Origin: Arenibacter aquaticus
Lineage (GTDB): Bacteria > Bacteroidota > Bacteroidia > Flavobacteriales > Flavobacteriaceae
Reading direction: 5' to 3'
Assembly (NCBI RefSeq): GCF_003957295.1
Contig: NZ_RQPJ01000001.1
Coordinates: 124,001-188,000 of the forward strand
Length of the DNA stretch: 64,000 nt
Shown here: positions 1 to 64,000 of the stretch, in pieces
How positions within the stretch are numbered: position 1 is the first letter of the stretch
Layout: each line of letters starts with the position of its first letter
Translations under genes and position numbers: made by a program
Notes under the pieces: model-generated
The model's database searches: none
The model's input: the letters and a program-made list of their open reading frames with translations, nothing else
Told to the model about the DNA's origin: nothing

Positions 1-1510
1 AGGGTGAACTAATTAAATAACCCGTATTGGGATCTTCGTACAAAAACTGACTATAAAACAAGGCTGCACTGCGTATTAACGGGTACTTCTCTTGCAAAAA
101 GTCTTTATCTAGGCTGTACAGATAATGCTCCCAAATGTGGGTACTTAACCAAGCAGCCCCACCCAACCAAATACCGTGGTGCGATGCATTTACCGGTGCT
201 GCGCCACGCCAGATATCAATATTATGGTGTGCAATCCAACCCTCGGCATTATAGTGTGCTTTGGCCACTTTGGCCCCCGTAACAGAAAGGTCCTCAATTA
301 AATCGAACAAGGGTTCATGGCATTCGCTTAAATTGTACATTTCTACCGGCCAGTAGTTCATTTCCAAATTAATGTTAGTGGTGTAACTACTGAACCATGG
401 CGGTGTTAATTTATCATTCCAAATACCTTGAAGTGTTGCCGGCATTGTTCCTGGGCGACTGCTGGAAATGGTTAAATAACGCGCATATTCTACGTACAAG
501 GCCAACAGTTGTGGGTCATTTGGATCGCTGCTAAAATCGGAAATACGTTGATCGGTCGGATTTTTGGATTTTCCATTATCCCCAAAACTAATTTGGAAAC
601 GGTTGTACAAGGATTGGTAATCCGAAATATGCTTTTCTTTTACCGCTTCATAACCAGTGTTTGAAACCGTTGCCAAGGTTTTGGGCACTATTTTTTCAGG
701 TTCACCGGAAACGTCTTCAAAATCAACGTAATTCGTAGCCGCCGTTAAATAGATGCTGGCATTGGATGCTTGGGTAATATGAAGTTTACCATCAACATGG
801 GAAATAGTTCCGTTGGTTTTGATTTTTAAGGTTGAAACACCTCTTAAAGCACCGCCTTTTACCTTGACCACCAAGGTTTGCGAATCATTTGAAGAAGTAA
901 CCGCTTTATCTTCATGGATTGCATCTAACCACAAATCAAAATTAAGGGCTTTGGCCTTACTGGAAGTTAAGTTAACCGCAATAATCTGATCTGGAAAACT
1001 GGACAATACTTCTCGTTTGTATTCCACACCATCAACGGTATAGGATACCGTACCAATGGCATTGTTCAAATCAAGTTCGCGCTTGTAATCAGAGTAGTTA
1101 TCATGGTTTTTAAAATCGATATACATATCGCCAAAGGGCTGATAATGCACCTGTTTTATAGGCTCGCTCATAAACTCTTGCTGTGCCAATTTTTGGGCCT
1201 GCATTTGTTTACCTTCTGTTAGCAATTGCCGTATTTTATCTAAATACCCCCCAGCATCTTTATTGGAGTAATCATGGGGTTGCCCACGCCAAAGGGTTTC
1301 CTCATTAAATTGAATATGTTCTTGGGACACCCCTCCGTATATCATGGCTCCAAGACTTCCATTTCCAACGGGCAAAGCTTCTGTCCACTTTTTAGCAGGT
1401 TCGTTGTACTGAAGTTTAATCACCTCTTTTTGTTCTATTGCTTCGCCCGGGTTTCCACAACAGTAAAGCATTAGACAAAGTAAGATTATAGACGCATGTT
1501 GTATCCTCAT
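1..1510 (-). CDS. GH95 alpha-L-fucosidase, C-terminus beyond window
   Basis: Reading the minus strand from the ATG at 1508-1510 gives about 503 residues, still open at base 1, so the C-terminal third is missing. The start has a hydrophobic leader with a Cys-Cys pair (LMLYCCGNPG), so it is probably a secreted lipoprotein. Family GH95 signatures visible: LPVGNGSLGAMIYGG followed by FNEETLWRG near the N-terminus, then NINLEMNYWPVEMYN, which carries the Asn-x-Asn pair of the active site, and HGIWLGGAAWLSTHIWEHY. GH95 enzymes cleave alpha-1,2-linked L-fucose (some act on L-galactose). It is the last visible gene of the locus, 17 bp after the preceding sulfatase, so it is co-transcribed. The general acid Glu and C-terminal domain are mostly outside the window. 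Confidence 0.9.
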   Translation of the reverse strand, partial: MRIQHASIILLCLMLYCCGNPGEAIEQKEVIKLQYNEPAKKWTEALPVGNGSLGAMIYGGVSQEHIQFNEETLWRGQPHDYSNKDAGGYLDKIRQLLTEGKQMQAQKLAQQEFMSEPIKQVHYQPFGDMYIDFKNHDNYSDYKRELDLNNAIGTVSYTVDGVEYKREVLSSFPDQIIAVNLTSSKAKALNFDLWLDAIHEDKAVTSSNDSQTLVVKVKGGALRGVSTLKIKTNGTISHVDGKLHITQASNASIYLTAATNYVDFEDVSGEPEKIVPKTLATVSNTGYEAVKEKHISDYQSLYNRFQISFGDNGKSKNPTDQRISDFSSDPNDPQLLALYVEYARYLTISSSRPGTMPATLQGIWNDKLTPPWFSSYTTNINLEMNYWPVEMYNLSECHEPLFDLIEDLSVTGAKVAKAHYNAEGWIAHHNIDIWRGAAPVNASHHGIWLGGAAWLSTHIWEHYLYSLDKDFLQEKYPLIRSAALFYSQFLYEDPNTGYLISSP

Positions 1511-1527
1511 TTTATAATATTTTATAC

Positions 1528-2856
1528 CTACATATCTTCTGAAGATGAATAAACATCTTCAGACCAATCTTCTAATTTTTTTAGCATGGATTTAACCAGT
1601 TTTGGATGCTCGCTCCCTACATTATTGCTTTCACCTATGTCTGTATTTAGATTAAACAACAATGGTTCTACATCCTTTTTAGGCAGAATAAGTTTCCAAT
1701 TTCCTTGTCGTATAGCTTTTCTTCCCGCATATCCCCAAAACAAATCTCTTTCCGGCATAGGTTTAGATTGAAAAAGATTATCCTTTACGCTGATGCCATC
1801 CAAATCTTCTGGGATTTCTGCTCCAACAACATCCATAATCGTTGGAAATAAATCCATAGTTAGAATAGTCTCATTATTAATTTGATTTGGTCCAATGGTT
1901 CCTGGGTACCGGGCCATAGCGGCCACACGGTGTCCCCCTTCCCACAAGGTGGATTTATATCCTCTTAAAGGTCCATTGCTCCCCACTCTACTAGATGCTC
2001 CGTTATCCGAACAGAAGAACACCAAAGTGTTCTTATCAATATTTAGTTCTTTTAGGGTTTTCATCACTTCTCCAATGCCTTCATCCATCACCTCAACCAT
2101 TTCCTTATAAAGGATGTTAAGCTCTTCTTTGGACTTTTTTTTCATGGGATTGGATCTATTTCCCCCATCTACATAACGTTCTACTGGAGATTTACGTCCT
2201 TGAAATGGGCCGTGAGGCGCTTCATGTGGAATGTATAGTAAGAAAGGTTCGTCTTTATGGCGTTTTATAAAATCTACCGAGTGTTGTGTAATTAAGTCTG
2301 TAGAATATCCTTTTTCGTTTTTAATCTTATCGCCTACCCACCAATCTTCATAACCTTCTTGATCTATATGGGAATGGTAATCCACATTACCGGAAACGTA
2401 ACCAATGTACTCATCAAAACCTTGATTGATGGGGTTAAATTCAGTTTTGTAACCAACGTGCCATTTACCAAACATCCCGGTGACATACCCAGCTTGTTTA
2501 ATAGCCTCAGCAAATGTTATTTCGCCAGTAGCCAAACCTTTATCGCGATGGTGCTTGGCCGTTACTACACCATCTATACCAACGCGTTGTTGATATTTAC
2601 CCGTTAAAAGGGCTGCTCTTGTAGGGCTACAAACAGGTCCATTGGCATGAAAATCAGTAAATCTAATTCCCTCTGCAGCCATTTTATCCAAGTTAGGAGT
2701 ATTGATCATCGTGCTGCCATAGGAAGTTAAATCACCATACCCCATATCATCGGCCATGATAATGATGATATTTGGCTTTCCTGTTTGGGCGGAACAACTT
2801 AATGATATTACTGCCAAAAGGAAAGTGCTAAGAAGTCTATTAAAATTTATTATCAT
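1528..2856 (-). CDS. Formylglycine-dependent sulfatase (S1 family)
   Basis: 442 residues, full length for an S1 arylsulfatase. A signal peptide (residues 1-24, possible lipoprotein Cys21) is followed by IIIIMADDMGYGD, whose Asp36/Asp37 bind the metal. The sulfatase signature CSPTR (Cys76-Arg80) contains the Cys that the maturase converts to formylglycine. GKWHVG (Lys131, His133) and CSDNGASS near residue 285 complete the catalytic site. The protein should remove sulfate esters from a glycan in the periplasm or at the cell surface. It lies 14 bp from the next sulfatase in a tight minus-strand operon with two fucosidases, so a sulfated fucose unit is the likely substrate. The regiospecificity and the S1 subfamily cannot be read from the sequence alone. 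Confidence 0.93.
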   Translation of the reverse strand: MIINFNRLLSTFLLAVISLSCSAQTGKPNIIIIMADDMGYGDLTSYGSTMINTPNLDKMAAEGIRFTDFHANGPVCSPTRAALLTGKYQQRVGIDGVVTAKHHRDKGLATGEITFAEAIKQAGYVTGMFGKWHVGYKTEFNPINQGFDEYIGYVSGNVDYHSHIDQEGYEDWWVGDKIKNEKGYSTDLITQHSVDFIKRHKDEPFLLYIPHEAPHGPFQGRKSPVERYVDGGNRSNPMKKKSKEELNILYKEMVEVMDEGIGEVMKTLKELNIDKNTLVFFCSDNGASSRVGSNGPLRGYKSTLWEGGHRVAAMARYPGTIGPNQINNETILTMDLFPTIMDVVGAEIPEDLDGISVKDNLFQSKPMPERDLFWGYAGRKAIRQGNWKLILPKKDVEPLLFNLNTDIGESNNVGSEHPKLVKSMLKKLEDWSEDVYSSSEDM

Positions 2857-2870
2857 AATTTTTAATTAAA

Positions 2871-4460
2871 TCAATCGTTCCAGTGCTTTTGAATAATTTC
2901 AAGTACTTCTGGATTATCGGCATCGGTATCGCCAAGCATTTTACGCTGTTTAAGAATTTCATCCTTCATTTCAGAAATAATATCCTGATACTCCGAATCG
3001 GCATATGCATTATGGAGTTCATTGGGATCCTTTTCCAAGTCGAAAAATTCCCAGTATTTATCGGGTTGCTCCTCTTCACTGTATTCATTCACCTTAAGTC
3101 CGTTTCCATAATAGAAGGCAAGCTTGTAGCGCTCTCCCCTAATCCCAAAATGGCCTGGACGATCTTTGCTGTGGTCCCAGTACCTATAGTAACCATGCTT
3201 GCGCCAATCTGCGGGAGTATTTCCCTTTAGGTTCTCACGAAAACTATGGCCTTGCATGGTTTCAGGATAATCTATGCCCGCATAATCGGCAAAGAGGGCC
3301 GAAAAATCGGCATTTTCAATGATATCGGCATTTCTGGTACCTGCGGGAATCTCTTTTGGATACCGTATTACGAAGGGCATGTGAATAGATTCCTCATAAA
3401 TTAAACGCTTGTCGAACCAACCGTGTTCTCCCAGAAAATACCCTTGGTCTGCCGTATAAATAACAATGGTGTTTTCCGCTAAACCAGATTCGTCCAAATA
3501 ATCCAACAGTCTGCCAATATTATCATCAACGGCAGCTCCACAGCGCATAAAATCCTTAACAAACTTCTGATAGGTTTTCATTCGGGCCTCATCTTCGCTT
3601 AAGCCATCTACCGAGAAAGGCAATTCTGGATAGGCCATATAGTCTTTACGTAGTTCCGGATTGGCAGTAGCCTTTAGATAACGTTTTTGCAGATTGTCTA
3701 TAGATTGACCTTTGAAAACACGCCCGGTAGTTTCAGCTCCTCGGTCGTAGAAGGAATCGGGCACAGGAATTTCCTCATCGCGATATAGATGACTAAAGCG
3801 TTCCGGGTAGTCATAGGGTTCATGGGTGGCCTTAAAATGGCACATGGCCATAAAGGGTTTGGATTTGTCCCTGTTTTCAATCCATTCCATGGTTTTATCG
3901 GCAATGATATCGGTACTGAAACCTTGCACCACCTTGCCACCACCGTAGTAGTCTTCCCAATTGTCCGCGGTTTTCAATCTTGGGTTCCAATAATCCCCCT
4001 GCCCAGGTAGTACGGCATAATAATCAAATCCTGCGGGTTCTTGTTTTAAATGCCATTTACCAATTACGGAAGTGGCATAGCCTCCCTTTTGCAGCTCTTT
4101 GGCAATATTGTTGTGGTTTGGGGACAAGCCTGCTCCCAAGGTGGTAACCCCATTAACGTGACTGTATTGCCCGGTAAGGATGGTTGCCCTACTGGGAGTA
4201 CAAATGGAATTGGAAACCAAGCAATTCTCTAAAACACATCCCTCGGCCGCCAACCGTTTTATATTGGGATTGTGCACATAATCCTTTAAGACCCCCCCAT
4301 AAATCCCCCAAGCCTGTGCCGTATGGTCATCAGACATAATAAAGAGAATGTTGGGTCTTTCGTTTTTACCCTCCGTTTTTACCGTGGTTTTGTCCTTACA
4401 GCCGGTATTGGCCATAAGCAGCACTGCTGTGAGCAGTACAAAAGAGCTTTTAATTTTCAT
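2871..4460 (-). CDS. Formylglycine-dependent sulfatase lipoprotein (S1 family)
   Basis: 529 residues beginning with a lipoprotein leader whose lipobox is NTGC (Cys21). Metal-binding Asp44/Asp45 occur in IMSDDHTAQAWG, and the formylglycine signature CTPSR is at Cys87-Arg91 followed by ATILTGQYSHVNG. IGKWHLK and YTADQGYFLGEHGW supply the remaining active-site residues. The C-terminal part (WEFFDLEKDPNELHN) is the usual DUF4976-like end of heparan/iduronate-type sulfatases. The general form resembles enzymes that act on hexosamine or uronic acid sulfates, but the operon context with GH29 and GH95 argues for a fucan-type substrate. Spacing to both neighbours is under 15 bp. Confidence 0.93.
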   Translation of the reverse strand: MKIKSSFVLLTAVLLMANTGCKDKTTVKTEGKNERPNILFIMSDDHTAQAWGIYGGVLKDYVHNPNIKRLAAEGCVLENCLVSNSICTPSRATILTGQYSHVNGVTTLGAGLSPNHNNIAKELQKGGYATSVIGKWHLKQEPAGFDYYAVLPGQGDYWNPRLKTADNWEDYYGGGKVVQGFSTDIIADKTMEWIENRDKSKPFMAMCHFKATHEPYDYPERFSHLYRDEEIPVPDSFYDRGAETTGRVFKGQSIDNLQKRYLKATANPELRKDYMAYPELPFSVDGLSEDEARMKTYQKFVKDFMRCGAAVDDNIGRLLDYLDESGLAENTIVIYTADQGYFLGEHGWFDKRLIYEESIHMPFVIRYPKEIPAGTRNADIIENADFSALFADYAGIDYPETMQGHSFRENLKGNTPADWRKHGYYRYWDHSKDRPGHFGIRGERYKLAFYYGNGLKVNEYSEEEQPDKYWEFFDLEKDPNELHNAYADSEYQDIISEMKDEILKQRKMLGDTDADNPEVLEIIQKHWND

Positions 4461-4471
4461 CTTGATATATT

Positions 4472-6100
4472 TTAGAACTCAATATTCTTAAAATTTGCCT
4501 TTAAAACCAAGGGATAACTTCTTCCATTTACTACCGGAATAGTAATCCTTAAATTATCGTTGGCTTGCTTAAAAATTATTTTTCTACCATCATATAACTG
4601 CGTTAGGCTTTTAAGCTTTCCCGGGTTAACATCACTCGATTTCCCTAAAGAAGGAATAACCAATTCGCCTTTTGAAGGATTCATGACCACAATGTAAAAA
4701 TCATCGCCTTTAGTGGTGTAGCGCACCTCATCATTGGCAAAAAGCGGTGTTGCCGTTGTACGTTGATTAAAATGTTCTCCCTTCTTTTGAGCAGCAACAG
4801 CATTTCTAAGTTCTCCCTCAACGGTTTCTACATGCTCGCCCCGAACACTTTTTCCATCTCCAAAAACCTTCCATGGTCGGGTCCCATAAATAGCTTCACC
4901 ATTAATTTTCAACCAATCGCCTACAATTATTACGCTCTTTTTAATTTCGTAGGGAATGGTCCCATCAGGGTTTAATTCCATGCTTAAAAGTAAGTTTCCA
5001 TTTTTACTAACGGCCTCTATTAGCATTTCCAAAATTGTACGTGCATTATGGGTTAAATGACGATCTGTTTTATAAAACCAATCGGTAAACGTTATTTCAG
5101 ATTGCCATGGGTATTCCCTTAAAGTATTGCTCCCCCCGGATTCTACCTCATTGACCGTACCTTTTGCCTTTCTTTTTAAAAGCATTACGGCATCAATACT
5201 TCCGTTTTCTTTCAGGCTATTGTTGTAAAGTTTGCGGGTCACTTCCTTACCATAATCCCCATAAGTAAAGTTAAAACCATCGTTATACAACAAATCTGGT
5301 TTATACTTTGTCACCAGTTCCAGATGACGTTTTAGCCAGCTTTTCTTTATGTCCTCAATAATTTCTGGTGTGCGATCTTCCGGTGCGGGACCATATAAAT
5401 CTTTAGGATCCAATCCTTCCCACCATTTGCCCTTACCGTCTGCCTTGGTTAAACGTCCGTCATAAGGCACACCGGCTTTTTCCCCTTCATTATCCGAGCC
5501 AAAAGCGGGTTTCCACCAGTTTAAAAAACGATCGTCATGGCTGGTAACCCCAAATTTTAAATCGGCTTTACGTGTTGCCGCTTCAAACTCGCCAATGATG
5601 TCTTTTTTAGGACCAACATTTACTGAATTCCAAGGATGATGTGAAGATTCGAATAAATCAAAATGATCATGATGGTTCGCCAAAGCCACTATATATTTGG
5701 CCCCGTTTTCCTTTGAAAAATTAATAAGTGCTTCAGCATCAAAATTTTCGGCCTTCCATTGATTAATGACGTCTTTAAAACCGAATTCTGATGGGTGTCC
5801 GTAGGTTTGCAAATGATATGGATTGGCCATTTTCCCAAACTTCTGTCGCCCTACATCCTTCATATACATATGACGGGCATACCAGCCACCACCTTGTTCC
5901 GGCACACTTTGTGGTCCCCAATGGAACCATATTCCGAACTTGGCATCCCTAAACCATTCTGGACAACTGTATTGTTCTGCCAATTGGTCCCAGCTTAATT
6001 CCTTGCTATTGTCCTGAGCATACCCTGTAGTGCATACACAGCAAAGTGTTACCAATAGTATTAAAGGTGCAACTAATTTATTGATATACAATTTCATCAT
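4472..6100 (-). CDS. GH29 alpha-L-fucosidase
   Basis: 542 residues with a signal peptide (1-28, ending TGYAQ). The N-terminal barrel starts with CPEWFRDAKFGIWFHWGPQS, typical of GH29. YIVALANHHDHFDLF contains the substrate-binding His pair, and KPDLLYNDGF carries the expected nucleophile, Asp274. A beta-sandwich C-terminal domain follows (from about residue 420). GH29 enzymes are retaining exo-fucosidases that release L-fucose from non-reducing ends. The gene is 5 bp from one sulfatase and 11 bp from another, so desulfation and defucosylation are encoded together. The acid/base residue is not conserved across GH29 and I cannot assign it. Confidence 0.94.
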   Translation of the reverse strand: MMKLYINKLVAPLILLVTLCCVCTTGYAQDNSKELSWDQLAEQYSCPEWFRDAKFGIWFHWGPQSVPEQGGGWYARHMYMKDVGRQKFGKMANPYHLQTYGHPSEFGFKDVINQWKAENFDAEALINFSKENGAKYIVALANHHDHFDLFESSHHPWNSVNVGPKKDIIGEFEAATRKADLKFGVTSHDDRFLNWWKPAFGSDNEGEKAGVPYDGRLTKADGKGKWWEGLDPKDLYGPAPEDRTPEIIEDIKKSWLKRHLELVTKYKPDLLYNDGFNFTYGDYGKEVTRKLYNNSLKENGSIDAVMLLKRKAKGTVNEVESGGSNTLREYPWQSEITFTDWFYKTDRHLTHNARTILEMLIEAVSKNGNLLLSMELNPDGTIPYEIKKSVIIVGDWLKINGEAIYGTRPWKVFGDGKSVRGEHVETVEGELRNAVAAQKKGEHFNQRTTATPLFANDEVRYTTKGDDFYIVVMNPSKGELVIPSLGKSSDVNPGKLKSLTQLYDGRKIIFKQANDNLRITIPVVNGRSYPLVLKANFKNIEF

Positions 6101-6104
6101 TTTC

Positions 6105-7631
6105 CTACTCCTTTTTATTTACATCCACCTCCCCGTACAAGCCAAACATATCCTTATTTAGATTAGCCGGATCTCCAGTTTCTTTGATGAGGGATCTTAG
6201 GGACGTTTTTAGGTCATTATAAATCCCGTTGTTCTCTTCCGTGTCAATTAAATTGTTAAGTTCCCAAGGGTCATTTTTAAGGTTAAACAGTTGCTCCGTT
6301 AGTCTTCCGTCCTTGCTGCTAACAATTAATTTATAGTCGCCTTTGCGTACTGCCCTATGTGCACCGCGTTCTTTTGGCTTGTTATCTCCGGGCCATGCAT
6401 TATATGCAAAATGCATTACCTCCCTAACTTTTTCTTGTTCTCCCATGAGTACTGGGGTCAGGTCCTTGGTCTGTACCGAGGAGGGTATTTCCAGATCTGT
6501 AAGCCCACATAAGGTGGGGAAGACATCGTGTAAGTATGCAAAAGCATCTTTCTTTTTGTTCTTGGGAATCCCCGGTCCGCCAAAGATCAATGGTACTTTT
6601 ATACTATGTTCATATACACTTTGCTTGCCCAATAGGCCGTGTTGCCCAACTGCAAGGCCATTATCCCCAGAAAAAACGATTATGGTATTCTCTGCCTCAC
6701 CTGATTTTTCCAAGGCTTCCAATATCCGTACAATTTGTGCATCCGTAGCCGAGATCATGGCATAATAGTCGGAGATGTGTTGTCTTATTTCTTTTTCCGT
6801 TCTTGGAAAGGCCGCCAATTTCTCATCCCTGATCTTCATATCCGCTATTGGGAAGGGATGGCCATCCATAAAATTTTCCGGCAAGGTTATATTTTCTTGC
6901 GGGTATAGTTCATGGAACTCTTGTGGAGCCGTTCTGGGGTCATGTGGAGCGGTAAAGGACACATACATTAGAAATGGTTGGTCTGCCTGATACTTTTCTA
7001 TATAATCTATGGCTGCGTCAGCAAACAATTCACTAGAAAATTTTTCTTTGTCAGCATAGGGCTTGGACCATCCGGTATTTGTACTAAAATCCTTTACTTT
7101 GGTACCAAAATGTTTGGTCATGCCGCCCATATATACAGCCTTCCCTACCTCAAATCCGCGTTCTACCCAATCTTTGCCATTGTGCTGTTTGCCTGTGGCG
7201 AAAGTGGTATATCCATTAGCCCTAAAATATTCTGGAAAGGTTAGTTTATTGGACTTCCCTCTAAGGCTATCTGGAACAGAAAATTGTGCATATACATTGG
7301 GTTCTAGATTAAAATAGTGGCGCCCGGTCATTAGCATGGCCCTACTGGGCGAACACACTGCCCCATGGGGTGCCCCTAAAATATAAGCATTGGTAAAGGT
7401 GGTCCCCGCTGCCATTAAACCATCCATTCCCGGGGTAAGCACCTCATCCATACCCAAGGCCCCAAGGGTACTATACCTTTGGTCATCTGTAAAAAGAAAT
7501 AATATATTGGGCCTGTCTTTCTTACTATGGGAAGCATTTTTACATCCAATAGCCAATATAGCCATTACCACAAGAAAGTATTTTGCTATAACTAGAATCC
7601 TAATTTGTTTGCCTTCGGTTCTTTTTAACAT
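6105..7631 (-). CDS. Formylglycine-dependent sulfatase lipoprotein (S1 family)
   Basis: 508 residues. A long N-terminal leader ends in the lipobox AIGC (Cys30). Metal Asp residues lie in LFLFTDDQRYSTLG, and the signature CSPSR is at Cys93-Arg97 with AMLMTGRH after it. GKQHNGKDW and VFSGDNGLAVGQHGLLGK match the iduronate-2-sulfatase-like branch of S1. This is the first enzyme gene after SusD and is separated from it by a strong hairpin, so its expression may depend on read-through of that terminator. The long leader (positively charged residues 1-20) suggests the true start could be a later codon, but there is no other Met before the hydrophobic stretch. Confidence 0.92.
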   Translation of the reverse strand: MLKRTEGKQIRILVIAKYFLVVMAILAIGCKNASHSKKDRPNILFLFTDDQRYSTLGALGMDEVLTPGMDGLMAAGTTFTNAYILGAPHGAVCSPSRAMLMTGRHYFNLEPNVYAQFSVPDSLRGKSNKLTFPEYFRANGYTTFATGKQHNGKDWVERGFEVGKAVYMGGMTKHFGTKVKDFSTNTGWSKPYADKEKFSSELFADAAIDYIEKYQADQPFLMYVSFTAPHDPRTAPQEFHELYPQENITLPENFMDGHPFPIADMKIRDEKLAAFPRTEKEIRQHISDYYAMISATDAQIVRILEALEKSGEAENTIIVFSGDNGLAVGQHGLLGKQSVYEHSIKVPLIFGGPGIPKNKKKDAFAYLHDVFPTLCGLTDLEIPSSVQTKDLTPVLMGEQEKVREVMHFAYNAWPGDNKPKERGAHRAVRKGDYKLIVSSKDGRLTEQLFNLKNDPWELNNLIDTEENNGIYNDLKTSLRSLIKETGDPANLNKDMFGLYGEVDVNKKE

Positions 7632-7744
7632 CTTTCATAGATTTTTAAAATCCAACTCCTTAGATAGTAAGACTTTTACCCATTTCTATCTACCGCCAGT
7701 GTTTTCATCAATAAATACCTTATAAATATTCTTAATTAAAAGAT

Positions 7745-7778
7745 TAAAAAAAAGGGAGGAACCACCTCCCTTTTCAAT
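7745..7778 (-). terminator. Rho-independent terminator or attenuator after susD
   Basis: A 10-bp perfect stem, AAAAGGGAGG (7750-7759) with CCTCCCTTTT (7765-7774) and a 5-nt loop, sits 70 bp after the susD stop. On the minus strand the stem runs into a T-rich stretch. It divides the importer genes from the enzymes and could make SusCD transcripts more abundant than those of the sulfatases and fucosidases. Confidence 0.75.
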
Positions 7779-7844
7779 CTAACTAAACTAACCTAGAGGA
7801 ACATCCCCTATTTTTTTTAGGCTTCTTAGTGGTAACCGTAGAAA

Positions 7845-9536
7845 TTACCAGCCTGGATTTTGTTCTATGTTTGGATTTGCGTCCAGAATATTCTGATGAA
7901 TAGGCAATAGGTAGAATTTATCATTCCAGGCCCTACTATAGGAATCACCATCTGCCTTATATTTGGGTCCTACCAAATCTCCAGGTAATATGGTGCTTTC
8001 TGGAATACCGTACACCTGTCCTATTACTTGGTCTCCCAATTTGTAACGCCAAATATCGAACCAACGCTGTGGCCCCTCTCCGGCAAATTCATATCTTCTT
8101 TCCAATAAAATAGCATCTATCATTTGATTTCCAGTTGTACCTCTGGAAACATTAGGCAAACCTATATCCGCATATTTAGGCATTCCTACCCTTTCGCGTA
8201 CCTTATCCAAATAAGTTAAAGCACCAGCATTATCCCCTATACCGGCCAATGCCTCTGCATACATTAGCAGTACTTCTGAATAACGGATGATTTTGTAATC
8301 AGCATCACCTTGGTCCATGGCATCCAAGGTATAGTCTATATACTTTTTAAAGCTATACCCTGTTGGATTGGAGGTACCAGTAATATTATCAGTGTTTGGC
8401 GAAATATTCGGGTGTGGCTGATAGACATAAATATCTGAATCACTACTCTTCGCCGGCAATTCATCTCCTGGAAGTACTGCACTCACGGCCAATCTTGGAT
8501 CTCTGTTCTCCCATGGACTGGCAGGATTATAGGAAACATCATCCTTAGGAAACAGGCCGTTAATGGTTTGTACCTCTTCTATAAAATCTGCTGTATAACC
8601 TGCTCTACTTTGGTTATTGCCGTATGATGCAGCCGACCCCCTCCAAGAACCTTTCTGAGCCAGGTTTCTGGCCAATTCATGGGTTCTTGTTCCAGGTACA
8701 TAAATATTTGCCAAAATGGTTTCTGTTGAAACCAAGTCACTAGCTGAAGTAAACTGCTCCGAAAAACCTTCAATACCCGGTGCCAAGGAATACACCCCAC
8801 TATCAATAATCTCCTTACATGCATCTGCAGCCCCTGTATATAAAGAAGTTGGATCCGAATGCCATCCCAAAGCGTTTAAATAAGCCCTTGCCTTTAGTGC
8901 CAATGCGGCCCCCTTAGTAATACGGCCGGCATTTTGAGCAGAGTAGGTCTCCGGTAGTATATTTGCAATTTCATCCAATTCCTGGATCACAAAATTAAAC
9001 ACTTCCAACCTGGGTGTTCTACTAAGGTATACATCTGCATCAATTACTTCTGTTACCAGAGGAACATCCCCATAGGCCAATACCATGCCTTCATACAAAA
9101 AGGCTCTAAAGAAACGGGCTTCTGCCCCAAATCGTTCCCTATTATCTTCATTGACAAATGAAGCATTAGGTAGAGCCTCCAAGAAATAATTTATATCAGC
9201 AAGGGCATCATACCTATAAAATGCATCCAAAACATTATTTGTTGTTGTCCAATTATAATCAGAACCTTGTCTAGCTGCACCGTTGTTGATACCTCTATGA
9301 ATAGCATCATCTGTCCAGAAATAAGGTACTATACCCAGTGTATTATTACCATTATTATCAATATTAGGAATTGGTAAATAGGTGTACAATTGGTTTAAAG
9401 CATAACTTAAATCGGTCTCTGAAACAAAAACTGTTGTAGAGGTCAGCTGGTCCAAATCTTCCACTTCTAAAAAATCACTGCATGAAAAAAAGGTCATACA
9501 GGATAGTATTGCTGTTATTATTTTGGTGTTTTTCAT
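7845..9536 (-). CDS. SusD/RagB family nutrient-binding outer membrane lipoprotein
   Basis: 563 residues with a lipoprotein signal (lipobox FFSC, Cys19). The N-terminal SusD-like domain begins SDFLEVEDLDQLTSTTVF and contains the typical TPR-like helices with ARFFRAFLYEGMVLAYGDVPL. The C-terminal RagB part includes YKIIRYSEVLLMYAEALAG and ILLERRYEFAGEGPQRWFDIWRY, ending in NPNIEQNPGW. SusD proteins sit on the cell surface as the lid of the SusC transporter and capture oligosaccharides. The gene is 60 bp downstream of susC, so the pair is translated from one mRNA. The glycan specificity is inferred from the downstream fucosidases and sulfatases. Confidence 0.96.
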   Translation of the reverse strand: MKNTKIITAILSCMTFFSCSDFLEVEDLDQLTSTTVFVSETDLSYALNQLYTYLPIPNIDNNGNNTLGIVPYFWTDDAIHRGINNGAARQGSDYNWTTTNNVLDAFYRYDALADINYFLEALPNASFVNEDNRERFGAEARFFRAFLYEGMVLAYGDVPLVTEVIDADVYLSRTPRLEVFNFVIQELDEIANILPETYSAQNAGRITKGAALALKARAYLNALGWHSDPTSLYTGAADACKEIIDSGVYSLAPGIEGFSEQFTSASDLVSTETILANIYVPGTRTHELARNLAQKGSWRGSAASYGNNQSRAGYTADFIEEVQTINGLFPKDDVSYNPASPWENRDPRLAVSAVLPGDELPAKSSDSDIYVYQPHPNISPNTDNITGTSNPTGYSFKKYIDYTLDAMDQGDADYKIIRYSEVLLMYAEALAGIGDNAGALTYLDKVRERVGMPKYADIGLPNVSRGTTGNQMIDAILLERRYEFAGEGPQRWFDIWRYKLGDQVIGQVYGIPESTILPGDLVGPKYKADGDSYSRAWNDKFYLLPIHQNILDANPNIEQNPGW

Positions 9537-9596
9537 TTTTTATATTTTTTGTAGTTACATATTACCTTCGGTGAGGATTGTGCTAAATGCCATTAT

Positions 9597-12500
9597 TTAA
9601 AATCTAACATTTAGCCCTAACGAGGTAGTCATAGGCAATGGGTAATCCAATAGCCCCACACCTAGTTCAGGATCCCAACCATAATCATATGCTGGGCTGT
9701 TGGTCCAAATGGTGCCTACGTTCTCTAGAGAAAGAACAAGGTTTAACTTGTCTACAAACGATATCCTATCAAGTAGTTTTTTACCAAAATCATACGATAA
9801 AGTAACATTCTGCAACTTTATGTACTCATTATCTTGAATAAAATGGGTTACTCCGGAGGTATAACCTTGTATACCTGTACCTTGAGGTGTTGGGAAAAGT
9901 GCATTGGGGTTATCTGGACTCCAGTAGTCCAACTGAAAACTATAGGCATTTCCGGATCCCAAAAATGGTTCGTGGGCATCTGCTCCCGACCACCATTGGT
10001 TATTATCCAAGGCACCATAAAATCTAGCCGAAAGGGTCAAACCTTTGTACTGCAGCCCTAGATTTAATCCGAAGTTTAAATTTACTGCGCTATTTTTATC
10101 AATAATCACACGGTCATCGGCAGTAATGGCCCCATCTCCAGTGTCCATTACTCCATCGCCATCTGTATCAATTGTTGGTTGGTCTATATATTTAAAACCT
10201 CCAACATAAGCACCACCAACATTGCTTTGATCAATTACGGTAGTACCATCGGCCCCTACATAACCGTCTATTTCATCTTGGCTATCAAAAAAGCCATCTG
10301 TTACGTACCCCAATCTATCACTTATGCTTTGACCTACCGCAAAGTCAATGGTTTCATTACCTGCCACATCCGTGATTTCATTATCATAATCAGAAATATT
10401 TGCCGACACCCAATAATTTACATCTCCTATTTTGTTTTTGTGGGTAGCACTAAATTCCCATCCCCAACTTCTTGCAGAATATAGGTTGGCAGGTACACTA
10501 CCAAATCCAAATTCGGTTGGAGTCACAACGAAATCCAATATATCTTCCCTATTACTATTAAAATATTCTGCAGAGAACTGCAACTTTCCTTTCCATATGG
10601 AAGCATCAAGCCCTAAGTTTAGAGTTGTTGCCGTTTCCCATTTTAGATCTTGACTTGAAGTAGATCCCAATACCAAGCTGGGTGCTATTTCTCCCCCTAT
10701 TGGATAGCCGGAAACATTTAAATTGACTAACTGTATTGAGCTTGCCCCTACCCCAGAGTCATCACCAGAAACACCGTATGAAGCTCTTAGTTTAAATTGA
10801 TCTACAAATTCCACATTACTAAAGAATGGCTCTTTGGCCACGTTCCATCCAACACTTACCGCAGGAAAGAATCCGTATCTATTGTTGTCCAAAAAGAAAG
10901 AACTACCATCTACCCTGAAAGAGGCCTCCATTAGATAGCGGCTTTTATAATCATATGTTACACGACCAAAGTAAGATAAAGTTGTTTCGTTACCCCCTCT
11001 TGAAGAAGTTGTTCCCAAACCACCGCCTATAGTTGGATCCGCTATTTCACCCAAGGACAAATCAATAACATTGTCTAAAAGAAATCCGGTCCTACCGGCC
11101 CTAAACATCTCATACTCTCCCGTCTCACTCTGAAAACCCAATAAGACTCCTAAAGAATGAACATCACTGTCCAGATTATAATTTAAAGTAGACAAAGTTC
11201 TAAAGTTGTAGTTACCCTCAGAGGTAAGGGTTAATGATCTAGCTTCAGGACTGCCATATACATAAGTTCTGTTGGCCGAATCCGGGTTAGTATATGAATC
11301 AGGGTCTGTAAAATCAAACGTTACATAATCGTACACATTGGTCCAATTCCTTGTATTTTGATTTTCCTTTATAATTGAAACACGCTCTTCGAACACCAAA
11401 TTCTTGAACGGCTTAATTTTTGCATATAGCTGTAGATTTATCGCATCTTTATCAACCTCATTAAAACTACCTGAAGCTGCTTGAGCCACGGGGTTCACCT
11501 CGCCCGGATTACCTTTATCTACCCATAAACCGTCTACCGAAGTAACTGGATAGAATGGTAAGCCCCTAACATTAGCACTACCGGCAATTGGCACCGAAGT
11601 AGTTTTTCTATTACTGATAAGGGCATTGATCCCCGTTGTTAACCAATCCGTAACATCGGTATCAACCTTAATCCTAAGGTTAAGTCTCTTAAACTCATCA
11701 GATCCCAAGGAGAGCCCCTCTTGATCAAGGTAGCCTGCTCCAATTAAATAACCTGTTTTTTCCGAACCTCCCACAATTGACAAGTTATGTGACTGCTGAA
11801 CGGCCAAATCCTTATATAGGGCATCGGCCCAATTGGTATCTGGATAAAAATTTTCACGTGCCAATTGAAGCACGTCTTCCCCAAATATTTCATTGCCTTC
11901 ACCTGCTGCAACATTAGAGAATTCCATCAATTCCATAGAATTTAGTAGACCTGGTAATCTAGAGGGGGTCTGAATGGAATTACTCATATTATATGCAACC
12001 GAGACCTTTTCATTTCTGGAAGTATTTTTGGTAGTAACCAATAACACCCCATTGGCACCTCTAGCCCCATAGACAGCAACAGCTGCTGCATCCTTCAACA
12101 CACTCACACTTTCAATGGACTGTGGGTTAATATCCGTAAGCGACCCTTCAAAGCCATCAATAATAACCAAAAGGCTAGCATTGTTAAGTGTACTTGTACC
12201 TCGTATGGACAAATTTGGTGTAGCACCTGGACTACCGCTCCCAAACGACCCCTTCAGACCAGGGACAGCGCCGAGCAATGCACCTTGAACCGACGTAACC
12301 GGTCGCTCCTCAATATTTAACTGTTCATTGGTCACCTGTGCAACGGCACTGATTACCTTACTGGATTTTTGGGTGCCAAACCCTACAACTACCACTTCAT
12401 CCAAACCAGCAGCGCTTTCTTCCAATGTTATATTTAATTGGGATTGACCCGCTAGGGAAACCTCCTTGGTAGAAAAACCCAAATAGGAAACCACCAAAAC

Positions 12501-13052
12501 AGCATTCTGGTCTTTTACTGCAAGGTCAAAATTACCGTCAAAATCTGTTTGCGTCCCATTACTTGTCCCTTTTTCCACAATACTGGCACCTGGCAAGGGC
12601 ATTCCCTCGGTATCTATTATGGTTCCCGAAACCTGAAACTGGACAACCTTGGGGGTTACCACCGACTGTGTAGTGGGTTGAATGGCTTTAGACGCCTTAA
12701 GCACAACCTGTCTGTCTATAATTTTATAATCGACCTTACTATTGAAAAACAACGATTTTAAAACTTTTCCTAAAGGCTGTTGCTTAACTTGAATATCAAC
12801 TTCCCTATTTAAATTTAGCTCTCCCTTACTGTAAAAGAACTTAAATTCCGAAATGGACTCTATTTCGTTGATCACCTCCAAAACCGAAGCTTTGCTCATA
12901 TTCAAGGTAATTTTCGTCTTTTGGGCATAGCCCAATCCCGCCTGTAATTGGAGAATTGTTGTAAATAAAAATAAGAGGGATAGTTTCATCTTTAAATTGA
13001 GTTGTGGAAATAAATACTTCCAACCTTCAGGAGTGTTCCTTGGTTTTTTCAT
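9597..13052 (-). CDS. SusC/RagA TonB-dependent transporter with STN domain
   Basis: 1151 residues. Order of domains: signal peptide (cleavage near residue 43), STN signalling domain (about 48-118), CarboxypepD-regulatory-like repeat (about 140-212), a Val-rich linker (LDEVVVVGFGTQKS), a TonB plug (about 228-345, with LLVIIDGFEG and GARGANGVLLVTTK), and a 22-stranded barrel ending in TSLGLNVRF. SusC transporters import oligosaccharides across the outer membrane with energy from TonB. The STN domain is the part that touches a periplasmic FecR, and a fecR-sigma pair lies directly upstream, so this receptor is probably also the sensor for its own locus. It starts at an ATG 163 bp after the fecR stop. 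Confidence 0.96.
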   Translation of the reverse strand: MKKPRNTPEGWKYLFPQLNLKMKLSLLFLFTTILQLQAGLGYAQKTKITLNMSKASVLEVINEIESISEFKFFYSKGELNLNREVDIQVKQQPLGKVLKSLFFNSKVDYKIIDRQVVLKASKAIQPTTQSVVTPKVVQFQVSGTIIDTEGMPLPGASIVEKGTSNGTQTDFDGNFDLAVKDQNAVLVVSYLGFSTKEVSLAGQSQLNITLEESAAGLDEVVVVGFGTQKSSKVISAVAQVTNEQLNIEERPVTSVQGALLGAVPGLKGSFGSGSPGATPNLSIRGTSTLNNASLLVIIDGFEGSLTDINPQSIESVSVLKDAAAVAVYGARGANGVLLVTTKNTSRNEKVSVAYNMSNSIQTPSRLPGLLNSMELMEFSNVAAGEGNEIFGEDVLQLARENFYPDTNWADALYKDLAVQQSHNLSIVGGSEKTGYLIGAGYLDQEGLSLGSDEFKRLNLRIKVDTDVTDWLTTGINALISNRKTTSVPIAGSANVRGLPFYPVTSVDGLWVDKGNPGEVNPVAQAASGSFNEVDKDAINLQLYAKIKPFKNLVFEERVSIIKENQNTRNWTNVYDYVTFDFTDPDSYTNPDSANRTYVYGSPEARSLTLTSEGNYNFRTLSTLNYNLDSDVHSLGVLLGFQSETGEYEMFRAGRTGFLLDNVIDLSLGEIADPTIGGGLGTTSSRGGNETTLSYFGRVTYDYKSRYLMEASFRVDGSSFFLDNNRYGFFPAVSVGWNVAKEPFFSNVEFVDQFKLRASYGVSGDDSGVGASSIQLVNLNVSGYPIGGEIAPSLVLGSTSSQDLKWETATTLNLGLDASIWKGKLQFSAEYFNSNREDILDFVVTPTEFGFGSVPANLYSARSWGWEFSATHKNKIGDVNYWVSANISDYDNEITDVAGNETIDFAVGQSISDRLGYVTDGFFDSQDEIDGYVGADGTTVIDQSNVGGAYVGGFKYIDQPTIDTDGDGVMDTGDGAITADDRVIIDKNSAVNLNFGLNLGLQYKGLTLSARFYGALDNNQWWSGADAHEPFLGSGNAYSFQLDYWSPDNPNALFPTPQGTGIQGYTSGVTHFIQDNEYIKLQNVTLSYDFGKKLLDRISFVDKLNLVLSLENVGTIWTNSPAYDYGWDPELGVGLLDYPLPMTTSLGLNVRF

Positions 13053-13098
13053 AATTTTGAATTGATTTTAGTTATTTAGCGACTTTGATCATTTTAGA

Positions 13099-13128
13099 AA
13101 TCGGGAGGTGCTGCAACACTTTCCGATT
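13099..13128 (-). other. Imperfect hairpin between fecR and susC
   Basis: AATCGG at 13099-13104 pairs with CCGATT at 13123-13128, with a further GTG/CAC pairing inside and an A-tract on the 5' side of the minus strand. It lies 47-76 bp upstream of the susC start. It could end the sigma/fecR transcript or sit in the susC leader. The U-tract on the minus strand is weak, so a terminator is uncertain. Confidence 0.4.
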
Positions 13129-13215
13129 TTTTTTATTCCTTAAATATTATATCATAGGCAAGTTTCTTCTGATTTTAATAATTAATATTTGGTTGATATA
13201 TTTTAACACCCACTT

Positions 13216-14415
13216 TTAATTAGCTTCCGTAATTGTTATCTTATCCCCTTCCACCACATAATTAAAAGGCGTGTGCTCCTGACAGATCTTTAAAATTTGG
13301 TCCAAGGATTCTTTTCCGAAAGTACCTGTAAACTTTTTATGGTTCAAGTCAGCAAAGCGGTTATCGATTTCCACATTAAAATGTCGCTCCAATTCTTTGA
13401 CCATTATATAGAATGGATCATCAACGAACAACAACTTGCCATCCTTCCAGGAAACATACTTTTCCACATTCACCTCGGCCACCTCTATTACATCATTCTC
13501 ATAAACAGCGCGCTGACCGGGCTCTATAAACATATGAACATCGGTCTTGTCACCTTTAGCCATAAAAACATCTACACTACCTTCAACCAATACCGTTGAG
13601 GTATTGTTTTCGTTCTTATAACTAGAGACATTAAACTCCGTTCCGTGCACCCGGGTATTCATATCTTGGGTCATAACCGTAAAGGGACGGGATTTATCCT
13701 TTTGAACAGAAAAATAAGCCTCCCCATCCAAATACACATCCCTGGGAGTATCCTTTAAAAAATTAACCGGATAACGCAGTTTGGAACCCGAATTTAAAAA
13801 CACATAGGTCCCATCAGAAAGTTTAATTTCAAACTTTTTACCATAGGGAACAGAGAGTTCGTTGTATTCCAATACCTCAGAATTAGTATTCTTTTCCTCA
13901 TAATGTAATACGTTCTGCTCTTGCTTTACCACTACATTACCATCAGAATTGGCTACCACCTTGGAAGAAGTTTCGTCCAAAACTTTAACGGTACCATCCT
14001 CTAACTGCAGGGTTATTTGTGGGGTATCGCCAATTGGGTTAGTTCCTGACACATTGTACGCCCCTAATAAATAAAGACCAATACCACTGAACAACAGCCC
14101 TAGGAATACGGCCGCTACACCATAATACCAACGCTTTGCCGTCCTTCTCTTTATTTTAATTTCCTTGACCACATCTGCCCTCTTCTCTATGATATTTCTC
14201 CACATGGCATCAAAATCTTCCCGAGACAGTTTATCCTCCTCAAAATCCATCAACATCACCAATCTTTTGGCCTTGTCCAAGTCTTCTTTTCTTTCAGGGT
14301 AATCTGCCAACCAATTTTCCCAAAATAAATTGGTCATGGCATCTGGATCCTTTACCCATTTTAGGAAATATTCATCCTTTATTAAATCTTCTATGTCGTA
14401 GTTGATGTATTTCAT
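13216..14415 (-). CDS. FecR family anti-sigma factor
   Basis: 399 residues. The N-terminal cytoplasmic part (1-95) should bind the sigma factor. One membrane helix follows (about 97-119, GVAAVFLGLLFSGIGLYLLG). The periplasmic FecR domain (about 185-280) contains SVPYGKKFEIKLSDGTYVFLNSG and DVYLDGEAYFSV followed by TRVHGTEFNVSSY. A DUF4974-like C-terminal domain (about 325-397) ends FNYVVEGDKITITEAN; this is the region that meets the STN domain of the receptor. Its position between an ECF sigma gene and an STN-bearing SusC defines a trans-envelope switch for the locus. It releases or activates the sigma factor when the glycan is being imported. Confidence 0.95.
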   Translation of the reverse strand: MKYINYDIEDLIKDEYFLKWVKDPDAMTNLFWENWLADYPERKEDLDKAKRLVMLMDFEEDKLSREDFDAMWRNIIEKRADVVKEIKIKRRTAKRWYYGVAAVFLGLLFSGIGLYLLGAYNVSGTNPIGDTPQITLQLEDGTVKVLDETSSKVVANSDGNVVVKQEQNVLHYEEKNTNSEVLEYNELSVPYGKKFEIKLSDGTYVFLNSGSKLRYPVNFLKDTPRDVYLDGEAYFSVQKDKSRPFTVMTQDMNTRVHGTEFNVSSYKNENNTSTVLVEGSVDVFMAKGDKTDVHMFIEPGQRAVYENDVIEVAEVNVEKYVSWKDGKLLFVDDPFYIMVKELERHFNVEIDNRFADLNHKKFTGTFGKESLDQILKICQEHTPFNYVVEGDKITITEAN

Positions 14416-14608
14416 TCTCTTCTAAAAAAACAAAGCAGAATAGGCTACTTTACTATATAGAGAGAGTGAATATTGATTTTACTTAAAAAAAACTTAATTT
14501 TTTTTCACGAATCCGTATAAAATTAAGACCCGCATCTCCAAAACAGCATATATTACTCTGTTTTACAATGTTTTACAAGATATTAAGAAGTATAAAAAAA
14601 CGCTTCAG

Positions 14609-15277
14609 CTAGCTGTTAAAAATAAGAAAGAGAATTAGAAAGATTAAAAAAACCCCTCCCAGCTGTTGTCTTAGAAGTTTTATGGTATGGGCCATTAAAT
14701 TGTAAACACCTTTTTTATCCATATCCATTATTTCGGAGATCTCATCATACCCAAGATTCCCGTAATATTTAAGATGAATAATTTCCCGCTGTTTGCTATT
14801 GAGCTTTTTCAAGGTCTTCATCAACACTTTTCTATCTTCGTCAAAGCGTTGTTTTTCTATCAGGTTGATCTCTGCCGAAGGAGTAGCCTCCTTGACCATT
14901 TCGGCCTTCATTACGGAAACAAACCGATGTCTTTGCTTGGAAGCCCTCGCAATTAATTTACGTCTAAGGCTTTTAAAAAGATAGGCCTTAATAGATCTAA
15001 CAGAACTCAGCTTGTTCTTTGAGTCCCATAGTTCTATAAATAAATCCTGAATACAATCCTTGACCAACTCACTGTCCTTGACCAATTTCATACCATAGCC
15101 GTAGAGAACATCTGCATGGCCACTGTAAATAGACGCGAATGCTGCTTCGTCACCTGCCTTAAACCGTTCCCATAGCTGCAAATCCGAAACTTCAAGTGCT
15201 ACCTCCCTTGGTGGGTACAGGTTCACTTTTTTAGTTTCCGTATGAGTTTTCTGGCTATGTAAAGAATTGGAATCCAA
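14609..15277 (-). CDS. ECF RNA polymerase sigma factor (FecI-like)
   Basis: 222 residues if the TTG at 15275-15277 is used. Region 2 starts LWERFKAGDEAAFASIYSGH and includes DCIQDLFIELWDSK. Region 4 is LNSKQREIIHLKYYG, then YDEISEIMDMDKKGVYNL, a helix-turn-helix. There is no in-frame ATG before residue 71, which would delete most of region 2, so a non-ATG start (TTG here) is required; an ATG at 15298-15300 is in another frame. The last 16 residues are purely hydrophobic (GGVFLIFLILFLIFNS), a tail that could touch the membrane near its FecR partner. It should direct transcription of the adjacent susC operon. Confidence 0.9.
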   Translation of the reverse strand: MDSNSLHSQKTHTETKKVNLYPPREVALEVSDLQLWERFKAGDEAAFASIYSGHADVLYGYGMKLVKDSELVKDCIQDLFIELWDSKNKLSSVRSIKAYLFKSLRRKLIARASKQRHRFVSVMKAEMVKEATPSAEINLIEKQRFDEDRKVLMKTLKKLNSKQREIIHLKYYGNLGYDEISEIMDMDKKGVYNLMAHTIKLLRQQLGGVFLIFLILFLIFNS

Positions 15278-15509
15278 GGGGTAATTTTCTGATTCGACAT
15301 TTGTCGATTGGGTTAAAATTACAATAAAAATTTACAATAAAATAACCTAAAACTAAGGTTTCAAAAACTAGAAATAACATAACCCTCTAACTACCAGTGT
15401 ATACAATCCATTACATTAATTGATACAGTGCGTATATTTTAACATTCAAAATTAAACTCCAACACCAACTTCCTTCTTCCGAATAAGAAATATTTATAAA
15501 TTTCCCCTC

Positions 15510-16331
15510 CTAGTTTTGTTTACTATCTATATTCATCCTAATTCTAATTAGATGTCTTTTTTCATCTGAAAACTCACTTCTTCCATGCAACATTGTTTTA
15601 TTATTTATAAAGATTAAATCTTTAGGTTCTAAATAAAACTCTTGTATATATCTATTGTTAAGAATTACTTCTTTCAAAACTCTATAAGCTTCAATTTGTG
15701 CAGTAGAACATTTGGCTTCTTTGTGCTCTAAAGCTTTTTCAAAGGTATCTACTCTAAAACGAATTTCATTTTCACTTAATATTGGACCATAGTTGAATTC
15801 AACCTTATTTTCTTTATGTTTTTTAAACGCATTGGGAACTATAAATGGATAATCTGTCGAAGAAAGTATTTCTAATATTTCCTTATTATTCTCTAATTCT
15901 GCAAGTGATTTTAATATATTTTTTAAACTTAAAAGAGACGAAACCCCACCTCCACATTGCGCTTTTTTCAAGGTCAACAAACCAAAATAATCTTCGGGAT
16001 AAAAACTATATTGACTATCCGTATGCAGTTCTGCTTCATGACTGTGTTCTGAATATGTCTTTACAAAACTCTTAGAGTTAAAATTTGATTTAATATCCCA
16101 AATAATTTTATTATTGCCATCATGAGAAATTGGCGTTCCCACTAATTCAGATAATTCAAGAAATTTTTGACCAGCATCTTCAACATTTTCTGGGTCCACA
16201 TTAAAATTCTGAATAACTATGTACCCTACAGAATCAAGCTCTTTTTTTATTAGGACTGCTAAATCAATATAATTTAAATTTGAATCTCTATAATCTAAAT
16301 AATTGATATTTTGTTTTAAAGTTTTGGCCAT
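15510..16331 (-). CDS. TauD/TfdA-like Fe(II)/2-oxoglutarate dioxygenase
   Basis: 273 residues, the usual size. The iron-binding HxD is in HTDSQYSFYPED, and the distal His is in MLHGRSEFSDEKRH, followed by the Arg-rich LIRIRM strand that binds 2-oxoglutarate. TauD-like enzymes hydroxylate, desaturate or halogenate small molecules, often amino acids in natural-product pathways. It is the last gene of a seven-gene minus-strand run and is 4 bp from the glycosyltransferase gene. The substrate cannot be predicted. The gene is markedly AT-rich like the rest of this cluster and unlike the flanking PUL. Confidence 0.85.
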   Translation of the reverse strand: MAKTLKQNINYLDYRDSNLNYIDLAVLIKKELDSVGYIVIQNFNVDPENVEDAGQKFLELSELVGTPISHDGNNKIIWDIKSNFNSKSFVKTYSEHSHEAELHTDSQYSFYPEDYFGLLTLKKAQCGGGVSSLLSLKNILKSLAELENNKEILEILSSTDYPFIVPNAFKKHKENKVEFNYGPILSENEIRFRVDTFEKALEHKEAKCSTAQIEAYRVLKEVILNNRYIQEFYLEPKDLIFINNKTMLHGRSEFSDEKRHLIRIRMNIDSKQN

Positions 16332-16335
16332 ATTA

Positions 16336-17340
16336 CTAAAGTCGATATAATTTGAGATATAAAAATTCTTTAATTATTTGACAAGGTGAATAATTCGCTT
16401 CCTTACCATACAAAAAGCTTTTTTTCAGATAGTTTAATTTTATCTTTCTATCTTTTATAAGGTGAGAAACAAAGTAGGACAAGTATAAATTGGAAGCACT
16501 TTTATTTATTTCTAAATTGGATTTTTTCGTTTTATAATGGTTCAATAAATATTGCAACCCATCAATGGCCAGCTTGGTTTTTGCTTCTAAAGAAATAGGA
16601 CTAAAAATACCCTGGTTATGCTTTCTATACACTGCCGGCTTAACATCATATATATACTTTGCAGCACCAAATTCGGCCAACTTTCCTCTTAAAATAAAAT
16701 CACCACATACAATATTTTTCATATCCTCATCAAACAAGTTGACAAGGTTATGCCTGTACAAAAGTGATGCAGTATGTATCCAAACTTTTAACAAATCCTC
16801 TGCCTTAATTGTTCTATCACGCCTGTAATTAAAAACATGGTGTTCTTTTGATGTTTCTTGGTCTATAACTTTTGTATTATGAAAACAGGCTACAAACTGT
16901 TCATTGTTCTCCAAAAATTCGACTCTTTTTTGGAGTGATTTTTCATCCATCAGATAGTCATCTCCCTCAATAGTTGTTATGTATTTGCCCTTGGCTGAAA
17001 AATTAGCATAAACACTATTAAAGGTTCCAGAAGGCTTTCCGTTAATTGGAATATTGTTCGCTCTTGAATTTAACAAAAGCCTAATTCTATGTGGATTCTT
17101 TTCAGCGTATTTCTTACAAATTTCTCTAGTGCCATCAGATGATTCATCCTCAGCAATTAATATTTCAAAATCAAAATTTGTTTTCTGTTTTAATAATGAA
17201 TCCAGACAGGTTGATATATACTTTGCATGATTGTATGTTACTACCTTAATAGTAGCCAAAGGCTCTTTTCCTGCGCGTTTATTTACATATTCTAGAACAG
17301 GATTTTTTTCATAAACTGTTTTGAACGTCTTAAAATCCAT
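16336..17340 (-). CDS. Family 2 glycosyltransferase
   Basis: I place the start at the ATG at 17338-17340 (MDFKTFKTVYEK), giving 334 residues. A longer reading frame to 17430 would overlap the upstream gene by 88 bp and adds no conserved sequence. The GT-A fold begins LATIKVVTYNHAKYISTCLD, with ILIAEDESSDGTREIC as the nucleotide-sugar loop and ITTIEGDDYLMDE as the DxD-type metal site (here Glu-Gly-Asp-Asp). Such enzymes transfer a sugar from a nucleotide donor to a growing cell-surface glycan. There is no membrane helix, so it is cytoplasmic or peripheral. The start touches the stop of the PhyH gene (1 bp gap). Confidence 0.88.
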   Translation of the reverse strand: MDFKTFKTVYEKNPVLEYVNKRAGKEPLATIKVVTYNHAKYISTCLDSLLKQKTNFDFEILIAEDESSDGTREICKKYAEKNPHRIRLLLNSRANNIPINGKPSGTFNSVYANFSAKGKYITTIEGDDYLMDEKSLQKRVEFLENNEQFVACFHNTKVIDQETSKEHHVFNYRRDRTIKAEDLLKVWIHTASLLYRHNLVNLFDEDMKNIVCGDFILRGKLAEFGAAKYIYDVKPAVYRKHNQGIFSPISLEAKTKLAIDGLQYLLNHYKTKKSNLEINKSASNLYLSYFVSHLIKDRKIKLNYLKKSFLYGKEANYSPCQIIKEFLYLKLYRL

Positions 17341-17341
17341 A

Positions 17342-18223
17342 TTAAAATTTAAAAATTTTAGGAAATAATTTTTTATCGGAATAATTAGGGTTTCCGTCTG
17401 AATCTTTTTCACAGATTTGATCGTAGCCAATAACTATAAGATCTCCATTATCCTTAAATGCTTTTTGGTATTCATTTGATTTATCTTGAAAATGCATCGC
17501 CAAAGCCATACGATTCGTATTACTTACATTCGGATAACTAGCGTGAATGGTATTACAATTGTGAAAACTTACCTGCCCTTTCCTTAAAACCATTGGCGAT
17601 TTAATATGATTGGATTTGTTTTTTGATAAATAATTTTCAAATAAGCTAAGATCTTGATTGTTAAATGAGTAAAATGATTTTAATTCTTTTTCATCCTTCC
17701 ATTGATTACTTTGGTCAATATACAAAAGCGGTCCCATATCCATAGTAACGTCTTGTAGAGGAATCCAAGCTGTTACCATGTTTTGTGAGGTACAAGTTGG
17801 CCAATAAGCTTTATCTGAATGCCATCCAACAGCTCCCTCTTTTTTTGCATTTGCAGGACATTTGTTTATCAAAGAATCTGCAAACAACCTAATTTCATCT
17901 GTGCGAGCTAATTTTGCAGCAGTTGCCGATATTAGCTGATGAAAACCTAAGGCCTGCAACTCCCTTTTTTGCAGCGTTACAAATTCATTATTTCTAATCA
18001 CCACTGTATCGTCCAAATCATCATTTGCAATCCCAGTGAATTCAGAAAAATCATAATCTCTTAAACCATTGTAAAAATCTTTTGCACCCTTTATAGCCTT
18101 GTCTATAATTTCTTCAGGCAGTAAAAAATTACCCACAAACCAACCTTTTTTCTCATATTCCAAAACCTGATCTTCCGTTGGCAACATTTCCATTTCTCTT
18201 GCCGATATTTTTCTTATGTGCAT
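17342..18223 (-). CDS. Phytanoyl-CoA dioxygenase (PhyH) family protein
   Basis: 293 residues. The Fe(II) ligands are visible as HSD in GAVGWHSDKAYWPTC and the distal His in FHNCNTIHASYPN, with NRMALAMHFQ supplying the 2-oxoglutarate Arg. PhyH enzymes hydroxylate diverse small molecules and are common in secondary-metabolite and unusual-sugar pathways. This is the second 2-oxoglutarate dioxygenase of the cluster and is unrelated in sequence to the TauD-like one, so two different oxidations are implied. It is 5 bp from the upstream ATP-grasp-like gene. The substrate is unknown. Confidence 0.87.
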   Translation of the reverse strand: MHIRKISAREMEMLPTEDQVLEYEKKGWFVGNFLLPEEIIDKAIKGAKDFYNGLRDYDFSEFTGIANDDLDDTVVIRNNEFVTLQKRELQALGFHQLISATAAKLARTDEIRLFADSLINKCPANAKKEGAVGWHSDKAYWPTCTSQNMVTAWIPLQDVTMDMGPLLYIDQSNQWKDEKELKSFYSFNNQDLSLFENYLSKNKSNHIKSPMVLRKGQVSFHNCNTIHASYPNVSNTNRMALAMHFQDKSNEYQKAFKDNGDLIVIGYDQICEKDSDGNPNYSDKKLFPKIFKF

Positions 18224-18228
18224 TTTCC

Positions 18229-19443
18229 CTATTGTATGAAATTCGCAATTTTACCCATATCCCTAATCTCTTCATCTAGAATTAAAGCGGTTGCCTTTCT
18301 ATGATCAACTTTATTAGTAACCGGATGAGATGAAGTTCTAAAATCTCCAAATCCGAAATAATGATCATCAAAAAACAAGGCTGTCCCGGTTACAAAATCA
18401 TTAAAAACTTCGCCACCTATTGCTCCTTTGATTGTTTTTTGAGGAATCCATTTTTGCAAAACAAAATCTTTCAAATCGGCACTTTCAAAAATGGCAACCC
18501 ATTCCCTTATAGGAGTTACCAATCCTGCATAAATTTTCTGACTTTTACCTAAAGCCCTGTGCTTTATAATCCATTCGTTTTTATTTTCTTTGGCCTTTAT
18601 CCAGATATCTGCGGCTTCATCTGCAGTATAAGTGGGAACATAAAACCTCTCAAAAAACGATATTTCTTCATGTGTTAAAACCTTATTTTGTAATTCCTTT
18701 TTACCTAAGACAGAAAAAAATCTTTTATCGTGTATCAAAAACACCGTTCTAAAATCATTTATAAGGTTAGCCGAGATTAGTTTCAATAAGGTATCTTTGG
18801 AAAAGGATAAAATTTCATCAAAGGAAAGCTCACTTACAACCCATGCCTTTTCTAATTTATCAAAATTCTGATCTATTTCCGTATACAAAACTTCGTTAAC
18901 TACTAGACCCGTTCTTTTTAGTATATCTGTATATAATTTAGACTCGTTCCGCTCATCCTCTCCTTTTAAAATACAAATCGAAGTTGCTTCTTTTAAGTAT
19001 TCATTTAGATGTTTATAAATAGGTGAATACTGATCTTTTATTTTTATATTCTGCAAACTTTTGGGCATAGTTTCTCTTGCCACAGCATCCATTAAGCCAG
19101 ATAAAAACACCCCATTTAAAGCAAAACGACAGGTGATTTCTATTAGTTTTACTTGATTATTGGTATCGTAAACAAAATCTGTTCTATACGTCCCTATTTT
19201 GTATTCTTTTTGATTAAAAACATCCAATACTTTTTCAACTTCTACACTTACTGGCATTAAATTTTTATAATTCTTATAACCTATTACAAACTCCTTTATA
19301 AGTTTGTACATGATTTTTTGAAGTTTAACAAAATCTGCATTATGAGCAGCACTGATTACAATAGGTTCCTCAAAAATCCATTGCTGATAATAATCCTTTT
19401 TACTTTTGATAAATTCTTCAACTGATTTCTCTAAAGTCATCAC
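18229..19443 (-). CDS. Circularly permuted ATP-grasp-like protein
   Basis: 404 residues with no membrane helix. I do not recognise a named family with certainty. RTDFVYDTNNQVKLIEITCR and EWIIKHRALGKSQKIYAG look like the pre-ATP-grasp and Lys-containing nucleotide loops of glutathionylspermidine-synthase-like, circularly permuted ATP-grasp enzymes. DFVLQKWIP resembles the adenine-binding linker. If so, the protein forms an amide bond between a carboxylate and an amine, for example to decorate an amino-sugar. Its start overlaps the stop of the WbqC gene by one base, showing translational coupling. The family call is inference; the coupling and operon position are seen directly. Confidence 0.5.
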   Translation of the reverse strand: MMTLEKSVEEFIKSKKDYYQQWIFEEPIVISAAHNADFVKLQKIMYKLIKEFVIGYKNYKNLMPVSVEVEKVLDVFNQKEYKIGTYRTDFVYDTNNQVKLIEITCRFALNGVFLSGLMDAVARETMPKSLQNIKIKDQYSPIYKHLNEYLKEATSICILKGEDERNESKLYTDILKRTGLVVNEVLYTEIDQNFDKLEKAWVVSELSFDEILSFSKDTLLKLISANLINDFRTVFLIHDKRFFSVLGKKELQNKVLTHEEISFFERFYVPTYTADEAADIWIKAKENKNEWIIKHRALGKSQKIYAGLVTPIREWVAIFESADLKDFVLQKWIPQKTIKGAIGGEVFNDFVTGTALFFDDHYFGFGDFRTSSHPVTNKVDHRKATALILDEEIRDMGKIANFIQ

Positions 19444-20174
19444 TATATTAAGCTATAGTTTTTAATCATCTTCTTTGTACCATCTTTCCCATTATGCATC
19501 AACACATCAATAATGGAGAGGTGTGGTGCAAACTCCACATCAAACTGATTGTATGAATATTCTTTTGTATGGATAAAAAAAAGTGAGAGATTATTTTTCT
19601 TAAAATAGGCTTTATCGTAAAGTTCAATTCCACCTACAGCATTAATATACGTATGTGCTTTTTGCTGCTTACATATTTCAACAATTCTTAAAGATTTAAC
19701 TTCGTTTTTATTTTCTTCATTTAACAAACCAACTTCAAGATTTAAAAACTCTTCATTTTTATATTTTATTTTGGTTTTAAGATCTAAATATTTACAAATT
19801 TCGTTGATAATAGTACTGTTGTAATCGTGTAGCGAGCTTGTATCTATCTGTATACAATTCTCAATTAGCGGATAAACCTCATTAAAATACCCTGCCTTTT
19901 TATAGTTAAAATAAATCATCTTTAACAACGGTCTTTTCCAACTGGAACCATTTATTTCAATTTGGCTTATATTTTTATGAGAACATTTTTTAATTACTGG
20001 AATTCTAATCTCAACAGGCAGTTTTCGTCCTTTATCTAAAATTCTATTTTTGGTAATCCATGATTTTTTTCGAAACGCTACATGCTCATATAAAATAAAT
20101 TCATCAGATGCATCTATCAACTGAAAATATCCTATATAAGGAAAAAAATAAGCTTGCATTATTCCTATTTTCAT
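19443..20174 (-). CDS. WbqC family protein
   Basis: 243 residues. The N-terminus MKIGIMQAYFFPYIGYFQLI and the following SDEFILYEHVAFRKKSWITKNRI are diagnostic of WbqC-like proteins, which occur in O-antigen and capsule clusters. The end (VDVLMHNG-type motif, here IIDVLMHNGKDGTKKMI) is also typical. The family's biochemical role is not firmly established; it accompanies amino-sugar and acyl or amino-acid modification genes. It is 2 bp from the flippase gene and overlaps the next gene by one base. Confidence 0.88.
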   Translation of the reverse strand: MKIGIMQAYFFPYIGYFQLIDASDEFILYEHVAFRKKSWITKNRILDKGRKLPVEIRIPVIKKCSHKNISQIEINGSSWKRPLLKMIYFNYKKAGYFNEVYPLIENCIQIDTSSLHDYNSTIINEICKYLDLKTKIKYKNEEFLNLEVGLLNEENKNEVKSLRIVEICKQQKAHTYINAVGGIELYDKAYFKKNNLSLFFIHTKEYSYNQFDVEFAPHLSIIDVLMHNGKDGTKKMIKNYSLI

Positions 20175-20176
20175 GC

Positions 20177-21625
20177 TTAATTAGGTTTTAAAATAAGTTT
20201 ACATAAACCTTTTACCTCCACTAAAGATTTACTTTTAAACAAAAAGGCTAAAATTAAATAGGAAACCAAGGTAAAAACAATCCCAATAATTAATTGAACC
20301 ATTATGTGTAGACTGTCTGATTGTGAAAGTGCATAAGTACCTAAAAAATAAGACACACTGGCAAATAGCACAGTTGGAAACATATCCGACAGCTGATCCA
20401 ACGTACCGTATTGTATCAATTTTTTTCCGTAGTATGTATTCACAAATAAACCTAAAATAGAACTGCCTATAATAGCATATAACAATCCAAAAATTCCCCA
20501 AAAATACCCAATAGCTAATGAAACACAAACTAGTAGTACTTTAATTACCTCTAGTTTTAAATACAAATCTGTTCGGTTAAAAATCTTAAAAATATTTAAA
20601 TTGCATACATGTATCGGAATTAGGGTTCCTGAGATTGCCAATAACTGAAAATACGGAACTGCCGGTAGCCATTGTGCGGTAAACAATAATAGAAACATAG
20701 GTTTAGCCACAACTATTAACACAACCATAAACGGAGTAAAAACAAAAAAAATACTCCTTAATATTTTGGCATAAAGCCTACCTACTTTTTCTCTATCGTC
20801 CTGAATTTTTGAAAGTAATGGAAATGTTACACTAGAGACAACAGTACTCAATAAATTAACAGGGTAATTTCTAAAACTTTTTGAATGGTTAAAATAACCC
20901 AAAGATTTTATGGAAAAATGTTTTCCGATAATAAAAGAATATACTTCCCGCATTGCAGCATCCATTATGGAAGAAATCATTAGTTTGTAACCAAAATTTA
21001 AATGCTTTTTCAGTACTTTAAAAGAAAATCCTAATTCTGGTGTCCAACTAGAAAATATCCAATAAAAAAGTACTTTAAAAACCAGGGTTGACAATTGCAT
21101 GTATACCAAACTCCATACTCCTTTGCCTAAATATGCACTTGCTAAACCAACAACAGCACCAGTTATTACGGCAGGTATGTTAAACGCTGTTATTTTCTTG
21201 AAAGACATCTCCTTCAGAAAAATGCTATACTGGATATAATAAAAAGCAGAAATAATAAAACTAAGCCCATAAACCCTAATTAAGGGAACTATAATATCAT
21301 TATTAAAATATTTAGATATATACGGAGCTGTAAAAAATAAAATAGGATACAGTAAAAGGCTAAGAATTAAGTTCCCATAAAAAACAGCATTGTAATCTGA
21401 GGAAGTGGATTTATTATCCCTAACAATAGAATTTCCCATTCCTCCCTCAATAATAGCATTTCCTAAACTTATAAAAATTGTAATTATCCCCAAAAGCCCA
21501 AAGTCATTTGGAGTTAAAATACGTGCAAGCACAATTGTTACAATAAAGGTAATCCCCTTTAAGAGTACATTATCTACAAAGGACCATACCAGTCCCTTTT
21601 TTAACAAGTTTTGTAGTACGCTCAC
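20177..21625 (-). CDS. Wzx-type oligosaccharide flippase
   Basis: 482 residues with about 12-14 hydrophobic helices spread over the whole length. The N-terminus LVWSFVDNVLLKGITFIVTI and ARILTPNDFGLLGIITIFISLG is typical of the polysaccharide-biosynthesis (MOP superfamily) flippases. It should move lipid-linked glycan units across the inner membrane. Its presence shows the cluster's product is exported. It overlaps the aminotransferase gene by 4 bp. No polymerase (Wzy) is visible in the cluster, so either the unit is exported unpolymerised or the polymerase is encoded elsewhere. Confidence 0.92.
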   Translation of the reverse strand: MSVLQNLLKKGLVWSFVDNVLLKGITFIVTIVLARILTPNDFGLLGIITIFISLGNAIIEGGMGNSIVRDNKSTSSDYNAVFYGNLILSLLLYPILFFTAPYISKYFNNDIIVPLIRVYGLSFIISAFYYIQYSIFLKEMSFKKITAFNIPAVITGAVVGLASAYLGKGVWSLVYMQLSTLVFKVLFYWIFSSWTPELGFSFKVLKKHLNFGYKLMISSIMDAAMREVYSFIIGKHFSIKSLGYFNHSKSFRNYPVNLLSTVVSSVTFPLLSKIQDDREKVGRLYAKILRSIFFVFTPFMVVLIVVAKPMFLLLFTAQWLPAVPYFQLLAISGTLIPIHVCNLNIFKIFNRTDLYLKLEVIKVLLVCVSLAIGYFWGIFGLLYAIIGSSILGLFVNTYYGKKLIQYGTLDQLSDMFPTVLFASVSYFLGTYALSQSDSLHIMVQLIIGIVFTLVSYLILAFLFKSKSLVEVKGLCKLILKPN

Positions 21626-22725
21626 TCTTTATAGCTAATAACGGCAGTGGCTTTAATAGAGTTGCATATTATTTGCCCTATTCTTTCCACTACTTCAAGA
21701 GCTAACTCATTATACAAGGGAAGACAGAGTACTCTCCTAGAAACGTCTTCAGCAATAGGAAGCTTCACATTCACTACATAAGGCAAAGACTCTGAAAGTA
21801 GCGGATAAAAATATCTTCTGGGAATTATATTTTCTTTTAAAAGTGATTCAACACAATCTTCCAATTCTATTTCAGAATTAAAAATAACCGGGTAATAAGC
21901 GTATGAAATAGTTGCATTATATGCCCACGACTGTTTTTTTATAGAGTCTCCTAAAATACTGTCATAATGAAGACTTATCTTTTTTCTGTTTTCCCAATTT
22001 TCTTTTACATATTTAAGGTTAACCAACCCCATAGCCGCATGAAACTCCGAATTTTTTCCGTTAATTCCCAAATTAGCAAAAGAAACGGCACTCTTAAAAC
22101 CAAAGTTAATCATCAGTCTTAATTCCTTTAATAGTTTTTTGTCTTTGGTAACAATAAACCCTCCTTCTGTTGTGTGGTAAATTTTTGTGGCGTGTGTACT
22201 ACAAATAGAAATATCCCCAAATTCAAAAATTGACTTACCTTTAATTTTTACTCCAAAAGCATGCGCTCCATCATAAATAACTTTAAGCTTGTGTTTTTTG
22301 GCAATTTTTTCAATTTCAACAACATCACAAGGATTTCCAAAAACATGTGTGGCAACAATAGCAACTGTCCTTGCTGTAATGGCTGCTTCTATTTTTGAAG
22401 CATCGATATTTAACGTTTCAGAATCAATATCTACAAAAACTGGTTTATTATTCTCCCAAACAATACTGCTCGTTGTTGCTACAAAGGAGAAGGGAGTAGT
22501 AATGATTTCTCCTTCAAGGCAAAGTGCTTTTATTGCCAACTGCAAGGCCATAGTGCCATTTACAACAAATAATAAATTAGAAACTGCTAATTCTTTTAGT
22601 AATTCTCTTTCCAATCTTTCTACCAAAGGGCCAGAATTGGTAAGCCATTGTGATTCCCAAATAATGGAAATCATCTTTTCATATTCTTCCTTCGGAGGGA
22701 GAAAGGGTTTTGTTATTGGAATCAT
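21622..22725 (-). CDS. DegT/DnrJ/EryC1/StrS family aminotransferase
   Basis: 367 residues, full length. MIPITKPFLPPKEEYEKMI and SQWLTNSGPLVERLERELL form the usual N-terminus. VIYDGAHAFG supplies the PLP-contacting Asp, and STHATKIYHTTEGG contains the Schiff-base Lys. These PLP enzymes aminate nucleotide-keto-sugars to make amino-sugars for surface glycans. It is the first gene of the seven-gene minus-strand cluster, with 1.2 kb of non-coding and decayed sequence upstream. No dehydratase or epimerase is present nearby, so the keto-sugar must come from genes elsewhere. Confidence 0.92.
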   Translation of the reverse strand: MIPITKPFLPPKEEYEKMISIIWESQWLTNSGPLVERLERELLKELAVSNLLFVVNGTMALQLAIKALCLEGEIITTPFSFVATTSSIVWENNKPVFVDIDSETLNIDASKIEAAITARTVAIVATHVFGNPCDVVEIEKIAKKHKLKVIYDGAHAFGVKIKGKSIFEFGDISICSTHATKIYHTTEGGFIVTKDKKLLKELRLMINFGFKSAVSFANLGINGKNSEFHAAMGLVNLKYVKENWENRKKISLHYDSILGDSIKKQSWAYNATISYAYYPVIFNSEIELEDCVESLLKENIIPRRYFYPLLSESLPYVVNVKLPIAEDVSRRVLCLPLYNELALEVVERIGQIICNSIKATAVISYKE

Positions 22726-23065
22726 TAATTAATGATTATTTATTTAAACTATATAAATTAAGGAATATAAGGAGCCTGCCGTCATAACATTTACTTAAAA
22801 CCAGAAAAATAACACATGTTCTAGTATTTCAATTTACACTAGAGGATTATTTTAATACCTTCTTCGCTTGCAAACACTCTCTTTTTTCCCGACAATTTTA
22901 ACAAACTTTTTCCTTTACTACTTTTATGTCGTATTAGCTAATTTTCTCAAAAGGTATTTTACAAACAATTGTAAGTTGCTATACTTCAGTATTAACACAA
23001 GCTTTTAGGTTACAATTGTCTATAAAATCATTATCTCAAACCCAAAAAAATTCTAAAACCTTCAT
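22726..23065 (-). other. AT-rich leader region of the glycan cluster, no gene seen
   Basis: No open frame with coding character on either strand. The sequence is very AT-rich and should hold the promoter of the aminotransferase operon, but I find no perfect TAnnTTTG element in the expected place. Nothing else can be supported. Confidence 0.4.
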
Positions 23066-23430
23066 TCTATACAGCATTAATGTGGTAAACTAAACCCAAA
23101 CCTATAGCGACATTTATATTATATGGATCTACAAGAACCGTATCACCAATTTTACCGCTTAATAAAATACCTTATTGAGGACTTGCTAAAAAAAACACTC
23201 CTTTTAAAAAAGATAATTTAAATTTATAGTCTTTCCGACGTAAATGATTATTTAACCCCTTGTGAAGAATACACAAATTCAGGCTGAAGAGAAATAGTAC
23301 CGTTTACCTTATATGTATATGTAACACCAAAAATTACCCTTATTTTTTCCTTTTCCTTCAAAATTATGTAACCCACTAAAGTTTACGCCTGTTTTTACTC
23401 CAAATTTTAATCCTGTGTATTGATAGTACA
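23066..23430 (-). pseudogene. Decayed outer-membrane beta-barrel (PorT-like) gene
   Basis: The minus strand still encodes, in several frames, pieces in the right order for a PorT-type beta-barrel protein. They are LKFGVKTGVNFSGLHNFEGK (23350-23420), FGVTYTYKVNGTISLQPEF continuing to VYSSQGVK (about 23250-23335), then a fragment with ASPQ-GILLSGKIGDT and VDPYNINVAIGLGLVYHI near 23070-23150. Frameshifts and stops separate the pieces and no start codon is apparent. Homologous intact proteins have about 190-220 residues, so only fragments remain. It sits between the glycan cluster and an IS stub. Confidence 0.7.
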
Positions 23431-23706
23431 AGATAATAATTGTAATAAAAATTCTTATTCCTTTATTACACCCTAAAAATCGGACACAAAGATATCTGAA
23501 TTAATTAAACTTAAGCTCCTATTTAATATGTTTTTTGACTTACAAGGACTTAAGGTATTATCGCAAAATTTGCTTTTTTTGTGTTGAAAAACTAGACAGA
23601 TATACCAGCCTTATGACGCCTCTAAATTGGCGCTTGTAATCCCTGGACAGGCTGTAGGCCTTCAATACTATTGCAAATACGATATCACTCAATTAATAGG
23701 TCAATC

Positions 23707-23844
23707 CTGAACTATTTAATCAATAGGAGCAACAACGCATCGGCAGAATCATTCAAGGCCAAAATCAAGGCATTTAGAGCACAGTTCAGGGGCGTTAGAA
23801 ACACAGAATTCTTCCTGTTTAGGTTGACTCAGTTATTTGCATAA
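23707..23844 (+). pseudogene. C-terminal stub of an IS transposase (ISL3/ISAon1-like)
   Basis: In one frame, from 23707 to the TAA at 23842-23844, the sequence encodes 45 residues containing LINRSNNASAESFKAKIKAF and then RAQFRGVRNTEFFLFRLTQLFA. From memory this is the conserved C-terminus of ISL3-type (ISAon1-group) transposases of Bacteroidota, including the catalytic Glu region (ASAESF). The upstream part of the transposase cannot be found in frame, so only the end of the element survives. Confidence 0.75.
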
Positions 23845-23915
23845 ATATTCAAAAACCCAGATTTTGGACTTCACCCCTTCTCGTCTCTCCCCCAAACCTA
23901 AACTTTCACCCACAA

Positions 23916-23946
23916 AAAAAGCTCCTCATTGCTGAAGAGCTTTTAC
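23916..23946 (-). terminator. Terminator of tRNA-Leu
   Basis: AAAAGCTC at 23917-23924 pairs with GAGCTTTT at 23937-23944, with further TC/GA pairing inside. On the minus strand the hairpin starts within 10 bp of the tRNA 3' end and is followed by a T-tract. Confidence 0.75.
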
Positions 23947-23950
23947 TCTG

Positions 23951-24032
23951 TACAGGCGGAGAGACTCGAACTCTCACACCTTGCGGCACTAGATCCTAAG
24001 TCTAGCGTGTCTACCAATTCCACCACGCCTGC
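23951..24032 (-). tRNA. tRNA-Leu, anticodon UAG
   Basis: 82 nt on the minus strand. The acceptor arms GCAGGCG and CGCCTGT pair (G1-U72 wobble), followed by discriminator A. The D-loop is the class II type (GTGGAATTGGTAGACACG). The anticodon stem CTAGA/TCTAG encloses the loop CTTAGGA, giving anticodon UAG, which reads CUN leucine codons. The long variable arm (TGCCGCAAGGTGT) and the T-arm GAGAGTTCGAGTCTCTC are intact. CCA is not encoded. The 3' end points toward the decayed island at lower coordinates. Confidence 0.97.
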
Positions 24033-24057
24033 ATTGACTCCGATTATTATCGGGATG

Positions 24058-24065
24058 CAAATATA
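24058..24065 (-). promoter_or_regulatory. -7 promoter element of tRNA-Leu
   Basis: CAAATATA on the plus strand reads TATATTTG on the minus strand, a perfect Bacteroidota TAnnTTTG -7 box, 25 bp upstream of the mature tRNA. A palindrome, CCGAT-TATT-ATCGG (24040-24053), lies between the two. No clear -33 TTG is at the usual distance. Confidence 0.6.
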
Positions 24066-24143
24066 AAGTAATTTTTCAATTTTAAAATACTTAACCAATA
24101 AAAAGTTTTTTTTGGTAAATTTAACCTCTATATAAACCACTTT

Positions 24144-25532
24144 ATGCAAGAGATATCAGAATACCTCGACAAGAACAAAGATCGTTTTATCAATGAACTG
24201 ATCCAACTCCTAAAAATACCCTCAGTTAGTGCCGATCCCGCTTATTCCCAAGATGTTATAAATGCATCCGAAGCTATTAAGACCGCTCTTTTGGAAGCGG
24301 GTTGCGAGACGGCAGAAATTTGCGAGACCAAAGGATACCCCATTGTATTTGCAGAAAAAATAATTGATCCCGAGCTACCTACAGTTTTAGTTTACGGACA
24401 TTATGACGTACAACCGGCAGATCCTATAGACCTTTGGGACTCACCTCCTTTTGAACCCCAAATAAAAACTACAGATATCCACCCCGAAGGGGCCATCTTT
24501 GCAAGGGGTGCCTGCGATGACAAGGGACAAATGTACATGCACGTAAAGGCAATGGAATTTATGGTAAAAACCAACCAATTGCCCTGCAACGTCAAATTCA
24601 TGATAGAAGGGGAAGAAGAAGTCGGCAGTGAAAATTTAGGTCAATTTGTTGCCGACAACAGGGAAAAACTGGCCAACGATATTATCCTAATTTCAGATAC
24701 TGGAATGATTGCCAAAAACGTTCCTTCCATAACAACAGGGCTTCGTGGCCTGAGCTATGTGGAAGTAGAGGTTACAGGCCCCAATAGGGACCTACACTCC
24801 GGACTTTATGGTGGTGCTGTGGCCAATCCTATAAATATTCTCACAAAAATGATAGCCTCCCTGCACGATGAAAACAATCATATTACCATCCCAGGCTTCT
24901 ATGACAAGGTGGAAGAACTCTCCAAAGAAGAGCGTGCCCAAATGGCAAAAGCGCCATTCAATCTTGAAGAATACAAAAAAGCCCTGGATATCAATGCAGT
25001 ATACGGCGAAAAAGGATATACCACCAACGAACGCAATTCCATAAGGCCCACCTTGGATGTCAACGGAATATGGGGCGGATATACGGGAGCAGGAGCAAAG
25101 ACCGTCATTGCCAGTAAAGCCTATGCCAAGATCTCCATGCGCCTTGTGCCCCATCAGGACTGGAAAGAAATAACAGAGCTCTTCAAGACCCACTTTGAAA
25201 AACTGGCCCCAGAGGGAGTAACCGTCAAAGTTACCCCACATCATGGCGGACAAGGCTATGTGACCCCCATAGACAATAACGGTTATAAGGCCGCCTCCAA
25301 AGCCTACGAAACAACCTTTGGAAAAACTCCCATACCCCAACGCAGCGGGGGCAGCATCCCCATCGTTTCCCTTTTTGAGAACGAATTAAAAAGCAAGACC
25401 ATCCTCATGGGATTTGGTCTGGATAGCGACGCCATACATTCGCCCAACGAACATTTTGGCATCTGGAACTACCTTAAAGGAATAGAGACCATCCCCTACT
25501 TTTACCAAAATTTTGTGGAGCTCTCCAAATAA
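24144..25532 (+). CDS. M20/M25/M40 family dipeptidase
   Basis: 462 residues, no signal peptide, so cytoplasmic. Zinc-site motifs are in order: VYGHYDVQPAD (His86, Asp88), ARGACDDKGQM with the bridging Asp, and MIEGEEEVGSEN with the catalytic Glu-Glu. A dimerisation domain (about 190-350, RDLHSGLYGGAVANP) and the final His (DAIHSPNEHFG) are also present. This is the carnosinase/CNDP-like branch that cleaves dipeptides. It is a stand-alone gene followed by a good terminator. The start is the ATG at 24144; the gene reads divergently from tRNA-Leu. Confidence 0.94.
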   Translation: MQEISEYLDKNKDRFINELIQLLKIPSVSADPAYSQDVINASEAIKTALLEAGCETAEICETKGYPIVFAEKIIDPELPTVLVYGHYDVQPADPIDLWDSPPFEPQIKTTDIHPEGAIFARGACDDKGQMYMHVKAMEFMVKTNQLPCNVKFMIEGEEEVGSENLGQFVADNREKLANDIILISDTGMIAKNVPSITTGLRGLSYVEVEVTGPNRDLHSGLYGGAVANPINILTKMIASLHDENNHITIPGFYDKVEELSKEERAQMAKAPFNLEEYKKALDINAVYGEKGYTTNERNSIRPTLDVNGIWGGYTGAGAKTVIASKAYAKISMRLVPHQDWKEITELFKTHFEKLAPEGVTVKVTPHHGGQGYVTPIDNNGYKAASKAYETTFGKTPIPQRSGGSIPIVSLFENELKSKTILMGFGLDSDAIHSPNEHFGIWNYLKGIETIPYFYQNFVELSK

Positions 25533-25537
25533 GTTAA

Positions 25538-25582
25538 AAGTGGAGTGGGGACCCATCTGCCCTACTCCACCTCTCTTTTCTT
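25538..25582 (+). terminator. Terminator after the dipeptidase gene
   Basis: GTGGAGT (25540-25546) pairs with ACTCCAC (25564-25570), strengthened by internal GG/CC pairs, then a pyrimidine-rich run CTCTCTTTTCTTT follows. Confidence 0.75.
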
Positions 25583-25778
25583 TAAAACACCCGGTTCCTG
25601 TTCTAGTCATAAACCTATTACAACTTCAAATTTGGGCGTTCCCCTAGCGGGTCGCTCTTTCCGCTGTATCTTTTTTGGCTAACACCATGGTCCACAGTTA
25701 TCTATACCTACAAGGTTTTGGAAACCTTGAAGGATTCAAGCCAAAAAAGGATGCCGCTGCAATAGCTAACGCAAAATC

Positions 25779-26427
25779 AACTCTTAAACCCACCTTATTG
25801 GACAGATGATGAAACCTACAAGGTTAAAAAAACCTTGCAGGATTAGGGGCAGGAAAGAAGACGGGGCAGGCAGAAAGCCCAAGCCAACACTGATTGACCA
25901 ATGTACTCAACATTGCAAAATCAACTCTTGAACCCACCTTATTGGACAGATGATGAAACCTACAAGGTTAAAAAAACCTTGCAGGACCAGAGGCGGGAAA
26001 GAAGACGGGGCAGGCAGAAAGCCCAAGCCATAAATGATTGACCAATTTACTCCACATTGCAAAATCAACTCATGAACCCAACAAAAAAAGACAAATGACC
26101 ATACCTACAAGGTTAAAAAAAACCTTGCGGGATTAGGGGCGGGAAAAAAGACGGGGCCGGCAGAAAGCCCTAGCCAACACTGATTGCCCAATTTGCTCAA
26201 CATTGCAAAATCAACTCTTGAACCCAACCAAAAAAGACAGATGACCATACCTACAAGGTTTAAAAAAAACCTTGCAGGACCAGAGGCGGGAAAGAAGACG
26301 GGGCGGGTAGAGAGCAAAGCCATAAATGACCGACCAATGTACTCAACAATGCATAATCAACTCATTAACCCAACAAAGAAAGTCAGATGACCATACCTAC
26401 AAGGTTAGAAAAACCTTGCAGGATTAG
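25779..26427. repeat. About 145-bp tandem repeat, A/B alternating, each with a hairpin
   Basis: The landmark CCTACAAGGTT begins at 25815, 25959, 26104, 26250 and 26396, giving periods of 144, 145, 146 and 146 bp. In each copy it forms a hairpin (AAGGTT-A-tract-AACCTTGC). The segment after the hairpin has two versions. Copies 1, 3 and 5 read GGATTAGGGG and then GCCAACACTGATTG. Copies 2 and 4 read GGACCAGAGGCGGG and then GCCATAAATGA. The true unit is therefore an A-B pair of about 290 bp. A degenerate outlying copy of the hairpin lies at 25707. No credible protein is encoded; the array separates two genes that face each other. Confidence 0.9.
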
Positions 26428-26477
26428 GGGGAAAACCAACCGCAACTGTCCGTCTTATCCAAAAACCGGACATGCGG

Positions 26478-27479
26478 TTAATTCCCCCACATCCGGCCCC
26501 ATAAGGCCAGTAGGAGTCGCTTTCCATCACTTCTGCGCCTAGGGGTTTCTTCCACCTTCAATTGCCCTTGATCCCATTGCAAATTATAGCTAAAAGCAAA
26601 CTGCTCTTCACGGGCATCCAAACTCATCAATCCAAATCGCAGGTCGTTAAAAAACAACTGCCCTTTTTTTTCCGTTATGGTAAACCAGCCTTCGGTAATA
26701 TTTATGAGCCGCAACACCTTTTCATTCCCGGCCATATCCCCCAACAACCCATGGTTTTTAGGGTACCTGCTAAACTGTACCGGTTCATCATCAAAAAAAG
26801 AGTAGTTTCCAATGAGGTATGCGTCCCCGGCATCAACATTGGCAGACCATAGAATAGTATTAAAGGGAGAGGGTCTAACATCCATCTCGTGATAAACTAT
26901 TCCTTGTGCATCCAGACTATCCGTAATCTTTTTAAAAGCAAATCCCTTTAGTACCAAAGTGAGTCCCAAATAAGCACTACTAACTATCAGCCCAAGTGTA
27001 TTATAGCGCCTACGCATTGGGGAGTTGCGCTTTTGCCTTACGGCCATTGTAAGAAACATCAAAAACGGCAGGGTGTATAAGGGATCTATAACAAAAATGT
27101 TCTGAAAAGCCAGCCTTAGGTCAAAAGGCCAAAACAACTGGGTCCCCCAAGTGGTAAAGGCATCCAATATGGGATGGGTAAAGAGTCCCCAGAACATTAA
27201 CCAAGACCAGTCCTTCCACGTGGCTGGTCCATTCCGTTCCAATTTAAAGATCAACAACCCTAAAATTGGTGCAAATAGTACCGAAAAGAAAATAGAATGG
27301 CTAAGGCCACGGTGCCATTCTATGGCCGTTACTGTATCCGTAAGGTAGTTGGCCAAAACATCCAAATCCGGTATGGTGCCTGCAATAGCCCCGTAGAGCA
27401 TAGCTTTATTTCCTACTTTCTTACCTAAAACCGCCTCGCCTACGGCAGCACCAAGCACTATTTGTGTTAGAGAATCCAT
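26478..27479 (-). CDS. YdjM/DUF457-type membrane-bound metal-dependent hydrolase
   Basis: I choose the ATG at 27477-27479 (MDSLTQIVLGAAVGEAVLG), giving 333 residues. The longer reading frame would start inside the next gene's stop and adds only unrelated residues. AGTIPDLDVL and EWHRGLSHSIFF contain the Asp and His residues conserved in the LexA-regulated YdjM/YbcI family. THPILDAFTTWGTQLFWPF is a second conserved block. Several hydrophobic helices place it in the inner membrane. The function is not established; the metal-hydrolase name rests on the conserved His/Asp pattern. Confidence 0.85.
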   Translation of the reverse strand: MDSLTQIVLGAAVGEAVLGKKVGNKAMLYGAIAGTIPDLDVLANYLTDTVTAIEWHRGLSHSIFFSVLFAPILGLLIFKLERNGPATWKDWSWLMFWGLFTHPILDAFTTWGTQLFWPFDLRLAFQNIFVIDPLYTLPFLMFLTMAVRQKRNSPMRRRYNTLGLIVSSAYLGLTLVLKGFAFKKITDSLDAQGIVYHEMDVRPSPFNTILWSANVDAGDAYLIGNYSFFDDEPVQFSRYPKNHGLLGDMAGNEKVLRLINITEGWFTITEKKGQLFFNDLRFGLMSLDAREEQFAFSYNLQWDQGQLKVEETPRRRSDGKRLLLALWGRMWGN

Positions 27480-27562
27480 TGTTTTAATTCTTAAAAGGCC
27501 ATAGCCAATATTCACTTCAGGTTTCGCAGATATCTTTACCCCCCTACAGTCTTCACGGAACA

Positions 27563-29335
27563 CTATTCCACTATTTCCATTTTTTTCAACAAGAAAGAAG
27601 CATTCATATTTTTACAGATTCCCGGTTTAAAGGTATAATCAAAATGAAGTTCATTATTGATGATCTCGGCATCAAAATAGTAATTTTTAACCTGTGGCAA
27701 TTCTTTGGAAGCTTCGCAGAGACTTAAATCGTGCGTAGCAATAATTCCGGTCGATTTGGAAGCTACCAGTCGCTCTACAAACTTGCGCGAACCTATGGCC
27801 TTATCCATACTATTGGTCCCTTTTAGAATCTCATCCAATACAATAAAATAACCACCATTCCCAATCTGATCTACAATATATTTAAGTCGCTTTAATTCCG
27901 AAAAGAAATAGGATTCATCATCGGTAAGGGAGTCCGTGGTCCGCATACTGGTAATCAATTTTATAGGACCATATTCCGCTGCCGAGGCACAAACTGGAAG
28001 GCCCATATTGGCCATAACAATCTGAAGGGACACCGTCCTTAAAAATGTACTTTTTCCGGCCATATTGGCTCCGGTCACAATAAAAAACTCCTCTCGCAGT
28101 AAATTGATATCATTGGTAACCGCTTTCTGGGGATCCAATAAAGGATGTGATGCCTCACTTGCCTTGAGAACAACATCGCCTTCTACAAGTTTTGGAAAGA
28201 CATAATTGGGATGGTTATGGGCAAAATTCCCCAAACTATTGTACACATCAAAAAAGGCGATGGCCTTAAACCAATTTTCAACCTTGGCCCCATGCCTGTC
28301 TATCCACTGTTCTATTCTATGTGCTTGCCGCAGGTCCCATAAAAAGAATCCGTTTCCCAGTAAAGCAAAAAACATATTGTTCCGTTGATCCAAGGCGCTC
28401 AGTATTTCCGAAAATTCCTTTAAGATCTGTGATGCCTTTTCTGTCGTGGACACAACACTATTCCTTTTTTCCTTTAAAAGATCTGAAGTAAATGTCTCCT
28501 CCTCTATTTTTAATATCAACTTTTGATATTGCCGAAAAGTGCTTTGTACCCTATTGGCATCCGATGCCAATTTGGAAGTGTTTTTTAGGTAATAACCACT
28601 TAGCAACAAACCCACCAAAAGAATTACTATAATGGGAAATCCAGGTAGTAAACCCAGTAAATATCCCCCAATAAGAATCACGGAAAGAAGGGAAAATATA
28701 TAAGATATTATCCGCATGGCCTTAGGAACATAAGATGTATACCCTTTAAGCCAAGACACTATGGTCTTTGTACCTACATCCGTTTTTACCAAGAATGCTA
28801 TTGCTGAAAACTGCTGTCTCCAGTCGGGCATTTTGGCCAATTCCGCAACAGCCTCCTGTTTGGAAGCAATATTATCTATATTGTTGGATAAGAGCATTTC
28901 TACCAACAGTTCACTGCCCTGGGGCAAGGCGGTACGGTTGCTGTACTGATAAAAGGAACCTTTCCCAAAAAGATCTATGTCCTGTGCAAAAAAGTGCGAA
29001 GGATCCTTATACTCCAATCCGTCGGGAAGCTGATGGAATTTGCGCTCCAGAACCTGAATCTCGGTTTGGTTTAATTTTATAAGTGCCAATAATTTATCCC
29101 TCTGATACAATAAATCTGTATGCTTTGAAATCAGATAAAGAAATATGGCAATTGCCACAATAATTACTGTAAAGACCAATTTGGCCTCACCAAAAAGAAA
29201 GTAGACCATGGCTGCCGCAGCAAAAAAAACTAGCAACCTTATACTACTGGATACAACAAGCCTTTGTTTTACCTTGCCCAGCTGCTCTTTATAGGTTTCA
29301 ATTCTATTTTGATAAAAAGATGTAAGACTATCCAT
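27563..29335 (-). CDS. Membrane-anchored MutS-related ATPase
   Basis: 590 residues. The N-terminal half has two early hydrophobic helices (about 33-70) and another pair near 215-250, which mutS mismatch-repair proteins lack. The C-terminal MutS ATPase domain is intact: Walker A GANMAGKSTFL (about residue 425), TDSLTDDESYFFSEL, the Walker B YFIVLDEILKGTN and the switch ATHDLSL. The DNA-binding domain I (FxE) and clamp typical of true MutS are not seen. This Bacteroidota subfamily has an unknown role. It is 83 bp from the YdjM-type gene downstream and 35 bp from the MmcQ gene upstream. Confidence 0.88.
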   Translation of the reverse strand: MDSLTSFYQNRIETYKEQLGKVKQRLVVSSSIRLLVFFAAAAMVYFLFGEAKLVFTVIIVAIAIFLYLISKHTDLLYQRDKLLALIKLNQTEIQVLERKFHQLPDGLEYKDPSHFFAQDIDLFGKGSFYQYSNRTALPQGSELLVEMLLSNNIDNIASKQEAVAELAKMPDWRQQFSAIAFLVKTDVGTKTIVSWLKGYTSYVPKAMRIISYIFSLLSVILIGGYLLGLLPGFPIIVILLVGLLLSGYYLKNTSKLASDANRVQSTFRQYQKLILKIEEETFTSDLLKEKRNSVVSTTEKASQILKEFSEILSALDQRNNMFFALLGNGFFLWDLRQAHRIEQWIDRHGAKVENWFKAIAFFDVYNSLGNFAHNHPNYVFPKLVEGDVVLKASEASHPLLDPQKAVTNDINLLREEFFIVTGANMAGKSTFLRTVSLQIVMANMGLPVCASAAEYGPIKLITSMRTTDSLTDDESYFFSELKRLKYIVDQIGNGGYFIVLDEILKGTNSMDKAIGSRKFVERLVASKSTGIIATHDLSLCEASKELPQVKNYYFDAEIINNELHFDYTFKPGICKNMNASFLLKKMEIVE

Positions 29336-29370
29336 TTAGGAATTTCAAAAGTTTCTTAGATTCTGTTGTA

Positions 29371-29730
29371 TTATGATAAGGAATTGAGCTCGGCCCGGAG
29401 TTTTTTGGTTAGGCCTGCAACCACTAATTCATAGGAATGGTCTATCAACTCCCGTACCAAAACAGGGGGCAGGGCCTCCAAATACAAGGTATTCCAATGC
29501 ACTTTGCTCATATGGTATCCACCTACAATCTTACCATCAAAGGTTTCCCGAAGTTCTATAGCCCTTTCCGGATCACATTTTAAATTGGCCTGGGACGGAA
29601 TCTTTTCCAGAGGTACCAAGGCAAACATTTTACCCATAACCTTAAAGACCAAGGTAGCCGCATCAAAAGGAAATTCTTCGGTAACGCCCTTTTTGCCAAT
29701 ACAATGCTCCCTAAACTCCTCAATGTTCAT
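29371..29730 (-). CDS. MmcQ/YjbR family protein
   Basis: 119 residues. MNIEEFREHCIGKKGVTEEF and PFDAATLVFKVMGKMFAL are typical of the MmcQ/YjbR fold, as are GYHMSKVHWNTLYLE and LIDHSYELVVAGLTKKLR. The fold resembles a double-wing DNA-binding domain, but the role is not known. It is probably in the same minus-strand unit as the MutS-like gene (35 bp gap). Confidence 0.9.
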   Translation of the reverse strand: MNIEEFREHCIGKKGVTEEFPFDAATLVFKVMGKMFALVPLEKIPSQANLKCDPERAIELRETFDGKIVGGYHMSKVHWNTLYLEALPPVLVRELIDHSYELVVAGLTKKLRAELNSLS

Positions 29731-29964
29731 AGCTACTAAATTATATGTCCCTGATAATATACAAGTAGTTCAAGGTTGTTATACCACCCAAAATGCAACA
29801 CTTCTAAATCATCAATATTATTGCAAATAGCGCTATAGGCCTATCCCAAAAAAAACAGTGGTTAATATTATCCCTGTATTGTCCTAGCCTACTTCTTAGA
29901 TGTAATTCCGCAACCCTACTTTACCATAAGGGAGCCGCTCTCCCTAGATCAACAAAATACTATA

Positions 29965-30360
29965 TTAAATCCCAATGGAATCGTACACGATTACCTTGGT
30001 CCATAAAGAGCTGGATTCTGCCACAAACAAGTTATGGGCTTCTTCTGTTTGGTATTTTGCCTGAGCATCTGCCGATTCAAAGGATACTACCAAGGAATAG
30101 GTAAAGGACCCGTCCACCACATCACGAGTAGCTTTGGGGGGCACTCCCACAAAATTTGTTTTGGCATATTTGGAGTCGCGCATAAATTTCAATAGCGATG
30201 TCTCAAAAGCCTTCCTGTCCTCCACACTATCCGGATTCTTTAGCCAAAAATAAACGGTGTGCACAAAATTGGAATCAAAGTTCTTCATGTTTTCTTTGTT
30301 TTGACCGTAACAGCCTACGGTCATTGTTAAAAATATTACTGTATAAACTATAGTTTTCAT
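29965..30360 (-). CDS. Dabb (stress-responsive A/B barrel) domain protein, secreted
   Basis: 131 residues. A signal peptide (1-19, ending CYG) precedes a Dabb ferredoxin-like domain: FVHTVYFWLKNPDSVEDRKA, FVGVPPKATRDVVDGSF, YSLVVSFESADAQAKYQTE and HNLFVAESSSLWTKVIVYDS. The family dimerises, and some members act as cyclases or in stress responses. Function here is unknown. An imperfect hairpin AGGGAG/CTCCCT at 29929-29945 lies 20 bp downstream and may end the transcript. Confidence 0.88.
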   Translation of the reverse strand: MKTIVYTVIFLTMTVGCYGQNKENMKNFDSNFVHTVYFWLKNPDSVEDRKAFETSLLKFMRDSKYAKTNFVGVPPKATRDVVDGSFTYSLVVSFESADAQAKYQTEEAHNLFVAESSSLWTKVIVYDSIGI

Positions 30361-30469
30361 TTAAGTGTCTGTTTGTATGTTTAGCCTATGCTATTTGATA
30401 TAAGCTTGGTGTTTTCCCTGCTAAAATAACAAACATTTAAACAATATGGACCTGAGGAATAAAAGGTTA

Positions 30470-31093
30470 CTACACATCTAAAAATTGCTTCTTTCGATTG
30501 CTCATTTCCAAAGCGGTATAATCTAACTTCCAACCAATGGTCTCCACAATTTTTTCTATTAAAAGAATAGCCTCCAAAGCCTCTTTATTGGCGGTATCCA
30601 TCAAACCACTTTCCGGAATCTTTTCCTGTATATGTTGCCTTGCCTCGGCATTTAATTTGGTTAGATCCGCCGGGGTAAAGGCATTGAACAGCCCATTCTG
30701 AATATCATAAAATTGTAATTCTGGAGAAATAGACAAAATTTCCGGTTGTGGAAAATTGGTGAGGATAATTTTTTTCTTGTCATTATCGGCATGCAACTGA
30801 ACTTTTTTCAGATCAAACCCAATATGAGCCTTGGCATTGATCACTATCAAGGCCTTCTTTTTACTGCTGACCAGGCTCAAAAAGCGTTCTTTGGTATTTT
30901 CATAGCGGTAAATCTCGGCAAAATCGCCCTCAACCGTAATCAACTTACAAACACTTTTTATCTTGTCCAATAATATATCGGATTGATGTTCGGTCAATTC
31001 CCGTTTCTTTTTCTTTCTAAAAAAGGAAAATACCCAATACATGGCAATAGCCCCCAGTATAAGGCCTGAAAAAAGTTCCAATATATCACTCAT
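30470..31093 (-). CDS. DUF4230 domain membrane protein
   Basis: 207 residues. One N-terminal helix (about 4-24, LELFSGLILGAIAMYWVFSF) is followed by a basic stretch RKKKKRE and then the DUF4230 domain (about 45-160). That domain includes GFDLKKVQLHADNDKKKI and PEILSISPELQFYDIQNGLF. It should sit on the inner membrane with most of the protein outside. The function is unknown. It overlaps the DUF4260 gene by 8 bp, so the two are translationally coupled. Confidence 0.88.
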   Translation of the reverse strand: MSDILELFSGLILGAIAMYWVFSFFRKKKKRELTEHQSDILLDKIKSVCKLITVEGDFAEIYRYENTKERFLSLVSSKKKALIVINAKAHIGFDLKKVQLHADNDKKKIILTNFPQPEILSISPELQFYDIQNGLFNAFTPADLTKLNAEARQHIQEKIPESGLMDTANKEALEAILLIEKIVETIGWKLDYTALEMSNRKKQFLDV

Positions 31094-31445
31094 TTGTTCT
31101 GCCTATTTCTCCTAAATGGGTGTATTTAAACCCCTTGTTATATTTAAGTCCGTAACCCAAGACCCTATCCAAGGAAGCATGGGAAAACAGGATTACCCCT
31201 ATTAATTGTAGCAAAGGTAAGGAAAGATAGACCCCAATAAAATAGATAGCTATTGCCAACCCTTTATGATGGAACAAATTATACCCCATAGCACCTGCCT
31301 TGTCTCCCATAAGATACCCCAGCATACCAATATCTGGTGCCAAGATTAAACCGGCAAACCACCACCAGCTATAATCCAACAAACTAAAAAGATATACGCC
31401 CAAAAGCAGCATCAAAAATTCTTCCAACTTTATAAGTATGCGCAT
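31086..31445 (-). CDS. DUF4260 family small membrane protein
   Basis: The start at the ATG 31443-31445 (MRILIKLEEFLMLLLGVYLF) gives 119 residues. The longer frame to 31511 overlaps the upstream cyclase gene and adds no family residues. Four hydrophobic segments cover most of the chain; LAPDIGMLGYLMGDKAGAM and SHASLDRVLGYGLKY are the conserved DUF4260 motifs. It is an inner membrane protein of unknown function. It is 13 bp downstream of the cyclase gene and overlaps the DUF4230 gene. Confidence 0.88.
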   Translation of the reverse strand: MRILIKLEEFLMLLLGVYLFSLLDYSWWWFAGLILAPDIGMLGYLMGDKAGAMGYNLFHHKGLAIAIYFIGVYLSLPLLQLIGVILFSHASLDRVLGYGLKYNKGFKYTHLGEIGRTNE

Positions 31446-31458
31446 GGCAGAAATAATA

Positions 31459-32208
31459 TTATTCTTCAATCTTATACAGCACCGGTCTACTAGGCGTGGC
31501 ATCGTTCTCAAAGGAGGCCAATTGAAGGTTTAGAAAATACTTACCGTCTTTTATGGAATTAGCCACATAAACAAACTCGGTTATAGTGGCATGCAGGCGA
31601 CGTTTGCCATGGAAGTTCCAAAAGGTTTTATGGGCCATCAAGGCTCCTTCATCCTTTTCCTTATCCACAGAAGGAAGGTCTACCAATAAATGTTCTATTC
31701 CCTTATCCACCAACAATTGAGCAGCATCCTCCAACAAATAAGGAGGATTGGTTTTGGCGTATTGCCGGGTCATCTTCTCCTTTAGATTGGGAATGGTCCT
31801 AATAATTACCGCCTCCCTTTTTTTATTGCCCAAGGCATACTGTAATTGCTTTTTGGAAATCACAAAATCGTCCTTTATTTTCTCTGGGGCTATGGTAATG
31901 ACCTCTGCCATAAAAAAATACTTGGTCAGACTTTTGTTGACCGAATAGAATTCCTTGCTAATATGCCCTACACATTCGGTGTGGGTACCATGGGCATGGG
32001 GGTTAAAATAAATGTTGTTAAAATTGACGGAAGCCCCTTCGGTAACCTTACCCACAAAGTCGCCCTCGCTATGGGGCTCAATTTTTGGTGGCCCTACATA
32101 CCAAGCATTTACATTGGAGTCCTTGCCTGTTATAGGAATGGAAATATCCAAAGGCTTAGTAAGATCTATTTTGTAGTTTTTAGTATTGTGCTTTATAATT
32201 GTTTTCAT
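31459..32208 (-). CDS. Cyclase family protein (kynurenine formamidase-like)
   Basis: 249 residues. The metal motif HAHGTHTECVGH (about residues 92-103) matches the HxGTHxDxxxH pattern of the cyclase/KynB fold, and FNNIYFNP precedes it. DLPSVDKEKDEGALMAHKTF carries the catalytic His/Glu region. Such enzymes hydrolyse amides or cyclise polyketides using a metal. It heads a three-gene operon with DUF4260 and DUF4230. No tryptophan-catabolism genes are nearby, so the substrate is open. Confidence 0.9.
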   Translation of the reverse strand: MKTIIKHNTKNYKIDLTKPLDISIPITGKDSNVNAWYVGPPKIEPHSEGDFVGKVTEGASVNFNNIYFNPHAHGTHTECVGHISKEFYSVNKSLTKYFFMAEVITIAPEKIKDDFVISKKQLQYALGNKKREAVIIRTIPNLKEKMTRQYAKTNPPYLLEDAAQLLVDKGIEHLLVDLPSVDKEKDEGALMAHKTFWNFHGKRRLHATITEFVYVANSIKDGKYFLNLQLASFENDATPSRPVLYKIEE

Positions 32209-32249
32209 ATATGCTGAACTTGTTTCAGTATCTCTTATTGTTTTATTAG

Positions 32250-32692
32250 TTATTCAAATCGTTGCCTTAAAACTATCAATTCCGGAATCATTTCCTTTAT
32301 CACATTCCATTTCCCGTCATTATGCCATTTTTTTATCTGCTTTATGCTTTTAAAGGCATTTCCAATCATCTTAAATTCTTCAAAATAAACAAAAATTTTA
32401 AGTTGATATTTCTTTGTAAAAACTTAAGCCAGACCTAGACCAAAAAGCCTTAGTGGTTTAACAGCATTTTTAGTCGCCCCGATATCATAAAAGGTATAAA
32501 CCTCAGGGCAAGCCCCGAACCTAATAAGAGTAATCAAACCAAGGGTCGAGGTAATGTACTTAGATCCCGCCGAAAAAGGCGGGATTAATTCAACTCAAAA
32601 TTTTCTGTGCGTTTCACCAACTTATCAAAATTAAGTTTCACTAATAAATTTCTTGTTGAATTACCAAGGATATAGAAATATCCTTTTGTCAT
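32250..32692 (-). pseudogene. GIY-YIG nuclease pseudogene split by a hairpin-bearing insert
   Basis: The minus strand has an N-terminal piece (ATG at 32690-32692, MTKGYFYILGNSTRNLL, stop at 32585-32587) and a C-terminal piece. The C-terminal piece (32250-32411) contains KIFVYFEEFKMIGNAFKSI and QIKKWHNDGKWNVIKEMIPE. The two parts match the ends of small GIY-YIG superfamily proteins (KGYFYI and VYFEEF-IKKW blocks). The central GIY..IGVT..L-RR part is replaced by about 175-230 bp of unrelated sequence. That insert has a strong hairpin (ATCCCGCC/GGCGGGAT, 32564-32585) and a GC-richer stretch near 32495-32520. Confidence 0.75.
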
Positions 32693-32720
32693 AAAAAGAG
32701 CTTTGATCATGAGATCATGA

Positions 32721-33854
32721 TCAGGACAAGTTAACCAAAAATAAATCGGCTGCAATCCCATCGCTTAGAAACTTGCCTTTTTTCGACACCAATATATGAT
32801 CCTTCTCTATATAAAGTAGTCCGTCTTCTAATTTTTTTTGGGCCTGTTCCATCAAATAAGCATAAAACTCCTGTCCAAACTCGGTTTTTATTCGCTCTAT
32901 GGATACACCCCAAATGGTCCGCAAGCCGGTCATCACATATTCGTTATAACGGTCGGTTTTGGACAACACCTCTGTTTCCGATGGCAGTTCGTTCTGGCCT
33001 ATTGCTCTTAAGTACTTACTGTTGTTGCCAACATTCCACCCCCTCCTAAAACCGTCGTAGGAATGGGCAGACGGACCTATACCCAGATATTTCTTTCCTT
33101 GCCAATAGGCAGTGTTATTACGGGAAAAATAGCCCGATTTTCCAAAATTTGAAATTTCATAGTTCACAAATTCCGCTTTCTCCAATTTCTGGACAAGGAT
33201 ATAAAAATGAGCTTCCGCCAATTCATCATCCACTGGGGGCACCAATCCTTTATCTATAAATACTTTTAAAGCCGTTTTAGGTTCTACGGTAAGGGCATAG
33301 CTGGAAATGTGGGGCACTCCAAAGGCCAAGGCCTTTTCTATATTGGATATCCAACGCTCATTGGTCATGCCGGGGATGCCATAAATTAGATCAATGGAAA
33401 TATTATCAAAATATTTCTTCGCTAGTACAATACAATCCTCCGCTTCTTGGGCATTGTGCGCCCTGTTCATCATTTTTAAATCCTCCTCAAAAAAAGATTG
33501 AATCCCAATACTCAGCCTATTAATTGGTGATCTGCCCAATTCTTCTATTTTCTCTTTGGAGAGATCATCGGGGTTGGCCTCCAAGGTTATTTCGGGCTCC
33601 CTTACCACATTATAGTTACGGTTAATTGCCTCAATTATCTGGTCTATTTCGGCCGTATCCAATACTGATGGCGTTCCCCCGCCAAAGTATATAGTTTGCA
33701 CCAACTCCTCCTTAAACTCGTCCTTCCGAAGCTCCAACTCCTTAATCAGTGCCAATACCATAGCCTCCTTCTTCCCCATATTGGTGGAAAAATGAAAATC
33801 GCAATAGTGACAAGCCTGCTTGCAAAAAGGAATATGTATGTAGATGCCGCTCAT
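32721..33854 (-). CDS. hemW: HemW-type radical SAM heme chaperone
   Basis: 377 residues. The radical SAM cluster motif is in IHIPFCKQACHYCDFHFSTN (Cys11, Cys15, Cys18), followed by QTIYFGGGTPSVLD and NRLSIGIQSFFEEDL. The HemW-type C-terminal domain is present (YLGIGPSAHSYDGFRRGWN). The family was formerly called oxygen-independent coproporphyrinogen oxidase, but the HemW branch binds heme and delivers it. The stop TGA lies inside a perfect 9-bp palindrome (TGATCATGA/TCATGATCA, 32704-32723) that is followed on the minus strand by CTTTTTATG and could end the transcript. An array of heptamers lies 9 bp upstream of its start. Confidence 0.93.
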   Translation of the reverse strand: MSGIYIHIPFCKQACHYCDFHFSTNMGKKEAMVLALIKELELRKDEFKEELVQTIYFGGGTPSVLDTAEIDQIIEAINRNYNVVREPEITLEANPDDLSKEKIEELGRSPINRLSIGIQSFFEEDLKMMNRAHNAQEAEDCIVLAKKYFDNISIDLIYGIPGMTNERWISNIEKALAFGVPHISSYALTVEPKTALKVFIDKGLVPPVDDELAEAHFYILVQKLEKAEFVNYEISNFGKSGYFSRNNTAYWQGKKYLGIGPSAHSYDGFRRGWNVGNNSKYLRAIGQNELPSETEVLSKTDRYNEYVMTGLRTIWGVSIERIKTEFGQEFYAYLMEQAQKKLEDGLLYIEKDHILVSKKGKFLSDGIAADLFLVNLS

Positions 33855-33863
33855 TTTTTTTGG

Positions 33864-33912
33864 TGGTCAGTGGTCAGTGGTCAGTGGTCAGTGGTCAGTG
33901 GTCAGTGGTCAG
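33864..33912. repeat. Seven perfect tandem copies of TGGTCAG
   Basis: TGGTCAG is repeated seven times without error from 33864 to 33912, beginning 9 bp upstream of the hemW ATG and ending 10 bp from the stop of the four-helix-bundle gene. A perfect 7-bp repeat can change copy number by slipped replication. It may tune the spacing of the hemW leader. Similar heptamers often border four-helix-bundle genes in Bacteroidota, so it may mark a cassette end instead. Confidence 0.95.
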
Positions 33913-33922
33913 TAAAATTAAA

Positions 33923-34288
33923 CTATTTGGAACCAAACTTCTCAGGGTTATTAATCATAAAATAGATTAGTCTCCCTATTTCTTGACTTTCACTTACCAT
34001 CTCATCAAATATTTCCTTGCTTATATATTGACATTCCATTGCATATTCCATCCATACTTGGGTTTCTAAATTCTCAGCATCGCTATCTGTTAGTTTATTG
34101 ATAAAATATTTTGGATAAAGTCTCTTTGCATAAGCTTCGGCAATATTTGCCGAAACACTTCTGGAAGATCTTCTTATTTGATCGGTCAAGGAATATCTTT
34201 CTTCTCTCGGAAATGTTTTTGAAATTTCAAAAATCTTCATCGCCAAAGCAAAAGATTTTTTATACGCCAATAAGTCCTGAAACCTCAT
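33923..34288 (-). CDS. Four helix bundle (S23-like) protein
   Basis: 121 residues. MRFQDLLAYKKSFALAMKIF, then FPREERYSLTDQIRRSSRSV and SANIAEAYAKR, are the standard motifs of the four-helix-bundle family that was first found in 23S rRNA intervening sequences. The function is unknown. It is often carried in repeat-bounded cassettes, and here heptamers lie on its 3' side and two 16-bp direct repeats on its 5' side. It sits between hemW and ruvC. Confidence 0.9.
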   Translation of the reverse strand: MRFQDLLAYKKSFALAMKIFEISKTFPREERYSLTDQIRRSSRSVSANIAEAYAKRLYPKYFINKLTDSDAENLETQVWMEYAMECQYISKEIFDEMVSESQEIGRLIYFMINNPEKFGSK

Positions 34289-34291
34289 AAC

Positions 34292-34410
34292 TACTGATTA
34301 CTGTTCAATACATCAATAATAAATCTTCGAAATAATTAGCAAAAAGATCCGACCAAAATTTTCACGATTCGCTATTACCTTACTATTTACTTATTACTGA
34401 TTACTGTTCA
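34292..34410. repeat. 16-bp direct repeat pair upstream of four-helix-bundle gene
   Basis: TACTGATTACTGTTCA occurs at 34292-34307 and again, without change, at 34395-34410, with about 87 bp between. The first copy abuts the start of the four-helix-bundle gene. The pair looks like a degenerate heptamer-type array (TTACTGA-like units). Confidence 0.85.
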
Positions 34411-34426
34411 CTAAATCCGTCAATCT

Positions 34427-34981
34427 TCACTTTTTTACCCTACCAACATTTTGTTTTACAAAAGCATCCCAGCCGCTATAACTTTTGCCTACTTCTATTC
34501 GGCCTTCGTTATAAAAATGACATACGGCTGCGGCAAGGCCATCTGTACTGTCCAGGTTTTTGGGGAGCGACTTTAATCCCAAGACACTTTGCAGCATTTT
34601 GGCTACCTGCTCCTTACTGGCATTCCCGTTACCGGTAATGGCCATTTTAATTTTTTTGGGCAGGTATTCGGTAATTGGGATTTCACGGGATAGTCCCGCG
34701 GCCATGGCCACGCCCTGTGCCCTGCCCAACTTGAGCATGGACTGCACATTCTTACCGAAAAATGGTGCTTCTATGGCTATTTCGTCCGGGTGGTAGGTGT
34801 CGATTAGTTCTATGGTGCGCTCAAAAATGAGCTTTAGCTTGGTATAGGGGTCATTGTATTTCTGAAGTAGGAGCTCGTTCATTTGAACAAACTCCATTTT
34901 CTTGTTCACCACCTTAATGAGTCCAAAGCCCATAATGGTAGTTCCGGGATCTATCCCCAATATTATCTTTTCGTTTGCCAA
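34427..34981 (-). CDS. ruvC: Crossover junction endodeoxyribonuclease RuvC
   Basis: 184 residues, normal size. The first catalytic Asp is in ILGIDPGTTIMGFGLI, then the Glu in DEIAIEAPFFGKNVQSMLKL, and the final acidic cluster is in KNLDSTDGLAAAVCHFY. RuvC cleaves Holliday junctions symmetrically in complex with RuvAB. RuvA and RuvB are not in the window. It ends 138 bp before the four-helix-bundle cassette and starts 31 bp from the lipoprotein gene. Confidence 0.96.
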   Translation of the reverse strand: MANEKIILGIDPGTTIMGFGLIKVVNKKMEFVQMNELLLQKYNDPYTKLKLIFERTIELIDTYHPDEIAIEAPFFGKNVQSMLKLGRAQGVAMAAGLSREIPITEYLPKKIKMAITGNGNASKEQVAKMLQSVLGLKSLPKNLDSTDGLAAAVCHFYNEGRIEVGKSYSGWDAFVKQNVGRVKK

Positions 34982-35012
34982 TGAAGGAATTATTTTAGGT
35001 TTATACCGTTGT

Positions 35013-35489
35013 TTATTTCGAATTCACAATAATGGGAATCCTAAATTTTGAGGATACGGGCACCCCTCGCTTTAGCGCTGGTGACAAGGGAGGCAGTCCT
35101 TTTAGGCTCTGTGTAATGATACTGCGAAATCCAGGGATCTGATTTTCGATCTCCTCGTTGCGCTGCACTTCCAAGACCGATATTTCACCCATATGATCTA
35201 CCAAAAAATCTACGTAAATGGTGGTATTGATATTGGACACCAACTGAAACTCAAAGTCCTCCAATGTTGCCACGTATTGTGTTAATAGGGTATTTTGAAA
35301 ACAATCCAATTGCCCTGCCTTGTCCAACATTTCATCGCAGTTATCAAATAGTGGATAACGATCTACCTCATTAAAATTTATATTGCGCATTTCCTCATTT
35401 ACCAATTCTTGGGTTCTTTCCTCTTTGGAAGTAAACCAGTCGCAAGAGGTAAAAAGACAAAAACAAGCCAAAACCGCAACTTTCCTCAT
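35013..35489 (-). CDS. Lipoprotein with divergent TonB C-terminal-like fold
   Basis: 158 residues with a lipoprotein leader (lipobox FTSC, Cys16). The sequence YPLFDNCDEMLDKAGQLDCFQ is a divergent version of the VPxFPGCE...CF motif found at the start of the TonB-like repeats in the next genes. FLVDHMGEISVLEVQR and GLPPLSPALKRGVPVSSKFR also match their later strands. It therefore appears to be a stand-alone, lipid-anchored member of the same TonB_C-like family. The function is not known. It is unlikely to be an energy transducer because it lacks the N-terminal inner-membrane helix. Confidence 0.75.
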   Translation of the reverse strand: MRKVAVLACFCLFTSCDWFTSKEERTQELVNEEMRNINFNEVDRYPLFDNCDEMLDKAGQLDCFQNTLLTQYVATLEDFEFQLVSNINTTIYVDFLVDHMGEISVLEVQRNEEIENQIPGFRSIITQSLKGLPPLSPALKRGVPVSSKFRIPIIVNSK

Positions 35490-35651
35490 GTATGCCAGAT
35501 TCTGGGCGAAAATTACAATTTTTTGATCAATTTAATGGATGTATGCTTCAATTTCCTCCAGTATAGACTTATCTTATAGGCTACTATTTTAATGAAATTT
35601 CCTTTGGAATAGTACAGTGGTAATCTTTTAGATAGAAATGTCAGTGTTTAC

Positions 35652-36086
35652 TTATTGGTAATATGGTATTTCTGTTGATCCGAAACAACAAGTATAGTAG
35701 TAGGCAATCCTTTGTAGCGAAACGTTCAGACTTTCTACGTAGGCACGAGCGTGACGCCTGTCTGCCGACCGAAGCAGGCTCGCGCCAGCAATGGAATTTT
35801 TAAGTTTTAGATATAGCCGGCCAAGTTCATATGTTGCCAATTCTTGGGATTCATTTTTCTGGACTATATTTTCATACTGTAACATTGCCTTCTCGTAATT
35901 TCCAATGGCATTGTAGGCCCTGGCAATCTGCAATTTAGATTTTGGACTTGCCACCTTTGCATATTCATTTATAGCCGTGGTGTAATTTCCTATAGCATAC
36001 AGGCTATCGGCTACCGAAATGTCCGATAATTGTGCTTCGGCATTAGCTAACACTAGCACAAAAACAATTGGAAATATTGTTTTCAT
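35652..36086 (-). CDS. TPR protein truncated by a REP-like element
   Basis: 144 residues with a signal peptide (1-18). TPR-like helices run from about 22 to 105 (DSLYAIGNYTTAINEYAKVA and IARAYNAIGNYEKAMLQYEN). From residue about 105 the reading frame enters a copy of the palindromic element (35741-35794), encoding SLLRSADRRHARAY, and then runs through unrelated sequence to a stop. Related TPR proteins in this gene neighbourhood are much longer, so the C-terminal repeats appear to have been lost. It lies 4 bp downstream of the TonB-type gene. Whether the short product is stable is unknown. Confidence 0.65.
   Translation of the reverse strand: MKTIFPIVFVLVLANAEAQLSDISVADSLYAIGNYTTAINEYAKVASPKSKLQIARAYNAIGNYEKAMLQYENIVQKNESQELATYELGRLYLKLKNSIAGASLLRSADRRHARAYVESLNVSLQRIAYYYTCCFGSTEIPYYQ
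35741..35794. repeat. REP-like palindromic element, copy 1
   Basis: Nearly identical (50 or so of 54 positions) to the copy at 39613. It contains GCGTGACGCCTGTCTGCC and GGCTCGCGCC around a short loop (GACCGA), so it can fold into a long imperfect hairpin. This copy lies in the 3' end of a TPR gene. Confidence 0.85.
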
Positions 36087-36090
36087 TAAT

Positions 36091-36777
36091 TTATCGTGAT
36101 TTAAAAGGAATCCGAATCATGAAAGGCACCTGGGCTTTTTTCCCCTTGTGTTCCCCTGGGGTCATCTGGGGCAACAAAGAAATTATACGGGCAGCCTCAT
36201 CTTCCAAAAGTTTATTAGGTCTACCACGCATTTGAACATTGCCTATGTTTCCATCTTCCAGAATAGTAAAATGCACATATACACGCCCCTGAGCGCCCTT
36301 TTCCTGTGGTCCTTCAGGATATCTAAAATTCTTTCCAACATGATTTACCATCATGATTTTAAAACAAGCCCTTTTATCTTCTGCATCCTCACAACCGGGA
36401 AAAACGGGCACCTTTTCTACCTCTACAAAAGGAACACCTCCAACATTATTTTCGACAGGCATCGCGAGCTCCTCCCTTAGCTCAGAAGTATCTTCGTCTG
36501 TCAATTTAAATGTTATTGGGATTGAAAAAGGCACTTGAACTTTTTTTCCTTTGTGCTTCCCCGGAATCATTTTGGGCAACAAAGAAATAATTCGGGCTGC
36601 CTCATCTTCCAAAAGTTTATTGGGCCCACGCATCCGAACATTGCCTATGTTTCCATCTTCCTGAATAGTGAACATCAAATTTACCCGCCCTTCAATACCC
36701 TTTTCATGGGCTTCTTTAGGATACCTGAAATTTTTGCTAATGTGTTTCTGTAACTTTTGATTAAAACAGGCTCTCAT
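36091..36777 (-). CDS. TonB C-terminal domain protein, 3' part of an interrupted gene
   Basis: 228 residues from a Met that is in the middle of a TonB-like repeat (MRACFNQKLQKHISKNFRYP). It holds one truncated repeat and one complete repeat (EKVPVFPGCEDAEDKRACF and onward to IRIPFKSR). The frame is continuous with the upstream ORF except for a TAG at 36790-36792 where other repeats have Glu (PGC-E-DA). It is therefore best seen as the second half of a gene broken by an amber codon. The start chosen is the first available Met and may never be used. Confidence 0.7.
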   Translation of the reverse strand: MRACFNQKLQKHISKNFRYPKEAHEKGIEGRVNLMFTIQEDGNIGNVRMRGPNKLLEDEAARIISLLPKMIPGKHKGKKVQVPFSIPITFKLTDEDTSELREELAMPVENNVGGVPFVEVEKVPVFPGCEDAEDKRACFKIMMVNHVGKNFRYPEGPQEKGAQGRVYVHFTILEDGNIGNVQMRGRPNKLLEDEAARIISLLPQMTPGEHKGKKAQVPFMIRIPFKSR

Positions 36778-36789
36778 ATCCCCTGCATC

Positions 36790-37428
36790 CTAGCAACCAG
36801 GGAAGACTGGAACTTTATCTATAATAGCGAAGGCCACATCCACAGTGCCATCACCATTCTCCTTTGTACCAAATTCATCTCGTCCCTGCAGTTTAAATGT
36901 GATTGAGGTGGAATACGCTACTCGCACTTTTTTTCCTTTATGTTCCCCAGGGGCCATTTGTGGTAGCAAAGAAATAATACGTGCCGCCTCACCTTCTAAA
37001 ATTTTATCAGGTCCACGCATTCGAACATTGCCAATACTTCCGTCTTTTAGAATAACGAACATAATATTCACCCTCCCTTGTATCCCTTTTTCCTGAGCTT
37101 CTTGGGGGTATCTAAAATTCTTACTTATATGCTTTTGCATTTGTTGTTGAAAACAGGCCCTTTTATTATCCGCGTCTTCGCAACCGGGAATGATTGGAAC
37201 CTTTTCTACCTGAGAAAAAGGAACATCAACATCGCCTTGATTAGGATTACTAAGTTGAGGCATTTTGGTTTTTTTTATTAACTGTGCATCGCCAGTAGCT
37301 TGTTCTTCCTCAGAAATTCCATTTTCTTGGGCCTCTAAGGAAGTATACACCAACATTCCTACTACCAACGGCACCAACAATAGATACTTTAACTGCCAAA
37401 TTCTCTTTGATTTTGATTTTTGCAACAT
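36790..37428 (-). CDS. TonB-repeat protein derived from an M56-TonB gene, 5' part
   Basis: 212 residues starting MLQKSKSKRIWQLKYLLLVP, which is almost identical to residues inside the intact M56 protein just upstream (about residues 251-270), then one membrane helix. A full TonB_C-like repeat follows (EKVPIIPGCEDADNKRACF to STSITFKLQG), and the start of a second one stops at PGC-TAG. The Met start is the first internal Met of the ancestral gene, and an in-frame TAG lies 10-12 bp upstream of it. It has lost the whole M56 domain. Paralogue comparison makes it a decaying duplicate. Confidence 0.7.
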   Translation of the reverse strand: MLQKSKSKRIWQLKYLLLVPLVVGMLVYTSLEAQENGISEEEQATGDAQLIKKTKMPQLSNPNQGDVDVPFSQVEKVPIIPGCEDADNKRACFQQQMQKHISKNFRYPQEAQEKGIQGRVNIMFVILKDGSIGNVRMRGPDKILEGEAARIISLLPQMAPGEHKGKKVRVAYSTSITFKLQGRDEFGTKENGDGTVDVAFAIIDKVPVFPGC

Positions 37429-37597
37429 GACGATTCGTTTTTTGACCTGTCCCTAGTTACCACAGCAGTAATTTGCATTTCCTTATTCCACAAGAATTCC
37501 TGATAAAAAACAACATCTTGGGGCATTATATTTTTTTAAAGGCTCTACCTTTACCCAATACAATGCCAATAATACATAAAGGCATAGGCACCTATAT

Positions 37598-37702
37598 GAT
37601 GCACCCTGTTCCATTAAAAAAGGTCTCCCGTTTTAGCAACAGATCGTAGACGATCAAAAATAATGCCTGAATTTCAATTCATTCTCTGATATACTGTATC
37701 AC
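37598..37702 (-). pseudogene. Remnant of a deleted M56 domain
   Basis: The minus strand from 37702 reads VIQYIRE-stop-IEIQALFLI and VYDLLLKRETFFNGTG. It aligns with the start of the intact M56 gene (MIQYILECIAFQLMFLIIYD and LFLKRETFFQWN). The start codon is GTG, one codon is now TGA, and the frame is lost after TTTTTT. It is the 5' end of the duplicated gene whose middle has been deleted. Confidence 0.75.
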
Positions 37703-37721
37703 CCTCTAAAGTTCTTTGCTG

Positions 37722-39113
37722 TTACTGTAGTTTAAAAGTAATTGGCAGGGTATATGTCACCCGCACCTTTTCTCCTTTGTTTTCCCCAGCTGTCATCTGG
37801 GGCAACAAAGAAATAATGCGGGCTACCTCATCTTCCAAAAGTTTATTAGGCCCGCGCATCCGAACATTGCCTACGTTTCCGTCTTCCTGAATGGTGAACA
37901 TCACATTTACCCGTCCTTGAATACCCTTTTCTTGGGCTTTCTCAGGGTACCTAAAGTTCTTCCCTATATGTTTTCGTATCTTATTACTGAAACATGTCCT
38001 AGAATCCTCTACACCCGCACATCCAGGAAAAACCGGGGCTTTTTCAATTGAGGAAAACAAGACTTCGCCTTTAGTTAGAGGCATAGGGACTTCCACAACT
38101 AGTTCTTCTGGTATAAACTTTATACTACTTGGGGCATCCGAATATCCTACTATGACCATCTCCTCTAACATTTCTATTTTTTCTGATAGATTTCCTTTGA
38201 CATTTACTTCCTCTGGCATTTCTTTTAATTCAAATATTTTATTTCCGGAATTGGCTTCAGTTTCACAAGATGTATAAACCATAATTCCGATTAATGTTGG
38301 CACTAACAATAAATACTTTAACTGCCAAACTCTCTTTGATTTTGATTTTTGTAACATGACGATTCGTTTTTTGATTAATGATGATTTAAAAAATTGATTG
38401 ATGAATGAAATATGTTGGGTCTGGAAGACCTGTGACAACAGCAATTGATACTGCTCCGCCTTATGGGTCTTGGCCACTTTTGCATCGGCGATGAACTCGT
38501 GCAATTCGGAAACCCTATTTTGATATACATAGACCAGGGGATTGAACCAGCCTACAATGCGCATCAGCTCAAAGAACAACAGATCCCAAGAATGTCGTTG
38601 TTCTATATGCACCAGCTCGTGCTGAATGATGCTTTTATGTTCCTTTTCCAACACCTGGTCCCCTAAGAAAATGGACCTGAAAAAAGAAAAGGCCATATTA
38701 CTGTTTCTAACCACTACCCTGGTGAAGTCCTTAAAATAACGGATTTCTCCTTGGCGTTTTAGTCGGTTTATCTGGTATAGTTTATATGTGAACAATAGCG
38801 CAGCAATGACCACCCCCACATAAAACACAACCTCTGTTGCCGAAAGATCAAAAGAAGAAGCGTTTTCCGGAGCAACAACCACCCCTTCCGACATGTCCAT
38901 GCCCCATAAATATTCAGGATACACAAAATACTCAGAAGATACCGCGGTCTTAAAAGCTTCTATCTTTAACCAGGGCAGTATTAAGGAAAGTACAAATGTC
39001 CCGATCAGGTACACCCTATTCCACTGAAAAAAGGTCTCCCGTTTTAGAAACAGATCGTAAATGATCAAAAACATTAGCTGGAATGCAATGCATTCTAATA
39101 TATACTGTATCAT
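37722..39113 (-). CDS. M56 family BlaR1-like membrane peptidase with TonB C-terminus
   Basis: 463 residues. Hydrophobic helices near residues 3-55, 90-110 and 262-280 frame an M56 zinc peptidase core with HELVHIEQRHSWD (HExxH, about residue 168) and SELHEFIADAKV as the third ligand. After the last helix (LKYLLLVPTLIGIMVYTS) there is a periplasmic linker and one TonB_C-like repeat (EKAPVFPGCAGVEDSRTCF to TLPITFKLQ). BlaR1-like proteins sense a periplasmic signal and cleave the BlaI-type repressor. The gene overlaps the BlaI gene by 4 bp. A TonB-type C-terminal domain replaces the penicillin sensor. Confidence 0.93.
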   Translation of the reverse strand: MIQYILECIAFQLMFLIIYDLFLKRETFFQWNRVYLIGTFVLSLILPWLKIEAFKTAVSSEYFVYPEYLWGMDMSEGVVVAPENASSFDLSATEVVFYVGVVIAALLFTYKLYQINRLKRQGEIRYFKDFTRVVVRNSNMAFSFFRSIFLGDQVLEKEHKSIIQHELVHIEQRHSWDLLFFELMRIVGWFNPLVYVYQNRVSELHEFIADAKVAKTHKAEQYQLLLSQVFQTQHISFINQFFKSSLIKKRIVMLQKSKSKRVWQLKYLLLVPTLIGIMVYTSCETEANSGNKIFELKEMPEEVNVKGNLSEKIEMLEEMVIVGYSDAPSSIKFIPEELVVEVPMPLTKGEVLFSSIEKAPVFPGCAGVEDSRTCFSNKIRKHIGKNFRYPEKAQEKGIQGRVNVMFTIQEDGNVGNVRMRGPNKLLEDEVARIISLLPQMTAGENKGEKVRVTYTLPITFKLQ

Positions 39114-39472
39114 TCCTTCTCTTTTTTAATGTCCTTGAGGATAGATTCCAATTCCGATAGGCTCATATCATTCTTTTTCATAAAGAAGGATACCATACTT
39201 TTAAAAGAACCCTGGAAATAGCCGTCCACCAATTTGTTAATGGACTGGTTTCCATAATCCGATTTCTTGATCAACGGAAAATATAAATAGCCCCTGCCCT
39301 CCTTCTCATGGCCCACAAACCCCTTGCTTTCCAAAATACGGACAATGGTAGAGACCGTATTATAGGCCGGTTTGGGTTCTGGAAGTACGTCAATAATGGC
39401 TGCCACGTTGCATTTCTGCAACTGCCATAATACCTGCATTACCTCCTCCTCTGCTTTGGTTAACTGCTTCAT
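39110..39472 (-). CDS. BlaI/MecI/CopY family transcriptional repressor
   Basis: 120 residues. The winged helix lies at 1-75 (MKQLTKAEEEVMQVLWQLQK and PKPAYNTVSTIVRILESKGF) and a C-terminal dimer helix at 85-118 (SDYGNQSINKLVDGYFQGSF). It should bind the three palindromes just upstream of its own start and be inactivated by the adjacent M56 peptidase. It overlaps that gene by 4 bp, so repressor and protease are made together. Confidence 0.95.
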   Translation of the reverse strand: MKQLTKAEEEVMQVLWQLQKCNVAAIIDVLPEPKPAYNTVSTIVRILESKGFVGHEKEGRGYLYFPLIKKSDYGNQSINKLVDGYFQGSFKSMVSFFMKKNDMSLSELESILKDIKKEKE

Positions 39473-39474
39473 TT

Positions 39475-39542
39475 AACTAAATTTTTAGTTGAACACTATA
39501 ACAAATATAACTAAATATTTAGTTTAAACTAATGTTTTAGTT
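39475..39542 (-). promoter_or_regulatory. Three BlaI-type operators around a -7 promoter element
   Basis: AACTAAATTTTTAGTT (39475-39490), the perfect palindrome AACTAAATATTTAGTT (39509-39524) and AACTAATGTTTTAGTT (39527-39542) share arms AACTAA and TTAGTT. CAAATATA at 39502-39509 reads TATATTTG on the minus strand, a perfect TAnnTTTG -7 element that abuts the second operator. Repressor on these sites would block the promoter of its own operon. Confidence 0.85.
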
Positions 39543-39612
39543 CAAAAATTAGATTTGAGGCTATTGATGGCGTCCAGCTCTTACTCGAATTTTTGCAAGC
39601 TGAATTCTAAAT

Positions 39613-39719
39613 AGGCACGAGCGTGACGCCTGTCTGCCGACCGAGGCAGGCTCACGCCAGCGACGGACACGAGCGCAACGCCTGTCTGCCGACTGTGGCA
39701 GGCTCCCGCTAGCGACAGG
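39613..39719. repeat. REP-like palindromic element, tandem copies 2 and 3
   Basis: Two copies head to tail (39613-39666 and 39665-39719) of the element at 35741. Copy 2 matches copy 1 at nearly every position; copy 3 diverges more (GCGCAACGCCTGTCTGCC). Both keep the palindromic arms. They lie between a repressor promoter and the DUF456 gene. The open frame across them on the minus strand is repeat-derived and not a gene. Confidence 0.85.
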
Positions 39720-39797
39720 GGTGACTACTCCCGTCCTTTTCCGATCCATGTAACAAATCATCCCTATCTTCGTCTAACAGGAAACCTAAAAAAACCT

Positions 39798-40313
39798 ATG
39801 GATATTGTTTTACTGATTATAGGATTTGCCCTAATGTTCATTGGAATATTGGGTAGTTTTCTTCCGGTACTTCCGGGTACTCCAATAAGCTGGGTAGGCC
39901 TACTCCTACTCTACCTTACCAAAGCAATTCCGGACGATTGGACCTTTTTGGGCATTACCTTGGCCGTCGCCTTATTGGTCTTTGCCCTGGACTACATCAT
40001 CCCAGTCTGGGGGACCAAAAAATTTGGAGGAAGCAGATGGGGAATGGTCGGTACCACAATAGGTCTTTTAATAGCCCTATTCTTTCCTATTCTTGGCTTT
40101 ATAGGTATCATCGTATGGCCTTTTTTAGGTGCTTTGGCTGGAGAAATGATCAACAAGGCCGATCAAAAAAAGGCCCTAAAGGCCGCTTTTGGTTCTTTTC
40201 TAGGTTTTATAACCGGAACCTTCCTTAAATTTCTGGTAACGGTTATCTATTTGGGGATATTTATATACAAAGCATGGGAATACAAGTCGGACTTATTTCC
40301 CTTTTTTAATTAA
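39798..40313 (+). CDS. DUF456 family membrane protein
   Basis: 171 residues, nearly all hydrophobic, with four or five helices and a Gly-rich pattern (GFALMFIGILGSFLPVLPG and IGIIVWPFLGALAGEMI). This glycine-zipper type arrangement is typical of DUF456, an inner membrane family of unknown function. It stands alone, facing the nitroreductase gene with a 9 bp gap. Confidence 0.9.
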   Translation: MDIVLLIIGFALMFIGILGSFLPVLPGTPISWVGLLLLYLTKAIPDDWTFLGITLAVALLVFALDYIIPVWGTKKFGGSRWGMVGTTIGLLIALFFPILGFIGIIVWPFLGALAGEMINKADQKKALKAAFGSFLGFITGTFLKFLVTVIYLGIFIYKAWEYKSDLFPFFN

Positions 40314-40322
40314 GCAATACCA

Positions 40323-40874
40323 CTACATCCAGGTAACTTTATCCTTCCAGGGCCCTTTTTCTACTTCTGGGATATCCTCATCATAATGGCCCATATAGAA
40401 AAACCCAAGACACACCTCCCCCATTTTCAATTCAAAAAAATCATCCATGTGTTTTATAAGCCCGGGTGAACTCCAATAACAGCCAATACCCATTTCTGTA
40501 CAACAAAGCCACATATTTTGTACAGCCATAGCTGTTGCTGCTACCTCTTCCCATTCCGGTACACTTAACTGTGGATCTCTCTGCATGCAAATAGCTATTA
40601 CAGCCCCCGCCTTTTGAGGGTTTTGTATTAACTTTTCTACCTTAAATTGTTTGGGCTTAGGTTCTGTCTCCATATACTTTAAGGAAAGAAACAAGCCAAG
40701 CTTTTCCTGGGACTCACCCTGTAACACTTTAAAACGCCATGGTTCGGTCTTCTTATGGGTAGGTGCGTAATTCGCTGCCTCCAATACCTTTTCTATAGCC
40801 TCCTTACTAACAGGCTTGTTGTTATATTGTGTCGGAAAAACAGAGCGTCTCTTTTTTATTATATCAAAAATCAT
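40323..40874 (-). CDS. Nitroreductase family protein
   Basis: 183 residues, a compact one-domain flavoprotein. RRSVFPTQYNNKPVSKEAIE carries the Arg and Ser that bind FMN phosphate, and NYAPTHKKTEPWRFKVL is the typical second FMN loop. The end (WEEVAATAMAVQNMWLCCTEMGIG-like region) is conserved for the family. It should use NAD(P)H to reduce an unknown quinone or nitro compound. No operon partner overlaps; the LysR gene is 37 bp upstream and on the same strand, so they may be one transcript. Confidence 0.92.
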   Translation of the reverse strand: MIFDIIKKRRSVFPTQYNNKPVSKEAIEKVLEAANYAPTHKKTEPWRFKVLQGESQEKLGLFLSLKYMETEPKPKQFKVEKLIQNPQKAGAVIAICMQRDPQLSVPEWEEVAATAMAVQNMWLCCTEMGIGCYWSSPGLIKHMDDFFELKMGEVCLGFFYMGHYDEDIPEVEKGPWKDKVTWM

Positions 40875-40910
40875 ATCTTTTCTTCATTTAGTGATTACAA
40901 ACTAAACCAA

Positions 40911-41813
40911 TTATTTACCCAACTTAGAACGGTTTAACAGCAAATTAATACAATGCCGTAAGGCAGGATTCCTATTATCTTCTTTCCAAACTACCGACAG
41001 GATGGCCCTTTGAGGAATATTCCTTAGTTCTATAAACTTTACCTTCATCTGAAAGCCGTATTGTAATGAGGTTGGCACAATGGCTATACCCAAATTATTC
41101 TCTACCAGCTTAAAAATAGTCTGGGCGTGAACAGATTTATGGGATACCTTGGGCGTAAAACCAGCATCCTCACATATACTCATTACCGTATCATAATATA
41201 AGGGACTATAGTCTTGAGCGAACAAAATAAAATTCTCTTCTGCCAACTGCCCAACGTCCTTAAATTCCCTGGTCAACATGGGATATAATTCTGGCAAGAC
41301 AACAGAAAAGGTATCGGTATATACCGGCTGAATATTCACCCCATCCGGCACCCTTGCCATACGCACAAAACCCATATCCAGTTTATCCCTCATTATGGCA
41401 TTCATTTGGGCCGTATTGGACAGCTCCTCCAAGCTGGACTTTATCCCCGGGAAATTTTCCTTCAATCCAATCAAAAGGTCCGGAATCACTTCTTGCATGG
41501 CCGAACCTAAAAATCCAATCCGTACCTCTCCAAAATTACCATCACTAATATGTTTTAACTGCTTTTTGGTAACGTCCAAATGGTTTAGAATAAATTCCAT
41601 TTCACCTTTTAGGTATTCCCCAGCCGCCGTCAAGGCCACTTTCTTTTTGCTCCTAACAAACAGTTTAACATCCAATATTTCCTCCATTTGCTTTATTTGC
41701 CTACTTAAGCCAGGCTGTGAAATACACAACTTTTCGGCAGCTTTCCGGTAATGTAACTCCTCAGCCACAGCTAAGAAATAATTAAAATGTCGGAGTTCTA
41801 ATTGATAACCCAT
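40911..41813 (-). CDS. LysR family transcriptional regulator, likely hut regulator
   Basis: I choose the ATG at 41811-41813 (MGYQLELRHFNYFLAVAEEL), giving 300 residues; an upstream frame to 41891 would cover the whole promoter region. The helix-turn-helix (YRKAAEKLCISQPGLSRQIK) lies at about 22-42, followed by the linker helix and the substrate-binding domain from about residue 90 (GEVRIGFLGSAMQEVIPDLL). It is divergent from hutH, so it probably controls the histidine-degradation genes, with urocanate as a reasonable but unproven inducer. Confidence 0.92.
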   Translation of the reverse strand: MGYQLELRHFNYFLAVAEELHYRKAAEKLCISQPGLSRQIKQMEEILDVKLFVRSKKKVALTAAGEYLKGEMEFILNHLDVTKKQLKHISDGNFGEVRIGFLGSAMQEVIPDLLIGLKENFPGIKSSLEELSNTAQMNAIMRDKLDMGFVRMARVPDGVNIQPVYTDTFSVVLPELYPMLTREFKDVGQLAEENFILFAQDYSPLYYDTVMSICEDAGFTPKVSHKSVHAQTIFKLVENNLGIAIVPTSLQYGFQMKVKFIELRNIPQRAILSVVWKEDNRNPALRHCINLLLNRSKLGK

Positions 41814-41891
41814 AGTTATTAGGTATATATATAAATGGTATTGGCGATTATCAAACTTAATCAATAATTTTATAATGCAAAAAATTAGCAC
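41814..41891. promoter_or_regulatory. Overlapping divergent lysR and hutH promoters
   Basis: CAAACTTA at 41852-41859 reads TAAGTTTG on the minus strand, a perfect -7 element for lysR, with a TTTG (minus strand of 41878-41881) 18 bp upstream. On the plus strand TTG (41841-41843) is 21 bp before TAATTTTA (41865-41872), a near-consensus -7 for hutH. The two promoters overlap. ATTAT at 41847-41851 and ATAAT at 41864-41868 form a LysR-like T-N11-A dyad. Confidence 0.65.
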
Positions 41892-43472
41892 ATGGCAACT
41901 TCAAAAAAAACATTTTTTTTCGGGGAAGACCACTTAAAGGCCGGACTAGCTATAGAAATTGCCAAGGGAACGATAAAAGGACAAATCTCTGCAAAAGCTA
42001 GGAAAAGAATTAGGGCAAGTTACAAGGCCGTGGCACAAATTGTAGAGAAGGGCAAACCTGTTTACGGAATCAATACCGGATTTGGTCCCTTATGCACTAC
42101 CAAGATCTCCAAATCCGAAACCAAAATATTACAGTCCAACATCCTTAAAAGCCACAGTGTTGGTGTTGGCCCTCCCGTTGAAACGGATATCGCCAAACTA
42201 ATGCTTATCCTAAAGGTACATTCCCTAGCCAAAGGCTATTCGGGCATAGCGGAAGCTACCTTGGACCGCATAGTATGGCATATTAACAACGATGCCATAC
42301 CAGTGGTTCCTTCCCAAGGATCGGTAGGGGCATCAGGGGACCTCGCCCCCTTATCCCACTTATTTTTACCCTTAATTGGTTTAGGTAAAGTCCGATATGT
42401 TAAAAAAGTCATTTCAACAGCACAACTATATAAAATTTATGGCCTAAAACCCTTGGAACTGGGACCCAAAGAGGGACTGGCTCTAATTAATGGTACTCAG
42501 TTCATAGCAGCTCATGCGGTAAAAGTATTGGACAGGATGAAGGCCTGTCTTGACCAAGCCGATATTATTGGCGCCATGATGATAGAAGGATTACAGGGCA
42601 GTGTGAAACCCTTTTTTAAGGAATTACACCAACTTAGACCCTTTAAAGGCAGTATTCATGTAGCTACTAGAATCCGTTTTCTATTGGAAGGTTCCGAAAT
42701 TATGGAGGACCATATTGACTGTGAAAAAGTACAGGACCCCTATTCCCTAAGATGCATCCCCCAAGTGCACGGCGCTTCCAGAAATGCCTGGTTACACCTA
42801 AAGGAATTATTGGAGGTAGAATTAAACTCGGTCACGGACAACCCTATCATTATTGATGAGGAATTAACTATAAGCGGAGGGAATTTTCACGGTCAACCTT
42901 TGGCCATGGCCTTGGACTATGCTTGTCTGGCTGCTTCGGAGTTGGGAAATATTTCGGACCGACGTATTTATTTGGCCTTGGAAGGAAACAGTCCGGGAGT
43001 ACCCAAATTATTGATGGAAGAAACCGGGATCAATTCGGGCTATATGATACTGCAATATACCACTGCAGCCTTGGCCAGTGAAAACAAGGGACTGTGCTTC
43101 CCGTCCAGTGCAGACAGCATCCCTACTTCCTTAGGACAGGAAGACCATGTAAGTATGGGGTCTATAAGTGGCAGAAAAGCCCAGAAAGTCTTGGAAAACG
43201 TAGAAAAAATACTGGCCATAGAACTCCTGACCGCAGCACAGGCATTTGAATTTAGAAAACCCATGAAATCTGGCCTGTTGTTGGACAAAGTCCATAAAAT
43301 GGTCCGTAAAAATGTAGCCTTTGCAGAAAAGGACAGGGTTTTCTCCGATGATATTGAAAAGGGCATTGATATGATTAAAAAGCGGACTATAATACGAACC
43401 GTACAGCAGGCTATACAACGCCATAAATTGAAAATTGACAGTCCGTACGAAGACCATTTTGGAGCGTATTAG
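41892..43472 (+). CDS. hutH: Histidine ammonia-lyase
   Basis: 526 residues. The self-forming MIO cofactor triad Ala146-Ser147-Gly148 is in SQGSVGASGDLAPLSHL. The substrate loop YGINTGFGPL is near residue 58. Catalyses L-histidine to urocanate and ammonia, the first step of the hut pathway. It begins 78 bp from the divergent LysR gene and is followed after 34 bp by hutI. Confidence 0.97.
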   Translation: MATSKKTFFFGEDHLKAGLAIEIAKGTIKGQISAKARKRIRASYKAVAQIVEKGKPVYGINTGFGPLCTTKISKSETKILQSNILKSHSVGVGPPVETDIAKLMLILKVHSLAKGYSGIAEATLDRIVWHINNDAIPVVPSQGSVGASGDLAPLSHLFLPLIGLGKVRYVKKVISTAQLYKIYGLKPLELGPKEGLALINGTQFIAAHAVKVLDRMKACLDQADIIGAMMIEGLQGSVKPFFKELHQLRPFKGSIHVATRIRFLLEGSEIMEDHIDCEKVQDPYSLRCIPQVHGASRNAWLHLKELLEVELNSVTDNPIIIDEELTISGGNFHGQPLAMALDYACLAASELGNISDRRIYLALEGNSPGVPKLLMEETGINSGYMILQYTTAALASENKGLCFPSSADSIPTSLGQEDHVSMGSISGRKAQKVLENVEKILAIELLTAAQAFEFRKPMKSGLLLDKVHKMVRKNVAFAEKDRVFSDDIEKGIDMIKKRTIIRTVQQAIQRHKLKIDSPYEDHFGAY

Positions 43473-43506
43473 CCCATAGTTAGGTTACAAAAAATAGACA
43501 AAAAAA

Positions 43507-44760
43507 ATGAAAAAGTATAGGCTAATTGGCCCTTTTAAACAAATCGTAACAATGGCAGGATTGCCCCAAAAAGGGGCCATATCCGATGAACAACTCAGTC
43601 TGTTTGAAAAAGCAGGCATTATTACAGAGGATGAAAACATTTATGCCGTGGGACCTTATGCTGAAATGGAAACAGCGGCAAGAGCCCTCAATGCACAGAC
43701 CATATCTATCCCGTCCAATATGGTATGCCTTCCAGGCTTCATTGATTCCCATACCCATATTTGTTTTAGTGGCAGTCGGGCCAAGGACTATGCCCTGCGG
43801 AATTCAGGTAAGACCTACCTTGAGATTGCCAAGGCCGGTGGCGGTATATGGGACACGGTCACCCAGACAAGAAAAGCCACCAAAGCCTCACTAATAGAAG
43901 GCATCAAAAAAAGAGCGAGCGCACATCTTTCCAGAGGTGTAACGACCATTGAGGTAAAAAGCGGCTATGGACTGTCTATAACCGAGGAGTTAAAAATGCT
44001 CAGGGCCATTGCTTATGCCAATACGGAATGTGAAGCAGATTTAATATCTACCTGCCTGGCAGCCCATACGATCCCAAAAGATTACCATGGTTCTGCAAAC
44101 GATTATCTATTGGAAATTAGCTCGGAATTATTTCCCATTTTAAAAAAAGAAAACCTCAGCACCAGGATCGATGCTTTTTTGGAAGAAGGCGCCTTTTCCC
44201 CAACCATGATTGCGCCTTATTTTAATAAGGCCAAAGAAATGGGATTTCATATTACCGTGCATGCAGATCAATTTTCAACTGCAGGTAGTGCCACAGCAGT
44301 GCAATACGGAGCCATTAGTGCAGATCACCTAGAGGCAAGTACAGAAAAGGAAATTGAACTTTTAGCAAACAGTAGCACTGTGGCCACTGCCCTTCCCGGG
44401 GCCTCCATAGGGCTGGGCTGCAACTTTGCCCCTGCACGCAAATTATTGGACGCGGGAGCTACATTGGCCATTGCAAGTGATTGGAACCCGGGATCGGCAC
44501 CCATGGGAAACCTACTTACCCAAGCGGCTATACTGGGAACCTTTGAAAAGCTCACCAATACAGAAGTATTGGCCGGCATAAGTTATAGAGCAGCAACAGC
44601 CTTAGGCCTTAAAGACCGAGGCAAAATTAAAGCCGGATTGCTGGCGGACTTCATCGCATTCCCAACAAGCGATTATAATGAAATACTCTACCATCAAGGT
44701 ATGCTTACCCCCAGTATGGTCTGGAAAAGAGGAAAATTAGTGACCAATAAAGCTATTTAA
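43507..44760 (+). CDS. hutI: Imidazolonepropionase
   Basis: 417 residues, an amidohydrolase-fold enzyme. Metal motif FIDSHTHICFSG is near residue 80, with VKSGYGLSITEEL further on and a His in ITVHADQFSTAG. ISADHLEAST and ASDWNPGSAPMGN contain the remaining metal and catalytic residues. Converts imidazolonepropionate to formiminoglutamate, the third step of histidine degradation. It lies between hutH and hutU with short gaps. Confidence 0.96.
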   Translation: MKKYRLIGPFKQIVTMAGLPQKGAISDEQLSLFEKAGIITEDENIYAVGPYAEMETAARALNAQTISIPSNMVCLPGFIDSHTHICFSGSRAKDYALRNSGKTYLEIAKAGGGIWDTVTQTRKATKASLIEGIKKRASAHLSRGVTTIEVKSGYGLSITEELKMLRAIAYANTECEADLISTCLAAHTIPKDYHGSANDYLLEISSELFPILKKENLSTRIDAFLEEGAFSPTMIAPYFNKAKEMGFHITVHADQFSTAGSATAVQYGAISADHLEASTEKEIELLANSSTVATALPGASIGLGCNFAPARKLLDAGATLAIASDWNPGSAPMGNLLTQAAILGTFEKLTNTEVLAGISYRAATALGLKDRGKIKAGLLADFIAFPTSDYNEILYHQGMLTPSMVWKRGKLVTNKAI

Positions 44761-44772
44761 AGAAAAAATACC

Positions 44773-46791
44773 ATGAAGACAGCTAGCTTTAAAGCCCAAA
44801 TATTACAAGGTATTCCCAAGGAACTACCCATAAAAAAAGAACTTTCCTCGGATGTCAACAGGGCTCCCAAACGTAAGGACATCCTTAGTTTGGAGGAGAA
44901 AAAACTGGCTATTCGAAATGCCCTGAGGTATTTCCCCGAAAAATGGCACCCTATCTTGGCCAAAGAGTTTGCAGAAGAACTCAATACATATGGCAGGATA
45001 TATATGCACCGTTTTAAACCAGACTATCCTATTTATGCCCGCCATATTAACGAGTATCCGGCAAAAACCACAGAGGCAGCCTGTATTATGTTGATGATAC
45101 AGAACAATTTGGATCCTAAGGTAGCCCAACACCCAGAAGAACTTATTACCTATGGCGGTAATGGTTCTGTTTTTCAAAATTGGGCACAGTACCTACTTAC
45201 CATGAAGTATTTGGCCACTATGACCCATGAGCAAACCCTGCACATCTATTCTGGCCATCCCATGGGACTTTTTCCGTCCTCCATAGATGCGCCTAGGGTT
45301 GTGGTTACCAACGGAATGATGATCCCCAATTATTCCAAACCGGACCATTGGGAAAAGTATAATGCCCTTGGGGTTACCCAATACGGACAAATGACAGCCG
45401 GCTCCTATATGTATATAGGTCCCCAGGGAATAGTTCATGGCACCACCATAACCGTCTTAAATGCGTTTAGAAAAGTGTTGAAAAAAGAAGAATCCCCTGC
45501 CGGCAAAATATTCCTCACCTCTGGATTGGGAGGTATGAGTGGTGCCCAGCCCAAGGCCGGTACTATTGTTGGCTGCATTACCATCTGTGCCGAAGTAAAT
45601 GAGCTAGCCGCCAAGAAAAGACACCAGCAAGGCTGGGTTAACGAACTGATTAACGACTTGGACAAACTTGCTCTGCGCACCAAACAGGCCATACAACAAA
45701 AGGAAGTAGTTTCCCTTGCCTATATTGGTAACATTGTTGAAGTATGGGAAAAATTTGATCAAGAAAATATTACTGTTCACCTAGGTTCTGACCAAACCTC
45801 ATTGCACAATCCTTGGTCTGGGGGCTATTATCCGGTAGGTCTCACTTTTGAGGAATCTAACCAACTTATGAGTACAGATCCGGAGGCATTTAAACAAAAG
45901 GTACAGGCATCTTTAAGGAGACAGGTTGCCGCCATTAACAAACATACCGCCAAAGGGACCTACTTTTTTGACTATGGCAATGCTTTTTTATTGGAAGCCG
46001 CCAGGGCAGGTGCCGATATCCTATCTGCGGATGGCAGCTCCTTTACCTACCCCTCTTATGTACAGGATATTTTAGGGCCACTGTGCTTTGACCTAGGATT
46101 TGGTCCCTTTAGATGGGTCTGTACCTCTGGAGACCCTAAAGATCTGGAAAAAACCGACGCCATAGCCTTGCAGCTTATGGAAGAGATGCTTAACCGTTCC
46201 CCTACTGAAATTAAACAGCAAATGCTAGACAATATCCAATGGATAAAACGTGCTGCGGCCAACAATTTAGTGGTTGGTTCACAAGCCCGTATTTTATATG
46301 CTGATGCCGAAGGAAGACTAGAAATTGCCAAAGCTTTCAATAAAGCTGTAGAAAGCGGTGAAGTAAAAGCTCCAATTGTCCTTGGAAGGGACCACCATGA
46401 TGTTGGCGGAACCGATTCCCCTTATAGAGAAACCAGCAACATTTACGATGGAAGCCAATTTACTGCTGACATGGCCATACACAATGTAATAGGGGACAGC
46501 TTTAGAGGTGCCACTTGGGTTTCTATCCACAACGGTGGTGGTGTAGGTTGGGGCGAGGTTATAAACGGTGGTTTTGGTTTGGTTTTAGACGGTAGTCTGG
46601 AGGCAGAAAATAGACTAAAAAACATGCTGCCCTATGATGTAAACAACGGCATATCCCGCAGAAGCTGGGCCAGGAACAAACAGGCTTTGTTTGCCATTAA
46701 ACGCGAAATGGAACGAACTCCTAGATTAAAAGTCACACTTCCGCATTTAGTGCAGGACGAGCTATTGGAAAACATATTTTCACAGCAATAA
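44773..46791 (+). CDS. hutU: Urocanate hydratase
   Basis: 672 residues, longer than the ~555 residues of the proteobacterial enzyme, as in other Bacteroidota. NAD-binding and active-site blocks include YGGNGSVFQNWAQYLLTMKY, GQMTAGSYMYIGPQGIVHGT and LTSGLGGMSGAQPKAG. GRDHHDVGGTDSPYRET and IHNGGGVGWGEVINGGFG are also conserved. Converts urocanate to imidazolonepropionate. The gap to hutI is 12 bp. The additional length lies mainly in the N-terminal 90 residues and an insertion before the central block. Confidence 0.96.
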   Translation: MKTASFKAQILQGIPKELPIKKELSSDVNRAPKRKDILSLEEKKLAIRNALRYFPEKWHPILAKEFAEELNTYGRIYMHRFKPDYPIYARHINEYPAKTTEAACIMLMIQNNLDPKVAQHPEELITYGGNGSVFQNWAQYLLTMKYLATMTHEQTLHIYSGHPMGLFPSSIDAPRVVVTNGMMIPNYSKPDHWEKYNALGVTQYGQMTAGSYMYIGPQGIVHGTTITVLNAFRKVLKKEESPAGKIFLTSGLGGMSGAQPKAGTIVGCITICAEVNELAAKKRHQQGWVNELINDLDKLALRTKQAIQQKEVVSLAYIGNIVEVWEKFDQENITVHLGSDQTSLHNPWSGGYYPVGLTFEESNQLMSTDPEAFKQKVQASLRRQVAAINKHTAKGTYFFDYGNAFLLEAARAGADILSADGSSFTYPSYVQDILGPLCFDLGFGPFRWVCTSGDPKDLEKTDAIALQLMEEMLNRSPTEIKQQMLDNIQWIKRAAANNLVVGSQARILYADAEGRLEIAKAFNKAVESGEVKAPIVLGRDHHDVGGTDSPYRETSNIYDGSQFTADMAIHNVIGDSFRGATWVSIHNGGGVGWGEVINGGFGLVLDGSLEAENRLKNMLPYDVNNGISRRSWARNKQALFAIKREMERTPRLKVTLPHLVQDELLENIFSQQ

Positions 46792-47022
46792 AACGCTTTG
46801 TGTGCCCCAAAAGAAAATACTTCGCAGGATGGGAGGTGTGTCCGACCCAATACAGAGTAAAAACTGATAAGTACAAATGTCAGACAAAATTTTATTAATC
46901 CCCCCAAAAGTGCTACTTTTAGGTATCAAAATCAACCAAAATATTTTTTCATGAATATCAACTAAAGGATTGATCCTACATTTTATTTGGAACAACTATT
47001 TAATAACCAACCATATTAAAAA

Positions 47023-47883
47023 ATGACCCCCTGTCCAATTTGTAGTAGCCCCAAAACCAAATTACAATTCAAACTAATTTTTAATGTACACCACTGCTCC
47101 CATTGTGGCTTTCAATTTTGTCCGGATGCCAAGTTTAACAAATCACTTGAATCCGATTTAAATGAGGACACTAGGGAAAGGGCCTTGCTAAACCTTAGAA
47201 AAGAAAACTTTCAACGGATCATTAATTCCCTTAAACAGCACAGGAACAGCGCCAACACCCAAGGTCTTGAGGTAGGCCCAGGGTACGGCTGGTTTTTAGA
47301 GGTATGCAAGGACCACCAGATAGATTGCGAAGGTATTGAACCCGAAACACGTTTTAATGAGCTTTACAAACAAAAAGGTCTTAGGGTATTCAATGGCTTT
47401 TTCCCTCAAGACCTACCACAAAATTCTGATTACGATTTTATTGCTTATAATGATGTTCTGGAACATTTGCCAGACCTCAAGGGTATCATGAGTTCCAATT
47501 ACAGGCTTCTTAAAAATCAAGGTCTGCTCATCGTAAATTTACCTATTCAAAGTGGAGTAATCTACTTCATCTCTAAACTGGCCTACCATTTTGGAGTAAA
47601 ATCCCTTATGAATAGAATGTGGCAATTTAATTTTCACAGTCCACATTTGAGCTATTTCACTAAGCGCACCTTACGGTCATTTGCCGAGGAAAGTAATTTT
47701 GAGCCGATAGAATCCTTTCCTATGAAAACAATTAATATATCGGAAATTTCAGATCGAATCAATCAAGACAAGCAACAGGGAACTATCATGGGCATGGCCG
47801 CAAAAATTGGCGTTTTTTTATTATTTCCATTTTTAAGTCTATTCCCGGACACCTATTGTTTTGTATTTAAAAAACGTGAATAA
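47023..47883 (+). CDS. Class I SAM-dependent methyltransferase with zinc ribbon
   Basis: 286 residues. The N-terminus has CPIC and CSHC pairs (about residues 4-7 and 26-29) plus another Cys, a zinc ribbon common in sugar or tRNA methyltransferases. A methyltransferase core follows (LEVGPGYGWFLEVCKDHQID and the motif YDFIAYNDVLEHLPDL). A hydrophobic C-terminal segment (about 255-280) may bring it to the membrane. It could modify a glycan or lipid made by the two genes downstream. Confidence 0.8.
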   Translation: MTPCPICSSPKTKLQFKLIFNVHHCSHCGFQFCPDAKFNKSLESDLNEDTRERALLNLRKENFQRIINSLKQHRNSANTQGLEVGPGYGWFLEVCKDHQIDCEGIEPETRFNELYKQKGLRVFNGFFPQDLPQNSDYDFIAYNDVLEHLPDLKGIMSSNYRLLKNQGLLIVNLPIQSGVIYFISKLAYHFGVKSLMNRMWQFNFHSPHLSYFTKRTLRSFAEESNFEPIESFPMKTINISEISDRINQDKQQGTIMGMAAKIGVFLLFPFLSLFPDTYCFVFKKRE

Positions 47884-48162
47884 CAAAAACACCACATTTT
47901 GGCAAGGTTCAAAAGGGCAATAGTTATGCTAAAATATCGTTACATAATAAATTTGACGTGAGTTCGATTTAAAACATAGTGAAAAATCTTAACACGGATT
48001 ATTTAAGTTTAATGTTTCTGTTCTCGTGGACTATACATTAACACTAAAAAATTTACCGAATTCACTTCAATTTAGTTTGTTTAAATTGTAGCAGGGTTGT
48101 CGCTTTCCGTAATACATTATTCAGATAGCGATTGTCCAAAAACTATAAATTCACCAAACTCG

Positions 48163-50568
48163 ATGATTACATTATTTACTAAATTTACGACTACCATCTA
48201 CCGATTCACCGGATATAAAGGTGATAATACGAACGCTTTCAACAATCCCATTTTCATCTTACTGAGTGTTATTCTGGTGCTGACCATGTTGTTGGCCTAT
48301 TCCAATCATTTTTCCAACGGATTTCAATTTGACGACAATCACACTATTGAAAACAACAAGGCAATACAGAACATAGATATATCTGCCTTTTTTAAAGATC
48401 CGGCTACCTTTAGCACACTTCCTTCCAACCGCTCGTACAGGCCGTATACCACCTTGGAAAATGCTATTGACTATCAACTGGCGGATGGTCTGCATACTGA
48501 GGCATTTCATATCCATATTTTTATATTTTTCCTTTTTACCTGTGCAGTACTCTGTCTTTTTGTTAAAAAACTTCTAGACCAATTGGAGTTTTCCAAAAAC
48601 AATCAGTTTTGGGGATTATTGGTAGCGGCTTCCTTTGGACTGCTCTGTGCCAATGCAGAAACCGTGAATTACATCATTCAACGATCGGAAATTGTAGCTG
48701 GCTTTTATGTGCTATTGGGTTTTGTAGCATTTTTAAGTGGCGGGATATGGCGAAAATGGCACCTATATCTTATATTTCCCTTTATAGGCTTCTTTGCCAA
48801 GGAAATGGCCTTGGTTTTTTCTCCCTTGTTGTTCCTATACTTTTTAATTTTTGAGGAAGAGGTAAATCTGTTGCAATTCTACAGGAAAGAGGAGTTTAAA
48901 AAGTGTATCCGCTCCTTTGCAAAGGTGTTTCCTTCTTTTATATTGACCTTGGCCTTTTTAATATTTTACTTTTCCATGTTACCGGACACATTTGCTCCAG
49001 GTGGTGTTGATCGTTACAATTACCTTATAACACAGCCTTTGGTAATGTGCCACTACATACTAACTTATTTTATACCTTATAACCTTTCTGCCGATACGGA
49101 TTGGGTAGCATTTGAATCTATTTTGGATTACAGGGCCATAACGGGCATTGTAATGATAGCACTTTTGATATTTATTGCCCTTAGAGCCTCCAAGAAAAAA
49201 GAAACCAAATTGTTTTCTTTTGGGGTATTATGGTTCTTTATTTCACTTTTACCATCCTCTTCGGTACTCCCCTTTGCCGAAATTTTAAACGATCACCGCA
49301 GTTTTATCCCCTATATGGGACTCACCATAGCGTTTGTTTTTGGCGTACATTACCTTCTAAAAAACTATTCCCCAAAACTATTGGTTCAACAAAATGGCCA
49401 GTTGGCCATGATACTTGTAATATCTGTATTCCTTCTTGGCAATGCATATGGCGTATACCAACGCAACAAGGTATGGAAAGACGAACTTAGCCTATGGAAG
49501 GATGTGACCATAAAAAGCCCTAAAAACGGTCGTGGGCATATGAACTATGGCCTTGCCCTGATGGCTCAAGGAGATTACACCAATGCGGAGCTATCTTTTA
49601 ACAAAGCCTTGGAATTAACCCCCTACTATTCCAGCATATACACCAATCTGGGCATCCTTAAAAATGCCACGGGCGACAAGGAAAGCGCTGATAAGTATTT
49701 TAAAAAATCCTTATCCCTTAATGACTCCAACCATAAAACCAAATACTTTTACGGACGAAATTTATTTAGGAACGACCGATTTAAGGAGGCGGTAGATCAA
49801 TTTAAACAGGTTAACCAAACGGTACCCAATTACATTGACACTCATCAATATATATTAAAATCTTACCACCATATGGAAGATTGGGCACAACTTCGAAATT
49901 TTAGCGAGGAAATATTGAAATCATGGCCAAAGGACAGCACTGCCACAAAATACCTGGATATTGCCGTAAATAAAAAATCTGTTCTGCAGGTCATTGAGGA
50001 AGAAGTGGCCAACGCCCCCAGCCCGGAAAAATACCTTGATTTAAGTTTTAAATATTACAATGAAGGGGATTATGAAGGCTGCATAAGAGCGGCAGAAAAG
50101 GCCAAGGACCTAAAACCAGACTACCCTGATGCCTATAACAATATTGGTATTGCCCATTACCATTTATTTAATTACGATTTGGCCATTGAGGCATACAATA
50201 AGGCCTTGGAGTTAAACCCCTCCTACCAACTTGCGAAAAACAATTTAAATAATGCCATTAAACGAAAAAACAGATTGGCCACCGTAACAATAAATTTATC
50301 CAAGACCCAACTATCCGATCATTTTGTAAATATTAGTTTTGAATATTATCAGGAAGAAAAGTACAAAGAGTGTATCGCCGCTGCACAAAAGTCTATCTCA
50401 ATCCTTCCCAATGCCAGTGCCTACAACAATATTTGTTCTTCTTATAACCAACTTCAAAAATATCAAAGGGCCGTGGACGCCTGTGAGGAAGCATTAAAAC
50501 TGGACCCTACTTCCCGATTGGCAAAAGGCAATTTAAACTATGCCCGGGAACAACAAGAAGGCAAATAA
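48163..50568 (+). CDS. TMTC-like membrane protein with TPR repeats
   Basis: Start at the ATG 48163 (MITLFTKF), giving 801 residues; a longer TTG-initiated frame begins at 48097. The first 400 residues hold about 10-12 membrane helices with the lumenal motif FQFDDNHTIENNKAIQN near residue 60, a GT-C-like feature. The C-terminal part from about residue 430 is TPR-rich (GHMNYGLALMAQGDYTNAEL; AYNNIGIAHYHLFNYDLAIE). Such proteins resemble eukaryotic TMTC O-mannosyltransferases. It may glycosylate or anchor exported proteins. It is 24 bp from the GT2 gene. Confidence 0.8.
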   Translation: MITLFTKFTTTIYRFTGYKGDNTNAFNNPIFILLSVILVLTMLLAYSNHFSNGFQFDDNHTIENNKAIQNIDISAFFKDPATFSTLPSNRSYRPYTTLENAIDYQLADGLHTEAFHIHIFIFFLFTCAVLCLFVKKLLDQLEFSKNNQFWGLLVAASFGLLCANAETVNYIIQRSEIVAGFYVLLGFVAFLSGGIWRKWHLYLIFPFIGFFAKEMALVFSPLLFLYFLIFEEEVNLLQFYRKEEFKKCIRSFAKVFPSFILTLAFLIFYFSMLPDTFAPGGVDRYNYLITQPLVMCHYILTYFIPYNLSADTDWVAFESILDYRAITGIVMIALLIFIALRASKKKETKLFSFGVLWFFISLLPSSSVLPFAEILNDHRSFIPYMGLTIAFVFGVHYLLKNYSPKLLVQQNGQLAMILVISVFLLGNAYGVYQRNKVWKDELSLWKDVTIKSPKNGRGHMNYGLALMAQGDYTNAELSFNKALELTPYYSSIYTNLGILKNATGDKESADKYFKKSLSLNDSNHKTKYFYGRNLFRNDRFKEAVDQFKQVNQTVPNYIDTHQYILKSYHHMEDWAQLRNFSEEILKSWPKDSTATKYLDIAVNKKSVLQVIEEEVANAPSPEKYLDLSFKYYNEGDYEGCIRAAEKAKDLKPDYPDAYNNIGIAHYHLFNYDLAIEAYNKALELNPSYQLAKNNLNNAIKRKNRLATVTINLSKTQLSDHFVNISFEYYQEEKYKECIAAAQKSISILPNASAYNNICSSYNQLQKYQRAVDACEEALKLDPTSRLAKGNLNYAREQQEGK

Positions 50569-50592
50569 CCCAACCTAAATTTCAAGGCAAAC

Positions 50593-51558
50593 ATGGAAAC
50601 ACAAAACTTCACTACACATAAAATAGCAGTTGTTATCCCCTATTTTAATGCGTCCAAAGAAATAGTACGGGTCATTTCCAAGTTGCCGGACTACCTGCAC
50701 AGTATTATCATTGTAGACGACCAAAGTCCCGCCCCCCTACCCAAGGAGGAAATTGAGAAACTAATAAACCCAAAAACGAAGGTTTCCTTTTTACAGAACG
50801 AAGTAAACCTAGGAGTAGGCAGTGCAACCAAAAGAGGGTTTAAAGAGGCTCTTAAAATTGGGTCGCATCTTATCATCAAGATCGATGCCGATGACCAGAT
50901 GGATCTAAAATACCTTCCAGATTTACTGAATCCCTTACTTTTAAATAAATGTGATGTAACCAAAGGCAACAGATTTAAGGACTTAAAAGCCCTGAGATCT
51001 ATGCCCATCGTTCGTAGAATTGGCAATTTAGGATTATCCTTTCTTATTAAGGCCGCTACAGGATATTGGCATAATTTTGATCCTACCAATGGCTTCTTAG
51101 CCCTTAGAGCCGAGGTTTTGAAAAAGCTGGATTTTTCAAAACTCTCCAACCGCTATTATTTTGAAACATCGCTCCTGGCCCAACTTTATTTTGAAAAAGC
51201 CAACATAAATGATATTCCCATGCCAGCTATCTACGGGGATGAGAAATCCAATATGAAAATATGGAAAATGCCTTTCGTTTTTGGGGCCAGATTAACCAAC
51301 ACTTTTGTAAAACGGATCATAAAGGAATATTTTTTATACGATTTTAATATTGGATCGGTGTATCTCTTGTTTGGTTTTCCTCTTTTTATGTTCGGGCTTA
51401 TATTTGGTATTTGGGAATGGATATATTATGCCAAAATAAACACCTTTGCCCCTACAGGAACCATTATGATCATTACCCTATCCATTATTTTGGGTTTCCA
51501 ACTTATTCTGCAAGCCATACAATACGATATTATCAATGCACCGAAACCCAAAAAGTAA
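50593..51558 (+). CDS. Family 2 glycosyltransferase (dolichol-phosphate mannosyltransferase type)
   Basis: 321 residues. A GT-A domain starts IAVVIPYFNASKEIVRVISK; KIDADDQMDLKYLPDLL supplies the DxD region. Two or three helices at the C-terminus (IGSVYLLFGFPLFMFGLIFG and FQLILQAIQYDI) resemble polyprenyl-phosphate sugar transferases. Its substrate could be the lipid-linked donor for the TMTC-like protein 24 bp upstream. Confidence 0.85.
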   Translation: METQNFTTHKIAVVIPYFNASKEIVRVISKLPDYLHSIIIVDDQSPAPLPKEEIEKLINPKTKVSFLQNEVNLGVGSATKRGFKEALKIGSHLIIKIDADDQMDLKYLPDLLNPLLLNKCDVTKGNRFKDLKALRSMPIVRRIGNLGLSFLIKAATGYWHNFDPTNGFLALRAEVLKKLDFSKLSNRYYFETSLLAQLYFEKANINDIPMPAIYGDEKSNMKIWKMPFVFGARLTNTFVKRIIKEYFLYDFNIGSVYLLFGFPLFMFGLIFGIWEWIYYAKINTFAPTGTIMIITLSIILGFQLILQAIQYDIINAPKPKK

Positions 51559-51649
51559 GGTATTGGAATATTTGCTAATTTCACCTAGATGTTGATCAAC
51601 GTCCATATGATATTATTCATTGGGCATTTAACCTCCTAAACACTGTAAT

Positions 51650-52621
51650 ATGTCCAACTATCGTAAAACAGACCCCGGACTTTGGACCGGAAGAAAATCG
51701 GACTCCCAACTTTATCTTCATGAAAAGGTACAGTGTTTGGATTTTGGGAAAATGGAATTTTCCTCCCTTCGGGGTGATAATTTTGCGTTACTGGGATATG
51801 CCAGTGACCAAGGGGTCATAAGAAACCAAGGTAGAAAAGGAGCTTCCAAGGGTCCGGATTCCATACGTCAACAACTGGCAAAAATGCCACATCATTTAAA
51901 TGACGGAACCTTGTTATGGGACATTGGGAACATTCACTGTGAGGACGGGAATATGGAAAAAGCCCAGGGTGTACTGGGCAAAATAGTGACTTCAATATTA
52001 CATCAAGGATGGTTTCCCATGCTACTGGGAGGCGGACACGATATTGCCTATGGCCATTACCTTGGTATAAAAAGTTACTTGAACGCCCAAGGCAAGAACC
52101 AAACTCTGGGCATCATCAACTTTGACGCCCATTTTGACCTCCGGTCTACCGAACATGCCAATACGTCCGGCACCCCTTTTTATCAAATTGCAAGGGACTG
52201 CAAAATGGAAAATAATCCGTTTAAATATATGTGCCTGGGAATTAGGAAGGATTCCAATTCCAAAACCCTTTTTCACAGGGCAAGGGACCTAGGTGTCCCC
52301 TATATAGAAAAAAAACATTTTAACCTGCTTCACCTTAATAATATCAGGTATAAATTGGAGCGATTTATTGGTGAAGTCGATGTGATATACACTACAATTG
52401 ACTTGGACGGATTTTCCTCGGCATACGCAGCAGGGGTCAGTGCAGCATCCCCAATGGGGTTCTCTCCCGAAATGGTTCTAGAATGTCTGGAAATTGTTAT
52501 AGATTCCAAAAAATTGATAAGTATGGATATCGCCGAAATGAATCCCACCTATGATCAGGATCATCAAACTGCAAAATTAGCGGCCTCTCTAATTCATTAT
52601 GTAATGCACAACAAAACATAA
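51650..52621 (+). CDS. hutG: Formimidoylglutamase (arginase/ureohydrolase fold)
   Basis: 323 residues. The binuclear manganese motifs are LLGGGHDIAYGH, GIINFDAHFDLRS, and TIDLDGFSSAYAAGVSAASP (family DxDxxDP-like end). Converts formiminoglutamate to glutamate and formamide. It should complete hut catabolism but sits 4.9 kb downstream of hutU, after three genes unrelated to histidine. The gene ends 22 bp from the end of hmgA, which is convergent. Confidence 0.93.
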   Translation: MSNYRKTDPGLWTGRKSDSQLYLHEKVQCLDFGKMEFSSLRGDNFALLGYASDQGVIRNQGRKGASKGPDSIRQQLAKMPHHLNDGTLLWDIGNIHCEDGNMEKAQGVLGKIVTSILHQGWFPMLLGGGHDIAYGHYLGIKSYLNAQGKNQTLGIINFDAHFDLRSTEHANTSGTPFYQIARDCKMENNPFKYMCLGIRKDSNSKTLFHRARDLGVPYIEKKHFNLLHLNNIRYKLERFIGEVDVIYTTIDLDGFSSAYAAGVSAASPMGFSPEMVLECLEIVIDSKKLISMDIAEMNPTYDQDHQTAKLAASLIHYVMHNKT

Positions 52622-52643
52622 ACAACTATGTTGGAAGAAGGTT

Positions 52644-53804
52644 CTATTCTTCTAACCAGGAGCGGTAATATTTTCCGTCATCTATATCCAAAGCCGCCTT
52701 TGTTAATTGCAGTGGCCTAAAGGTATCGATCATCACGGCCAGTTCTTCCGTTTTAGACTTTCCTATACTAGCCTCGTAGGTTCCGGGGTGCGGACCATGG
52801 GGAATTCCTGCCGGATGTAAGGAAATATACCCCTTGTCTATATTTTTTCTGCTCATAAAGTCCCCATCCACATAATAAAGTACCTCATCAGAGTCTATAT
52901 TGGAATGGTTGTATGGTGCCGGAATGGCATCAGGGTGATAGTCGTACAATCTGGGCACAAAGGAACACACCACAAAGGCCCTCGTTTCAAAGGTCTGGTG
53001 AACTGGTGGCGGCTGATGTACCCTTCCTGTAATAGGTTCAAAATTATGTATGGAAAATCCGTATGGATAATTATACCCATCCCAGCCCACCACATCAAAA
53101 GGGTGTGAAGCATAGACCAAATGGTGCAACTGACCTTGCTTTTTTACTTTGATCAAGAATTCGCCCTTCTCATCGTAAGTCCTTAAATTCTGCGGCAACT
53201 TAAAGTCGCGCTCACAAAAAGGGGAATGCTCCAAATGCTGTCCAAACCAATTCCTATAACGCTTTGGGGTATATATTGGATGATAGGATTCCACTACCAA
53301 CAGCCTATTGTCCTTATCGTTAAATTTAATCTGATAAATCATTCCGCGGGGAATTAACAGGTAATCCCCATATTGAAAATCAATTTCGCCCAACATGGTC
53401 TTTAAGACCCCACTGCCTTTATGAATAAACAGCAGTTCATCTGCATCCGCATTCTTGTAAAAATAATCGGTCATGGATCTCTTGGGTGCCCCAACCGATA
53501 TATGGACGTCCGAATTGAACACCAGCACATTTCTGCTTTCCAAAAAATCATTCCTGGTCGGCACTTCCAAGCCTTTTAGAAGCCTAGATTTAATATTATG
53601 TGACACTATGGCCTTAGGGCTGGCATCAAAGGCCTTTCCCACTTCTTTTACCATGGTAGGCCTATGCAAATGGTACATCAGGGAAGACATCCCTTCAAAG
53701 CCAATGGTACCAAAAAGCTGCTCGTAGTGAAGGGTTCCATCCTTTTTCCTAAAAACAGTATGTCTTTTAGATGGAATTTCACCTAATTTATGATACAAAG
53801 GCAT
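52644..53804 (-). CDS. hmgA: Homogentisate 1,2-dioxygenase
   Basis: 386 residues. The N-terminus MPLYHKLGEIPSKRHTVFRK and FGTIGFEGMSSLMYHLHRP match this family. Iron ligands His and Glu are visible in PAPYNHSNIDSDEVLYYVDG and LHPAGIPHGPHPG. Opens the ring of homogentisate in phenylalanine/tyrosine catabolism. No other pathway gene (fah, maiA, hppD) is nearby. It is convergent with hutG. Confidence 0.95.
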   Translation of the reverse strand: MPLYHKLGEIPSKRHTVFRKKDGTLHYEQLFGTIGFEGMSSLMYHLHRPTMVKEVGKAFDASPKAIVSHNIKSRLLKGLEVPTRNDFLESRNVLVFNSDVHISVGAPKRSMTDYFYKNADADELLFIHKGSGVLKTMLGEIDFQYGDYLLIPRGMIYQIKFNDKDNRLLVVESYHPIYTPKRYRNWFGQHLEHSPFCERDFKLPQNLRTYDEKGEFLIKVKKQGQLHHLVYASHPFDVVGWDGYNYPYGFSIHNFEPITGRVHQPPPVHQTFETRAFVVCSFVPRLYDYHPDAIPAPYNHSNIDSDEVLYYVDGDFMSRKNIDKGYISLHPAGIPHGPHPGTYEASIGKSKTEELAVMIDTFRPLQLTKAALDIDDGKYYRSWLEE

Positions 53805-53965
53805 TGGATGTAGATATTAGAAGTTCCTTATTAAATGTACAATAAAATGGGGATTAAAAGAAATCTAAAAAAAGCATTGTGCAAAACAACAGCAGTAAAC
53901 TAGCTATGGGCAAGCTTTGAAGCAACTTATTCTAGAATTAGACTAGAGTGCCTTAGCATAAATGT

Positions 53966-54087
53966 CTCGATTATCGAGTAAAAACAAAAAAAGCCTCCCA
54001 TATTGGAAAGCCTTTCATCGGTTCATGCCGACCCAATTTCCATTGGAAATAGTCGACATTTACAACCTTGCCTCAATTTGCATTGAG
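53966..54087. promoter_or_regulatory. Cluster of small palindromes upstream of hmgA
   Basis: Within 122 bp: CTCGATTATCGAG (53966-53978), TCGGTTCATGCCGA (54018-54031), CCAATTTCCATTGG (54033-54046) and CTCAATTTGCATTGAG (54072-54087). The last two share the core CAATTTsCATTG and their centres are exactly 40 bp apart. The 370-bp gap between hmgA and the NUDIX gene has no credible gene. A regulator-binding region or structured leader is likely. Confidence 0.45.
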
Positions 54088-54175
54088 ACACAACACAACA
54101 GGACAAAGATAATAAAGGTTTTTAGATTATTGCGGTTTGACCGACCTTATTTGATCATTAAGTTTCTTACTGGCT

Positions 54176-54880
54176 CTACAAGGGTTTAAGCACAAAATTA
54201 AATCCGGATTCCTCTAAATTCTTATACTTATCATGATCAAACTTATATAAAAAAGCCCCTTTTTTGGAAGTAGTCTTGTCCTTTTCATCCAATTTAATCA
54301 ATAACCCAAATGACAACAACTTCTTTCTAAAATTACGATCATCCAATTTTCTTTGGCAAATAGCCTCATACAAGGATTGAAGCTGGGGAATGGTAAATTT
54401 TTTGGGAAGCAATTCAAAACCAATAGGGGCCCTGGTCGTTTTTTGCCTTAAGCGGTCCAAGGCATCGGTAACCATAACATTATGGTCCAGTACCAAATTG
54501 GGAATTTCATCTATGGCAAACCATTTTGCTCCGTGCCTTTCCACTTGTTCCTTATCGTAGTCGTTAATTCTGATCAAGGCGTATTGTGCTACAGAGATAC
54601 ATCTGGCACCGGTATCCCTGTCTACATCACTATAAACCTTTAACTCTTCCAAAAAAATGTTTTCCAAGCCGGTAAATTCCAACAACACCCTACGCGCTGC
54701 ATCGGTAACACTCTCCTCTTCATCTACAAAACTTCCAATTAGTGACCACTCTCCCTTAAAAGGATCTATTCTTCTCCTAAAAACCAATAACTTTAATATC
54801 CCTTTATCAAAACCAAACACACAACAATCTGTCGCCACCAGTATTTTTGGTTGTTCGGTATAAGTTCGTTTTTTCTCCAA
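54176..54880 (-). CDS. NUDIX-type transcriptional regulator (NrtR/AraR-like)
   Basis: 234 residues. A NUDIX domain (about 10-150; KGEWSLIGSFVDEEESVTDA and RRVLLEFTGLENIFLEEL) is followed by a winged-helix C-terminal domain (about 155-230). The Nudix box is degenerate (RRVLLEFTGL instead of REXXEEXGU), so the domain probably binds a ligand instead of cleaving it, as in NrtR and AraR. The C-terminus RKLDDRNFRKKLLSFG is typical. Targets and ligand are unknown. Confidence 0.85.
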   Translation of the reverse strand: MEKKRTYTEQPKILVATDCCVFGFDKGILKLLVFRRRIDPFKGEWSLIGSFVDEEESVTDAARRVLLEFTGLENIFLEELKVYSDVDRDTGARCISVAQYALIRINDYDKEQVERHGAKWFAIDEIPNLVLDHNVMVTDALDRLRQKTTRAPIGFELLPKKFTIPQLQSLYEAICQRKLDDRNFRKKLLSFGLLIKLDEKDKTTSKKGAFLYKFDHDKYKNLEESGFNFVLKPL

Positions 54881-55106
54881 GGCCAGTTTTTCTCTAATGA
54901 TCTACGAAAATATCAAAAAATATACTTCATTACCCCATAGGTGCCCTTTTTAAGGTGGCTGAGCATTTTATTTGACCTAAAAGTAACCTAAAACCAAAAA
55001 CATGTTTCCAACAATGAACTTTCTTACCGGAGCAGGTTTTAACAGTAGTTTTAGCACTCATTTAACAACAATAACCCTTAATTATAAATATCTTATAATA
55101 AAAAAA

Positions 55107-55334
55107 ATGAAAAATATAGCTATGTTATGGGTCATAGCAACCACGGCAGTTTTAGTATTGCTGAGCGTTATGGCCAGCTTAAATTTCCCTTTTAATTGGG
55201 TATTTTACCTAACGGTAATAGGGCAGGCAATGCTCATTTATACGGTATATAGGGTACTTACCGATGATTATGACACAAAAAAGACATTTGATGATTTCTA
55301 CGAAGACCACCCCATAGACAGCAGTAATGTTTAA
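55107..55334 (+). CDS. Small membrane protein, unknown function
   Basis: Start chosen at the ATG 55107 (MKNIAMLWVIATTAVL), giving 75 residues; a longer frame begins at 55002 but its first 35 residues look like a leader. Two helices (about 4-25 and 32-50) are followed by an acidic cytoplasmic or periplasmic tail, KKTFDDFYEDHP. The stop overlaps the stop of the universal stress protein gene by 4 bp. I do not recognise the family. Confidence 0.7.
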   Translation: MKNIAMLWVIATTAVLVLLSVMASLNFPFNWVFYLTVIGQAMLIYTVYRVLTDDYDTKKTFDDFYEDHPIDSSNV

Positions 55335-56233
55335 TTTGAGGTAGATACCTCTTTTACCCTTTTACTGCTAGGTGGAGTCCCCATTCCCAACTCCTGTATT
55401 ACCAATAAAGGTATCCGGGTATGAAAGGCCAAGCGTTTCACCACTGGCTCACGGGTCATTTTTTCCACATAACTATGCTGATAGTTAAGCATGGCCAATA
55501 AGTGTATATCCAATTCCTCTGCAAATACTTCCAAGGTTTTGGAAACCGAATTTAGTTCTGTAACCGTATGCACATAATGTTCTACCCCACTAAGGTATTT
55601 CCGTAACATATTGAGGTTAAACTGCTGCACCTCTGTAAGCGCCTTGATCTGGTATTGAACATGTACAATCCTAATGGCGGCCCTAAAAGATCTGGCCATA
55701 TCCAACAAAGGCCGTAATTCTGAACTGGTATAAAACCGGTTAAAATCGGTTGCAAAAGCTATTTCTGCTGGTGCCTGGTAGTCAAAATGCTGTGGTACAG
55801 CCAATACAGGGCAATTTCTTATAGATTTTATAATCCTTACGGTGTTGCTACCCATAAAAACCTCATCGAGACCAGAAGCCCCTTTTGTACCGGTAACCAC
55901 TAAATCTATCCGAACCGACTCTATTATATTCTTTATCTCTTCTACCAATAAATTAAAAGAAGATATGGTAATAAACCTGTGTTTGGGGTTTTGGTATTCA
56001 TTTTCCAAACGCTCTACCAACATACCCAACCCTTTTTCGGAATTGGATTTCACCACATCCTCACAAGCTTTCCCAACCGCAGCAGTTGCCATAAACCTAC
56101 TATGGGCAATGGTTGGAGTATAGGTGTTAAGTAAATAGAATTCACATTCTTCCTCCTTATAAAGTGAGATTGCATATTTAACTGCATTATATGCATTGGG
56201 AGAAAAATCGGTTGGTAACAATATCTTTTTCAA
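55331..56233 (-). CDS. Universal stress protein, two UspA domains
   Basis: 300 residues. Domain 1 (1-145) starts MKKILLPTDFSPNAYNAVKY and carries an ATP-loop-like GTKGASGLDEVFMGSNT. Domain 2 (about 150-285) is more divergent and has lost the loop. Stress-related tandem UspA proteins of Bacteroidota often respond to redox and oxygen change. Its promoter carries a Crp/Fnr-type palindrome at the same spacing as the cco genes. Confidence 0.92.
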   Translation of the reverse strand: MKKILLPTDFSPNAYNAVKYAISLYKEEECEFYLLNTYTPTIAHSRFMATAAVGKACEDVVKSNSEKGLGMLVERLENEYQNPKHRFITISSFNLLVEEIKNIIESVRIDLVVTGTKGASGLDEVFMGSNTVRIIKSIRNCPVLAVPQHFDYQAPAEIAFATDFNRFYTSSELRPLLDMARSFRAAIRIVHVQYQIKALTEVQQFNLNMLRKYLSGVEHYVHTVTELNSVSKTLEVFAEELDIHLLAMLNYQHSYVEKMTREPVVKRLAFHTRIPLLVIQELGMGTPPSSKRVKEVSTSN

Positions 56234-56282
56234 ACTATTCCAATTTAAATGTGATATGCCCTATTAGGCTAAAATTATGGGG

Positions 56283-56325
56283 TAAAATTATAGGAAGTCC
56301 AAAGACTGTACTATGACATATATCA
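56283..56325 (-). promoter_or_regulatory. Crp/Fnr-type promoter of the universal stress protein
   Basis: TGACATATATCA at 56314-56325 (TGATATATGTCA on the minus strand) is centred at 56319.5. TAAAATTA at 56283-56290 reads TAATTTTA on the minus strand, one mismatch from TAnnTTTG, and is centred at 56286.5. The distance of 33 bp is identical to that in the ccoI, ccoS and regulator promoters. The start codon lies 50 bp further. Confidence 0.6.
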
Positions 56326-56444
56326 GCTTTTAAAAAAGTGCTGGAACCTAATAAATTAAAGTGCTAAAATATACATATACCGTTATGGCCAACACAGGAT
56401 CAAAGGGCCAAGTAAAAGATAATAGAAATGCATTTCCAACAATA

Positions 56445-57131
56445 TTAATGGCCTTTCGCCATCTCTATGAGTCGTTTCTCATCATAAATACCGATCATTT
56501 TCCCCGATGTCTTTATAAGTCCAAGCTTCTTAAAATCGGAAATAATCCTAATGGCCGATTCCGTTGCAGTACCTACCACATTGGCAATATCCTCCCTTGA
56601 TAAGGTAAGGGACAAATAGCCTTCTTTATCCTCACCAAAATTGTCCCTTAAATAAATAAACGCTTCGGCCACCCTTTGCTTAACGGTCTTTTGGGACATA
56701 TTTACAATTACATCGTCTGCCTCTTTCAAATCATGTGCCATATGCCTAAGTACTTCCACAGCAAAATCGGGATTACTGCTCAAGGTCTCCTCTATGATAT
56801 CCTTGGGGATGAAACATACCTCCATATCCTTTACCGCAACCGCACTTAGATTGGATGTTTCCTGGGCAATCACCGAACGTTGTCCCAGGACGGCTCCTTG
56901 GGTAGCCAATTTTACAATCTGGTCCTTTCCATTGGGACTTAGCTTGGACAATTTAGAAACTCCGTCCCGCACACAATATACACCATTCAACTTCTCCCCT
57001 TCACTAAAAATGGCTTCCCCTTTTTTAACAAACTTGGTAATTTTAGTATCCGATACTTTCTTCAACTCTGCTTTGCTCATTGCCCGCAATGAGTTAAATT
57101 GACGAATTATACAGTTTTCACATCTACCCAT
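56445..57131 (-). CDS. Crp/Fnr family regulator
   Basis: 228 residues. A cyclic-nucleotide-binding-like barrel spans about 20-140, the C-helix about 140-160, and the helix-turn-helix lies in LTLSREDIANVVGTATESAI. Two Cys near the N-terminus (RCENCII, Cys4 and Cys7) together with Cys51 (GVYCVRDG) and Cys106 (VCFIPKD) could ligate an iron-sulfur cluster as in Fnr. Divergent from ccoI, with a shared palindrome between them. It should control the cbb3 oxidase genes in the same neighbourhood and itself. Confidence 0.93.
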   Translation of the reverse strand: MGRCENCIIRQFNSLRAMSKAELKKVSDTKITKFVKKGEAIFSEGEKLNGVYCVRDGVSKLSKLSPNGKDQIVKLATQGAVLGQRSVIAQETSNLSAVAVKDMEVCFIPKDIIEETLSSNPDFAVEVLRHMAHDLKEADDVIVNMSQKTVKQRVAEAFIYLRDNFGEDKEGYLSLTLSREDIANVVGTATESAIRIISDFKKLGLIKTSGKMIGIYDEKRLIEMAKGH

Positions 57132-57154
57132 AACATATTATTTACCTAAGAAAG

Positions 57155-57228
57155 CAAAGTTACCCCTAATCCCTGGCAGGAAAACTGACAATTGTCATGT
57201 TTTGACATGGCAATACTGCTCATCTTTG
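57155..57228. promoter_or_regulatory. Divergent Crp/Fnr-regulated promoters of the regulator and ccoI
   Basis: TGACAATTGTCA at 57186-57197 is a perfect 12-bp palindrome centred at 57191.5. On the minus strand, CAAAGTTA at 57155-57162 reads TAACTTTG, a perfect -7 element for the regulator, centred 33 bp away. On the plus strand, CATCTTTG at 57221-57228 is a near-consensus -7 for ccoI, also centred 33 bp away. One operator can serve both. Confidence 0.8.
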
Positions 57229-57252
57229 CAGCAGGTATAAAGCAAATATTCT

Positions 57253-59634
57253 ATGGATAAGACAAGCTGCTATCATTGTGGTGACGATTGTGGAAACAAC
57301 CCTATAAGCCACAATGAGAAAAACTTTTGTTGTGTAGGATGTAAAACCGTTTATGAGATATTTGCCAACAATGATCTGTCCTATTATTATGACCTACAGT
57401 CTGCAGCGGGCAGCACACCCAAAGAAATTGAAGGAAAATACAATTTTTTGGAATCTGCCGATATCGTTGAAAAGCTTATTGAATTCAACGATAATGGAAT
57501 CCAGATCATTAACCTCTATATTCCTCACATTCATTGTAGCTCCTGTATATGGATATTGGAAAACCTGAACAAGCTAAACCATGGAATTACCACTTCCCAG
57601 GTAGACTTCCCTAAAAAAACGGTGAGAATAACATTCAATTCCGAACAAACATCACTTAAGGACTTGGTACTCTTAATGAGCAAGATTGGATATGAACCCT
57701 ATATCTCCTTGGACGACTATAACAAAAAAGAAAAAAAAGTAGACAGAAGTCTAACCTACAAACTAGGTGTTGCCGGCTTTGCCTTTGGCAATGTAATGTT
57801 CCTTTCCTTCCCTGAGTATTTTGAGGTGGGAGAATTTTGGCTAGAACAATTTAAAGGGGTCTTTAGATGGCTGATGTTTGCTTTTTCCTTGCCTGTAGTA
57901 TTTTATGCCGCACAGGATTATTTTGTTTCGGCCTACAAGGGGCTGCGATCCAAATTTCTGAATATTGATATCCCTATTGCCCTAGGTATTGCGGTGCTAT
58001 TTCTACGCAGTACCTTGGATATTACATTTGACTGGGGAACCGGTTTTTTTGACAGCCTCACCGGCTTGGTCTTCTTTTTATTGCTGGGCAAGTTCTTTCA
58101 GCAGAAAACCTATTCCTATCTGTCTTTTGAACGCGACTATAAATCCTACTTCCCTATTGCCGTTACCCGAATTACCAAGGACAATACAGAAGAAAGCATC
58201 CAGGTGTACGACCTAAAGAGTGGGGACAGACTGCTTATCCGAAATGGGGAGTTGATTCCGGTAGATGCCATTTTAATAAACGGAAATGCCAGAATAGACT
58301 ATAGTTTTGTTACCGGGGAATCTGAAGCAGTGGACAAAAAATCCGGAGACAAGGTCTATGCCGGCGGTAGGCAAATAAGTAGTGCTATAGAAATTGAAGT
58401 TTTAAAATCGGTCTCCCAGAGTTACCTTACCCAGCTATGGAGCAATGCCGTATTCCAAAAGGACAAATCGGGCAGCTTTCAAACCTTGACCGATAGTATT
58501 GGCAAACGTTTTACCATTGGCGTATTGACCATTGCCTTTGTCTCTGCCTTTATTTGGCTGATCATAGACCCCAGCAAGACCATTAATGTTTTTACGGCAG
58601 TACTTATTATTGCATGCCCCTGTGCCATAGCCTTGGCTGCCCCTTTTACCTTGGGCAATATGCTGCGGATTTTTGGACGCCACAAATTTTACCTTCGGGA
58701 TACCCAGACCATTGAGCAACTGGCACAAATAGACACTGCTATTTTTGATAAGACCGGAACTATTACCACCGCCGAAAAGGGCCATGTTTATTATGAAGGC
58801 CTTAAACTGAGCGAGGAGGAAGAGTCCTTGCTAAAAAACACCTTACGTTCCTCTAACCATCCATTGAGCCGAAAACTGTACGATATTTTATCAGAACACA
58901 ATATTGTGCCCTTGGACAGCTATGAAGAACATTTGGGCGAAGGAATAATGGGCGCTACCAAATCGGACAAGATAAAGATAGGATCTGCTACTTTCGTTGG
59001 CAAACCCCAAATAAAAAATGGCGATAACACCTCGGTGCACTTTAGCGCCAATGACCAATACAAGGGGTGCTATATTTTTCAGAACAACTACAGGGATGGG
59101 GTTTCCGAAATTTTTAGCAACATGGCCCAAGACTTGGAATTGGCCATACTCTCCGGGGACAATGCCGGAGAAGAAAAAACGCTGAACAAACTGCTTCCCA
59201 AGGGAACGCCCTTACACTTTAACCAAAAACCAGAGGGCAAACTCCAATTTATTAGAACCTTACAGGAGCAAAATAAAAAAGTAATGATGGTTGGCGACGG
59301 TCTAAATGATGCGGGAGCCTTGGCACAAAGCAATGTAGGCATTGCCATTTCCGAAAATGTAAATGTCTTTTCCCCTGCCTGTGATGCTATTTTGGATGCA
59401 AAAAATTTCACATCCCTTTATCATTATATTATAGCCTCCAGAAAAGCCATTAAGATTATAAAATTAAGCTTTATTCTCTCCTTACTGTACAATGTAATAG
59501 GCTTGTATTTTGCCGTAACGGGACAGTTAGAGCCTGTTATCGCTGCCATATTAATGCCCTTGAGCTCCATAAGCATTGTGCTGTTCACCACCATTGCTAC
59601 CAATATTTTGGGAAGGAAACTGGCAAAACAATAA
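57253..59634 (+). CDS. ccoI: CcoI-type copper/heavy metal P1B ATPase
   Basis: 793 residues. The N-terminus has the Cys-rich piece CYHCGDDCGNNPI and KNFCCVGCKTVYEIF, then a heavy-metal-associated domain with HIHCSSCIWILENL (about residue 93). Eight helices, the copper-transport motif ACPCAIALAAP (about residue 456), the phosphorylation site DKTGTIT (about 499) and GDGLNDAGALAQS follow. It should supply copper for the cbb3 oxidase. Divergent from the Crp/Fnr gene. Confidence 0.95.
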   Translation: MDKTSCYHCGDDCGNNPISHNEKNFCCVGCKTVYEIFANNDLSYYYDLQSAAGSTPKEIEGKYNFLESADIVEKLIEFNDNGIQIINLYIPHIHCSSCIWILENLNKLNHGITTSQVDFPKKTVRITFNSEQTSLKDLVLLMSKIGYEPYISLDDYNKKEKKVDRSLTYKLGVAGFAFGNVMFLSFPEYFEVGEFWLEQFKGVFRWLMFAFSLPVVFYAAQDYFVSAYKGLRSKFLNIDIPIALGIAVLFLRSTLDITFDWGTGFFDSLTGLVFFLLLGKFFQQKTYSYLSFERDYKSYFPIAVTRITKDNTEESIQVYDLKSGDRLLIRNGELIPVDAILINGNARIDYSFVTGESEAVDKKSGDKVYAGGRQISSAIEIEVLKSVSQSYLTQLWSNAVFQKDKSGSFQTLTDSIGKRFTIGVLTIAFVSAFIWLIIDPSKTINVFTAVLIIACPCAIALAAPFTLGNMLRIFGRHKFYLRDTQTIEQLAQIDTAIFDKTGTITTAEKGHVYYEGLKLSEEEESLLKNTLRSSNHPLSRKLYDILSEHNIVPLDSYEEHLGEGIMGATKSDKIKIGSATFVGKPQIKNGDNTSVHFSANDQYKGCYIFQNNYRDGVSEIFSNMAQDLELAILSGDNAGEEKTLNKLLPKGTPLHFNQKPEGKLQFIRTLQEQNKKVMMVGDGLNDAGALAQSNVGIAISENVNVFSPACDAILDAKNFTSLYHYIIASRKAIKIIKLSFILSLLYNVIGLYFAVTGQLEPVIAAILMPLSSISIVLFTTIATNILGRKLAKQ

Positions 59635-59684
59635 GTTATCCAATAAAACTGGAAAAAAGTGTTGATACATTCACTTACAAACAG

Positions 59685-59725
59685 AAAAAAGCAACTGCTC
59701 CAATTAAGGAACAGTTGCTTTTTTA
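59685..59725. terminator. Bidirectional terminator between ccoI and the cytochrome gene
   Basis: GCAACTG (59691-59697) pairs with CAGTTGC (59712-59718), with TCC/GGA extending the stem around a 6-nt loop. An A-tract precedes and a T-tract follows, so it can stop transcription from both sides. Confidence 0.85.
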
Positions 59726-59759
59726 TGCATTCCTGATCTTTTTTATTTTAAGGTTCCCC

Positions 59760-62408
59760 TTATTTCTGTTGCTCCAAATAAGCCACCAATGAAGCCATTT
59801 CCTCGTAGCTCAAGGCGTTTACCAGACCAGAAGGCATCATAGATGTCTCCAATTCCTTTCTCTCTGCAATATCCGACTTCTTTAGCTGGGTTGCTATACC
59901 CGCAATATTTCTTATGGTTAGGTCTGAGGCCGATTCCTGGGTTACAAACCCTACATAGTTGTCCCCGCCTTTTGTCTGAATCTGTACGGTTGAAAACCCT
60001 TGGGAAATAGAAGCATTGGGTTTCAATATAGATTCTGCAATCTGCTCCCGGTTCATAATAGAGCCAACTTGCCCCATGAACGGCCCTTTCATAACCTCGG
60101 ACGTGCTTACACTGTGGCAGGTAAAACAGGCCTGGGACTTAAACAATTCCTTCCCTTTTTTAGGGTCTCCTTTAATGTTCTTAAGGGCAATCATAACATC
60201 CTCTATGGATGCCTCCCCGATCTGACCTTTTTTATTTTTTATTTTTTCCAAATCCATTACAGGGGTATCTTCCTTGGGGGCTGCAACCTCAAAAGTTCCA
60301 AACTCATCAATCTGTAAACGGTATTTGCTATTTAATTCAGCAAACCTATCCTTATCATCTGCAGCAGCCTTTTCCCATTCTTCCATAAAAAAGGAACGGA
60401 TTACCGGAGTATGCTCCCATTCAACTGTTTTATAATAGGGACCATGGGTATCCGGCCGTGTACTCCACCACCAAGAGGTATCATATGGTGCCTCTTGGTA
60501 ATAAATCCTTGCCAAGGTATTTACAATCTTATCTTTAAACCCGCTGTCCTTTGTGTTCTTATAAGCGTTCACCAATCCGTCCACTACTTTTGGACTATGC
60601 ATGTAACGCATGGCCCATAGTGCCATATCTTTATTCCCTGAATTCAACGCTTCCAGACAGGCCTCTACTGCATTTAGCCTTACCAGCGCTTTGACTGCCA
60701 GGTGAGGAATAACAATATCGGCATTTGGCTTGGCATGGGGACCTTCTGTTCCCATGGCCGGCGCTTTAAATGAGCTGGGAACAGGAATATCCAGCAAGGC
60801 ATTGGCCACATCCTTTTTACCCAATCTTCCCAGGCCTACTATGGCTGCAGCCCTAACCCTATCAGAATCGGATTCCAAGGCCTTAATAAAGGGCTCTGTG
60901 GGCACCTGGTCCACAGCACCCAAACGGTCTGCCAAGGCCCTTAGGGCAAATTCCTGAACCGCTGTATCTTGGGTCAAGGCTATTAATGGATCTATTCCCT
61001 CTTCCCCTGTAAGTTGGGCATAGGTAAAAATACCGGCTGCCCTAACCTCTAACGGCAAGGAAGCGTCCTGCGCCAAATCCAACACCTTATCGGCGCCCTT
61101 GCCCCTTCTTATCAATTCGTATTGGGCACTTAAACGCGATTTTGCATTTCCAGATTTTAAGAGCTCCACCACACTACTGGTCCAATAAATGTCCTCCACA
61201 TTTGGAAACGGCTCGTAGTTAAAGTTCTCTGGGGTAACCCGCACCACGTATCCTTTGTCCGGGCTTCCCGAATAGCCTGCACCGTCCCAAGCGGAAAGGT
61301 ACATGGCGCCGGCAGCATCCACATCTACATCGGTAATTTGTGGCAATTGGATAAATTCTTCCTCATCCTGGGTAAAACTGGCTTTGTTCTTGGTTAACCT
61401 ATGAAAGTATAGGTAGCTGCGGCCCCAATCTGCCATCAAGGGTACATTATTGTATTTTTCTGGCCAACGGCTATCGTTCATATAAAGCGCCCCGGTACCG
61501 GATCCCCCACCTACGTCTACGAGTGCAGGTAGGATTTCTTCGGTAAAATGTTTGAACAATACAGGATACCCGTATTCCCCGGATTGTATCTGATGTGCAA
61601 ACCTAATGTTCCAACCTCCACCGTCATTGGTATTTCCACGGGTAAAAATGTTCATATAAGGATCTATGGCAACATCGTATATATTCCTTAACCCGTGCGT
61701 ATACACTTCCATTTCGGTACCATTGGGCCTTACTCGAAGCACACCTCCACCAAGCATGGTCAATTTGGTCCCTTCACGATCCGTGGCATTGTGAAATCCG
61801 AAATCTCCCACTGCTATATAAATCCAACCATCTATCCCCATTTGTATCCCATTGGTGGCGTGGTCCGTACCCCTTTCCTGAAGGTATTTGGAATTACTCA
61901 GATTCTGAATCAGGACTTTGGCCGGGCCATCGGCCACCCCATCATTGTCCATATCCTCAAAAACGACCAAGTCCATATTATGGGCCTTTCCTGTCTCTTC
62001 GGAAAAGGTGGTATGCAATACATACACTTGATTTCCAATAGCCAAAATCCCCCTTGGGTTATTTACTTCGGCAAACTTGGTATGGGAATCCATGATACCA
62101 TCGTGGTTACAATCTACCAAACGCTGTATAGAACCTTTGCCCATTTCCTTTCCGAGCGACCCCATCATATCTACTCCAACAAAGACCTCACCGGTTGCAG
62201 ATACGGCCATACAGGCCGGACTAGGTGTAAGATCAGGACCGGCAAAACCTGTAATATTTAAATCTTCGGGCCAATTAAGTACCTGCTTCAACGAATCGGA
62301 TGCCGGATAATTTATTGCCTCGGTATTGGGCGTGCAAGGAATTTTATCCTGTTTACATCCAATAGCCATTAACCCTGAGATAAAAATAAACCCTAATTTT
62401 CTAAACAT
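59760..62408 (-). CDS. PVC-type heme-binding CxxCH lipoprotein
   Basis: 882 residues. Lipobox AIGC (Cys18). The N-terminal half resembles a sugar-dehydrogenase-type six-bladed propeller (GGVLRVRPNGTEMEVYTHGL and FARGNTNDGGGW-type motifs; here TRGNTNDGGGWNIRFA). Armadillo/HEAT-like repeats lie about 415-620. A C-terminal cytochrome c domain has SQACFTCHSVSTS (heme-binding CxxCH, about residue 766) and MGQVGSIMNREQIAESILKP. Proteins of this type occur in planctomycetes and Bacteroidota and may oxidise sugars. It reads convergently with ccoI and divergently from ccoS-ccoN. Confidence 0.9.
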   Translation of the reverse strand: MFRKLGFIFISGLMAIGCKQDKIPCTPNTEAINYPASDSLKQVLNWPEDLNITGFAGPDLTPSPACMAVSATGEVFVGVDMMGSLGKEMGKGSIQRLVDCNHDGIMDSHTKFAEVNNPRGILAIGNQVYVLHTTFSEETGKAHNMDLVVFEDMDNDGVADGPAKVLIQNLSNSKYLQERGTDHATNGIQMGIDGWIYIAVGDFGFHNATDREGTKLTMLGGGVLRVRPNGTEMEVYTHGLRNIYDVAIDPYMNIFTRGNTNDGGGWNIRFAHQIQSGEYGYPVLFKHFTEEILPALVDVGGGSGTGALYMNDSRWPEKYNNVPLMADWGRSYLYFHRLTKNKASFTQDEEEFIQLPQITDVDVDAAGAMYLSAWDGAGYSGSPDKGYVVRVTPENFNYEPFPNVEDIYWTSSVVELLKSGNAKSRLSAQYELIRRGKGADKVLDLAQDASLPLEVRAAGIFTYAQLTGEEGIDPLIALTQDTAVQEFALRALADRLGAVDQVPTEPFIKALESDSDRVRAAAIVGLGRLGKKDVANALLDIPVPSSFKAPAMGTEGPHAKPNADIVIPHLAVKALVRLNAVEACLEALNSGNKDMALWAMRYMHSPKVVDGLVNAYKNTKDSGFKDKIVNTLARIYYQEAPYDTSWWWSTRPDTHGPYYKTVEWEHTPVIRSFFMEEWEKAAADDKDRFAELNSKYRLQIDEFGTFEVAAPKEDTPVMDLEKIKNKKGQIGEASIEDVMIALKNIKGDPKKGKELFKSQACFTCHSVSTSEVMKGPFMGQVGSIMNREQIAESILKPNASISQGFSTVQIQTKGGDNYVGFVTQESASDLTIRNIAGIATQLKKSDIAERKELETSMMPSGLVNALSYEEMASLVAYLEQQK

Positions 62409-62489
62409 TTTCTATTTTATTAACAATTAACAACACTAGCCATGAACAAAACCCACAACCTTTTAAAGGGTTTTGCAATAAAGCAGTCG

Positions 62490-62497
62490 CAAAACTA
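62490..62497 (-). promoter_or_regulatory. -7 element upstream of the PVC-type cytochrome gene
   Basis: CAAAACTA on the plus strand reads TAGTTTTG, a perfect TAnnTTTG, 82 bp upstream of the start. Between it and the start AAAACCC/GGGTTTT (62448-62474) can form a leader hairpin. The rest of the gap up to 62717 contains no credible gene. Confidence 0.5.
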
Positions 62498-62717
62498 AAA
62501 ATCTTTCCCAGATAATCTTACTTAAATTCAATTTTTAAGAGGTAAAAAAAATAGAAAAAAGTTGCTTCCTTATAGACACCCCTTTTTTATCTACCACAAA
62601 CAGGCAAAGTTTTACGGAGATCCAAGAAATCAAACCTTTATCAAAAATACTAGCCAGAAAAAACTGTATAAAAATATTAGTACAGGACATTTCATTGGCA
62701 CAATAAAATTTGAAAGC

Positions 62718-62760
62718 TGACAAATGTCATATTTTTCTTAAATCACCATGTTTAGTTTTA
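62718..62760 (+). promoter_or_regulatory. Crp/Fnr-type promoter of ccoS-ccoN
   Basis: TGACAAATGTCA at 62718-62729 is centred at 62723.5. TAGTTTTA at 62753-62760 is one base from TAnnTTTG and is centred 33 bp downstream. The ccoS start follows 20 bp after the -7 element. The arrangement matches the ccoI and regulator promoters base for base in spacing. Confidence 0.75.
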
Positions 62761-62779
62761 CCCCGAAATTCAGGTAGGT

Positions 62780-62959
62780 ATGAGTGTAATTTATTTATTG
62801 CTAACATTAAGTATTATTGTAGCCGTGGTCTTTTTTGCGGCTTTTATTATGGCTATTAAAAATGGACAGTATGATGATTCATACACCCCCTCCGTTCGTA
62901 TGCTCTTTGAGGATGAATTGGTTAAAAAAACCAACGAAGAGACAGAAAAAGATATCTAA
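62780..62959 (+). CDS. ccoS: cbb3-type oxidase maturation protein CcoS
   Basis: 59 residues from the ATG at 62780 to the TAA at 62957-62959. One membrane helix covers about 4-27 (VIYLLLTLSIIVAVVFFAAF), then the family end KNGQYDDSYTPSVRMLFEDE. CcoS helps insert cofactors into the cbb3 oxidase. It is first in the operon, 30 bp ahead of ccoN. Confidence 0.92.
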   Translation: MSVIYLLLTLSIIVAVVFFAAFIMAIKNGQYDDSYTPSVRMLFEDELVKKTNEETEKDI

Positions 62960-62989
62960 CCAAATAAGTGAAAGTCAAAAATTGTAATT

Positions 62990-64000
62990 ATGGAAGTACA
63001 ACAGTTTTATTACGATAACAAAATCGTAAAAAAATTCCTTTATGCTACTATGTTTTGGGGAATTGTGGGAATGTCGGTGGGCCTACTGCTTGCCTTTATG
63101 TTTCTATTCCCTAACTTAACCGATGGCATATCCTGGTTAAGTTTTGGGCGTTTAAGGCCCTTGCATACCAATGCGGTAATTTTCGCCTTTGTGGGGAACG
63201 CCATCTTTGCAGGTGTTTATTATTCTACCCAACGGTTACTAAAGGCCAGAATGTTCAGTGATGCCCTTAGTAATTTCAACTTTTGGGGCTGGCAGGCCAT
63301 TATTGTTGCTGCAGCCATTACCTTACCTTTGGGCTATACCTCCTCCAAGGAATACGCAGAATTGGAATGGCCCATAGATTTGGCCATTGCCGTTGTATGG
63401 GTTGCCTTTGGCTGGAACCTTATAGGCACCATGTTTAAAAGACGGCAGCGCCATTTATATGTTGCCATATGGTTTTATTTGGCCACATTTGTAACGGTAG
63501 CTGTACTGCATATCTTTAACAGTCTCTCCCTTCCCGTTAGTGCCCTAAAGAGTTACTCGGTCTACGCAGGGGTCCAAGATGCTCTGGTGCAGTGGTGGTA
63601 CGGACACAATGCTGTTGCCTTTTTCTTGACCACTCCATTCTTGGGGTTAATGTATTACTTTGTCCCCAAGGCCGCCAACAGGCCTGTTTATTCCTATAGA
63701 TTGTCCATAGTACACTTTTGGTCCCTGATCTTTATATATATCTGGGCCGGACCACACCACTTACTGTATTCTACTTTACCGGAATGGGCACAGAATTTAG
63801 GCGTAGCCTTTTCTATCATGTTAATTGCCCCGTCTTGGGGTGGTATGATCAATGGACTATTGACCCTTCGTGGTGCCTGGGACAAGGTTAGAACAGATCC
63901 GGTTTTAAAATTTATGGTAGTTGCCATAACTGGTTATGGCATGGCTACTTTTGAAGGGCCGATGCTTTCGCTTAAAAACGTAAATGCCATTGCCCATTTT
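62990..64000 (+). CDS. ccoN: cbb3-type cytochrome c oxidase subunit I, 3' end missing
   Basis: Starts at the ATG 62990 and remains open at the window end, 337 residues. Multiple helices with heme and copper His: [35 protein letters not shown] and [20 protein letters not shown]. CcoN carries the low-spin heme b and the heme b3-CuB centre for oxygen reduction at low oxygen. In many Flavobacteriaceae ccoN is fused to ccoO; the end of this gene is outside the window so I cannot tell. Confidence 0.96.

Follow-up and report, generated by a model that had tools for sequence, protein, structure and literature searches.

A palindromic operator, TGACAATTGTCA, lies between the divergent genes for a Crp/Fnr-family regulator (fnr) and a copper-type P-type ATPase (ccoI) of Arenibacter aquaticus, and probably serves as a switch by which an activator turns on low-oxygen respiration genes; the same layout recurs in many related bacteria. 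Taken jointly, the observations are best explained by a class II site at which a Crp/Fnr-type activator would serve both genes, a reading in which we place good confidence. A dimer of such an activator would bind the palindrome at -41.5 and from there could contact RNA polymerase on the fnr or on the ccoI side. In response to low oxygen or a related signal, there would then be more regulator and more copper supply for the cbb3 oxidase, and the same operator-to-box layout would extend this control to the oxidase operon ccoS-ccoNO, to a hemN-like gene and to a large set of stress genes. An imperfect promoter box would make the ccoI promoter depend on the activator. The region belongs to a stretch of 64,000 nucleotides of the A. 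aquaticus genome that was analysed as a whole and is referred to below as the window.

Crp/Fnr activators of class II are positioned at -41.5. The predicted -7 boxes of fnr, TAACTTTG, and of ccoI, CATCTTTG, flank the operator at 33 bp centre to centre, equivalent to a gap of 23 bp on both sides (Table 1). A sequence-only reading of this DNA had pointed out the palindrome and the two boxes at this common distance, and on re-reading the sequence all letters and coordinates, and both 33-bp distances, proved exact. The fnr gene starts 23 bp past its box and ccoI 24 bp past its own. In Flavobacterium psychrophilum, the TAnnTTTG element occupies positions -12 to -5 (PMC9723704); with boxes so placed, the operator would be centred at -41.5 relative to either predicted start. 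The transcript starts used here are predicted, and the box position agrees with class II. The class II-type arrangement proposed earlier is thus upheld by the position of the boxes, with the centre shifted from near -41 to -41.5, and the proposal that one operator serves two divergent promoters likewise holds in the parts that sequence can test, the layout being kept in relatives.

Table 1. Features of the window that bear on the operator-box layout, with the basis of each assignment.
Feature	Position in window	Strand	Basis or remark
Operator TGACAATTGTCA, common to the fnr and ccoI promoters	57186..57197, centre 57191.5	.	Read from sequence
TAACTTTG, predicted -7 box of fnr	57155..57162, centre 57158.5	-	Gap 23 to operator
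CATCTTTG, imperfect predicted -7 box of ccoI	57221..57228, centre 57224.5	+	Gap 23 to operator
Predicted fnr transcript start	57150	-	Inferred from box at -12..-5 (PMC9723704); puts operator centre at -41.5
Predicted ccoI transcript start	57233	+	Inferred from box at -12..-5 (PMC9723704); puts operator centre at -41.5
fnr, Crp/Fnr-family regulator, 228 aa	56445..57131	-	Pfam cNMP_binding and HTH_Crp_2
ccoI, copper-type P-type ATPase, 793 aa	57253..59634	+	Pfam E1-E2_ATPase, HMA, ATPase-cat_bd
Second operator TGACAAATGTCA, before ccoS-ccoNO	62718..62729	+	Sequence match
Box TAGTTTTA	62753..62760	+	Gap 23 from second operator
ccoS-like small gene, 59 aa, first gene past the second-operator box	62780..62959	+	Translation
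ccoNO, fused cbb3 oxidase subunits, running past the window end	62990..64000	+	Pfam COX1 and FixO, whole frame (L103:391-2589)
Third operator TGATATATGTCA, before universal stress protein gene	56314..56325	-	Sequence match
Box TAATTTTA	56283..56290	-	Gap 23 from third operator
Universal stress protein gene downstream of third operator	55331..56233	-	Pfam Usp; TTG start

The palindrome alone is unremarkable: the window holds 3 matches at up to one mismatch, vs 1.5 expected. The exact palindrome occurs 8 times in the 5.23-Mb genome, compared with 3 occurrences of a reversed control pattern. Four of the eight have a TAnnTTTG element within gaps of 10-36, all four of them at gap 23, and with one box mismatch allowed seven of the eight have a gap-23 box on at least one side. 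When the operator was relaxed to TGAYnnnnRTCA and the box to TAnnTTTR at gaps of 9-37, 40 of the 70 matches in the A. aquaticus genome stood at gap 23, vs 2.4 expected under equally likely gaps, a binomial figure that further assumes independent sites and serves as a guide only. The next commonest gap has 5 matches, and the reversed control of the degenerate pattern yields 15 matches in total. The preference extends to the family. Among 149 family genomes, one per genus, 108 of 131 matches to the strict operator-box pair are at gap 23 (8 at gap 22 and 3 at gap 24), or 104 of 127 with the A. aquaticus genome set aside, figures that come from relatives and hence, through common ancestry, from non-independent samples. 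Strict matches are spread over 73 of these genomes and were found in none of the other 76. In 198 genomes of the class, 40 matches fall outside the family, 12 of them at gap 23, 6 at gap 22 and 4 each at gaps 24 and 25; the rule is weaker there, yet it persists. A palindrome arising as a chance match is ruled out by these spacing counts. The operator-box spacing is beyond chance, and the operator stands at the fixed distance from the promoter that is characteristic of class II. A single exact distance points to contact with the polymerase rather than to blocking.

Conservation at the locus itself was assessed in 80 named loci encoding close relatives of Fnr, the nearest of which, from Arenibacter species, encode an Fnr 79-85% identical. 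At 69 of the 80, the divergent neighbour encodes the cysteine motif of ccoI; at the remaining 11, neither a divergent ccoI nor the operator was found. TGAYnnnnRTCA lies between the genes in 68 of the 69 loci with divergent ccoI, and the sole miss is due to a mis-called ccoI start, the operator being present there as well. Scanning gaps of 13 to 33 for a box with at least 5 of 6 consensus positions placed 67 of the 69 loci at gap 23 on the ccoI side and 53 on the fnr side, with every other gap in that range represented by at most 2 loci. Among the 68 loci with the operator, the gap-23 box on the fnr side is perfect in 51 and a 5/6 match in one; two Arenibacter species carry the fnr-side box at gap 22, and 14 of the 68, Maribacter and Ulvibacterium among them, have none at gaps 21-25. 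Control of fnr by the operator would thus not be general, and in Maribacter, Ulvibacterium and their kin fnr is probably driven otherwise. Eight loci from these organisms retain the operator and the ccoI-side box. Several Allomuricauda and Flagellimonas have TGATATTTATCA as their operator, a sequence close to the FNR consensus; the half-site TGAY is in register with the TTGAT of FNR. Finally, in 14 fnr-ccoI intergenic regions less than 70% alike, the operator and box columns carry 1.65 bits vs 0.61 elsewhere, a figure in which the box columns are partly circular, as the loci had been pre-selected for both boxes.

The layout also recurs elsewhere in the genome. ccoI is linked to the cbb3 oxidase within the same window, ccoS-ccoNO beginning at 62780; the name ccoS is our presumption from the place and the look of this small gene. 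Joint control of copper supply to the cbb3 oxidase, which the sequence-only reading had predicted from the fnr-ccoI region, gains from the recurrence of the layout before both ccoS-ccoNO and a hemN-like gene. Sampled stretches of the A. aquaticus genome contain 53 sites where the operator is followed at gap 23 by a box matching at least 5/6 positions, a number that is not a genome-wide count since the sampling was centred on sites. At 26 of these 53 sites, the start of an ATG-started ORF lies 9-30 nt past the box, compared with 23 of 274 perfect boxes without an operator and 5726 of 72000 random places; the gap-23 pairs can be regarded as real promoters. Each site was assigned, by position only, to the first ORF downstream. 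Besides fnr, ccoI and the universal stress protein gene of the window there are 48 such ORFs, of which 40 were scanned against Pfam and 8 left out; 35 of the 40 match a family at E <=1e-4 and 5 match none, with one FtsH-like ORF scanned minus its first 68 residues.

These candidate targets form a coherent set. Oxidase and heme functions are represented by the fused ccoNO behind the ccoS-like gene and by a HemN-like radical SAM protein, whose HemN_C score is just below the cut-off. Also in the set are 11 universal stress proteins (including that of the window), Hsp20, DnaJ, thioredoxin, an S30AE protein and FtsH. Further targets are a PEP synthase-like enzyme, two cytochromes c, two pyridoxamine oxidase-like proteins, a PLD-family protein, a patatin and a PAS histidine kinase. 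Sites are dense in two islands, at 309-338 kb of contig C4 and 914-962 kb of contig C19, which hold universal stress genes, chaperones and two pairs of kinase and receiver-Crp genes; the genes at C19 918847 and 920958 appear by eye to be pta- and ackA-like. A separate motif, AGGTA, is found shortly past the box in both leaders of the divergent pair (57132-57154 and 57229-57252) and in the ccoS leader. It is common in the leaders of relatives, yet only 6 of the 53 sites in the A. aquaticus genome carry it, and AGGTA was dropped as a regulon-wide element.

The products of the two divergent genes are recognizable from their domains. Fnr matches PF00027 and PF13545 above cut-off, corresponding to a cNMP-binding fold and a Crp-type helix-turn-helix; it does not pass the NCBI Fnr model NF008365 (108 bits vs a cut-off of 228). 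In E. coli FNR the cluster is held by C20, C23, C29 and C122. Aligned with the E. coli sequence, Fnr keeps C4, C7 and C106, and N13 replaces the counterpart of C29; an alignment with FNR chain 9qlt pairs the same residues. This asparagine at the fourth-ligand position is found in the window and in all 80 relatives, and the N-terminal pattern CxxCxxxxxN is present, at identities as low as about 60%, in 23 of the 24 Fnr loci (own included) that showed the helix pattern, from a set of 30. A canonical four-cysteine FNR is excluded by the missing fourth ligand cysteine, and the conservation of CxxCxxxxxN hints at a three-cysteine subfamily of Fnr. DNA recognition by FNR involves E209, S212 and R213. 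In the same alignment, E191 and R195 of Fnr correspond to E209 and R213; S212 is not kept, its place being taken by I194 in 79 of the 80 relatives, with one gap. Three cysteines also serve in Bacillus subtilis Fnr, where they are reported to hold the cluster together with an aspartate, at other positions (PMC3520743). CcoI matches PF00122, PF12156 and PF00403 above cut-off and has its CPC motif as ACPCA; it falls below the NCBI cut-offs for heavy-metal or copper ATPases, TIGR01525 (335 bits, cut-off 346) and TIGR01511 (306 bits, cut-off 397).

Fnr is one of 8 cNMP-binding proteins encoded in the A. aquaticus genome. Two others, on contig C19 at 929 and 944 kb, combine a receiver domain with cNMP and HTH_Crp domains, and each is encoded beside a kinase gene (928.9-932.7 kb and 942.8-945.4 kb for the pairs; the first kinase assigned by Pfam, the second by look). 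Their recognition helices, TATETAIR and IATESLIR, are similar to the TATESAIR of Fnr. TATETAIR is found in all 10 of the best receiver-Crp loci (own included) and IATESLIR in three further genomes; a fourth protein, with the helix TTEEQVIR, is less like Fnr but may also be a reader. Across the 149 family genomes, 90 encode a window-type Fnr (at least 170 bits) and 66 a receiver-Crp protein (E <=1e-60), the absences of the latter being soft as 13 candidates were scored per genome. Genomes with neither regulator have strict gap-23 sites in 3 of 29 cases; such sites are present in 17 of 30 genomes that encode receiver-Crp alone, in 23 of 54 that encode Fnr alone and in 23 of 36 that encode both. 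Each single-regulator group differs from the genomes with neither (Fisher p 0.00025 for receiver-Crp only and p 0.0027 for Fnr only). Where receiver-Crp is encoded, the further presence of Fnr goes with no clear difference (p 0.62); where Fnr is encoded, that of receiver-Crp goes with a weak one (p 0.056). Many genomes without either regulator are small and 27 of the 29 lack ccoI, so that this co-occurrence, also shaped by shared ancestry, is no proof of binding. Strict sites at gap 23 lie within 15 kb of an Fnr or receiver-Crp gene in 25 of 108 cases vs 1 of 23 for other sites, which is suggestive only.

ccoI is present in 28 of the 30 receiver-Crp-only genomes, vs 2 of the 29 genomes with neither regulator, and in those 2 no ccoI start was found. 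In 26 of the 28, the operator-box layout precedes ccoI at gap 23, with an ATG 16-31 nt past the box. The layout is thus kept without a window-type Fnr, and two regulator classes may read one operator. An operator private to Fnr is therefore untenable as a proven feature, and the autoregulation foreseen by the sequence-only reading is a possibility at a site that regulators other than Fnr may read as well. Ten receiver-Crp-only genomes were inspected by look: two have the layout before a ccoNO-like gene, and in three it has receiver-Crp and universal stress genes as neighbours.

These observations could be taken further: the main reader might be a receiver-Crp response regulator under the control of a PAS histidine kinase, and the neighbouring Fnr a secondary one. 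The two kinase-linked proteins with Fnr-like helices, the excess of strict sites in receiver-Crp-only genomes, the ccoI layout in genomes without window-type Fnr and the closeness of a receiver-Crp gene to ccoI, no more than 10 kb away in 7 of those 28, all fit this arrangement. However, the operator here adjoins the Fnr gene and not a receiver-Crp gene, Fnr-only genomes are themselves richer in strict sites than genomes with neither regulator, and ccoI is next door at 69 of the 80 Fnr loci; other Crp/Fnr paralogues, for instance a 262-aa one at C19:574 kb, are possible readers, and the receiver-Crp absences are soft. We regard a receiver-Crp protein as main reader as a serious though rather doubtful possibility. 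The neighbouring Fnr appears to be the likeliest reader at the fnr-ccoI operator, and receiver-Crp response regulators are likely co-readers, judging from helix similarity and co-occurrence.

The effect of binding might also differ from the one proposed here. From one site between two promoters, a bound regulator can switch one of them on and shut the other off, and a dimer that represses fnr (negative autoregulation) while activating only ccoI, or neither gene, would suit the 14 of 68 relatives without a box on the fnr side. Yet the operator is at about -41.5 to both promoters and covers neither start, and an exact distance, needless for a repressor, is kept on the fnr side in a sharp peak at gap 23, which makes repression of fnr unlikely. 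It is more improbable still that CATCTTTG is not the ccoI promoter, with ccoI transcribed from elsewhere and the symmetry accidental: the box does match only 5/6 consensus positions, but a box of at least 5/6 recurs at gap 23 on the ccoI side in 67 of the 69 loci with divergent ccoI and in the 26 further genomes, where an ATG follows 16-31 nt past the box. Least credible of all, and hardly worth entertaining, is a layout that has no function and reflects chance or inherited background. By itself the palindrome occurs in the window about as often as expected, and the relatives are non-independent, but chance does not account for the excess at gap 23 in one genome, for its recurrence in family genomes of separate genera or for the information retained in diverged intergenic regions, even with its box columns partly circular. 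Activation of both genes from a class II site thus remains the preferred reading.

Under activation from this site, the imperfection of the ccoI box acquires a possible role. CATCTTTG agrees with 5/6 consensus positions, as its earlier description as near-consensus implied, but the imperfection is itself conserved: a perfect ccoI box is found in 0 of 69 loci of the Fnr set and in 0 of 28 of the separate set without window-type Fnr. The odd base among the 66 boxes of the Fnr set that match 5/6 is always the first (C in 57, A in 5 and G in 4), and in the set without window-type Fnr the first base is non-T in 25 of 26. By comparison, only 3 of the 53 operator-box sites of A. aquaticus have a non-T first base, ccoI among them. 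The ccoI box is probably kept weak, which would make ccoI dependent on its activator. More tentatively, and with somewhat more doubt than assurance, we propose that one promoter address (TGAYnnnnRTCA at -41.5 together with TAnnTTTG) has been kept across the family while the sensor reading it was exchanged, being a three-cysteine Fnr, a receiver-Crp protein or both; the -12 position of ccoI would stay imperfect under either reader, so that copper delivery would need an activator.

Elsewhere, both the activation of class II promoters by Crp/Fnr proteins and an Fnr-type control over cbb3 genes are well known. The E. coli FNR class II promoters share with this system the family of the putative activator, the operator position of -41.5 as predicted here and the TGA half-site core in register. 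They differ in that the operator here, TGAYnnnnRTCA, lacks the outer T, the promoter element is TAnnTTTG, a single dimer site would stand at -41.5 to two divergent promoters and three of the four cluster cysteines are present. In Proteobacteria, Anr, FnrL or FixK2 control the cbb3 oxidase genes, and these systems resemble the present one in the Fnr-type control of a cbb3 oxidase, a copper pump and heme genes; here, however, the phylum, the promoter element and the operator are different. We know of no operator sharing with receiver-Crp response regulators in the Proteobacterial systems. A parallel for a two-component input is DosRS of Mycobacterium tuberculosis, which at low oxygen governs universal stress proteins and small heat-shock proteins; DosR is not Crp-type, whereas the output module here is cNMP plus HTH_Crp. 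Flavobacterium psychrophilum, whose sigma-A promoters carry TAnnTTTG at -12 to -5, steps up heme synthesis and its cbb3 oxidase when oxygen is limiting, and the terms 'crp' and 'fnr' do not occur in the main text of that report (PMC9723704). Flavobacteriales CRP/FNR homologues have been assigned to MalR, as predicted carbon sensors with the Bacteroides MalR motif; they share the Crp/Fnr family and the bacterial order, and their motif differs from the operator described here (PMC8510549). In the open-licence papers searched, no description was found in Flavobacteriaceae of any Fnr-type operator, nor of the present operator, the spacing or a receiver-Crp co-reader; among the papers listed on Crp-type response regulators, none has Bacteroidota proteins of this kind as its subject, judging by titles and the starts of abstracts.

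For the family, a distance of 33 bp between operator centre and -7 box amounts to a simple, testable rule with which low-oxygen regulons in Flavobacteriaceae could be predicted. The never-perfect ccoI box offers a direct way into why a promoter element stays imperfect. If two input modules truly use one operator, this would be a clear natural case in which sensors are exchanged while the promoter code stays fixed.
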